Below are positions 1-36,704 of a stretch of 36,704 nt of DNA, piece after piece. This stretch comes from Anaerolineales bacterium (lineage in GTDB: Bacteria; Chloroflexota; Anaerolineae; Anaerolineales; Villigracilaceae): positions 1-36,704 of the forward strand of contig JAEURH010000029.1 of NCBI GenBank assembly GCA_016789365.1. The letters run 5' to 3'. Position 1 is the first letter of the stretch. Each line of letters opens with the position of its first letter. The notes under the pieces are model-generated. The model searched no databases. It saw only the letters and a program-made list of their open reading frames with translations, and was not told where the DNA came from. The translations under genes and the position numbers were made by a program.

Positions 1-2
1 CT

Positions 3-596
3 TCTGCGGGTAATGCAATCTATTTCTTTTATTCTTTCTTTTGTCATCAATTACCGCAACGCTCCATCTTTCTATTCGGTGAACAAAGTATGTATTCACT
101 GAGCGAAATACAAACCGTTTGGCAAAACACATCCAACCCAATGATTCTTCGTCAATTTATAGGGAATGAAGCAATGGGTTGGAAAGTAGCATGGTCAGAT
201 CGTATGGTTTCATTTTATACAATTATTTGGGTGTTTGCAGTTATCTTTTCTTGGCTTCGGAATAAAGCAAAAGCAATTTCTATATGGATGGCTCTCTTAT
301 TATTAATGCCTATGATTTTAGATGGTGGCACTCACATGATTAGTGATTTTTCTGGTATTGGAAATGGCTTTCGTGACACAAACCTTTGGCTTGCTCAATT
401 AACCAATAACAGTTTCTCTCAAAATTTTTATAGTGGAGATGGAATTGGCTCTTTCAACTCATGGGCTAGATGGATTACAGGAATTTTAGCAGGGCTTGCA
501 ATAGTCTGGCTGGCTTTGCCGAACATCTTTGAAATACAAACACTAAATAAAAAATTAGATGAACTTAGTGTTGAAAATGTACTTAGGAAAAAGTAG
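3..596 (+). CDS. DUF2085 family membrane protein (5' partial)
   Basis: The reading frame is open from the window edge, so the true start lies upstream. The first in-window ATG at 90 is internal, because the residues before it (FCHQLPQRSIFLFG, about 44-85) are the conserved CHQxPxRS signature of DUF2085 membrane proteins. Downstream there are several hydrophobic segments (around 'IIWVFAVIFSWL', 'ISIWMALLLLMPMILDGG' and 'ITGILAGLAIVWLALP') and a short charged coiled tail. The function of the family is not established. The stop lies 3 nt before the copA start, so the two genes are almost certainly co-transcribed, which hints at a role in metal handling; that is inference from context. The family call is good and the function unknown. 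Confidence 0.8.
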   Translation, partial: SAGNAIYFFYSFFCHQLPQRSIFLFGEQSMYSLSEIQTVWQNTSNPMILRQFIGNEAMGWKVAWSDRMVSFYTIIWVFAVIFSWLRNKAKAISIWMALLLLMPMILDGGTHMISDFSGIGNGFRDTNLWLAQLTNNSFSQNFYSGDGIGSFNSWARWITGILAGLAIVWLALPNIFEIQTLNKKLDELSVENVLRKK

Positions 597-599
597 AAA

Positions 600-3047
600 A
601 TGTCTGATACAAAACAACTTACACTCCCCATCACTGGCATGACCTGTGCCAACTGTGTCGCGACTGTTGAACGCAATCTCAAAAAATTAGATGGCGTGAA
701 TTCGGCAGTTGTGAATCTTTCATCCGAAAGAGCCACAGTAGATTTTGATTCTGCAAAATTAGGAATCAATGACTTTATTGCACGAGTCAATCGCGCAGGC
801 TATGGTGTTGCAACGGGCGAAGCAGAGTTAATCATCAAAAATTTATCCGATGATAATGATGCCCGCACACTTGAAAACATTATCAAAAAACAAGAAGGCG
901 TTACAGAAGTTAATGTCAGTTTTACAACTGAAAAAGCGCAAGTCAAATATATTCCAACCATTATTACGCAAGCCGAATTAAGACGCACGATTGCAAACGC
1001 TGGCTTTGAAACTATCGAACTTGGTAATGAAAGTGAAGATGCCGAAGCCAAAGCACGCGAGCATGAAATCAATTACCAATATAACATGCTCATTCTTGGT
1101 CTTTTGTTTACAGTGCCGCTTTTTATTTATTCCATGTCAATGGATTTTGGTTTCATTCCAACTGATGCAGGTCATGCCTCGTTTACGGCTCAATTGTTTA
1201 TGTGGTTTTTAGCAACGCCAGTGCAATTCATTGTCGGTGGTCAATATTATGTCAGCGCGTTCAAAGCCTTGCGCAATGGCTCCGCAAATATGGATGTACT
1301 AATTGCAATGGGTTCATCCGCCGCATATTTTTATTCGGTCGTGATTACATTTGCAAACATCCATCAACATGTTTATTTTGAAACCGCCGCAGTCATCATC
1401 ACCTTGATTCGGCTTGGAAAATATTTGGAAGCACGAGCAAAAGGAAGAACGTCTGAAGCGATTAAAAAATTAATGGGACTCAGAGCCAAAACCGCACGCC
1501 TCATCCGCGACGGGCAAGAAGTTTCTGTTTCCATTGATGATGTTCGTGTCGGGGATACAGTTATCGTTAAACCTGGTGAAACCATTCCAGTAGATGGCGT
1601 TGTAGTTGAAGGACGAAGCACGGTTGATGAATCTATGCTGACGGGTGAATCATTGCCTGTTGAAAAGAAACAAGGTGACACAGTTATCGGCGCGACATTG
1701 AACAAACTTGGATTAATCAAATTTGAAGCGACTAAAGTTGGCAGAGAAACTGCATTAGCAAGAATCATCAAACTTGTAGAAGATGCGCAAGGAAGCAAAG
1801 CCCCAATTCAAAAACTAGCAGACCAAGTCTCTGCTGTTTTTGTGCCAATTGTGATTGTGATTTCATTAATTACATTTGTGGTTTGGTATTTTATTGTTCC
1901 ACTTACTGGTTATCAATTCTCAGATTCTCCATTCACCATTGCATTAATCAACATGGTTGCAGTTTTGGTGATTGCATGTCCATGTGCAATGGGACTCGCC
2001 ACACCAACTGCCATTATGGTTGGCACTGGTAAAGGCGCAGAGATTGGAATTTTATTTAGGAGTAGTGAAGCCCTCGAACGCGCTGGAAATGTAAATGTTG
2101 TTGTGTTAGATAAAACTGGCACAATTACAAAAGGTCAACCAGCAGTGACAGACATTGTTATAGAAAGTGGAAAGTGGAAAGAAGATGATTTGCTTCGTTT
2201 TGCCGCTTCTGTTGAAAAAGGAAGTGAACATCCATTAGGTGAAGCGATTTGGGCAGAAGCCACAACTCGCGGATTAACGCTTGCAGAACCTGTTGGGTTT
2301 ACGGCGATGCCAGGGTTTGGCGTGCAGGCTGAGGTCGAGTCCAGAAGTGTGATGGTGGGGAATAAGAAAATGTTTACAGACAAAGGGATCCAAATTGCGG
2401 ATTTTGAATCTGAAATATCTCGTTTGCAATCTGAAGCAAAGACTGCCATGTTGGTTGCGATTGATAATCAATTTGCTGGAATCATTGCAGTGGCGGATAC
2501 GATTAAAGAATCATCAAAATCTGCAATTGCGGATTTGCACACCATGAATTTGAAAGTTGCTATGATGACGGGCGATAATCAAAAAACTGCGGAAGCAATT
2601 GCAAAACAAGTTGGTATTGATGTTGTTTTAGCAGAAGTGTTGCCAGAAGGAAAATCTTCTGAAGTTAAGAAATTACAAACCCCAAATCCCGAATCTCGAA
2701 TCTCGAATATTGTTGCCATGGTCGGTGATGGTGTAAATGATGCACCTGCATTGGCGCAAGCAGATGTTGGTTTAGCAATTGGCACTGGAACCGATGTTGC
2801 TATGGCGGCGGCTCCGATAACTTTGATGAGTGGTGATTTGAAAGGTGTTGCCAAAACAATTCACTTGTCACGAAAAACATTATCAACGATTAAACAAAAT
2901 TTGTTCTGGGCGTTTTTCTACAATGTAGTATTAATCCCTGCGGCGGCACTTGGATATTTGAACCCAATGCTCGCGGCTGGAGCGATGGCTTTTAGCAGTG
3001 TGTTTGTGGTGACGAATAGTTTGAGACTCAAGAATGTAAAAATATGA
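600..3047 (+). CDS. copA: Copper-translocating P1B-type ATPase
   Basis: An 815-residue heavy-metal P-type ATPase, which exports Cu(I) across the membrane at the cost of ATP. An N-terminal HMA domain carries the metal-binding CANC (C16, C19). A second HMA-like fold (about residues 77-142) has lost its CxxC. The catalytic core is complete: TGES (348-351, actuator), the CPC membrane metal site (C460-P461-C462), the phosphorylated Asp in DKTGT (D504), the HP locus (H544-P545), MTGDN and GDGVNDAP. The CPC motif and the pairing with a CopZ-like gene (4963) point to Cu(I), with Ag(I) also possible. The start lies 3 nt after the DUF2085 stop with no clear ribosome binding site, which suggests translational coupling. 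The next gene starts 3 nt after this stop. Confidence 0.95.
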
Positions 3048-3050
3048 ATA

Positions 3051-3263
3051 ATGGACGAGATAACGTTTGAAGTTTTATTAACCTGCCCGCAGTGCGGTTT
3101 TGCTAAAAGAGAGATAATGCCTCCAGATACTTGAGTCGTTTTCTATTCGTGCACCAGTTGCGGTGCCTCAATTCGCCCAAAAGAAAAAGATTGTTGCGTG
3201 TTTTGTTCATATGGGAATAAACGCTGTGTTTCAAAGCAAAAAGAGGCGTCCAAAACTAATTGA
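3051..3263 (+). CDS. GDCCVxC-type small selenoprotein, read through in-frame TGA (Sec28)
   Basis: Reading ATG 3051 to TGA 3261 through an in-frame TGA at 3132-3134 gives a 70-residue Cys-rich protein. It carries CPQC (12-15), then MPPDT-U (U28), CTSC (34-37), KDCCVFC (46-52) and C59. This is the layout of the small GDCCVxC family, in which I recall the position after MPTDA being Cys or selenocysteine; here KDCCVFC stands for GDCCVxC. Homology-like sequence continues without frame change on both sides of the TGA, so it reads as Sec rather than a broken gene. A candidate bSECIS hairpin lies at 3151-3166. The gene starts 3 nt after the copA stop and is probably in its operon. Cys pairs and Sec suggest metal binding or thiol redox chemistry, but the function is not known to me. 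The alternative is a pseudogene with one nonsense mutation. Confidence 0.8.
3151..3166 (+). promoter_or_regulatory. Candidate bSECIS hairpin for Sec28
   Basis: GCACC (3151-3155) pairs perfectly with GGTGC (3162-3166) around the six-base loop AGTTGC. The loop begins 21 nt after the TGA at 3132-3134. Bacterial SECIS elements sit inside the coding sequence with the apical loop about 16-37 nt after UGA and a G near the start of the loop; both features are present. The short stem also spans codons for the conserved CTSC, so part of the conservation could be protein-driven. Confidence 0.6.
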
Positions 3264-3286
3264 GGGTTAATCTTTACCTATATAAT
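3260..3286 (+). promoter_or_regulatory. Sigma70-like promoter for small exported protein
   Basis: TATAAT at 3281-3286 is a perfect -10 box. A weak -35 (TTGAGG, 3260-3265) lies 15 nt upstream. The ATG at 3295 begins 8 nt after the -10, so the transcript would be leaderless or nearly so. Another ATG at 3291 opens a different frame. Confidence 0.5.
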
Positions 3287-3294
3287 CAAGATGC

Positions 3295-3618
3295 ATGGCC
3301 AAGCAACGAAAGTTATTAAAGTTTATTCTTATTGCCTTTTGTGCTACTACCTTAGTGGCTTATTTGTCATTTTTCTCTGTTTCTACATCAATGATGCAAG
3401 CAACCGAAATGAATTCTCACACAGCGCATCATACAAATAACGGCCACTTTACTATGCTGTGTTGTGAAATGATAGGTACAAATTGCACTTCTCTTATAGG
3501 CTATGTTTCTGAATTTGTGGGTCTTTCGTTTGCCAAAGGGAAATATAGAATTGAAAATATAACTACAACAAACAAACTAATTTTCCTTGACATTCTTTCC
3601 CCGCCTCCTAAAATCTAA
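3295..3618 (+). CDS. Small exported or membrane-anchored His/Cys-rich protein
   Basis: A 107-residue protein with a basic start (KQRK) and a hydrophobic segment at about residues 9-28, which fits a signal peptide or single anchor. The outer part has a His-rich stretch (HTAHHTNNGH) followed by CCEMIGTNC, then a hydrophobic patch and a short basic tail. I do not recognise a family. The His and Cys residues together with the position between copper-export genes suggest extracytoplasmic metal binding; that is inference. It has its own promoter and no Shine-Dalgarno sequence. Confidence 0.6.
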   Translation: MAKQRKLLKFILIAFCATTLVAYLSFFSVSTSMMQATEMNSHTAHHTNNGHFTMLCCEMIGTNCTSLIGYVSEFVGLSFAKGKYRIENITTTNKLIFLDILSPPPKI

Positions 3619-3767
3619 AGACCTCTCATATGTTAGCTATTTTAAACTTTCCATAGTTTAGAATACGTCATGAGAACCAGCTATCATATTTTTGTTTGCT
3701 GGCTTTTTGGGTATTGCAATGCATCATTCATTGAAATACTCGCATCATTAATTAAATAAGAGGCACG

Positions 3768-4952
3768 ATGTCTAAAAATAATAATATACCTGCTATAAAT
3801 CCAGTTATGATTGTCTTTCTAGGAGTTCTGCTTCTAGCCTTCTCAATCTTCCTAATTACATTTCAGCCAAATCTAGAATCGCTAAATCAAAATGTAGGCT
3901 CCGATATTATGAGTCAATTAATAATAGCCTTCATCACAGGCATTACTACAGGCGGTCTAAGTTGTTTGGCAGTGCAAGGTGGCTTATTGGCTAGTTCAAT
4001 TGCACATCAGGTAGAACAAGATTACAGTGAAAAGAAAAAATTAAAAACTCGATTCAATGCAAGGCTTCCAATCTTTCTGTTTCTGGTTTCAAAATTAATC
4101 GCATACACGTTGCTGGGCGCGTTACTTGGCTGGCTTGGCTCGTATTTCACATTTAACCCCACCACTCGCGCTTTGTTAATGATTGCAATTGCGATTTTTA
4201 TGATTGGCAACGCTTTGCGGATGTTTAATATACATCCCATCTTTCGTTATTTTTCCATTGAACCGCCCAAAGTCATCACCCGCTATATTCGCAAAACTGC
4301 CAAAGGTACAGATACCGCCACACCAATTTTTCTTGGTGTATTAACCGTTTTCATTCCGTGTGGCGTAACTCAAGCCATGATGGCAACCGCACTTGGCTCA
4401 GGGAATGCCTTTACAGGTGCGGCACTCATGTTTGCATTTACACTTGGTACAAGCCCTGTGTTTTTCATCATTGCCTACTTAACAACAGAACTTGGTGCAA
4501 GCCTTGAAAAATTCTTTATGCGCTTTGTTGCAGTTGTAATTTTGATTTTAGGGTTCGTGACCTTAGACGGCGGTCTCAACTTAATGGGCTCTCCTTATTC
4601 GCTTCAAAACCTGACTCGAAACTCGTCATTCCCATCAGCCGAATCATCACCTGAAATAAGTTCTGCTCAACAAATCACATCTGCCGAAGATGAAATTACC
4701 TTATATGTTCAGAATGAAGGATATTTTCCTGAAATCCTTAAAGCACCAGCAGGTAAAGACCTAACATTAAATCTAGTTACCGATGGCGTTTATTCTTGTG
4801 CTCTTGCCTTTCTCATCCCTGATATAGATTTTTATCAAATGCTTCCATCTGTTGGAACTGTACAAGTAAATATTCCTGCCCAAACAGCCGGAACAGAAAT
4901 GTACTTTACCTGTTCAATGGGCATGTACACTGGTCAAATCATTTTTGAATAA
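3768..4952 (+). CDS. Sulfite exporter TauE/SafE-like membrane protein with C-terminal cupredoxin domain
   Basis: A 394-residue two-part protein. Residues about 1-275 form a polytopic membrane domain of the UreH/DsbD-like TauE/SafE type, with a Gly-rich first half-repeat (ITGITTGGLSCLAVQGG) and the mirrored 'FIPCGVTQAMM' in the second half; each half carries a conserved Cys. After a Ser/Pro-rich linker, residues about 310-394 look like a cupredoxin fold, with an early Cys (YSCALAF) and a terminal CSMGMYTGQI loop typical of cupredoxin domains in metal-transport proteins. The HMA gene 10 nt downstream and copA upstream support copper transfer, possibly from a chaperone through the membrane domain to an outer cupredoxin. 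The fold call is firm; the substrate is inferred. The start was chosen at ATG 3768, preceded by AGAGGCACG. Confidence 0.85.
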   Translation: MSKNNNIPAINPVMIVFLGVLLLAFSIFLITFQPNLESLNQNVGSDIMSQLIIAFITGITTGGLSCLAVQGGLLASSIAHQVEQDYSEKKKLKTRFNARLPIFLFLVSKLIAYTLLGALLGWLGSYFTFNPTTRALLMIAIAIFMIGNALRMFNIHPIFRYFSIEPPKVITRYIRKTAKGTDTATPIFLGVLTVFIPCGVTQAMMATALGSGNAFTGAALMFAFTLGTSPVFFIIAYLTTELGASLEKFFMRFVAVVILILGFVTLDGGLNLMGSPYSLQNLTRNSSFPSAESSPEISSAQQITSAEDEITLYVQNEGYFPEILKAPAGKDLTLNLVTDGVYSCALAFLIPDIDFYQMLPSVGTVQVNIPAQTAGTEMYFTCSMGMYTGQIIFE

Positions 4953-4962
4953 CGGAGAAAAT

Positions 4963-5175
4963 ATGATTAAAAAAATATTCAAAGTATCAGATATGACTTG
5001 TTCAAATTGCGCCATGAAACTCGAAAGTTTAGAAGACGTGTTAGATGGTGTAAAAGAAATCAATGCTAGTTATCACAAACTTGAAATGTCAATTGAATAT
5101 GACGAATCTAAATTAACAGAAGAAGATATTATGAAAGCAGTAAAGAAAAAAGGGTATACAGCATCACCAGCATAA
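4963..5175 (+). CDS. copZ: Heavy-metal-associated (CopZ-like) metallochaperone
   Basis: A 70-residue stand-alone HMA domain with the metal-binding motif DMTCSNC near the N-terminus (Cys pair at about 12 and 15) and the usual alternating pattern ending in KKGYTASPA. HMA proteins of this size carry Cu(I) to CopA-type ATPases in the cytosol. The start was set at ATG 4963 because GGAG (4954-4957) lies at the right distance; an upstream in-frame ATG at 4945 overlaps the TauE gene end and has no better site. It is the last gene before a strong terminator, so it is probably co-transcribed with the TauE/cupredoxin gene. The exact metal is not shown by the sequence. Confidence 0.88.
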   Translation: MIKKIFKVSDMTCSNCAMKLESLEDVLDGVKEINASYHKLEMSIEYDESKLTEEDIMKAVKKKGYTASPA

Positions 5176-5179
5176 AATT

Positions 5180-5217
5180 AAGGAGACAGCCGCTTCTAAA
5201 AGCGACTGTCTCCTTTT
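5180..5217 (+). terminator. Rho-independent terminator closing the metal operon
   Basis: AAGGAGACAG (5180-5189) pairs with CTGTCTCCTT (5206-5215). After one C/A mismatch, CGCTT pairs with AAGCG around the loop CTAA. The stem of about 15 bp runs into a short T tract (5214-5217). Confidence 0.85.
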
Positions 5218-5225
5218 GGTTAGTG

Positions 5226-5231
5226 TATACT
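5226..5231 (+). promoter_or_regulatory. -10 box (TATACT), 7 nt before DUF2203 start
   Basis: TATACT ends 7 nt before ATG 5239 and directly follows the terminator, so no room remains for a leader or a Shine-Dalgarno sequence. A leaderless mRNA is predicted. Confidence 0.5.
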
Positions 5232-5238
5232 CTCAAGC

Positions 5239-5622
5239 ATGCCTAAATATTACACTCCCAAAGAAGCAAACAATCTATTAGAAATTGTCCGCCCGATGGT
5301 AGGTGAGATGATGAAGATTGCCGAGAAGATTCAAGCCAGCCAACCCGAATTGTGGGATTTGGCTCAAAAGTCTGCAGGGAATGGTGGCAATGCGAAATTA
5401 AGTAAGTTATTGCCTGATTTTGACCGTTTGCATAAATTACTACATCAGATTCAAGATATGGGAATCGAAGTCAAAGATGTAACGACAGGGTTGGTTGATT
5501 TTGTCTGTTTGAAAGATGGCAGAGAAATTTATTTGTGTTGGAAATATAATGAAGAGCAGATTCAGTTTTGGTATGAGATTGAAGCGGGCTTTCAAGGTCG
5601 CCAAAAAATTGATTGGGAATAG
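5239..5622 (+). CDS. DUF2203 domain protein
   Basis: A 127-residue soluble protein that starts YYTPKEANNLL and ends with the conserved block GIEVKDVTTGLVDF ... GREIYLCWKYNEEQIQFWYEIEAGFQGRQKIDW, the hallmark of DUF2203. The middle is predicted helical and charged. The family is widespread and has no established function. The gene stands alone between a terminator and the promoter of a Ser/Thr kinase gene, so its neighbours say little about its role. Confidence 0.88.
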   Translation: MPKYYTPKEANNLLEIVRPMVGEMMKIAEKIQASQPELWDLAQKSAGNGGNAKLSKLLPDFDRLHKLLHQIQDMGIEVKDVTTGLVDFVCLKDGREIYLCWKYNEEQIQFWYEIEAGFQGRQKIDWE

Positions 5623-5626
5623 TAAG

Positions 5627-5655
5627 TTGCCATAAATCAAAAATTGCTCTATACT
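5627..5655 (+). promoter_or_regulatory. Sigma70-type promoter of kinase gene
   Basis: TTGCCA (5627-5632), a 17-nt spacer and TATACT (5650-5655) make a near-consensus promoter. The predicted start of transcription near 5662 gives a leader of about 20 nt before ATG 5685. Confidence 0.65.
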
Positions 5656-5684
5656 CACGCCATTCTAATTTCTGGCAGAGACCA

Positions 5685-6518
5685 ATGACCATCACCCAAA
5701 TCGGACGATATGAAATTGAAAGCGAATTAGCACAGGGAGGCATGGGGCTTATCTTTTTGGCGCGTGACCCTTACATGCACCGTCAAGTAATTGTTAAAGT
5801 ATTAATGTATAACCGCACGTTAGATGAAGTAAATCGTGAATTTTTTCAACGTGAAGCCGAAGTGATTGCGGCGTTAGAACATCCTTGTATTGTGCCTGTT
5901 TATGATTTTGGTTGGCATGGTCAACAACCATATATTGTGATGCGTTATATGTCGGGCGGAAGTTTAGACGACCGCCTCAAGACTCAGGGTGAAATTAAGA
6001 TCAGCGAAGCGGCGCATATTCTTAAACGTGTGGCAGATGCGTTAGACGCGGCTCATGCAAAAAATATTGTTCATCGTGATGTAAAACTTTCAAACATTTT
6101 GTTTGATAACACTGGTGAAGCATTCTTATCTGATTTTGGGATTGCAAAATCACAAAAGATTGTAGATGATGAAGGCGAATGGTTGGTTGGCACGCCTGCT
6201 TACATGAGTCCTGAACAAACCAAAGGCGAAAACGTAGATGGTCGTTCGGATGTATACGCAATGGGCGTGGTGTTATATCGCTTGCTCACAGGTCAATTAC
6301 CGTTTTCGAGTAATTCCACAACTGCATTATTGAATGCACATTCCGAATTGCCAATTCCAGATGTGCGTAAAGTGAAAGATAACATCCCTGCTGTTTGGCA
6401 AGAAGTGATTACGAAGTCAATGGCAAAAGACCGCAATGATAGATACGCCACTGCTGGAGATTTCGCCCGCGACGTGCAAGAAGTTGCTACGGGCAAATGG
6501 TTTTTGAGAAAATTGTAA
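5685..6518 (+). CDS. Hanks-type serine/threonine protein kinase, catalytic domain only
   Basis: A 277-residue eukaryotic-like kinase. It has the Gly-rich loop (AQGGMG, about 16-21), the ATP-anchoring Lys (K38), helix C Glu (E57), the catalytic loop HRDVKLSN (H130-R131-D132), DFG (150-152) and SPEQ in the activation segment, so it should be active. There is no transmembrane segment, PASTA or other sensor domain: the protein ends right after the kinase fold, which implies a cytosolic enzyme relying on partner proteins for input. The start was placed at ATG 5685 (MTITQIGRYEI); the open frame extends 24 codons upstream into the promoter region. A terminator follows directly. Confidence 0.9.
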   Translation: MTITQIGRYEIESELAQGGMGLIFLARDPYMHRQVIVKVLMYNRTLDEVNREFFQREAEVIAALEHPCIVPVYDFGWHGQQPYIVMRYMSGGSLDDRLKTQGEIKISEAAHILKRVADALDAAHAKNIVHRDVKLSNILFDNTGEAFLSDFGIAKSQKIVDDEGEWLVGTPAYMSPEQTKGENVDGRSDVYAMGVVLYRLLTGQLPFSSNSTTALLNAHSELPIPDVRKVKDNIPAVWQEVITKSMAKDRNDRYATAGDFARDVQEVATGKWFLRKL

Positions 6519-6540
6519 GAGCAATCAATCATTCATCATC

Positions 6541-6566
6541 AAAGACCTTGCACAAGGTCTTTTTTG
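6541..6566 (+). terminator. Rho-independent terminator after kinase gene
   Basis: AAAGACCTT (6541-6549) pairs with AAGGTCTTT around the loop GCAC and is followed by a T tract to 6565. It lies 22 nt after the kinase stop and just before the ribosome binding site of the next gene. Confidence 0.85.
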
Positions 6567-6583
6567 TTTTCAAAAGGAGAAAA

Positions 6584-7477
6584 ATGAACAAAGGTATATG
6601 GTATGGAATCGGCGCGTATGCGATGTGGGGATTTTTTCCGATTTATTGGAAATTATTGAAGCACGTGCCAGCATTAGAACTGCTTGGTCATCGCATTGCA
6701 TGGTCTTTCATCTTTTTAATTATCATCATCTTAATCTCAAAACAATGGAATGAATTCCGCAGTTTAATCAACGCCAAAACATTGCAAATTTATTTAATCG
6801 CTTCGTTATTAATCGGCGTGAATTGGTTGTTATATGTGTGGGCAGTGAATGCAGGTCACATCGTGGAAACAAGTTTGGGTTATTTCATCAATCCATTGTT
6901 GAGCGTATTTCTTGGTCTCATCATCTTGCGTGAAAAATTGAGATTGACTCAATGGATTCCAATTGTGATTGCATTCATCGGTGTTGTATATTTGACACTT
7001 ACTTATGGGAGACTTCCTTGGATTGCTTTAGGATTAGCATTTTCTTTCGGCTTTTATGGACTCGTTAAAAAACTTGCGCCTCTTTCTTCTGTCTTCGGCT
7101 TGACTCTCGAAACCGGCATTCTCTTCATCCCAGCCTTGGTGTATCTTAGTATTCACGAAGCAGATGGCACAGCCTCATTTTTGCATACAGGCATCACAGC
7201 AGATTTGTTGATGATTGGTGCAGGTATTGTGACCACGATTCCCCTTTTGATGTTTGCCTCTGCCGCCAAACAAATCCCATTGACGATGATTGGCGTATTA
7301 CAATATCTCGCCCCGACGATTCAATTCTTAATCGGTGTTTTCATTTACAAAGAAGCATTTGATACAACACGATTAATCGGGTTTAGTATTGTCTGGTTAG
7401 CATTGATTATCTTTTGGGTAGAAAATTTTATGGCAAATCGCGCCACAGTATCCCCTCTCCCTGTGGGAGAGGGCTAG
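6584..7477 (+). CDS. rarD: EamA family transporter RarD
   Basis: A 297-residue, ten-helix membrane protein of the drug/metabolite transporter superfamily. The N-terminal MNKGIWYGIGAYAMWGFFPIYWKLL is typical of RarD, as are 'ELLGHRIAWS' and 'NWLLYVWAVNAGHIVETSLGYFINPL'. The true substrate of RarD proteins is unsettled. The start is ATG 6584, preceded by AAAAGGAGAAAA; the frame is open 29 codons further up but runs through the terminator. The last residues (SPLPVGEG) and the stop codon are encoded by a palindromic repeat (7452-7485), so the natural C-terminus has been replaced by repeat-derived codons. Confidence 0.93.
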   Translation: MNKGIWYGIGAYAMWGFFPIYWKLLKHVPALELLGHRIAWSFIFLIIIILISKQWNEFRSLINAKTLQIYLIASLLIGVNWLLYVWAVNAGHIVETSLGYFINPLLSVFLGLIILREKLRLTQWIPIVIAFIGVVYLTLTYGRLPWIALGLAFSFGFYGLVKKLAPLSSVFGLTLETGILFIPALVYLSIHEADGTASFLHTGITADLLMIGAGIVTTIPLLMFASAAKQIPLTMIGVLQYLAPTIQFLIGVFIYKEAFDTTRLIGFSIVWLALIIFWVENFMANRATVSPLPVGEG

Positions 7478-7485
7478 GGTGAGGG
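7452..7485. repeat. REP-like palindrome, family B copy 1
   Basis: CCCTCTCCC (7453-7461) and GGGAGAGGG (7465-7473) form a perfect hairpin with a three-base loop, followed by CTAGGGTGAGGG. The element overlaps the rarD 3' end and supplies its TAG stop. Similar copies lie at 19156-19192 and 25075-25100. Confidence 0.85.
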
Positions 7486-7489
7486 AAAT

Positions 7490-8488
7490 ATGAAATTTCT
7501 TTTTATCGGCGGTACAGGATTAATCAGTTCTGCCTGTTCAGAATTAGCAGTTCAACGCGGACATGAATTATTTTTGCTAAATCGTTCTGCTTCAAAAAAA
7601 TATCCTGCTCCAAACGGTGCAACGGTTTTACAAGCAGATATTTATAATAATCCATCTCAAGTAGCCGATTTAATTGCAAATCATCACTTTGATGCGGTTG
7701 TGGATTTTATTGCTTTCTCACCACAAGATATTGAACGAGATATAAATTTATTTCGGAATAAAACAAATCAATTTATATTTATATCATCTGCAAGTGCGTA
7801 TCAAAAACCAGTTCAAAATTATTTAATAACTGAAGAAACGCCATTAGAAAATCCATTTTGGGAATATTCACGCAATAAAATTGCTTGTGAAGAAAGATTA
7901 ATGCAAGCATACCGCGATGAAAAATTCCCTGTCACCATTATTCGTCCATCACATACTTACGGACCTTCACAAATCCCATTCATTGTGGGTAGTTGGCAAC
8001 ACCCGTGGACTTTAATAGATAGAATGAAACAAGGCAAACCTGTCATCATTCCAGGTGATGGAACTTCACTTTGGGTATTAACTTGGAATGAAGATTTTGC
8101 TGTCGGTTTGATTGGTTTATTAGGAAATCAAAAAGCAATTGGTGAAGCATTTCAAATCACATCAGACGAAGTGTTGACGTGGAATCAAATTTACAACGAA
8201 GCGTATCAGGCTTTGGGCGTGGAGCGAAGCGTGGTTTACATCCCCAGCGATTTTATTGCTAAGTTTGATGAACATGCTATCGGAAGTTTGATTGGCGATA
8301 AATCCAATAGCGTAGTGTTTGATAATAGCAAAATTAAAAAGTTTGTGCCTGAATACAATTGCAAAGTGAAATGGAGCGAAGGCGTGCGCCGTTCATTGGC
8401 TTGGTTTGAGGTGCATCCTGAATTTCAAACCATTGACCATGATGCTATTAAAATGATGGAGAAGATTTTAGAAGCATACAACAAGTAG
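7490..8488 (+). CDS. NAD-dependent epimerase/dehydratase (extended SDR)
   Basis: A 332-residue protein with the Rossmann motif FIGGTGLIS at the N-terminus, a Ser-rich strand end (ISSASAY) and the catalytic pair YSRNK, as in extended short-chain dehydrogenases acting on nucleotide sugars and related substrates. The C-terminal half has the 'RPSHTYGP' block usual in the family. The substrate cannot be told from the sequence; it could be a sugar-nucleotide epimerase or a reductase. The start is 12 nt after rarD, inside the tail of a palindromic repeat (GTGAGGGAAAT before ATG), so the repeat may supply the ribosome binding site. Confidence 0.85.
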   Translation: MKFLFIGGTGLISSACSELAVQRGHELFLLNRSASKKYPAPNGATVLQADIYNNPSQVADLIANHHFDAVVDFIAFSPQDIERDINLFRNKTNQFIFISSASAYQKPVQNYLITEETPLENPFWEYSRNKIACEERLMQAYRDEKFPVTIIRPSHTYGPSQIPFIVGSWQHPWTLIDRMKQGKPVIIPGDGTSLWVLTWNEDFAVGLIGLLGNQKAIGEAFQITSDEVLTWNQIYNEAYQALGVERSVVYIPSDFIAKFDEHAIGSLIGDKSNSVVFDNSKIKKFVPEYNCKVKWSEGVRRSLAWFEVHPEFQTIDHDAIKMMEKILEAYNK

Positions 8489-8566
8489 GTCATGCTTTTA
8501 GCGTGACAATTTGTAAGTCCGCTTTAGCGGGCTTTGTAAAAATAGCACGGGGATTTATTCCCGTGC
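8489..8566 (+). repeat. Three tandem small hairpins
   Basis: Three hairpins follow the SDR stop codon: GTCATGC/GCGTGAC (8489-8507), AAGTCCGC/GCGGGCTT with loop TTTA (8515-8534), and GCACGGGGA/TTCCCGTGC with loop TTTA (8545-8566). The second may terminate transcription, though its T run is short. The rest of this 231-nt gap is an AT-rich stretch with TATAAT-like boxes (8608-8640) and a family A repeat. Confidence 0.6.
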
Positions 8567-8645
8567 GGATGAGGGAAATGCCCTTTACAAAAAATAGGGG
8601 AATAGTTATAATAATAGTGATAAATTTCACAAATATAATAAATAA

Positions 8646-8700
8646 GTGCGTCGCGCTGTGCGTTTGATATGAGTTTAACTTCTAAAAGTGCGACGCACCC
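8646..8700. repeat. Palindromic repeat, family A copy 1
   Basis: GTGCGTCGC (8646-8654) and GCGACGCAC (8690-8698) are perfect inverted arms around a variable centre of about 35 nt. The copy sits in the leader of ndh, between the AT-rich promoter region and the start codon. Other copies lie at 15696-15784 and 24844-24899. Confidence 0.85.
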
Positions 8701-8719
8701 ACACAATGAAAGAATCACT

Positions 8720-9970
8720 ATGAACACAAAAAATCTTCCACATGTCATCATCATTGGCGCAGGCTTTGCAGGTTTAGAAACCGCTCGCGGACTCGCCAAC
8801 GCCCCTGTTCGCATTACATTGATTGATAAACGCAATCATCATCTTTTTCAGCCGTTGTTATATCAAGTAGCAATCGCAGGTTTGCTTCCTTCTCAAATCG
8901 CTAGTCCAATCCGCACTATTTTTCGCAAACAAAAAAATCTTTCTTTTCAACTTGGCGAAGTGACAGAAATTAACCTCAACGAAAAATTTGTAAAATTAAA
9001 CGGCTCTGTGATTGCTTATGATTATTTAGTCATTGCGGTTGGTGCACGCACAAACTTTTTTGGTTTTGATACTTTAGAAGAACACGGCTTGCAAATCAAA
9101 GACCTTGAAAGCGCCGTCAAAACGCGCAATCATTTACTATCAATGCTAGAGCAAGCCAATCACGAAGGCGATGCTGAAAAAAGAAAAGCCATGCTTACGT
9201 TTGTGATTGTTGGTGGTGGACCCACAGGCGTTGAAGCCGCAGGTGCATTGGCTGAATTAATTTCGCATGTCATGCGAAAAGATTATCCAAAATTAAATTT
9301 AAAAGAGGCGCGTGTTATTTTAGTTGAGGCTGGTGCGCATCTTATCAATCCATATCCCGATGAATTACGTCAAGCCACCAAGAAACTTTTAGAAAAGAAA
9401 AATGTTGAAATCCGTTTGAATACCAAAATGAAAAATTACAATGGTCAAAGAGTTGATTTTGAAGATGGCTCATCCATTGAAACACAAACCTTGATTTGGA
9501 CTGCTGGCGCGAAAATGGTTGAATTGATTGATGCGCTTGGTGTTGAACAAGCCAGCATGGGGCGTGTGCGCGTCATCCCGACATTACAACTGCCAGCTTT
9601 TCCCTCAGCCTTTGTCATCGGGGATAACGCCTTCTTGCTAGACGAAAAGAATCAACCCCTGCCCATGCTTTCCACCGTTGCGATTCAACAAGGCAAGCAT
9701 ACTGCTAAAAACATCCGCAACATGATTAATGAAAAAGAACCACTTCCATTTCATTATAAAGACCCAGGTCTATTAGCCACCATAGGGCGGAATGCCGCCG
9801 TTGCTAGAATTTTCGGCATTTCTTTTAGCGGATTCATCGCATGGGTGATTTGGGTGTTGTTACACATCTACCGCATTATTGGTTTTCGTAATCGCTTGCT
9901 CGTCATGTTCAATTGGGCGTGGGATTATTTCTTCTATGACAATCAAGTGAGATTGATTACGAAGGAATAA
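8720..9970 (+). CDS. ndh: Type II NADH dehydrogenase (NDH-2)
   Basis: A 416-residue single-subunit NADH:quinone oxidoreductase, which feeds electrons into the respiratory chain without pumping protons. It has two dinucleotide-binding motifs: IIGAGFAGLETARGL for FAD at the N-terminus and VIVGGGPTGVEAAGAL for NADH in the middle. 'LIWTAGAK', 'FVIGDNA' and 'STVAIQQGKHTAKNI' are family blocks. The hydrophobic C-terminal region (WVIWVLLHIYRIIGF onward) fits membrane attachment. The start is ATG 8720; an upstream in-frame ATG at 8669 lies inside a palindromic repeat and was rejected. It looks monocistronic. Confidence 0.93.
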   Translation: MNTKNLPHVIIIGAGFAGLETARGLANAPVRITLIDKRNHHLFQPLLYQVAIAGLLPSQIASPIRTIFRKQKNLSFQLGEVTEINLNEKFVKLNGSVIAYDYLVIAVGARTNFFGFDTLEEHGLQIKDLESAVKTRNHLLSMLEQANHEGDAEKRKAMLTFVIVGGGPTGVEAAGALAELISHVMRKDYPKLNLKEARVILVEAGAHLINPYPDELRQATKKLLEKKNVEIRLNTKMKNYNGQRVDFEDGSSIETQTLIWTAGAKMVELIDALGVEQASMGRVRVIPTLQLPAFPSAFVIGDNAFLLDEKNQPLPMLSTVAIQQGKHTAKNIRNMINEKEPLPFHYKDPGLLATIGRNAAVARIFGISFSGFIAWVIWVLLHIYRIIGFRNRLLVMFNWAWDYFFYDNQVRLITKE

Positions 9971-9977
9971 AAAATAA

Positions 9978-10024
9978 TGTCATTGCGAGGAACGAAGTGA
10001 CGAAGCAATCTTCTCGCAATGACA
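9978..10024. repeat. TCATTGCGAG palindrome, family C copy 1 (short)
   Basis: TGTCATTGCGAG (9978-9989) and CTCGCAATGACA (10013-10024) are perfect 12-bp inverted ends; the core contains GACGAAGCAATC. It lies between the convergent genes ndh and DUF3592. Related copies lie at 35603-35697 and 36534-36620. Confidence 0.88.
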
Positions 10025-10078
10025 AATGTTGAAGGAACAGAATCAACTTTCCCTTAAGTTTGAAGCGGGGTTTTCATC

Positions 10079-10630
10079 TTAAAACATAATATCATCATTG
10101 CGGCGATAAGCACGAACCATCGCAAATGTAAAAATAATTGATGTAATAATCATTGCAGGGATAATGATAAGTGGCATGAGCCAACGCTCACTGGCTTTGT
10201 TGATTTGAGCATTGTTTGGGTTTTCGGGATTATAGATAACACGCACTTCTTCACCAACTTCATATTCAGGTGGATACGAAGCACTATCACCATCAAATGT
10301 ATAGGTTTGACCATTTGCTTGAAATTCGATAACGGGGGAATAAACACAACACCCACCTTCTGTTGAACTGCTTTCTTCAAGTTCAATGACGATGCCTGTT
10401 GTGGTTTCGCCGTTTTTTCCTAAGTTATATGAATTGTAGGCGGCATAAGCACCCCATAAACAAAATGCTAAAAAAAATAAATTTCCGAGAATGATGGCAC
10501 AACCGATGTATAAACGATTTAATCCACCTGCAACTTTTTCGGCAGTGTTGGCAAGTTTGTTTGCATTTTTGTCAAAACTTTTTTCATATTTCTCTAATGC
10601 ATCATCTATTTTTTTATCGAAGTTAGTCAT
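10079..10630 (-). CDS. DUF3592 domain membrane protein
   Basis: A 183-residue protein with a charged, helical N-terminal 40 residues, a transmembrane segment (about 40-65), an outside domain and a second transmembrane segment near the C-terminus. The middle has the DUF3592 pattern: TTGIVIELEE, then YSPVIEFQANGQTYTF, then YEVGEEVRVIYNPENPNNAQI. Two adjacent Cys (GGCCVYSP) are notable. The role of the family is unknown. AAAGGAT precedes the start. It lies 14 nt after the DUF2723 gene and probably shares its transcript. Confidence 0.85.
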   Translation of the reverse strand: MTNFDKKIDDALEKYEKSFDKNANKLANTAEKVAGGLNRLYIGCAIILGNLFFLAFCLWGAYAAYNSYNLGKNGETTTGIVIELEESSSTEGGCCVYSPVIEFQANGQTYTFDGDSASYPPEYEVGEEVRVIYNPENPNNAQINKASERWLMPLIIIPAMIITSIIFTFAMVRAYRRNDDIMF

Positions 10631-10644
10631 GGAATAATCCTTTA

Positions 10645-12192
10645 TTAATTTTTATATACTCGATAAAGTTCGTCATGGATTTGTTCAACACGAAATGTAT
10701 CAGGCAATTGTGGCACCACAATAAAAAAATAAATTGGGCGTTGGTCAATATTTTTTTCTATATACTCAATTGCAGATTTTGCAAGTTGTGGGTTATCCGT
10801 TAGCCATTCGTGAAGTGAAATATTTGTTCTGCTATATTCAATATGGGCTGTGTATACGAGACTGTAGAGTTTGTCCCAATTTGTAAATAGGATGGCATTG
10901 TCTTCAATGCGGTTTAACACTCTTGCTGCATCAAGTATGGCTTTATCTGGTCCATAGAGTGGATAGATGTGGTCTCGTTGCACAAAGGTGGGGAATCCGC
11001 GTTGAATTGAACGCGTGATGTCTAAACGCGCATGCCATATCGGAAGCGTGATTAGTAATATGCTAAGAATTAGATGTAAGATATTTGATGTAGTTTGTTT
11101 TTTGCTTCTTAATTGTTTTAAGAATTTTAGTATTGTGCTTGCTCCAACTCCAAACCAGACATAGACAATAACCCAAATGGGAACATAAAATTCTCGATAG
11201 ACAGAAAATGACACGCTAATAGCAAACCCCCAGATAATTAGAAAGGCGATAAGCGGGTAGAGTGCATCTTGCCACTTATTTGAAAAGAAAAGAATAACTG
11301 CTCCTAAAAGAATTAAAACAAACACCCAGTTAGGAAAATATAAAATGAATTCAATTAAGCGTCTATTAATTTCATCAATTGTTGCCGTAAAATAATAAGA
11401 CCAGAAACTATTTGCGGGAAAGATTGCGAAAAATCTTTCTAATGGTGTATCAAAATCACTAGGTTGCAACCTGAAAAGACTTAAGTTGGGGCGATATACT
11501 GTATTGTATATGCTGGATGGAGGGTCTCGATAATCAAGTAAAAGAAAGAATCCAAACGTTGTTAACGCGCCGATAAACGCTCCAGTCGCCGCGCTTAGCC
11601 AATCTTTGAGGCGGCGAGCCGTAAGCACCATCACAACCAATACTGAAGCGGAGGTCATAACGACAGTTGAGTGAATGCCAACACTTAATCCGCCTACTAG
11701 CCCAGCCAGAAATAGAAAATACCATTTTTCTGTATGTCGCCATAATAAAAAGAGAAGCCATACTGAAGCAAGCATCCCAGCGGCTGGTGCATAAGATTCA
11801 GCAATGAGCGCTCGCCACCAAAACCCCTCGTTAACCATTAGCAAGATAGATGCGCTAACCCCTGCGACGCGCTCCCCACCTAGTAACCTTATAATCAAAT
11901 ATGCATTCACAACAGCTATGGTTGCAAAAACAGCTGACATTAAATTAACGCGATAGGCAACATTGCCGATTGGAAGATATGTGAAAAGTTTTCCAAACAC
12001 AATTTGCGTCATATAGCCGCTAGGATGTGTCATGCCTAAAGTATAAGAAAGTGTTTGAAATTCTGCCGAATCACCCCATAATAATGAAGGCGCTAAGGTT
12101 CGGATATATAACGACAAAGAAATAAGCCCAATTAGGATGCAGAGCAAGATATCAATTTTGTCAAAAGGTAAAAGAAAATGTTTATTTTTCAT
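10645..12192 (-). CDS. DUF2723 (GT117-like) membrane glycosyltransferase
   Basis: A 515-residue polytopic membrane protein. The N-terminal block 'RTLAPSLLWGDSAEFQTLSYTLGMTHPSGY' with the Asp-Ser-x-Glu pair is the DUF2723 signature, shared with lipid-linked sugar-dependent O-mannosyltransferase-like enzymes. About ten hydrophobic segments follow and the C-terminus is a soluble domain of about 100 residues. It is likely to glycosylate envelope proteins or lipids; the sugar and acceptor are not visible. The start was placed at ATG 12192 (MKNKHFLL), 14 codons inside the longest frame, because a TATACT box ends 6 nt upstream, so the longer frame would begin upstream of the promoter. Confidence 0.85.
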   Translation of the reverse strand: MKNKHFLLPFDKIDILLCILIGLISLSLYIRTLAPSLLWGDSAEFQTLSYTLGMTHPSGYMTQIVFGKLFTYLPIGNVAYRVNLMSAVFATIAVVNAYLIIRLLGGERVAGVSASILLMVNEGFWWRALIAESYAPAAGMLASVWLLFLLWRHTEKWYFLFLAGLVGGLSVGIHSTVVMTSASVLVVMVLTARRLKDWLSAATGAFIGALTTFGFFLLLDYRDPPSSIYNTVYRPNLSLFRLQPSDFDTPLERFFAIFPANSFWSYYFTATIDEINRRLIEFILYFPNWVFVLILLGAVILFFSNKWQDALYPLIAFLIIWGFAISVSFSVYREFYVPIWVIVYVWFGVGASTILKFLKQLRSKKQTTSNILHLILSILLITLPIWHARLDITRSIQRGFPTFVQRDHIYPLYGPDKAILDAARVLNRIEDNAILFTNWDKLYSLVYTAHIEYSRTNISLHEWLTDNPQLAKSAIEYIEKNIDQRPIYFFIVVPQLPDTFRVEQIHDELYRVYKN

Positions 12193-12198
12193 TGAATG

Positions 12199-12204
12199 AG
12201 TATA
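12199..12204 (-). promoter_or_regulatory. -10 box (TATACT) for DUF2723 gene
   Basis: On the minus strand TATACT is followed by six bases and the ATG at 12192. A -35-like TTGTGT lies 18 nt upstream. With the tgt promoter at 12258-12263 this makes a compact divergent promoter region. A leaderless transcript is predicted. Confidence 0.55.
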
Positions 12205-12257
12205 AACTGGGAAATCGAAAAAACACAAGAGCAATTAAAATGTATACCTAACGCCAG

Positions 12258-12263
12258 TATAAT
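12258..12263 (+). promoter_or_regulatory. -10 box (TATAAT) for tgt
   Basis: A perfect TATAAT ends 7 nt before the tgt ATG at 12271, with no Shine-Dalgarno sequence in between. A leaderless transcript is predicted. Confidence 0.6.
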
Positions 12264-12267
12264 TTAG

Positions 12268-13398
<1,131 letters not shown>

Positions 13399-13416
13399 AA
13401 TTGTTGTGTTAACCGA

Positions 13417-13445
13417 TTGAACATTTGTTAAAGAAAAGATATACT
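13417..13445 (+). promoter_or_regulatory. Sigma70-type promoter of NBR1-Ig gene
   Basis: TTGAAC (13417-13422), a 17-nt spacer and TATACT (13440-13445) form a near-consensus promoter. The predicted leader of about 70 nt contains a hairpin TAAGGAC/GTCCTTA (13475-13495) and GGAGG just before ATG 13523. Confidence 0.65.
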
Positions 13446-13522
13446 AGGGATGGCGTATAGTCATAAGGAACTTTTAAGGACTTTTTACGTCCTTATCTTG
13501 AAATGACTGGATGGAGGAAGAA

Positions 13523-15619
13523 ATGAAATTGGTTACACGTTTTATCTCAATATTGCTCTTGCTGGCAATGATGTTTTCCTTTTTACCGGGAGGCACAACC
13601 ACAGCAAGCGCGGCTGTTTGTTATCACGCGCAGTTTATAGCGGATGTGACAATTCCGGATGGCACAAATTTTGCGCCCGGCACAGCCTTTAAGAAAACCT
13701 GGCGATTGAAAAATATCGGCACTTGTACTTGGAACAGCAATGATGTCTCATTAATTTTTGATAGCGGTGAACGCATGGGTGCACCGGCTTCGCTTGCGAT
13801 TCCCACAAATGTTGGACCCGGGCAAACTGTAGATATTACAGTAGATATGACCGCACCAAGTGCGGCAGGGCGTTATTTTGGCTATTGGAAATTCAAGAGC
13901 AACAGTGGTGGTAATTTTGGCATTGGCTCAACCGCTAATAAAACATTCTGGGTTGAGATTCGTGTTGGCTCATCTGCTGGCACAGGCTACGACTTTACAG
14001 CAAACGCGGCTTCGGCGGCGTGGTCAAGCGGCTCGGGCGCATTAACCTTTCCCGGCACAGATGGAAGCGCGAATGGGTTTGGAATTAGTCAAGCGAATCC
14101 AAAACTTGAAAGCGGAGTCACATCGGCTCAGGCTGGTTTGTTATTTGCTCCAAACAATGTGACCAATGGTTACGTGCAAGCATCTTACCCGGCTTTCCGC
14201 GTGCAAAGCGGCGACCGCTTCCAAGCCACGATTGGTTGTGAGCAAGGTGCTACGCAATGTTATGTGGCTTACAGTTTGAATTATCAAATTGGAACTGGAC
14301 CTGTAAAAACCTTTTGGACCTTCCGCGAAAAATACGAAGGTTGGACGTATAACGTCAACCTTGATTTAAGCTCATTAGCGAATCAAGATGTGAAATTTAT
14401 TTTGGTTGTGAATGCTTATGGTTCACCAACAGGTGACCGTGCATTATGGGTCAACCCTGTGATTGCTCGTGCGGGTGGTTCACCTCCACCTCCTCCGCCA
14501 ACAGTAACAGGCACGCCTCCAACTGCTACACCGACCAAAACTGGAACTGTACAACCCAATGCTTGTGACCGCGCTCAATTTGTTGCCGATGTGACCGTTA
14601 AAGATGGCACGGCTTTTGCCCCAGGTGCTACCTTTAACAAAACTTGGCGATTGAAAAACATTGGTACATGCACTTGGACAAATTACAGCCTTATCTTTGA
14701 CTCTGGCGAAAAGATGGGCGGCAACGACTCGTATCTGATTTCAAATACTGTTGCGCCCGGTCAAACAGTGGATATTACTATCCCATTAACTTCACCGACC
14801 ACTGCTGGAACCTATCGCGGTTATTGGAAATTACGAAACAATACTGGCATTCCATTTGGCATTGGCACTGGTGGCACAAAATCATTCTGGGTTGAAATCA
14901 AAGTGACTGGCACAGGCATTAACCCCGGCACAGCCACAAAGACAAACACACCCGGTACACCTGTCACTCCTGCCACGCCAGCGGCTGGCACAAGCTATGA
15001 CTTTGCCGCTAATGTATGTGCCGCCACTTGGTACAGCGGAGCAGGTCAACTGCCATGCCCCGGAACAGATGGTGATGCCAAAGGGTTTATCTTAATTGCT
15101 AACCCATCTCGTTTAGAAAATGGAACAAATGATAGCCGCACAGGTTTACTTACCTTTCCGCAAAACATCAACAATGGTTACATTCAAGGCATTTACCCAA
15201 GTTATCTTGTCAAGTCTGGAGATAAATTCCGCGCTACCATTGGATGTGAAATCAATGCAACTTCTTGTTATGTTGTCTTCCGTTTAGATTATTCTGTTTC
15301 AGGCAGCACATCGATTCAAACGTTTTGGGCGTTTGTAGAAAAATATGAAGGTCAAGTATATAACGCAGATATTGACCTCTCAGCGCTGGCTGGTCAAAAC
15401 ATCAAATTTATTTTGACAGTTTTATCTACAGGTTCACCTGCTGGCGACCGCGCCTTGTGGACTGCGCCTCATATCTTCAATGCTTCATCTGGTGTGCCAG
15501 CAACTGCAACACCCACAAACACAACTGCCGCACCAAGCGCTACGCCGACAATTACAAATACAACCGCGCCAGCCACTGCTACCGAAACACCCACAGTCAC
15601 ACCAACTGCAACACCTTAA
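13523..15619 (+). CDS. Secreted NBR1-Ig-like protein with duplicated unknown domain
   Basis: A 698-residue exported protein. A signal peptide (about 1-31) ends near SASAA. An Ig-like NBR1-type domain (about 32-148; 'FKKTWRLKNIGTCTW', 'SLIFDSGERMG', 'GPGQTVDITV', 'GRYFGYWKF') is followed by an unknown beta-rich domain of about 160 residues. A Pro/Thr linker leads to a second NBR1-Ig copy (about 350-465) and a second copy of the unknown domain (about 490-655), then a Thr/Pro-rich tail. The unknown domain has repeated landmarks: YDFxAN, PGTDG, RxxIGCE, CYV, FWxFxEKYEG and GDRALW. No enzyme motif is visible, so a role in surface structure or ligand binding is likely. ATG 13523 was chosen over 13511 because GGAGG lies at the right distance. 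A promoter and a terminator bracket it as a single-gene unit. Confidence 0.85.
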   Translation: MKLVTRFISILLLLAMMFSFLPGGTTTASAAVCYHAQFIADVTIPDGTNFAPGTAFKKTWRLKNIGTCTWNSNDVSLIFDSGERMGAPASLAIPTNVGPGQTVDITVDMTAPSAAGRYFGYWKFKSNSGGNFGIGSTANKTFWVEIRVGSSAGTGYDFTANAASAAWSSGSGALTFPGTDGSANGFGISQANPKLESGVTSAQAGLLFAPNNVTNGYVQASYPAFRVQSGDRFQATIGCEQGATQCYVAYSLNYQIGTGPVKTFWTFREKYEGWTYNVNLDLSSLANQDVKFILVVNAYGSPTGDRALWVNPVIARAGGSPPPPPPTVTGTPPTATPTKTGTVQPNACDRAQFVADVTVKDGTAFAPGATFNKTWRLKNIGTCTWTNYSLIFDSGEKMGGNDSYLISNTVAPGQTVDITIPLTSPTTAGTYRGYWKLRNNTGIPFGIGTGGTKSFWVEIKVTGTGINPGTATKTNTPGTPVTPATPAAGTSYDFAANVCAATWYSGAGQLPCPGTDGDAKGFILIANPSRLENGTNDSRTGLLTFPQNINNGYIQGIYPSYLVKSGDKFRATIGCEINATSCYVVFRLDYSVSGSTSIQTFWAFVEKYEGQVYNADIDLSALAGQNIKFILTVLSTGSPAGDRALWTAPHIFNASSGVPATATPTNTTAAPSATPTITNTTAPATATETPTVTPTATP

Positions 15620-15630
15620 TACACTTACAT

Positions 15631-15667
15631 AAAAAGTTCCCGTCATGCAAAATGACGGGAACTTTTT
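15631..15667 (+). terminator. Strong bidirectional-type terminator
   Basis: AAAAAGTTCCCGTCAT (15631-15646) pairs with ATGACGGGAACTTTTT around a very small loop. The stem is about 16 bp and has A and T tracts on its two sides, 11 nt after the stop of the NBR1-Ig gene. Confidence 0.9.
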
Positions 15668-15695
15668 AATTTCTATAGCGTTTTTTTGTATTAAA

Positions 15696-15784
15696 GGGTG
15701 CGTCGCGCTTAATTTGCGCAGGACGTCTCGATAACTAAGATTGGTTTGTTAATAAACAAATTGATACCAAAAGCGCGACGCACT
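15696..15784. repeat. Palindromic repeat, family A copy 2
   Basis: GTGCGTCGCGCTT (15698-15710) and AAGCGCGACGCAC (15771-15783) are perfect 13-bp inverted arms. The 60-nt centre differs from the other copies and contains its own small palindrome (TTTGT...ACAAA). It lies upstream of the lipoprotein gene at 15815. Confidence 0.88.
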
Positions 15785-15814
15785 CCGGTGCCATTCTTTT
15801 GGATAGGAGAAGAT

Positions 15815-17644
15815 ATGAAACGATTCATCATTTTGATTTTAATATTTTTGACTGCTTGCTCTTCATCAAACCCCGCTTCTTTTTTTAACGTGACGCCTGC
15901 TCCGTTTAACCTCAACATGAGTTCTACCTCCGAGCAGATTCAACGCGCCTTATGGGAATCTGCTTCCCGTTGGACGAATCTACAAATGAGCGGAGTCACA
16001 ACTTGGTATGGCGTAGATGGCTCTATTCTGCAAACCACACATGAAAAAGTTTGGCTAGACCCTCTCAACAGTCGTTATCGCATTGAATTACAAAGCGCTA
16101 CCGATAACCTATTAAAAATCAGCGATGGATTTATGATTTCCAATATAAACCTCAACGCGAATCAAATAGAAGAATACGCTTACCCTGATTTTGCAAAAGT
16201 AGGACAATACATTCCGCCACTTGTTGAGGGAGAAGCATATCCAAACCCAATTTGGGGGCAAATCGGCACGCCTTTATCTCAGCTTGCTTTCACATCGGAT
16301 TATGCACAAAATACTGGCGTCTTTAGTCCAATAACAATTGAATCAATTGCTGGGCGTGAGACGTTAGTTGTTGAATGGCGTTTTAGTGCAAATAGTCAAC
16401 CTTCGTGGAAGATGTGGATTGATACTCAAAAAGGAATCATGTTGAAGCTGCAAGAGTTTGGAAAAGAAGGCGGAAAAATTTTACAAAGTGAACGAGTGGT
16501 TTCATCTATCACATTTGACCAAAATTTAGATGCAAATCTTTTTGTAACGCCAGCAAATTTTCAAACAGCGGTGAGTCCGACTCAGGTTGGGTCAATGCCT
16601 GTTGTAACAGAAACAGGTTCAATATCCGAAGAAGCGGGCGAGTTGTATTTCTTTTTGCAACCGCGCAAGGCAGGTCAATCTATTGAATTAGTTAAAGTAT
16701 CAGGCTTGTGTGTGTTTGATTCATCCAAATGCCCGCCTTTAGAAAAAATCCAAGTGCCGTTTCAATTTAATTTTACAATCAATGCTTTGAGTTGGTCGCC
16801 AGATGGAAAGTATGCCGCGTTTGCATATTCTGATAATGCAAATGGTACACCGACAAAATTATGGTTGTTTGATGCCGATGCAAAAACATGGACTTCGATT
16901 GCACAGTTTCCATTTATTGACCCACCATTTTGGTCGCCAGATGGAACATGGATTGCATTCCGTACACAAGATGGTTTGGGTGGTGAAGATGTGTATGTTG
17001 TTAGACCAAATGGCTCTGAATTGAAAAGTATTTCTACAAGTTTGCCGGTTGATGGCAGACCTTACATTATGGATGGTTGGTACACTGAAAATGTGATAAT
17101 GCGTTCAGCGTTGTTAGGAAGTGCAGGAAATATTTATTTAGTGCGTGCGGAAAATGGTCAGGCACGCCCAATGTTTGAAACATTATTAACCAAAGCACAA
17201 TTTGTTGCTTCACCTGATGCTGGTTTTTTGGCGTATGATGAATTTGACCAAAGCACGAATATTCATTCATTGAAAGTGATGGAGCCAGATGGTGCAAATG
17301 CAGTCACGATTGCACAATTTACTGGCGGTTCAATCTATCCGTTGATATGGTCACCAGATAGCAGTTTGTTGGCATTCAATTATTATGGTTTGACGAATGA
17401 ACCGACTGCCGAAGTATATGTGATTCGCAGAACGGGTGAAAATTTATCTTTGGTGTATAAAGGCACAACGATTGGTCGTTTGTTATTTTCACCCAATGGA
17501 AAATATTTGTTAGTTGAAGAAACGACTTCGATTTCAGGCGGTCATTTGTTTTTGATTAATCTCGCCACCCTTGAACAAAAGATGTTGCAAGCACCGGGCT
17601 TATCCACTGATTATGATTGGTATGCCCCTTCGTGGAGACCGTGA
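15815..17644 (+). CDS. Lipoprotein with LolA-like N-domain and PD40 beta-propeller
   Basis: A 609-residue lipoprotein. The signal ends in the lipobox LTAC, so it should be lipid-anchored outside the membrane. Residues about 40-270 resemble LolA/RseB-type domains ('TTHEKVWLDPLNSRYRIEL', 'GRETLVVEWRF', 'KMWIDTQKGIMLKLQEF'). Residues about 310-609 form a TolB-like propeller with repeated WSPDGKYAAF / WSPDGTWIAF / WSPDSSLLAF blades. The combination suggests sensing or binding of an envelope component, but no substrate is evident. The start is ATG 15815, preceded by GATAGGAGAAGAT; an upstream ATG at 15746 lies in a palindromic repeat and would place residues before the signal peptide. Confidence 0.85.
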   Translation: MKRFIILILIFLTACSSSNPASFFNVTPAPFNLNMSSTSEQIQRALWESASRWTNLQMSGVTTWYGVDGSILQTTHEKVWLDPLNSRYRIELQSATDNLLKISDGFMISNINLNANQIEEYAYPDFAKVGQYIPPLVEGEAYPNPIWGQIGTPLSQLAFTSDYAQNTGVFSPITIESIAGRETLVVEWRFSANSQPSWKMWIDTQKGIMLKLQEFGKEGGKILQSERVVSSITFDQNLDANLFVTPANFQTAVSPTQVGSMPVVTETGSISEEAGELYFFLQPRKAGQSIELVKVSGLCVFDSSKCPPLEKIQVPFQFNFTINALSWSPDGKYAAFAYSDNANGTPTKLWLFDADAKTWTSIAQFPFIDPPFWSPDGTWIAFRTQDGLGGEDVYVVRPNGSELKSISTSLPVDGRPYIMDGWYTENVIMRSALLGSAGNIYLVRAENGQARPMFETLLTKAQFVASPDAGFLAYDEFDQSTNIHSLKVMEPDGANAVTIAQFTGGSIYPLIWSPDSSLLAFNYYGLTNEPTAEVYVIRRTGENLSLVYKGTTIGRLLFSPNGKYLLVEETTSISGGHLFLINLATLEQKMLQAPGLSTDYDWYAPSWRP

Positions 17645-17650
17645 GTTTTA

Positions 17651-17736
17651 TGTTACTCTGAGCGATAGCGAAGAGTCTCTCAAATTATCGTAGAGATTCT
17701 TCGCCGCAAAGAACAAGAACGCGGCTCAGAATGACA
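17651..17736. repeat. TCATTCTGAG-type palindrome, family C variant
   Basis: The ends TGTTACTCTGAG (17651-17662) and CTCAGAATGACA (17725-17736) are inverted with two mismatches. Inside, GAGTCTCT and AGAGATTC, and GAAGAG and CTTCGC, suggest nested pairing. It differs from the TCATTGCGAG copies at the outer ends but has the same size and plan. It separates convergent genes. Confidence 0.75.
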
Positions 17737-17741
17737 TAACT

Positions 17742-18725
17742 TTATTTTCTCTTCACATCCAAAATCGCAATCTTAGTTGAATGATTAAATGGGTTGGGGT
17801 CTGTAATTGGTTTTCCAACTTTGTTGTAACCAATAAAACTTTCAGACACAGGAATCAATTCTCTAATTCTCAAATAGCCATCTTTGCATATTGTTTCTAA
17901 AATTTTCATGTAATCGCTTCCGCTGACATACACGCCATTGTTGATTGAGATTAAGTAACCACCATCATTAATCAACGGGCGGACTTTGTTAATTAATCGC
18001 ACGCTTTCATGTTCCAAATCCACTTTGCCTTTGGAGGTGGATGAAAAAATGGGTGGGTCTATGATGACGCAATCAAAAGTTTGTTTGCCTGTTTTGAATC
18101 TCGAAATGGCAGGAAAAAAATCTTGCGCCATGAAATTTTGTTTTTGAATGGGGAAATGATTTAATGAATATGAATCTTTGGCAAGGTTGAGAAAATTTTT
18201 ATTTCTATCGGTTTGGACGACTTTGCTTGCTCCGCCAGCCATCGCGGCGACTCCTAAACTGCCGGTGTATGCAAACGTATTCAATACAGTTTTATCTTTT
18301 GAGTTTTCAATTAACCATTTTCGTAAGTTGCTTGTGTCTAAATAAAAACTAGCGTCGCGATTCATGGTCAGGTCAATGGCATACCAGACATGATGTTCTT
18401 TTATTTTTCTATCTGGCTTGCCGAAGAGGATTTGCCCGCGCTTATCTTTTTGTGTGTTGCCGTTTCGTGTTTTGAGAACGCTTGCGCGTAGCCAAATGAG
18501 TTTACTCGTAACAAAGTCAAAGACTTTATTTATAAAATCATTATCAGGTTCATCACTATAATCATGAATCAATAAGGTGCTTGCATAAATATCTAAAGCA
18601 AGTGATGGATAGCCTTCGTAGAATCCGTTGAAGAGGCGAAAAGAGGTTTGATGGTCAGAATCAATTATCCGCAAGCGTGAAGCGAGGGCTTGGTCAAGCA
18701 AAGGTTTGAGAGAGTCAAAATCCAT
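17742..18725 (-). CDS. Class I SAM-dependent methyltransferase, RlmI-like
   Basis: A 327-residue protein whose C-terminal two thirds match the Methyltrans_SAM/RlmI group of rRNA methyltransferases: 'RDASFYLDTSNLRKWL', the SAM-binding 'VLNTFAYTGSLGVAAMAGGA' and the motif IV 'VIIDPPIF'. The N-terminus (about 1-100) is a small beta-rich domain instead of a clear PUA domain. Where RlmI-type m5C enzymes have a Cys after motif IV (SSCS), this protein has SINNGVY, so the m5C nucleophile appears to be missing and the reaction may differ. It is the last gene of a three-gene minus-strand operon (starts at 19132 and 18953), 9 nt after its neighbour. Confidence 0.8.
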   Translation of the reverse strand: MDFDSLKPLLDQALASRLRIIDSDHQTSFRLFNGFYEGYPSLALDIYASTLLIHDYSDEPDNDFINKVFDFVTSKLIWLRASVLKTRNGNTQKDKRGQILFGKPDRKIKEHHVWYAIDLTMNRDASFYLDTSNLRKWLIENSKDKTVLNTFAYTGSLGVAAMAGGASKVVQTDRNKNFLNLAKDSYSLNHFPIQKQNFMAQDFFPAISRFKTGKQTFDCVIIDPPIFSSTSKGKVDLEHESVRLINKVRPLINDGGYLISINNGVYVSGSDYMKILETICKDGYLRIRELIPVSESFIGYNKVGKPITDPNPFNHSTKIAILDVKRK

Positions 18726-18734
18726 ATCGAAATC

Positions 18735-18953
18735 TTAATCTATTTTTTGAATATTTTTTGGATTAAAGATTGAAATTTGTTTTATGCCTAAAATGGATTG
18801 TGCCTCTTGATTTAATTCCACCCAATAAAAACTACGATGTTCAGAATACGGGTCTATTTTTATAACCTTACCTTCGTACCAACCTGCCTGCTCGCCAAAT
18901 TTCGCGTCTAATTGGATGCGAACATGGTCGCCGATTTTGATTTCGTCGCTCAT
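18735..18953 (-). CDS. Small conserved-looking protein, possible KOW/SH3-like fold
   Basis: A 72-residue soluble protein. 'IGDHVRIQLDAKFGEQAGWYEGKVIKIDP' looks like a small beta-barrel of the SH3/KOW kind, and the tail is charged. No family is recognised. The ATG overlaps the stop of the upstream membrane-protein gene by 4 nt (ATGA) and the stop is 9 nt before the methyltransferase start, so the three genes are translationally linked. This supports that the gene is real and hints at a link to RNA or ribosome work; that is inference. Confidence 0.7.
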   Translation of the reverse strand: MSDEIKIGDHVRIQLDAKFGEQAGWYEGKVIKIDPYSEHRSFYWVELNQEAQSILGIKQISIFNPKNIQKID

Positions 18954-19132
18954 GCCTTACGATTTGCAAACCAAAATATTACTGCGGCAATGATAATGGT
19001 AATTGCTCCATTAATTGCCCATTGTGGGTCGCCGCTCATGTAACTGCCGGGCAAAATGCTTAAACCTTGTAAAACCCAAACCAAGCCAGCGAGCATAAAT
19101 AACACTGCAAAAAATTTGATTATGTTTTTCAA
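18950..19132 (-). CDS. Small two-helix membrane protein
   Basis: A 60-residue protein with two transmembrane segments (about 4-24 and 38-56) joined by a short loop containing GSYMSGDPQW, and a basic C-terminal end (NRKA). No family is recognised. It begins the three-gene operon and its stop overlaps the next start by 4 nt. GGAAG lies upstream of the ATG but at a large distance. Function unknown. Confidence 0.65.
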   Translation of the reverse strand: MKNIIKFFAVLFMLAGLVWVLQGLSILPGSYMSGDPQWAINGAITIIIAAVIFWFANRKA

Positions 19133-19155
19133 CGTGAAGCTTCCTTATACTATTT

Positions 19156-19192
19156 CCCCTCTCCTGTTTTGGGGGAGGGGTAGGGGTGAGGG
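19156..19192. repeat. REP-like palindrome, family B copy 2
   Basis: CCCCTCTCC (19156-19164) faces GGGGGAGGGG (19171-19180), followed by TAGGGGTGAGGG. It ends 1 nt before the stop codon of the LysM gene, so it forms the junction between the two minus-strand units. Compare 7452-7485 and 25075-25100. Confidence 0.82.
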
Positions 19193-19193
19193 A

Positions 19194-20375
19194 TTACGGA
19201 TTCGGTGTGCCTTGTACAGCAATGCCAACCCAAGTGAACACTCGTTTTTCACTGATAGCACCAGAGGCAACCCACACGGGCTGACCTTGGTCATCTACGC
19301 CAGTTTGGCGCACGGGAATAACCCACCAACGCATCACATGCGCAACATTATCATTTGGTCGGAAAGATGTCGGCACAATATATTTTGTATCGGTAACGTA
19401 ATCGGTGATGCGACGCGTTTGAGTTGCGGTTACATCTTCGATAATTACTTGATAGGCTTCGCCGTCTCTTAACACGCCGACAGATGCCCACTGCAATGTG
19501 ACCACGTCATTGGCTAGGCTGAAAGCGGCGCCATCCGCAGGCAGTAACAAGTTTGGGGCAGGGTATGGAGGCGGAAGCGTCGCGGTGGGTGTTGGTCCGG
19601 GAGTCGCGGCACGCATACACAGCGGAATCACCAGCGTGGAGCCGAGGAATACATTATCTGTGGTTAAGCCGTTCCATTCTTTAATTGCTTCGGCTGGCAC
19701 GGCATAATTTAATGCAATGCTGAATAATGTGTCGCCTTCTTGCACAGTGACTTGTACGGTTTGGCAAGATTGACGTGTCGCATCTGCTGGTGGGGGCGTG
19801 TTGGTTGCTGGAGGTGGGACAGTAGGTGTTGGGTAAGGAATTAACAATCTTTGCCCTTGACTAATTGGACAAGTGGAAGGCAAGTTATTTTGAATAATGA
19901 TGCTTTGAACAGAGACGTTAAAGTTGAAGGCAATTAACGAACAAGTTTCGCCAGGTCCAACTGTGTATTCAAACGGTGGTTGGGGTGTGGCAGTCGGAAT
20001 ATCGGTTGGGGGAAGTGTAATGGTAGGTGATGGTGATGCAGTAGGTGTTTCTGTTGGTGTGCCAGTTTCAACCACATCAAATGTGCCTGGAGGTGCGCTA
20101 GCACGCACTGAAAAATAAACAATGGATGCGGCAACGATAATGACCACTGCTAAAATACCAACTGCGGCTGGCAAACTTAATGTCACTTGTGGCAAACGTG
20201 TAGCCTGCACAGGTTTTTCTGCTTTTTGTGTTGCTTTTTGAACTGGCTTTGATTGTTGAGATGAAACGTTAAACTCTGTGCCACATACCAAACAACGTAC
20301 TGCATTTTCACTTAAGCGCGTTCCGCATGTGGGGCAAATTTTTGTTTTATTACTAGATGAAGATTCGATACTCAT
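19194..20375 (-). CDS. Zinc-ribbon, single-helix, double-LysM surface protein
   Basis: A 393-residue protein. It starts with a zinc ribbon (CPTCG at about 13, CLVCG at about 28), has a transmembrane helix (about 68-92), then outside a Thr/Pro-rich linker, LysM 1 ('YTVGPGETCSLIAFNFNVS...LLIPYP'), a second linker, LysM 2 ('VTVQEGDTLFSIALNYAVP...LVIPLC'), another linker and a C-terminal domain of about 110 residues with no clear family. LysM modules bind GlcNAc-containing glycans such as peptidoglycan. The zinc ribbon inside and the glycan-binding part outside would join cytoplasm and wall. The start ATG follows a TATAAT box by 8 nt. Confidence 0.88.
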   Translation of the reverse strand: MSIESSSSNKTKICPTCGTRLSENAVRCLVCGTEFNVSSQQSKPVQKATQKAEKPVQATRLPQVTLSLPAAVGILAVVIIVAASIVYFSVRASAPPGTFDVVETGTPTETPTASPSPTITLPPTDIPTATPQPPFEYTVGPGETCSLIAFNFNVSVQSIIIQNNLPSTCPISQGQRLLIPYPTPTVPPPATNTPPPADATRQSCQTVQVTVQEGDTLFSIALNYAVPAEAIKEWNGLTTDNVFLGSTLVIPLCMRAATPGPTPTATLPPPYPAPNLLLPADGAAFSLANDVVTLQWASVGVLRDGEAYQVIIEDVTATQTRRITDYVTDTKYIVPTSFRPNDNVAHVMRWWVIPVRQTGVDDQGQPVWVASGAISEKRVFTWVGIAVQGTPNP

Positions 20376-20383
20376 AGGGAAAG

Positions 20384-20389
20384 ATTATA
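20384..20389 (-). promoter_or_regulatory. -10 box (TATAAT) for LysM gene
   Basis: A perfect TATAAT on the minus strand is followed by eight bases (CTTTCCCT) and the ATG at 20375. No Shine-Dalgarno sequence is present; leaderless start predicted. Confidence 0.6.
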
Positions 20390-20423
20390 TCATTTTAGGA
20401 GTAGAGACAAGTACACATGAATA

Positions 20424-20470
20424 CAAGTACACAAATTGTTTACCTGCCTACCTATCTACTTGTGTACCTG
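20424..20470. repeat. Imperfect inverted repeat with tetranucleotide-like core
   Basis: CAAGTACACAA (20424-20434) and TTGTGTACCTG (20460-20470) are inverted with one mismatch. The left arm is also partly repeated in direct orientation at 20408-20416. The core TACCTGCCTACCTATCTACT is a degenerate run of four-base units. It lies between two minus-strand genes and could act as a terminator stem or be another dispersed repeat. Confidence 0.55.
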
Positions 20471-20481
20471 TTTACTTTCCC

Positions 20482-21777
20482 TCAATCTTCTGCCACCACT
20501 TTTTGTTTCGTCGTCACCAACACTTTATCTACCCGCCGTCCATCCATGTCCATCACTTCAAAACGTAAATTATGCCATTCAAAATGGTCAGAAGTTTGCG
20601 GAATACGTCCTAACGAAGCCATCACAAACCCACTTAATGTTTCGTATTCGCCTTCATGTGGAAGTGTGGTTAAGTGAAAAATTTCTTTGAACTCATCCAC
20701 TTCTAACATGCCATCTAAAAGCCAAGAGCCATCTTGCCGTTGTGTGGCTTGCGGTTCTTCCAAATCCATTTGCCCCACAATTTCTTCCAAAATATCATTA
20801 ATCGTCAGTAAGCCTTGCACGCCACCAAATTCATCTACAACCAATAAAATTTCTGTATCACTTTTTTTCAAAACTTCCAAAGCGCGTGAAGCCAATGTCG
20901 TTTCAGGAATAAAAAAAGCAGGTTTCGCCAACTCCTTAAGGTCAATATGTTTTCCAGATAAACTCACCACCAACAAATCGCGTGATTTTACAATACCTAA
21001 AATCGTTTCCAATGAATCTTGTCTTACAGGAAAACGTGAATAGGGACTATTGGCAATCTTTTCTAAAATTTCTTCGGTGGTATCACTTACATCAAGCCAG
21101 ACGATTTCAGTACGCGGAGTCATCAACGAATACACACGTTGGTCGCCGAGGCTGAACACACCTTCCACCATATCTTGCTCCGCCTCTTCAAATACGCCCG
21201 CTTGTGTGCCTTGACTAATCAGCATTTGCAATTCTTCTTCTGTAATTGGGGGTTCATTGGATGGATTGACTCCAATTAAACGCAAAACAAAGTTTGTAGC
21301 ATTGCTCATTAACTTAATAAACGGTGAAAAAATTTTGGAAATAAAAAGCACAGGTCCCGCTACAATAATTGCAATTCGTTCTGGGCTATTAATCCCCAAT
21401 CGTTTTGGCACTAATTCGCCCAGCCATAAACTGAGAATCGTAATCGTCACAACCACAATGCCTAATGCAATTGAATCGCTGTAATCACCAATATATGGAA
21501 CATTTAACAATGCCGCCGCTAATGTTTTAGAAATTGTGGCACCACCCACAGCACCCGCTAAGATGCCGATTAACGTAATCCCAATCTGCACGGCTGAAAG
21601 AAAAATGTTGGGGTCTTCGAGCAATTTGATAGCCAATGAAGCGGATTTATTTCCCTCGCTTACTTTTTGTTGCAAACGTGCCTTGCGAGATGCCACCAAC
21701 GCCGCCTCAGACATCGCCAAAATGCCATTAATCAAAATTAAAATCAAAATAACAACAACTTCACTACCTATACTCAT
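20482..21777 (-). CDS. Hemolysin-related CNNM/CorC family membrane protein
   Basis: A 431-residue protein with an N-terminal CNNM (DUF21) membrane domain of about four helices ('LILINGILAMSEAALVASRKARL', 'AVQIGITLIGILAGAVGG', 'LWLGELVPKRLGI'), a CBS-domain pair (about 215-335, including 'LMTPRTEIVWLD' and 'VDEFGGVQGLLTINDILEEIVG') and a C-terminal CorC_HlyC domain (about 350-425). The family is linked to Mg2+ and Co2+ transport or efflux and membrane stress; the old hemolysin name is misleading. AAAGGAACTC precedes the ATG. A 36-codon ORF ends 10 nt upstream. Confidence 0.93.
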   Translation of the reverse strand: MSIGSEVVVILILILINGILAMSEAALVASRKARLQQKVSEGNKSASLAIKLLEDPNIFLSAVQIGITLIGILAGAVGGATISKTLAAALLNVPYIGDYSDSIALGIVVVTITILSLWLGELVPKRLGINSPERIAIIVAGPVLFISKIFSPFIKLMSNATNFVLRLIGVNPSNEPPITEEELQMLISQGTQAGVFEEAEQDMVEGVFSLGDQRVYSLMTPRTEIVWLDVSDTTEEILEKIANSPYSRFPVRQDSLETILGIVKSRDLLVVSLSGKHIDLKELAKPAFFIPETTLASRALEVLKKSDTEILLVVDEFGGVQGLLTINDILEEIVGQMDLEEPQATQRQDGSWLLDGMLEVDEFKEIFHLTTLPHEGEYETLSGFVMASLGRIPQTSDHFEWHNLRFEVMDMDGRRVDKVLVTTKQKVVAED

Positions 21778-21787
21778 GAGTTCCTTT

Positions 21788-21898
21788 TTAAGTTAAATAA
21801 AAATATCCGCGCAAGTTGATTCGCGGTTGCGGATTTCGTGAATTCAATCGAACGAATGGGGAAAGACTAGGGTCTGGTTCTATCGGAATTTCAGACAT
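21788..21898 (-). CDS. Possible 36-residue small protein upstream of CNNM gene
   Basis: An ATG at 21898 opens 36 codons (MSEIPIEPDPSLSPFVRL... ending GYFYLT) that stop 10 nt before the CNNM start. It is acidic and Pro-rich first, then basic. A TACAAT box lies 24 nt upstream of the ATG. There is no ribosome binding site, homologue or family that I recognise. Coding is supported only by position and a clean frame in an otherwise empty 163-nt gap; it may be a leader peptide or chance. Confidence 0.35.
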   Translation of the reverse strand: MSEIPIEPDPSLSPFVRLNSRNPQPRINLRGYFYLT

Positions 21899-21940
21899 GA
21901 TATTTATTGCAAGATACTGCCCCTATTGTACCTGAAAGTT

Positions 21941-22084
21941 TTACTTTTTTGAAACTTCATCCTCAATTTTTTTCAATCGCTTATTGATGCTGGCATAGCC
22001 ACGTTTAATCACAATCGGAATGATGATGACCAATGCGATTAATCCGCAAGTGATGCCTAACTCTAAAAAACTGATTCTTAACAT
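21941..22084 (-). CDS. Small single-helix membrane protein
   Basis: A 47-residue protein with one transmembrane helix (about 9-27, LGITCGLIALVIIIPIVI) followed by a basic, helical tail (KRGYASINKRLKKIEDEVSKK). ATG 22084 was chosen, preceded by AAAGGTTAAT. The open frame extends 16 codons upstream, but those lie in a palindromic repeat. No family is recognised. It follows selD on the same strand with the repeat in between. Confidence 0.6.
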   Translation of the reverse strand: MLRISFLELGITCGLIALVIIIPIVIKRGYASINKRLKKIEDEVSKK

Positions 22085-22096
22085 ATTAACCTTTAC

Positions 22097-22148
22097 CGTC
22101 CCGCAGGTTTGATAAAAGATTTGCTCATTCAAATAAACCTGCGGGACG
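22097..22148. repeat. CGTCCCGCAGG palindrome, family D copy 1
   Basis: CGTCCCGCAGGTTT (22097-22110) and AAACCTGCGGGACG (22135-22148) are perfect 14-bp inverted arms around 24 nt. A T run follows on the plus strand. It ends 5 nt from the selD stop. A second copy lies at 23223-23275, on the other side of selD. Confidence 0.9.
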
Positions 22149-22153
22149 TTTTT

Positions 22154-23212
22154 TTACTTTATCATAATACCTTTTCCTGCAACCGCTTCACCAATCACCC
22201 ATACCTGTTGATTTGATTCCTCAGCCTTTTTCTTAAAGTCAGCCAATTGCTCTTTCGGCACCCCGAGTAATAAACCTCCACTTGTTTGCGGGTCAAATAA
22301 CAGCATTTGAGATGCTTCATCTAATCCTTTATTAAATGTTACAAAACTTTCAAAATGTTTTTTATTATCAAACGCGCCACCAGGGAAGATTCCTTTTTCA
22401 GCATAACTTTTTGCGCCACTTAAGAAAGGCAATTTATCAAATTCAATTTGCAACTGCACATTGGATGATTCAGCCATTTCCACGCCGTGACCAATTAATC
22501 CAAACCCAGTAATATCCGTTCCACCTTTTAGATTAAATTCCACAGCCAACTCGCCTGCTTTTTTATTTAACCTAGACATCCACTCAATTGCTTCTTGAAT
22601 ATGTGCCTCTTCTACTTTTTCTTGCTTCAATGCAGTTGTAGTCACTCCCATGCCAAGTGGTTTTGTTAGAACTAAAACATCACCAACTTTGAGTCCGCTT
22701 TTGCTGATAATCTTTTGCGGATGCACAAATCCAATCACAACCAAGCCATATTTCGGCTCTTTGTCTTTGACAGTATGTCCGCCAGCAATTACCACGCCCG
22801 CTTCTTTGGCTTTTTCAGCACCGCCTCGTAGAATTTCACTCAACATTTCCGTTGGTACATTATCTGGTAATGCCGCAATGTTCAATGCTAAAAATGGTTT
22901 ACCGCCCATCGCCCACACATCCGACATTGAATTTGCCGCCGCAATCGCGCCATATTCATAAGGTGTATCTACAACGGGCGTGAAAAAATCTGTGGTGATG
23001 ACAATCGCTTGCTCGTCACTTAAACGCCAAACAGCCGCATCATCTGGGGATTCCAAACCAACTAACAAGTCAGGGAATGAAGCGGCATCAAAAATATTTT
23101 TGACGGGACTCAAAACTTGAGTCAGTGCATCAGCACTTAATTTAGACGCTCAACCCGCACACGTTGACAATGTCGTCAGGCGGATTTCACGTCCATTCTG
23201 AGGAATGGGCAT
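22154..23212 (-). CDS. selD: Selenide, water dikinase with in-frame Sec codon (Sec21)
   Basis: SelD makes selenophosphate from selenide and ATP, the selenium donor for selenocysteine and selenouridine. Read from ATG 23212 through an in-frame TGA (23150-23152), the protein is 352 residues, the usual length. The N-terminus reads LTTLSTCAG-U-ASKLSADALTQVL, matching the SelD catalytic loop in which Sec or Cys takes part in catalysis (U21, with C18 nearby and K24). The rest is typical: 'AVWRLSDEQAIVITTDFFTPVVD', 'ANSMSDVWAMGGKP', 'GGHTVKD', 'DPQTSGGLL'. A plain ORF search starts at a TTG at 23113 and loses the active site. A bSECIS-like hairpin follows the TGA. Palindromic repeats flank the gene on both sides. 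No strong ribosome binding site is seen. Confidence 0.93.
23107..23123 (-). promoter_or_regulatory. Candidate bSECIS hairpin for SelD Sec21
   Basis: On the minus strand GACTCAA (23123-23117) pairs perfectly with TTGAGTC (23113-23107) around the loop GTT. The loop begins 34 nt downstream of the TGA (33 nt between), inside the 16-37 nt window for bacterial SECIS elements, and its first base is G. This fits SelB recognition rules. Confidence 0.65.
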
Positions 23213-23222
23213 TACAAATAAT

Positions 23223-23275
23223 CGTCCCGCAGGTTTTTATTTGAACCTATAAAACTGATTCAAACCTGCGGGACG
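23223..23275. repeat. CGTCCCGCAGG palindrome, family D copy 2
   Basis: CGTCCCGCAGGTTT (23223-23236) and AAACCTGCGGGACG (23262-23275) are the same 14-bp arms as in copy 1, around a different 25-nt centre. It lies between the SPFH gene stop and the selD start, in the same orientation as copy 1. Confidence 0.9.
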
Positions 23276-23291
23276 TTTCTACTACTAATTA

Positions 23292-24293
23292 TTATGGTGC
23301 TGGCAACGGCAAAATAAATTGATTATCTGTTGGCACGAAAATCGTTGTCACCCCGGGCGCGAGATTCAAAATGTATTGATATTGAATCAACTCTGGTGTT
23401 AAAGAAGCGGCTAACAAACGATTCGCTTCGGCTTCGGCTTGCGCTTGAATGAGCCGTGCCTCTGCCGCACCTTGTGCCGCAATCACTGCCGCATCTGCCT
23501 GACCTTGTGCAATTTGGCGGGCTTGCTCGGCTTCTTGCCTCTTTTGTTCAACAACAAATGCGGCTTGTTGCGCTTGTTGTTCAGCAATTTGCTTTTGTTC
23601 TACTGCCGCGGCATATTCATCACTGAAACGGATGTTGCGAAGCACAAAATCGCGTAATACTAAATTATTGTTTGTAAAAATTCTTTCAAGTTCTTCGGTA
23701 ATTAATTGTTCCATTTCAGCGCGTTTCGTGCTGACAATTTCTTCTACGCCGTATTGAGATGCCACATCACGAATGACACCACGCGCTTGCGGACGGACTA
23801 AACCATCCTCGTAAGTGAAACGCCATGTGCGATATAAATCTACGGCATTGAGCGGGTCGATTGCATAAATCACAGAAGCGTCAATATAAACTTGTTGTCC
23901 GTCTTTCGTGCGTACTTGAATTGCGTCATCTGCAGAGCCAGCTAATTCATCCGTTGCAGAAGACATGGTATACGTCTGATTTAGAATCGAAAACCTTTCA
24001 ACGCGTTCAGCAAATGGAATAATCCAATGTAAACCTGCAGTTAATGGCTCAGGTCGAATACCGCCTCCACCGAATACAGTTACCACAATTGCTAAATCAT
24101 CTGGTTCAATAAAAACCAACCCAGCACCTATTGTGGTCATTAAGATAGCAAGTACCAATAAAACGACTGCGACAGTTGCTAAGCCTTTCGATGGTTGGTT
24201 GCGGCTGGTGCGAATAAACATCGCGGCAATTACGCCAATCAAACCAATCCATGCAAACGATGCAACAAATTGAAGCAAACTTGAAATATTCAT
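23292..24293 (-). CDS. SPFH/prohibitin-family membrane protein
   Basis: A 333-residue protein with two N-terminal hydrophobic segments (about 7-28 and 38-62), an SPFH domain (about 65-240; 'DDLAIVVTVFGGGGIRPEPLTAGLHWIIPFAERVERFS', 'VRTKDGQQVYIDASVIYAID', 'VIRDVASQYGVEEIVSTKR') and a long Ala/Gln/Glu-rich helix (about 235-300), as in prohibitins, which form large rings on membranes. The exact role in bacteria varies. CGGAGGAACAG sits before the ATG and a TATAAT box lies 25 nt further up (24324-24319). It is not next to an NfeD gene, unlike the second SPFH gene at 29347. Confidence 0.9.
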   Translation of the reverse strand: MNISSLLQFVASFAWIGLIGVIAAMFIRTSRNQPSKGLATVAVVLLVLAILMTTIGAGLVFIEPDDLAIVVTVFGGGGIRPEPLTAGLHWIIPFAERVERFSILNQTYTMSSATDELAGSADDAIQVRTKDGQQVYIDASVIYAIDPLNAVDLYRTWRFTYEDGLVRPQARGVIRDVASQYGVEEIVSTKRAEMEQLITEELERIFTNNNLVLRDFVLRNIRFSDEYAAAVEQKQIAEQQAQQAAFVVEQKRQEAEQARQIAQGQADAAVIAAQGAAEARLIQAQAEAEANRLLAASLTPELIQYQYILNLAPGVTTIFVPTDNQFILPLPAP

Positions 24294-24365
24294 CTGTTCC
24301 TCCGAGTTAATTTTTAGAATTATAACCGCTTGCTATGCACCACGAAGCATGTTAACATTTTTCCG

Positions 24366-25091
24366 ATGAAAACTGGACAAGGCAAAATAGCAGAAATTTT
24401 ATTAGATGGTTCATTGCGGATTGAATGCTCGGCTGATTTGATTCCAACGCCCGGACAATATTTGCTCGCCCACAAACCCGCTTCAGACTCGCCCCTGCCT
24501 GTTTCTCTTTTCCAAATGGATTTTTCCCCCAACGGATTTCGCTCCGCGCCACCCACACCACTTGATTGGAAGCCAGGTGATGTGATTAACTTGCGCGGTC
24601 CACTTGGGCATGGCTTTCACATCCCACCTTCTGCAAAAAAGATTGCATTAATTGCATTGGATGAATCAATTGCTCGTTTATACGGATTAATTTCATCATC
24701 ACTCAAACAAAATAGGGAAGTAGTGTTAGTTTGTGATTCAACTTCACAAAATTTGCCCGAAGCCGTTGAAGTGCAACCATTACAAGCATTAAGTGATATT
24801 TTGAAATGGGCTGATTATCTTGCTATTGATGTTTCAAGAGAAGTGCGTCGCACATTTAATAATGAACCGAATCTACATTCAGCAAGTGCGACGCACCCAT
24901 TGAATCAACTTAAAGAAAAGTTTGGGGAACAGCAACCCGCTATAAACAAGGTCGAAGCGCAGGTTTTAATTCATACCCCTATGCCCTGTGGTGGAATCGC
25001 AGAATGTGGTGTGTGTGCGTTAACTTTGAATCACGAATGGAAAATGATTTGTAAAGAAGGTCCCGTTTTTAATTCCCTCTCCCTTTGGTAG
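24366..25091 (+). CDS. PyrK-like dihydroorotate dehydrogenase electron-transfer protein
   Basis: A 241-residue flavoprotein-type reductase. The N-terminal part ('TPGQYLLAHKP', 'LPVSLFQMDF', 'WKPGDVINLRGPLGHGF') matches the FAD-binding barrel of ferredoxin-reductase relatives, and 'IALIALDESIARLYGLI' is a degenerate NAD-binding region. The C-terminus carries a [2Fe-2S] motif of the PyrK kind: CGGIAECGVC, then C in MICKEGPVF. PyrK passes electrons from NADH to dihydroorotate dehydrogenase. No pyrD is next to it, so the partner is not shown. A family A repeat (24844-24899) lies in frame in the middle, and a family B repeat gives the last codons and stop. The start is ATG 24366; a TTG at 24330 is an unlikely alternative. 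Confidence 0.82.
   Translation: MKTGQGKIAEILLDGSLRIECSADLIPTPGQYLLAHKPASDSPLPVSLFQMDFSPNGFRSAPPTPLDWKPGDVINLRGPLGHGFHIPPSAKKIALIALDESIARLYGLISSSLKQNREVVLVCDSTSQNLPEAVEVQPLQALSDILKWADYLAIDVSREVRRTFNNEPNLHSASATHPLNQLKEKFGEQQPAINKVEAQVLIHTPMPCGGIAECGVCALTLNHEWKMICKEGPVFNSLSLW
24844..24899. repeat. Palindromic repeat, family A copy 3, inside coding sequence
   Basis: GTGCGTCGCAC (24844-24854) and GTGCGACGCAC (24887-24897) are perfect 11-bp inverted arms. The copy lies within the PyrK-like gene and is translated in frame as a segment starting VRRTFNNEP and ending ASATHP, between the NAD-binding-like part and the iron-sulfur part. Confidence 0.85.
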
Positions 25092-25100
25092 GGTGAGGGC
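25075..25100. repeat. REP-like element, family B copy 3 (short)
   Basis: CCCTCTCCCTTTGG, then TAGGGTGAGGGC. It has the outer parts of the family B element but no full hairpin. It sits exactly between two convergent genes and touches both stop codons (25089-25091 plus; 25100-25102 minus). Confidence 0.75.
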
Positions 25101-26041
25101 TAATACCAAATCCGAAACGAAGTTGTTGTTGTGCCGCTCAAAGAATTTAACGAACAATTGACATCTACATAAATCAAACTGCCATAAGGCTGGTTTTGAA
25201 ATTGTAAAGAGATAATGCCAATGCCAGTTGTGTTGGTTGCAATAATGGTTGAGTCGTTTACGCCATTGGGCCAATGCACAACGGCTGTGCAATTTGCATT
25301 GGCAACGGGTGCGCCATTTTGGTCTTGCACGATGACGAAAAATAATTGATTATCACTTGCAAGCGTTACGGCTTTCCATGCAAAGGCACGCACTTGTAAA
25401 GAGGTGACAATGATGGGCGCATTATCAAGCGGGCTAGCAGGCGCAAGCAAAGCAGGGTCTTCACCGAGTCTATCGAAATAAATTCTTCCTAAATCTGAAA
25501 CCACAACCCGTTGACCTTCCAACATCCATGGTTGCCATTCAAGGCGGGCTTTTTCAAAATATTGCACTAATTTATTTTCGTGATATTCAAACCCAGAAAT
25601 CGGATAACCAAATTGTGACACGCCACCGTATTGGTCAAAAAATTCGAGAAATGCAAAGCAAACTGAAAAACCAGTTTCAACATATAACCTGCACGCAAAT
25701 GGATTATCCACATTCAATGCCCCAGCAGATGTGTATGTTTGACGACCAAGTAATGTCAATTGCACACGCTGACCTGCTGGCTTTTCAGCAACATATTCAA
25801 AACGCGCGCGTTGAAAATATTGCACGGTTTTGCCGTCTTTGCTGATAAATTGTTCAGTAATTGGATAGCCGTATAAAAATGTAGCGTTCGGGTTGTTATT
25901 ATAAAAAGTGAGAAATTCTCCAGTTACGTTATGTCCCGTCTCACTAAAATATTTAGTATCTGGCGTTTGTGCAGAGACAATTCCCCAACTCGCTGTTAGT
26001 AGGGTGATGGCAATTAGAAGCGATAAAGACTTTCTCAACAT
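25100..26041 (-). CDS. Secreted protein with two LGFP-like repeats and an Ig-like end
   Basis: A 313-residue exported protein with a signal peptide ending near VSAQ. Two related segments follow: 'FLYGYPITEQFI...VQYFQRARFEYV' (about 53-85) and 'SQFGYPISGFEYHENKLVQYFEKARLEW' (about 138-166). They look like LGFP-type repeats found in surface proteins of Chloroflexota and Actinomycetota. The C-terminal about 100 residues ('VIVQDQNGAPVANANCTAVVHWPNG...STIIATNTTGIGIISLQF') resemble a bacterial Ig-like (Big-1) domain. It is likely a cell-surface or carbohydrate-binding protein; no enzyme motif is seen. A TATAAT box lies 14 nt before the ATG (26061-26056 on the minus strand). Confidence 0.75.
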   Translation of the reverse strand: MLRKSLSLLIAITLLTASWGIVSAQTPDTKYFSETGHNVTGEFLTFYNNNPNATFLYGYPITEQFISKDGKTVQYFQRARFEYVAEKPAGQRVQLTLLGRQTYTSAGALNVDNPFACRLYVETGFSVCFAFLEFFDQYGGVSQFGYPISGFEYHENKLVQYFEKARLEWQPWMLEGQRVVVSDLGRIYFDRLGEDPALLAPASPLDNAPIIVTSLQVRAFAWKAVTLASDNQLFFVIVQDQNGAPVANANCTAVVHWPNGVNDSTIIATNTTGIGIISLQFQNQPYGSLIYVDVNCSLNSLSGTTTTSFRIWY

Positions 26042-26147
26042 AGTTCACTGCTTTCATTATACTCATAAACCATACGGTCTTATGAGGATTTTTGTTAATA
26101 TATTGATAGCACAAATATGCCTAAAAGGGAATAGGGAAAACACTACT

Positions 26148-27290
26148 TTAATAATTTAACAAGGCTTGGATGATTCTCTCCGAAGCATGACCATCCCCAT
26201 ACGGATTCGCCGCCTTCGACATTTTCTGATATTCAGATTCATCGCTTAACAACTTTTTCGCCTCGGACGTGATTTTGGCTGTTTCTGTTCCAACCAACTT
26301 AACCGTCCCCGCTTCGACTCCCTCCGGGCGTTCGGTCACTTCTCTTAATACCAAAGTTGGCACCCCAAATGCTGGTGCTTCTTCTTGAATGCCACCTGAG
26401 TCGGTCAATATCAAAGTAGCATGTTTCATCAAATGCACCAGCGGAAGATAATCTAATGGCGGTAATAAAGTTATATTGTCTACATTTTTCAATAATCTAT
26501 TCACTGGTTCTTGCACATTCGGATTTAAGTGAACAGGATATACAATTTGCACATCTTTTTCTTTTGATAATTCCAATAACGCTTTGCAAATATTTTCCAT
26601 GCCTGCGCCAAAGTTCTCGCGTCTATGGGCTGTTACAAGTAACAAGCGATGAGAAGTGAATAACGAGTTCTTACTTGTTTCTTGTTTCTCGTTACTTATC
26701 CCCAGTTTTTTCATCAATCCTGTAATTTCTTTTGGCTCTTCTTGTTTGCTAACAAACTGCAACGCATCAATGACTGTATTGCCAGTCACCTTAATAATTT
26801 CTGGATTAACACTTTCTTTCAGTAAATTATTTTTAGACCATTCTGTTGGAGCAAAATGTAAATCGGCTACTGCCCCAGCAATGCGGCGATTAATTTCTTC
26901 GGGAAAAGGTTGCCATTTATCATGTGTTCTCAAACCCGCTTCTACATGCCCAAATTTAATTTTGTGATAATAACAAAGCAAAGATGTAATTGCGACTGTG
27001 GTGGTATCCCCTTGTGCTAAAACCCAATCAGGTTTGAAATCTATAAGCACAGGTTCTAAATTTGTAAAAATAGAAGCACTTAATTCGGATAATGTCTGAT
27101 TCTCTCGCATCAAATCCAAATCATAATCTGGCGTGATGTTGAACAAATCTAAAACTTGGTCTAGCATCTGACGATGTTGTGCAGTCACACATACCCGCGA
27201 TTCAATCCCTGCTGTTTCTTTTAGCAGTTTTACAAGAGGAGCCATCTTCACGGCTTCAGGGCGAGTCCCAAATACAGATAAAACCTTCAT
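26148..27290 (-). CDS. wecB: UDP-N-acetylglucosamine 2-epimerase (non-hydrolysing)
   Basis: A 380-residue enzyme converting UDP-GlcNAc to UDP-ManNAc. Landmarks are 'FGTRPEAVKMAPLV' at the start, 'WVLAQGDTTT', 'FGHVEAGLRT', 'EEINRR', 'VTGNTVIDAL', 'VTAHRRENFG' and 'TDSGGIQEEAPAFGVPTLVLREVTERPEG'. Its gene begins 4 nt after the stop of a nucleotide-sugar dehydrogenase gene, so the pair forms the two-step route to UDP-ManNAcA. That sugar goes into wall polymers, capsules or glycans; the later glycosyltransferases are not in the window. Confidence 0.95.
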   Translation of the reverse strand: MKVLSVFGTRPEAVKMAPLVKLLKETAGIESRVCVTAQHRQMLDQVLDLFNITPDYDLDLMRENQTLSELSASIFTNLEPVLIDFKPDWVLAQGDTTTVAITSLLCYYHKIKFGHVEAGLRTHDKWQPFPEEINRRIAGAVADLHFAPTEWSKNNLLKESVNPEIIKVTGNTVIDALQFVSKQEEPKEITGLMKKLGISNEKQETSKNSLFTSHRLLLVTAHRRENFGAGMENICKALLELSKEKDVQIVYPVHLNPNVQEPVNRLLKNVDNITLLPPLDYLPLVHLMKHATLILTDSGGIQEEAPAFGVPTLVLREVTERPEGVEAGTVKLVGTETAKITSEAKKLLSDESEYQKMSKAANPYGDGHASERIIQALLNY

Positions 27291-27294
27291 TAAA

Positions 27295-28599
27295 TTATTT
27301 TCCTACACCTAATCTGAAAACTTCAAACTCAGCATTTTGCCATTCATCTACTTTCCAAGCATTGACCGTATCCACAATTATTTTTGCTTTAGTTTTCTTA
27401 GCAACCTCTTTTGGATTCAATTTTATAAATTCAGTATGCTTGACCAAAAGCAAAATTGCATCGGCATCTTTGATAGCATCTTCAAATGAACTTGCCATAT
27501 TGATTCCTGCAAGTTTTGCATCAAGTTTGAAAGGTTCCCACGCTAAAACATTTGCACCTGCATTTTGTAACAAATGCACCACTTCATTGGCAGGGCTTTC
27601 GCGCAAATCATCAACATCAGGTTTGTAGGCTAAACCTAATGCAGCGATGTTTTTATTTTTCAAATCACCTAAGGCTTGCTTTACTTTTTCAACCACAAAA
27701 CTCGGTTGCGCATCATTCACTTGACGTGAATGATAAATCAGTGGCGTGAGTTCAGGTGCGGCTTCGACGAAGAACCACGGGTCAACGCTGATGCAATGTC
27801 CGCCAACGCCGGGACCTGGCGATAATATTTTCACGCGTGGATGCAAGCTTGCTAATGAAATCGCTTCCCACACATCCACGCCGAATTTATCTGCTAAACG
27901 AGAAAACTCATTTGCAATCGCAATGTTAACATCGCGATAAGTATTTTCCATCAACTTGACCATTTCGGCAGTGGTGGCATCAGTTTGCAAAATTTTTCCT
28001 TTGACGAAAATAGAATATAAATCTGCGCCTGCTTGGGCTGATTCTTTTGTCACGCCACCGATGACACGCGCGTTTTCAATTAACTCTTTCATTATTTGTC
28101 CGGGTAGCACACGCTCTGGCGAATAGCACAGGAAGAAGTCAGAACCAGCCGTCAGCCCAGATTTTTGTAAAATGTCAGCAACCAACTTGACGGTCGTTTG
28201 AGGCGGTGATGTCGATTCGAGAATCACCAAATTTCCTTTTCTCAAAAATGGCACAATCGATTCCGTCGCGGAAGTCACAGCGCGCATATCTGCAAGTTTG
28301 TATTCAATGCTATTGTATGTGCCAACTTCATTTTCTTTGAACGGTGTTGGAACAGCGATAATGAATGCATCCGCTTCTTCGACTTTTGTGCTAGCTCTAA
28401 ATTTTTTTGACTTAATCGCTTCGCTTAATGCTTCGGGTAAATCTGGTTCGTGGATGTGAACATTGCCTTCACTTAGCGTTTTGACAATGCTTTCGTTTAT
28501 ATCTACACCTAACACTTCGATGCCATGTTTTGCAAATGTGGTGGCAGTGGGCAAGCCGATATATCCCAAACCGATGACACAAATTTTATTAAATTTCAC
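27295..28599 (-). CDS. wecC: Nucleotide-sugar dehydrogenase, probable UDP-ManNAc dehydrogenase
   Basis: A 434-residue UDP-glucose/GDP-mannose dehydrogenase family enzyme. The N-terminal Rossmann motif is VIGLGYIGLPTATTFAKHG; the catalytic Cys is in 'GPGVGGHCISVDPWF'; 'AALGLAYKPDVDDLRESPA' marks the UDP-binding domain. The direct link to wecB (4-nt gap) suggests that the substrate is UDP-ManNAc, oxidised twice with NAD+ to UDP-ManNAcA. The start is GTG 28599, placed by GGAG five to eight nt upstream. A TATAAT box lies at 28635-28630. UDP-GlcNAc dehydrogenase (WbpA-like) activity cannot be excluded. Confidence 0.9.
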   Translation of the reverse strand: MKFNKICVIGLGYIGLPTATTFAKHGIEVLGVDINESIVKTLSEGNVHIHEPDLPEALSEAIKSKKFRASTKVEEADAFIIAVPTPFKENEVGTYNSIEYKLADMRAVTSATESIVPFLRKGNLVILESTSPPQTTVKLVADILQKSGLTAGSDFFLCYSPERVLPGQIMKELIENARVIGGVTKESAQAGADLYSIFVKGKILQTDATTAEMVKLMENTYRDVNIAIANEFSRLADKFGVDVWEAISLASLHPRVKILSPGPGVGGHCISVDPWFFVEAAPELTPLIYHSRQVNDAQPSFVVEKVKQALGDLKNKNIAALGLAYKPDVDDLRESPANEVVHLLQNAGANVLAWEPFKLDAKLAGINMASSFEDAIKDADAILLLVKHTEFIKLNPKEVAKKTKAKIIVDTVNAWKVDEWQNAEFEVFRLGVGK

Positions 28600-28629
28600 T
28601 AGGTCTCCTAATAGGTTTTATGCTTTCCC

Positions 28630-28635
28630 ATTATA
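28630..28635 (-). promoter_or_regulatory. -10 box (TATAAT) of the wecC-wecB operon
   Basis: A perfect TATAAT on the minus strand, about 30 nt before the GTG start, leaves a short leader with AGGAG. No good -35 box is seen. With the box at 28705-28710 it forms a divergent promoter region. Confidence 0.5.
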
Positions 28636-28704
28636 AACGGTTGAGGAAATTATTTTTTGCAACAATTTTCCGATGAAATCGTATAGACTTATCATAAACC
28701 GTTG

Positions 28705-28710
28705 TATAAT
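28705..28710 (+). promoter_or_regulatory. -10 box (TATAAT) of the nfeD-SPFH operon
   Basis: A perfect TATAAT, 14 nt before ATG 28725. The short leader holds GGAGG (28716-28720) as ribosome binding site. TAGACT (28684-28689) is a possible weak -35 box at a 15-nt distance. Confidence 0.55.
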
Positions 28711-28724
28711 CAGATGGAGGAACA

Positions 28725-29327
28725 ATGGATTTTTTACTTGACCCGAATGTTGCGTATGTATTTTTAGTGGCTGGTGTGGTGTTGGCTTTCTTTTCTGCTT
28801 CAACGCCCGGCACAGGGGTAGGGGAAGTGACTGCGTTGTTTTGTCTCGTTTTGGCTGGATATGCCACTTACAATCTTTCTATCAATTGGTGGGCGTTGGC
28901 ATTTTTGGTGCTTGGTGTCATTCCATTCATTCTTGCGGTTCGTAATCCAAAACAGTGGGTGATATATCTTGGAATTTGTATTTTCTTGTTGGTGATTGGC
29001 TCTGTATTTCTCTTCCCTGCCACTGAAGGTTTGATTTCTGTCAACCCAATCTTGGCTTTCTTTGTTTCAGTTATCATGTCGGTGATATTGTGGTATGTTT
29101 TGCGTAAGTTTATTGAAATTACTTCGGGTCGCCCCACGCATGATTTGGATGGATTAATCGGAGTAATCGGCACAGCCACATCACCTGTTCATCACGAAGG
29201 TTCAGTGCATGTAAACGGTGAGATGTGGTCAGCGCGTAGTGATGTGAAAATTCCTTCTGGCAGTCAGGTTCGTGTGGTCAGCCGTGAAGGGTTTGTATTA
29301 ATCGTAGAAAAAGAAAAATCTTCATAA
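28725..29327 (+). CDS. NfeD family membrane protein
   Basis: A 200-residue protein with about five transmembrane helices (residues about 8-128) and a C-terminal OB-fold (about 138-197: 'DLDGLIGVIGTATSPVHHEGSVHVNGEMWSARSD...SQVRVVSREGFVLIVEKE'), the standard plan of NfeD proteins lacking the protease part. NfeD proteins work with SPFH partners to organise membrane domains; the SPFH gene follows after 19 nt with its own GGAG. In relatives with a ClpP-like domain a protease is present, but none is seen here. Confidence 0.88.
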   Translation: MDFLLDPNVAYVFLVAGVVLAFFSASTPGTGVGEVTALFCLVLAGYATYNLSINWWALAFLVLGVIPFILAVRNPKQWVIYLGICIFLLVIGSVFLFPATEGLISVNPILAFFVSVIMSVILWYVLRKFIEITSGRPTHDLDGLIGVIGTATSPVHHEGSVHVNGEMWSARSDVKIPSGSQVRVVSREGFVLIVEKEKSS

Positions 29328-29346
29328 TTATAAAAAGGAGTTAACA

Positions 29347-30255
29347 ATGTTTGAAGCACTAGGTGGTAGTTTGGTTTGTATCGTTGGCGCATTTCTCATC
29401 ATTGGTTTGATTGTCGTTTTCAATATGATTCGAATCGTGCCAGAATATCAGCGTTTGGTGGTGTTACGCTTAGGACGTGTGATGGGCAAACCGCAAGGAC
29501 CAGGTTTGGTATTGCTCATCCCCGGGGTAGATAGACCCATCCGCGTAGATTTGCGCGAACAAGTGCGCGAAGTTCCACAACAAACTTCTATTACAAAAGA
29601 TAACGCACCCATTTCAATTGACTTTTTGTGGTACTTCAAAGTGATTGACCCTAGCCAATCTGTTTTGCAAGTGACCAACTTTGAAGCCGCCGCCGCAGGT
29701 ATTGCCGCCACAACTTTGCGTGCGGTTATCGGTGGTATTCCATTAGATGATGTGCTTTCACAACGTGAACACATTAACACTATGCTACGAACTCGTTTGG
29801 ATGAAGTCACCGAACGCTGGGGCGTAAAAGTCACCAACGTTGAAATTCGTGAAATCGTCCCACCGCGTGATGTGCAAGAAGCCATGAACAGACAAATGTC
29901 TGCCGAACGTATCCGCCGCGCGGTTGTAACCGAATCCACTGGTACGCGTGAAGCGGCAGTTAACGTGGCAGAAGGTGAAAAGCAAGCCGCCATCTTACGC
30001 GCAGAAGGTCAAAAACAATCAGCCATTCTCGCGGCACAAGGTGAACGTGAAGCACAATTACTCCGTGCTGAAGGTTTTGCACAAGCCCTTGATCAAATCT
30101 TTAGTTCTGCCAAAAATGTTGACCAAAAGACCATGACGCTTCAATACTTTGAAACCTTGAAATCTATGGGTATGAGTCCATCCACCAAATACATCTTCCC
30201 GATGGAATTTACCAGCATGTTAGATAACTTCGTCAACAAAGGCTCAAAGGGTTAG
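29347..30255 (+). CDS. Stomatin-like SPFH protein (slipin)
   Basis: A 302-residue protein with one N-terminal hydrophobic segment (about 8-27) and a stomatin-type SPFH domain: 'RIVPEYQRLVVLRLGRVMGKPQGPGLVLLIP', 'VDLREQVREVPQQTSITKDNAPISIDFLWYFKVIDP', 'RAVIGGIPLDDVLSQREHIN', followed by a charged Glu/Ala/Gln-rich helix ('REAAVNVAEGEKQAAILRAEGQKQ'). Members of this group form complexes under the membrane together with NfeD. AAAAAGGAGTTAACA precedes the ATG. A terminator hairpin follows 22 nt after the stop. Confidence 0.93.
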   Translation: MFEALGGSLVCIVGAFLIIGLIVVFNMIRIVPEYQRLVVLRLGRVMGKPQGPGLVLLIPGVDRPIRVDLREQVREVPQQTSITKDNAPISIDFLWYFKVIDPSQSVLQVTNFEAAAAGIAATTLRAVIGGIPLDDVLSQREHINTMLRTRLDEVTERWGVKVTNVEIREIVPPRDVQEAMNRQMSAERIRRAVVTESTGTREAAVNVAEGEKQAAILRAEGQKQSAILAAQGEREAQLLRAEGFAQALDQIFSSAKNVDQKTMTLQYFETLKSMGMSPSTKYIFPMEFTSMLDNFVNKGSKG

Positions 30256-30277
30256 ACCATCATTCAATAATCGAATA

Positions 30278-30309
30278 AAATAAAGCCTCTCGCAAGAGAG
30301 GCTTTATTT
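30278..30309 (+). terminator. Terminator hairpin abutting the GNAT start codon
   Basis: AAATAAAGCCTCTC (30278-30291) pairs perfectly with GAGAGGCTTTATTT (30296-30309) around the loop GCAA. The ATG of the next gene begins at 30310, directly after the stem, and GAGAGG within the 3' arm is its only Shine-Dalgarno candidate. Confidence 0.85.
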
Positions 30310-30741
30310 ATGGAAATTACCAAAGCAACCATTTTAGATTTGAATGCATTACGTAAACTAGAGAAGGAAAGTTTTGCCAAAGATGCTTGGCCTCTTTTAG
30401 ATTTAATCGCCGTGCTAACTTTCCCAAATGTGATTCGATTCAAAGCGACAGAAGATAATCAAATGATTGGATTTATTGCTGGCGACCCGCGTCCAAACGA
30501 CGGGTGGGGCTGGGTTGCTACCATCGCAGTTGACCCTCGCTTTCGGCTTCGTGGAATTGGGCGGGCGTTGCTCCATGCTTGCGAAAAAGAACTCGGCGTT
30601 CCGCGTGTGCGATTAACCGTGCGCACATCCAATCAAGGGGCGATTACGATGTATGAAAAAGAAGGTTATCAAACCATTGATATTTGGCAAAATTATTACA
30701 ACGATGGTGAACCCGCAATGGTGATGGAGAAAGTTTTATGA
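30310..30741 (+). CDS. GNAT family N-acetyltransferase, RimI-like
   Basis: A 143-residue GNAT enzyme. 'TIAVDPRFRLRGIGRALLHACEKE' holds the acetyl-CoA-binding R/Q-x-x-G-x-G/A motif, and 'RLTVRTSNQGAITMYEKEGYQTIDIWQNYYNDGEPAMVMEK' is the C-terminal part as in RimI, which acetylates ribosomal protein S18. Whether the target here is S18 or another protein cannot be told. The start codon follows a terminator stem directly. The stop overlaps the next gene by 4 nt (ATGA). Confidence 0.88.
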   Translation: MEITKATILDLNALRKLEKESFAKDAWPLLDLIAVLTFPNVIRFKATEDNQMIGFIAGDPRPNDGWGWVATIAVDPRFRLRGIGRALLHACEKELGVPRVRLTVRTSNQGAITMYEKEGYQTIDIWQNYYNDGEPAMVMEKVL

Positions 30742-31748
30742 ATTCTCAAACTCGCCTATATGAATTTGACGCATTGCGGGCTTTGGCTACATTGCTCTTG
30801 CTCTTGCTTCACAGCGAAGTATTTGCCTTAGATAATGTGTTCGGCATTAACTTGAACCCATTTGCCTTATTCACGGGTGCATTTTTGTTAGGTTCATTCT
30901 TTTTTATGGCGGGCTATTTTGAAGAAATCTCGCAAAAAAAATATAAAAATAACTGGCTAGCATTTATCAAAACAAAATTTACACGTATATACCCGCCTTA
31001 TTGGGCAGCATTAATTTTATTTGTGTTTGTAATGGGATATTCATTAAAAAAACCGTTAGACCAGTGGACATACATCCTGAACTTGCAATTTATTTTCTCA
31101 CCAGGTTTTGTAAAGCAATTGCTTACATTATGGTTTATCAGTGTGTTGGTGGCATATTATGTGATTTTTATAACATTGCGCCAATTCATTAAATCAGAAT
31201 GGGGACTGCTATCGGTATTAGGCATTATTTATTTGAGTTTCTATTTTCTTCACCTCAAAACAAATTTGTTTGACATTCGATTTTTTGAATATTTTTTCAT
31301 CTTTTTCATCGGCGGCTGGCTAATGCGAAAACCAGAATGGATGCAGAAGATAAATCAAACATCTTTTTATTTGAAGTTGATATTCTGGTTTGTAGGTTGC
31401 TATTTATTGTGGATTGTGCAAGAAAAGGCTCTTTCATATCAAAACCCAATATACCTTATTGTTGTCAATATATATATTTTGGGCAGTATTTTGATTTTTC
31501 TGACATTATTTCGCACTCGTATCGGCACATGGAAAATATGGGCTTTTCTTTCTTATGCTTCTTTTTTTGTTTATCTGTATCATCGCCCAATTTGGTATGT
31601 ATTGTTGAAAATTTTTCCCCAAGACACGTGGCGAAATGAAGTACTGTTTCGGTTGACAGTGGGTTCTATCACTGCTATTTTGCTTTGTTATGTCTTTCAA
31701 ATGGTGTATGACCGTATTATTGAATTAGTACGAAAGAGATATTCTTAA
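30738..31748 (+). CDS. Acyltransferase 3 family membrane protein
   Basis: A 336-residue polytopic membrane protein with about ten helices. The N-terminal 'YEFDALRALATLLLLLLHSEVFAL' contains the conserved Arg and His of acyltransferase 3 (OafA-type) enzymes, and 'RIYPPYW' is another family block. Such proteins move acyl groups (usually acetyl) to sugars or lipids at the cell surface. The 4-nt overlap with the GNAT gene implies coupled translation. Target unknown; a glycan modified outside the membrane is the most likely. Confidence 0.85.
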   Translation: MNSQTRLYEFDALRALATLLLLLLHSEVFALDNVFGINLNPFALFTGAFLLGSFFFMAGYFEEISQKKYKNNWLAFIKTKFTRIYPPYWAALILFVFVMGYSLKKPLDQWTYILNLQFIFSPGFVKQLLTLWFISVLVAYYVIFITLRQFIKSEWGLLSVLGIIYLSFYFLHLKTNLFDIRFFEYFFIFFIGGWLMRKPEWMQKINQTSFYLKLIFWFVGCYLLWIVQEKALSYQNPIYLIVVNIYILGSILIFLTLFRTRIGTWKIWAFLSYASFFVYLYHRPIWYVLLKIFPQDTWRNEVLFRLTVGSITAILLCYVFQMVYDRIIELVRKRYS

Positions 31749-31763
31749 AACCAAACTGGGGTT

Positions 31764-31769
31764 TATAAT
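31764..31769 (+). promoter_or_regulatory. -10 box (TATAAT) for rnd
   Basis: A perfect TATAAT, 8 nt before ATG 31778, without a Shine-Dalgarno sequence. A leaderless transcript is predicted. Confidence 0.58.
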
Positions 31770-31777
31770 CAGCCAAT

Positions 31778-32911
31778 ATGCTTGAAGCGCTCCCGCCGCC
31801 CGTTTGGGTACATACAAAACAATCGTTACATAACATGATAGATGACATTGTCACACAACCGCGTGTGGCAGTGGACACAGAATCGAATAGTTTACATGCC
31901 TTTCGAGAACAAGTTTGCTTATTGCAGTTTTCAACCCCCAATGCGGATTATTTGGTTGACCCATTGGCTCTGACAGATATGAGCCTGCTTGCTCCTATTT
32001 TCTCAAACTTGAATATTGAAAAAGTTTTCCATGCCGCCGAATATGATTTGATTTGTTTACGGCGAGATTTTGGCTTTTCGTTCGCCAATATTTTTGACAC
32101 GATGCACGCCGCGCGTGTGCTGGGCTACCCCGCTGTTGGATTAGATAAATTGCTTGGTGATAAATTTAATATTACGGTGGATAAAAAACATCAAAAAGCC
32201 AATTGGGCGGCAAGACCATTACCACAAGAACAAATTCAATATGCCATGTTAGATACGCATTATCTCTTTGATTTGCGTGATGTACTTGAAAAAGAATTGA
32301 TTGAAAAAGAACGGCTTGGCTTTGCGTTAGAAGATTTTAGACGGGCTTGTGTAGAAGAATCCAAAATGCGGGTTAATGGCGCATCATGGGAGCGTTTTTC
32401 AGGTAGAAAAGATTTATCTCTACGAGAGTTGACAGTGATTGCTCAATTATGTAAATGGCGAGATAAAGAAGCCGAGAGATTAAATCGCCCGCCATATAAA
32501 GTGGTGATGGATGATGTGTTCATTGCCTTAGCCAAAAACCCGCCAGAAAAAAAAGTAGATTTATCCGCCGCGGGCTTGAGTGAAAAACAAATTCGGCTGT
32601 GGGGCGATATGATTTTAGGAGCCATCAAGCATGGGAGTGAAAGTCCGCTGGTTGTGCGCAAACAGGCTGAGCGTAAGCAAGATGCGGTTCTTCGTCGCTT
32701 AGAAAAAATCAAAGTGTGGAGAAAAAATCTTGGGTTAGAAATGAAGGTTGAATCAGACATCATTTTGCCAAAACCATATTTATCGTTGTTATCTGAAAAT
32801 CCGCCAAAAAGTTTAGAAGATTTAAGTTTGTTGATGAAAGATAGTCCAGCACGGTTTGAAAAGTTTGGCGAACAAATTTTGAAAGCCTTAGGAGTAAAAC
32901 ATGCGAATTAG
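31778..32911 (+). CDS. rnd: Ribonuclease D
   Basis: A 377-residue 3'-5' exoribonuclease acting in tRNA and structured-RNA maturation. The DEDDy catalytic domain (about 1-195) has AVDTES (D33, E35), 'VFHAAEYDL' and 'QYAMLDTHYL'. A first HRDC domain (about 205-285; 'SLRELTVIAQLCKWRDKEAERLNRPPYKVVMDD') is clear and a second, weaker HRDC-like region (about 295-377) follows. The layout equals that of bacterial RNase D. It overlaps the next nuclease gene by 11 nt, which suggests coordinated production of two RNA-processing enzymes. Confidence 0.92.
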   Translation: MLEALPPPVWVHTKQSLHNMIDDIVTQPRVAVDTESNSLHAFREQVCLLQFSTPNADYLVDPLALTDMSLLAPIFSNLNIEKVFHAAEYDLICLRRDFGFSFANIFDTMHAARVLGYPAVGLDKLLGDKFNITVDKKHQKANWAARPLPQEQIQYAMLDTHYLFDLRDVLEKELIEKERLGFALEDFRRACVEESKMRVNGASWERFSGRKDLSLRELTVIAQLCKWRDKEAERLNRPPYKVVMDDVFIALAKNPPEKKVDLSAAGLSEKQIRLWGDMILGAIKHGSESPLVVRKQAERKQDAVLRRLEKIKVWRKNLGLEMKVESDIILPKPYLSLLSENPPKSLEDLSLLMKDSPARFEKFGEQILKALGVKHAN

Positions 32912-34295
32912 TTTTCATGGCGCGGCACATACGGTAACGGGAAGCCAGCATTTGATTGAAGTGAATGGCTCGCGTTTGCTATTGGATTGTGGCATGTATC
33001 AGGGGAAGCGTTCTGAAAGTTATGAACGTAATTTGAATTTTCGATATAACCCGCGCGATGTAGATGCTGTGATTCTTTCTCATGCACATATTGACCATTC
33101 AGGCAATTTACCCAATTTAGTAAAGCAAGGTTTTGAAGGAAATATTTTTGCAACACATGCCACTGTTGATTTAGCAAGTTTGATGATTGCTGATTCAGCG
33201 CACATTCAAGAATCGGATGCCGAGTTTGTTAATAAAAAACGTGCTGAACGTGGCGAAGAACCAATTGAACCTTTATATACGAAAGCAGATGCAGAGGATG
33301 CTATCGCTTCTTTTCAAGGTGTGAGTTTTGATTCTGAATTTCAGCCAATTCCTGGCGTGACGGCTCGTCTTTTTGTGGCAGGTCATATTTTAGGTGCGGC
33401 GGGTGTTTCACTTCAAATTGAAGAAAATGGAAAAAAGACTCACTTAATTTTTTCGGGCGATATTGGTAGATATAACATCCCATTATTGAAAGACCCTGTT
33501 TTACCTGAACAAGCCGATTATTTAATTATGGAATCAACATACGGAGATAAAAAGCATGATAACCCTGAAATTGCTTTTCTCGAATTTCGAGATGTTGTTA
33601 AGAAAACAATCAATCGTGGCGGCAAAGTAATTGTGCCTGCTTTTGCTGTCGGGCGCACTCAAGAATTAGTCTATGATTTGAATCGCATGATGAGCAATGG
33701 TGATGTAAAGCGTGTGCCTGTGTATGTAGATAGTCCGTTAGCAGTGAATGCCACAGATGTATTCAAACGTCACCCAGAATGTTTTGATGAAGAGACACGC
33801 AAATTTGTGGAAGAAGCACGTCACCCTGCATTAGATTTCAAAATGTTAACTTACATTCGTTCTGTAGATGAATCCAAAGCCTTGAATGAACGCACTGACC
33901 CAATGGTGATTATCTCTGCTTCGGGCATGGCTGAAAATGGGCGCATTTTGCATCATATTAAGAATAATATTGAAAACCCACAAAATACAATTTGTATTGT
34001 GTCATGGCAAGCACCCGATACGTTAGGTCGCCGCCTTGCAGACCGAGAACCTGAAGTCCGCATTTATGGCGAAACCTATAAACGCAAATGTGAAATTGCT
34101 ACGATTGGTGGTTTGTCTGGTCATGCGGGTCAAGATTTGTTAGTGCAATATGCAACCAAAATGAAAAAATCACTTAAACAAGTTTTTCTTGTTCACGGCG
34201 AAGAAAAACAAGCCCGAACTTTGAAAGATTTATTGAAACAACAGAAATTGGATAAAGTGCATTATCCCGCGTTGCATGAAACCGTGAATTTGTAA
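32901..34295 (+). CDS. Metallo-beta-lactamase/beta-CASP RNA nuclease
   Basis: A 464-residue protein of the CPSF73-like group. The zinc site HAHIDH (61-66) and 'FSGDIGR' are present; 'ESTYGDKKHD' is motif-rich, the beta-CASP domain spans about 200-380 ('PVYVDSPLAVNATDVF', 'SASGMAENGRILHHI', 'IVSWQAPDTLGRRL'), and the C-terminal zinc-dependent specificity part contains 'IGGLSGHAGQDLL' and 'VFLVHGEEKQ'. Enzymes of this group cut RNA, either endo- or 5'-exonucleolytically. AGGAG lies before the ATG inside the rnd end (11-nt overlap). Likely co-transcribed with rnd. Confidence 0.92.
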   Translation: MRISFHGAAHTVTGSQHLIEVNGSRLLLDCGMYQGKRSESYERNLNFRYNPRDVDAVILSHAHIDHSGNLPNLVKQGFEGNIFATHATVDLASLMIADSAHIQESDAEFVNKKRAERGEEPIEPLYTKADAEDAIASFQGVSFDSEFQPIPGVTARLFVAGHILGAAGVSLQIEENGKKTHLIFSGDIGRYNIPLLKDPVLPEQADYLIMESTYGDKKHDNPEIAFLEFRDVVKKTINRGGKVIVPAFAVGRTQELVYDLNRMMSNGDVKRVPVYVDSPLAVNATDVFKRHPECFDEETRKFVEEARHPALDFKMLTYIRSVDESKALNERTDPMVIISASGMAENGRILHHIKNNIENPQNTICIVSWQAPDTLGRRLADREPEVRIYGETYKRKCEIATIGGLSGHAGQDLLVQYATKMKKSLKQVFLVHGEEKQARTLKDLLKQQKLDKVHYPALHETVNL

Positions 34296-34298
34296 ATT

Positions 34299-34304
34299 TA
34301 TAAA
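34299..34304 (+). promoter_or_regulatory. -10 box (TATAAA) for HypA-like gene
   Basis: TATAAA, 8 nt before ATG 34313 and just after the upstream stop codon. It fits the leaderless pattern seen elsewhere in the window. Confidence 0.45.
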
Positions 34305-34312
34305 CATAACCA

Positions 34313-34624
34313 ATGCAAATTCATCCGCGTCTTGTTGTAATCTATCAGCAAGTGATACAAAAGCCTGTAAAAAATATCTCAATTGCGCTAGGTGAACTTG
34401 CACCATTAGATGAATCAAACCTTCGCGCACAATGGGATGAACTTGTAAAAAATACTGCACTTGAAAATATTTCATTAAACATTCGTATCATTCCTGCCGA
34501 GCAACAGTGTATGGTTTGTTTTCTTAAATATCACCCTAAAGAAAAAGAGACTGCCTGTCCGCAATGTGAAAGTGTTGGAGCAAAAATAATCTCTGGTGAG
34601 GAATTTTATCTTGATGAAAAATAA
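34313..34624 (+). CDS. HypA/HybF-like zinc-ribbon protein lacking the Ni site
   Basis: A 103-residue protein with the layout of HypA nickel chaperones: 'KNISIALGELAPLDESNLRAQWDELVKNTALENISLNIRIIP', then a zinc ribbon (CMVC, CPQC) and 'KIISGEEFYLDE' at the end. HypA normally starts with MHE, whose His and N-terminus bind nickel; this protein starts MQIHPRL, and an in-frame stop just upstream excludes a longer form. No hydrogenase or urease genes lie nearby. It could be a nickel-independent relative, or use His4 for metal binding. The 3' end overlaps the next gene by 11 nt. Confidence 0.68.
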   Translation: MQIHPRLVVIYQQVIQKPVKNISIALGELAPLDESNLRAQWDELVKNTALENISLNIRIIPAEQQCMVCFLKYHPKEKETACPQCESVGAKIISGEEFYLDEK

Positions 34625-35597
34625 AATCTTTTGGATTTTTTTAACCTGCATTCTTTGTGCTTGCAACTTGCCCGCCTCGACTCCTACCCCAGACCTGCTT
34701 GCTACACTTTCGGCATCCACTCCACTACCAGCGGATTCAAATCCACTGCCGACGATTCCTGTTTCAGCAAACGGCGAACCAATTGGGAAAATTGCTTACA
34801 CTTGTCAAATTTTCAAAGCACAAGCTAGCAATCAAATTTGCATCATCAATGCGGATGGAACAGGTTTCCGTAGATTAACGGTTGATAATATAAAACAACA
34901 TTACTATCCATCTGTTGCACCGGATGGATTAAGTGTGGTCTATGCCGCGTTTCATGAGCCGAATATTTATGAAATTTATGAAGTGAATATTGCTAGTGGA
35001 GTCATTACTCAAATAACAGATAGACTCGGCAACTTAAACAGCCCAGAAATTTCACCTGATGGAAGCACAATAGTTTTAAAACTTTCAACACCTAGTGCAA
35101 ATCAATTATGGTTAATGAATAGAGATGGAACAAACCCGCGACAGATTCCAAATGTAACTGGATGGGATCCAACTTGGTCGCCAGATGGCGCATACATTTT
35201 ATTTGCATCAGATATGCAAGGTGCTGTGCAGTTGTTCAGAGTCAAACCTGACGGAAGCGAACTGCTGAAAATCAGCAACCTGCCTGCCATCAGAGGAAGA
35301 AGCGATTGGTCGCCTGATGGAAGTTTCATCGTCACATATTCTGGTCAACCATGGAATCGCGATGTCTATATCATGAATGCGGATGGCTCGAATACAAGAA
35401 TGTTGAGTCCAACGGGTGGCAATTCACAAGGACCATCTATCTCGCCAGATGGGGCTTGGGTAGCCTTTACTTCCTATTTTGACCAATACCGTGTAGACAA
35501 TGGATGTGAAATCTATATAATGAGAGTAGATGGTAGTGATGTGCGCCGTTTAACGAATAATGATTATTGTGATTATCAACCCCGTTGGGGTCCGTAA
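34614..35597 (+). CDS. Lipoprotein with PD40/TolB-like beta-propeller
   Basis: A 327-residue lipoprotein with a signal ending in a lipobox (LCAC) at about residue 15-18, a Thr/Pro/Ser linker (about 19-50) and then a six-bladed-type propeller of repeats such as 'INADGTGFRRLT', 'WSPDGAYILFAS', 'WSPDGSFIVTY' and 'ISPDGAWVAF'. Such proteins bind other proteins or glycans at the envelope. ATG 34614 was chosen because the signal peptide begins MKNKIFW; a GTG at 34596 would add six residues. The start overlaps the HypA-like stop. It resembles the propeller of the lipoprotein at 15815, but lacks the LolA-like part. Confidence 0.88.
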   Translation: MKNKIFWIFLTCILCACNLPASTPTPDLLATLSASTPLPADSNPLPTIPVSANGEPIGKIAYTCQIFKAQASNQICIINADGTGFRRLTVDNIKQHYYPSVAPDGLSVVYAAFHEPNIYEIYEVNIASGVITQITDRLGNLNSPEISPDGSTIVLKLSTPSANQLWLMNRDGTNPRQIPNVTGWDPTWSPDGAYILFASDMQGAVQLFRVKPDGSELLKISNLPAIRGRSDWSPDGSFIVTYSGQPWNRDVYIMNADGSNTRMLSPTGGNSQGPSISPDGAWVAFTSYFDQYRVDNGCEIYIMRVDGSDVRRLTNNDYCDYQPRWGP

Positions 35598-35602
35598 CAT
35601 TA

Positions 35603-35697
35603 TGTCATTGCGAGGGCGTTCTTGTTTTTTTGCCCGAAGCAATCTCCTACACAATTGGGGATTGCTTCGTCGGGAAGAACACCCTCCTCGCAATGAC
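35603..35697. repeat. TCATTGCGAG palindrome, family C copy 2 (long)
   Basis: GTCATTGCGAG (35604-35614) and CTCGCAATGAC (35687-35697) are perfect inverted ends. Inside, GAAGCAATC and GATTGCTTC, and GGGCGTTCTT and AAGAACACCC, also pair, so nearly the whole 95 nt can fold into one long hairpin. It lies between the propeller lipoprotein and the SDR gene. Confidence 0.9.
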
Positions 35698-35710
35698 GGA
35701 GGAGATTATT

Positions 35711-36529
35711 ATGGAAGTTAAAGGAAAAGTTGTCATTGTCACTGGTGCTTCATCTGGAATTGGTGAAGCGACTGCACGCGAGTTTGGAAAAGAAGGTGCA
35801 AAGGTTGTTCTCGCCGCACGGCGTGTTGATAAATTGCAAACGCTTGCAGAAGAAATAAACAAGATGGGAACTGAAGCATTGGTTGTGCAAGCGGATTTAT
35901 CAAAGTTGGAAGATATTCAAAAATTAGTTTCAGAAACACTTACAAAATTTAATCGCATTGATATTTTGGTGAACAATGCTGGCTTTGGGCGTTTAGATTG
36001 GCTTGAAAATTTAGACCCAGTTAAAGATATTCAAGCGCAAATTGACGTAAATGTGATGGGAGTCATTCAAACCACAAGACAAGTTTTACCTGTGATGATG
36101 AAACAAAGAAGCGGAAGCATTATCAACATGTGTTCGATGGCTGGTTTGGTTGCGACTCCCACTTACACAATTTATGCCGCATCTAAACATGCCGTGCATG
36201 GATTTTCAGAAGCCTTACGTCGTGAAGTGAAACCGTGGGGTATTGATGTTTCGCTTGTATATCCGGGCGGAGTTGTTACCGAGTTTGCATCTCATGCAGG
36301 TATCAAAAGAAAAACAAATGCCACTACGCCAAAGTTTATGTTGTTAACTGCTGAACAAGTGGCTCAAGCCGTTGTGAAATTAGTTCGACATCCGAAACGG
36401 ATGTGGATACTTCCGTGGATGTGGAGTTTCACGGTATTTATGAATCGCTTTTTGCCCGGGCTGGTGGATAATACGACTATTAATCGTTTTACAATTCCTG
36501 AACGGGAAGATGAGTTGAAAGCGAAATAA
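35711..36529 (+). CDS. Short-chain dehydrogenase/reductase (classical SDR)
   Basis: A 272-residue NAD(P)-dependent oxidoreductase. It shows TGASSGIG (11-18) for cofactor binding, 'LAARR' (Arg after strand 2, favouring NADP), NNAG, and the catalytic Ser, Tyr and Lys (SIINMCSMAGL, YAASK). The last 60 residues are more hydrophobic (MWILPWMWSFTVFM), which hints at membrane association. Substrate unknown. The start was set at ATG 35711 because GGAGGAG stands 8 nt upstream, just outside the palindrome end; the frame is open 42 codons further up but only through the repeat. Confidence 0.9.
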   Translation: MEVKGKVVIVTGASSGIGEATAREFGKEGAKVVLAARRVDKLQTLAEEINKMGTEALVVQADLSKLEDIQKLVSETLTKFNRIDILVNNAGFGRLDWLENLDPVKDIQAQIDVNVMGVIQTTRQVLPVMMKQRSGSIINMCSMAGLVATPTYTIYAASKHAVHGFSEALRREVKPWGIDVSLVYPGGVVTEFASHAGIKRKTNATTPKFMLLTAEQVAQAVVKLVRHPKRMWILPWMWSFTVFMNRFLPGLVDNTTINRFTIPEREDELKAK

Positions 36530-36533
36530 TTTA

Positions 36534-36620
36534 TGTCATTGCGAGGAGTGACGAAGCAATCTTATGATTAAGTTGGAGATTGCTTCGCCTCAAAGAGCAA
36601 GTACGAGGCTCGCAATGACA
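36534..36620. repeat. TCATTGCGAG palindrome, family C copy 3
   Basis: TGTCATTGCGAG (36534-36545) and CTCGCAATGACA (36609-36620) are perfect 12-bp inverted ends. Inside, GAAGCAATC and GATTGCTTC pair. It separates the SDR from a convergent gene whose stop is 2 nt away. Confidence 0.9.
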
Positions 36621-36622
36621 TG

Positions 36623-36704
36623 TTAACTCTTTTTCAAATCCTTCAAATTTAATTGATAACTCACACGCCCATTAAACTCATTTAATTCATACGTAAACAA
36701 TATA
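36623..36704 (-). CDS. C-terminal end of a probable RecJ exonuclease (partial)
   Basis: On the minus strand the frame is open from the window edge to TAA at 36625-36623 and encodes 26 residues: ILFTYELNEFNGRVSYQLNL, then KDLKKS. The pattern F-x-Y/L-NE-F/W-NG-R-x-S-x-QL-x-L-x-D is typical of the last strand pair of the OB-like domain at the end of RecJ single-strand DNA exonucleases. The fragment is short, so the call rests on this block alone. It is convergent with the SDR gene across a palindromic repeat. Confidence 0.5.
   Translation of the reverse strand, partial: ILFTYELNEFNGRVSYQLNLKDLKKS

Follow-up and report, generated by a model that had tools for sequence, protein, structure and literature searches.

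The window (the whole stretch of DNA that was analysed) is an entire contig of 36.7 kb, from an assembly with a completeness of 86.49% and a contamination of 4.29%. It holds a copper cluster in which copA is followed by a small gene whose reading frame is crossed by a TGA codon, as well as a gene for selenophosphate synthetase on the opposite strand (Table 1). The copA frame ends in TGA at 3045-3047, and the small gene starts 3 nt behind it, as the preliminary description of this DNA had stated. From the ATG at 3051, a frame of 70 codons is interrupted by a sole internal stop, the TGA at residue 28, and its translation contains CPQC, U28, CTSC, and KDCCVFC, which bears out the earlier account of a Cys-rich frame broken by this codon only. 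A gene caller treating TGA as a stop would shorten the gene to 27 residues. The 107-residue protein encoded next holds the stretches HTAHHTNNGH and MLCCE, and no match to it was found in Pfam or NCBIfam.

Table 1. Coordinates of the features in the window; L022 is a related selenocysteine (Sec) locus from Anaerolineales
Feature	Position	Strand	Remarks
DUF2085 membrane protein	90..596	+	upstream of copA
CopA, copper-type P1B ATPase, two HMA domains	600..3047	+	TIGR01511, 599.5 bits (cut-off 397)
GDCCVxC (NF041374 / GOS_B) putative selenoprotein gene	3051..3263	+	70 aa; residue 28 predicted Sec; terminal stop TGA 3261-3263
In-frame TGA, proposed Sec codon	3132..3134	+	family alignment (n = 47): TGA 10, Cys 37
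Candidate bacterial SECIS-type hairpin	3151..3166	+	GCACC/GGUGC stem of 5 bp; AGUUGC loop whose second base is G
107-aa protein, hydrophobic N-terminus, His/Cys-rich stretch	3295..3618	+	relative in the L022 copA cluster
DsbD_2 transmembrane domain + cupredoxin-like domain	3768..4952	+	relative in L022
Single HMA-domain (CopZ-like) protein	4963..5175	+	L022 relative directly upstream of the Sec gene
selD, selenophosphate synthetase	22154..23212	-	369 bits (cut-off 125)

Family membership and the codon at residue 28

When Cys was substituted for U, the protein scored 85.9 bits against NF041374, the "GDCCVxC domain-containing (seleno)protein" model (cut-off 40), and a Pfam scan of the same protein gave no match above the cut-off. 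A 2026 review enters NF041374 under the name "Hypothetical protein GOS_B," with the status of predicted selenoprotein and no motif (PMC13188914). The first report of GOS_B, from 2008, counted 11 Sec sequences and 125 Cys sequences and, in its available text, gave no functional evidence (PMC2398784). What the window protein has in common with GOS_B / NF041374 is the family, by model score, and the standing of a predicted selenoprotein with Cys relatives; it differs in having KDCCVFC for GDCCVFC and CVSKQ for CPxKQ and in its copA neighbourhood. The DCCVxC core is retained, and K takes the position of the leading G, which is also the case in L030, L036, and L037. Because the family has already been catalogued as a predicted selenoprotein, the window gene is a new instance and not a new kind.

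We aligned 47 distinct sequences (the window counted), which came from loci of a genome scan (21 with relatives), a draw of 400 Chloroflexota genomes, and six plasmid relatives. The draw gave matches in 35 genomes, 32 of them above the family cut-off. Two duplicates were dropped (L071, equal to L024, and L072, equal to L023), and loci outside the member pattern were not aligned (L038, L039, and L092 to L100). Among these latter loci, L092 to L095 have Cys at residue 28, as does L038, whose frame departs further on; L039 has a stop before residue 28, and L100, a fragment in G385, has TGA at the position of residue 28 and runs off its contig. Nine Cys/Sec positions were invariant in the alignment (12, 15, 28, 34, 37, 48, 49, 52, and 59), and all nine are present in the window protein. 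Residue 28 was encoded by TGA in 10 sequences and was Cys in the remaining 37, in agreement with the earlier statement that the TGA stands at a family Cys position. An unrelated residue at this position, which had been named as a finding that would count against Sec, was absent from the 47 and occurred once outside them, as Ile in a tandem paralogue (G142) that was kept out of the alignment. The tandem GDCCVxC genes of G142 (L074, about 7542-7960) lie behind a PIN-domain gene; copy 1 has TGA at residue 28, and copy 2, the one with Ile, has HC replacing CC.

Nine of the 10 TGA genes, again with the window counted, are of Anaerolineae type and come from eight assemblies (L019 and L020 from one); the class name follows from the named relatives L022 (Anaerolineales) and L024 (Anaerolinea sp.). 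The tenth, L074, belongs to another family of Chloroflexota. Presence of the gene was patchy, with 2 of the 11 genomes of the window's genus within the 400-genome draw carrying it. In a tree of the 47 rows, which had too few columns, the Sec/Cys distribution needed three changes, two of them forced by the starred branches, and the L074 branch was very long. A Cys-Cys-like C-terminal tail, scored by a crude pattern, was seen in 20 of the 37 Cys forms versus none of the 10 TGA forms, a split that may only reflect lineage. A phage search for relatives of the protein gave no match, and of nine stretches in viral contigs that fitted the pattern, none codes for a relative.

The substitutions on the two sides of the TGA were then compared over all pairs of nine sequences from eight assemblies. 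The 20 codons before the TGA had a pS of 0.67 and a pN of 0.11, and the 35 codons behind it had a pS of 0.77 and a pN of 0.13; no ratio is quoted, since pS is near saturation. Judged by these values, the gene is not decaying and selection acts on either side of the TGA. Loss of the frame in close relatives, the pseudogene outcome that had been raised beforehand, did not appear; the frame is kept, with purifying selection. These values also bear on the alternative that the TGA is a true stop, leaving a dead or truncated frame of 27 residues after copA. TGA is indeed an ordinary stop in the window's genome, where copA ends in it, and the local folding described below is not exceptional, but the low pN against the high pS behind the TGA, the intactness of all nine family Cys/Sec positions, and the presence of the same TGA in nine further family members argue in the other direction, and we consider a true stop very unlikely.

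The hairpin behind the TGA and the Sec machinery

The candidate hairpin consists of GCACC (3151-3155), AGUUGC (3156-3161), and GGUGC (3162-3166), and lies downstream of the TGA at a distance of 16 nt for the stem and 21 nt for the apical loop, and so the hairpin with a G-containing loop that had been reported at this distance was recovered. Published rules for bSECIS elements give a loop of 3 to 9 nt with a G within its first two bases, a stem of 4 to 16 bp, a spacing of 16 to 37 nt, and a free energy of at most -7.5 kcal/mol (PMC13188914). The window hairpin fits this geometry (loop of 6 nt, G at 2, stem of 5 bp, spacing of 21 nt), and its energy is borderline, at -7.1 kcal/mol for the stem alone and -8.7 kcal/mol for the region, versus the published limit of -7.5. 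At the same fixed place, all five pairs could form in each of the nine TGA sequences of Anaerolineae type, with AGUUGC, AGUUGU, or GGCUGC as the loop, and all five formed in none of the 37 Cys genes, of which 6 had four pairs, 13 had three, and 18 had fewer. This conservation of the stem is strong but is not independent ninefold evidence, because the TGA set itself served to select the place and its sequences are related. At pair 22-33 the window has A-U, whereas the six sequences compared with it in a separate alignment have G-C, which amounts to one compensatory event. The TGA gene L074 had one of the five pairs at the stem place; a long stem was predicted there instead (z of -0.71).

Taken alone, the local folding of the window was unremarkable (z of 0.05, 0.03, and -1.04), as shuffled sequences often folded equally well, and an equally stable hairpin occurred in 21 of 500 synonymous recodings of the window; the recoding control used the codon usage of genes of the window for all sequences and is unsuited to GC-rich genomes. 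Several Cys genes (L026, L084, L085, L091, and L103) had strong hairpins at other places within the permitted spacing. Two kinds of proof of a SECIS were rejected, namely, single-sequence folding, given z-scores near zero, and the occurrence of any hairpin at 16 to 37 nt, given that some Cys genes reach equal energies. A scan of the whole window with Rfam at gathering thresholds gave no match. The evidence for the hairpin as a putative SECIS element is its conserved place together with its pairing across relatives.

Genes for Sec synthesis and insertion were found in the window's genome, with SelA at 536.6 bits, SelB at 347.9 bits, and tRNA-Sec at 67 bits, all above their cut-offs, and the tRNA-Sec was also called by ARAGORN (tca). 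The contamination of 4.29% means that contigs other than the window's could be foreign, but selD sits on the window's own contig. Absence of the Sec machinery, the last of the counter-cases raised beforehand, did not appear, as SelA, SelB, tRNA-Sec, and SelD are all present. The selD gene has an in-frame TGA of its own at 23152-23150 in a CAGU motif, with a hairpin, AGUGC-UGAU-GCACU, at 23137-23124 (z of -2.33), making it a second selenoprotein gene within the same window. SelA was also searched for in 32 of the 35 Chloroflexota genomes with matches (G248, G143, and G342, below the family cut-off, were left out). It was present in 29, including all seven with the TGA form, and the three genomes that lacked it (G166, G335, and G341) all carry Cys forms; with SelA so common (29 of 32), its association with the TGA form is weak support.

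A reassignment of TGA to Cys or Trp throughout the genome, with no dedicated Sec insertion, would account for the in-frame TGA codons and nothing beyond them. It is contradicted by copA and the Sec gene, both of which end in TGA, and by the presence of SelA, SelB, tRNA-Sec, and a Sec-type SelD, and we regard it as extremely improbable. From the gene, the codon, the hairpin, and the machinery together, we infer that Sec is inserted at the TGA at residue 28. The locus is thus very probably a genuine selenoprotein gene and a member of a known predicted family, as judged from sequence comparison.

Metal genes near the Sec and Cys forms

The position of the gene behind copA and in front of other metal genes had been taken to link selenium to metal export. 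This link was found at two loci, the window's and L022, where the order is CopA, a relative of the 107-residue protein, an SCO-like match, DsbD_2-cupredoxin, HMA, and the Sec gene. No copper cluster was found by tblastn with a library of chosen proteins (taken from the window and from annotated loci) at the other seven of the nine Anaerolineae-type Sec loci, and three of these seven contigs end within 2 kb of the Sec locus on one side (L019, L021, and L070). Ten selected neighbours from seven other Sec loci (without L019 and L022) were scanned with Pfam, and two L022 neighbours were compared with NCBIfam; an ArsM-like methyltransferase lies near L020. With a copper cluster in just two of nine Anaerolineae-type Sec loci, the link to copA does not hold for the Sec form in general, and this part of the earlier claim does not extend beyond the two loci.

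The Cys relatives from the same class were accompanied by a heavy-metal ATPase directly downstream in three of three cases (G152, G283, and G325). The eight genomes searched, with roughly 30 Mb in all, hold 32 heavy-metal ATPases that scored above the cut-off, so that one would be expected within 3 kb in about 1% of cases; it was observed in four of the eight genomes, three of which are from one family. We also read 18 plasmid regions, which reduce to 15 distinct settings (one region is without annotation and three have the same transposon). These were chosen among the matches listed (40 of 343 records, by even steps and our own choice) and are a sample, not a rate. Mercury transport genes were directly upstream or one gene off in six of the 15 sampled settings (L102, L103, L106, L108, L109, and L113), and ars genes were directly upstream in two (L104 and L107). 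The remaining seven had no adjacent mer or ars genes (L105, L110, L111, L112, L114, L116, and L118), and in four of them, L110, L111, L114, and L116, genes for copper or HMA proteins lie no more than 5 kb away.

Three Pseudomonas plasmids (L103, L117, and L119) carry a small Tn3-type module in which merP is followed by a Cys GDCCVxC gene; merR and merT are also annotated in L103 and L119, and merA is annotated in none of the stretches read. In these MerR-MerT-MerP modules, the family member directly behind merP is a Cys form, without Sec. No MerT was found in the window's genome by a search whose control likewise gave no signal, so that this result does not establish its absence. At L108 (4795-4995), the gap that separates an HMA gene from the GDCCVxC gene is filled by a predicted 'vanR' label in PLSDB, which looks like a mislabel.

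Sec has been predicted in other proteins of copper and mercury systems. A table in the 2026 review includes MerT-like, P-type ATPase UxxC, and CopZ-like proteins, as well as NF041115 UxxU metal-binding and SO_0444 Cu/Zn efflux proteins (PMC13188914). Their likeness to the window protein is a predicted Sec in copper or mercury handling. They belong to other families, which the model scans did not list for the window protein, and in most of them Sec is part of a listed motif such as CxxU, UxxC, UxxU, or CU, whereas the Sec of the window protein would stand alone between two knuckles.

Predicted structure and proposed function

An AlphaFold2 prediction made with 41 sequences had a mean pLDDT of 86.3 and a pTM of 0.64. 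Foldseek gave no significant match to the predicted structure (best E of 0.29), with many of the weak matches being what we take to be zinc-ribbon proteins. A profile search matched 1qyp, an RNA polymerase II chain, with an E of 0.0016, a zinc finger protein with 0.018, and rubredoxins from 0.099 up. The protein has two CxxC pairs, C12/C15 and C34/C37, and these four cysteines resemble the pair of CxxC knuckles in a zinc ribbon; the cysteines that would lie near residue 28 were assigned from the sequence. No signal peptide or membrane segment was seen by eye, and the protein is probably cytosolic.

No function for the GDCCVxC / GOS_B protein was found in the open-licence literature searched, nor is one given in the available text of the 2008 report (PMC2398784) or the 2026 review (PMC13188914), consistent with the preliminary description, which had called the function undescribed. 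From the copper, mercury, and arsenic neighbourhoods, it seems about evenly balanced whether the protein handles metal of some kind. In the explanation that we favour, ribosomes would translate the frame behind copA, and the hairpin would retain SelB and its Sec-tRNA so that Sec is inserted at the UGA and termination is avoided. For the metal role, which is speculative, we propose a second site of thiolates and selenolate, made up of U28, C48, C49, C52, and C59, that would take up a soft metal, Cu(I) here and Hg(II) or As(III) in relatives, and the metal would be passed to the neighbouring exporter or kept bound. Sec may raise the affinity of this site or ease redox release. A further-reaching reading, which we offer tentatively and at well below even likelihood, is that the family member is a general soft-metal protein of copper, mercury, and arsenic operons whose Sec form binds the metal directly through selenium, next to a structural zinc ribbon. 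The protein would then act together with CopA as a selenolate metallochaperone and be a recognisable, though unnamed, additional component of merR-merT-merP modules.

The protein could instead be a selenoprotein that acts as a redox enzyme, in which Sec28 would attack a disulfide or peroxide with the CCVxC cysteines as resolving residues; it might, for example, keep the metal-site thiols of CopA or HMA proteins reduced. This is a rival to the proposed function only and shares the selenoprotein identity. Oxidoreductases make up most of the known selenoproteins to which a function has been assigned, and the review, as far as its available text goes, expects likewise for most of the others (PMC13188914); the second gene downstream encodes a DsbD-type protein, and thioredoxin, TlpA, or SCO genes lie near some relatives within the 5 kb read. 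However, the window protein has no CxxU or UxxC motif, and the review gives the family none (PMC13188914). In addition, the knuckles resemble a zinc ribbon more than a thioredoxin fold, with Foldseek giving no significant match either way, and the recurrent MerT, MerP, and ars neighbours suit metal handling better. We view a redox enzyme as a possibility worth keeping in mind, at clearly less than even likelihood.

For metal handling, the neighbourhoods with copper ATPases, mercury transport, and arsenic genes give this family a testable role. They also suggest natural Sec/Cys pairs in which the exchange of Cys and Sec in soft-metal proteins may be studied.
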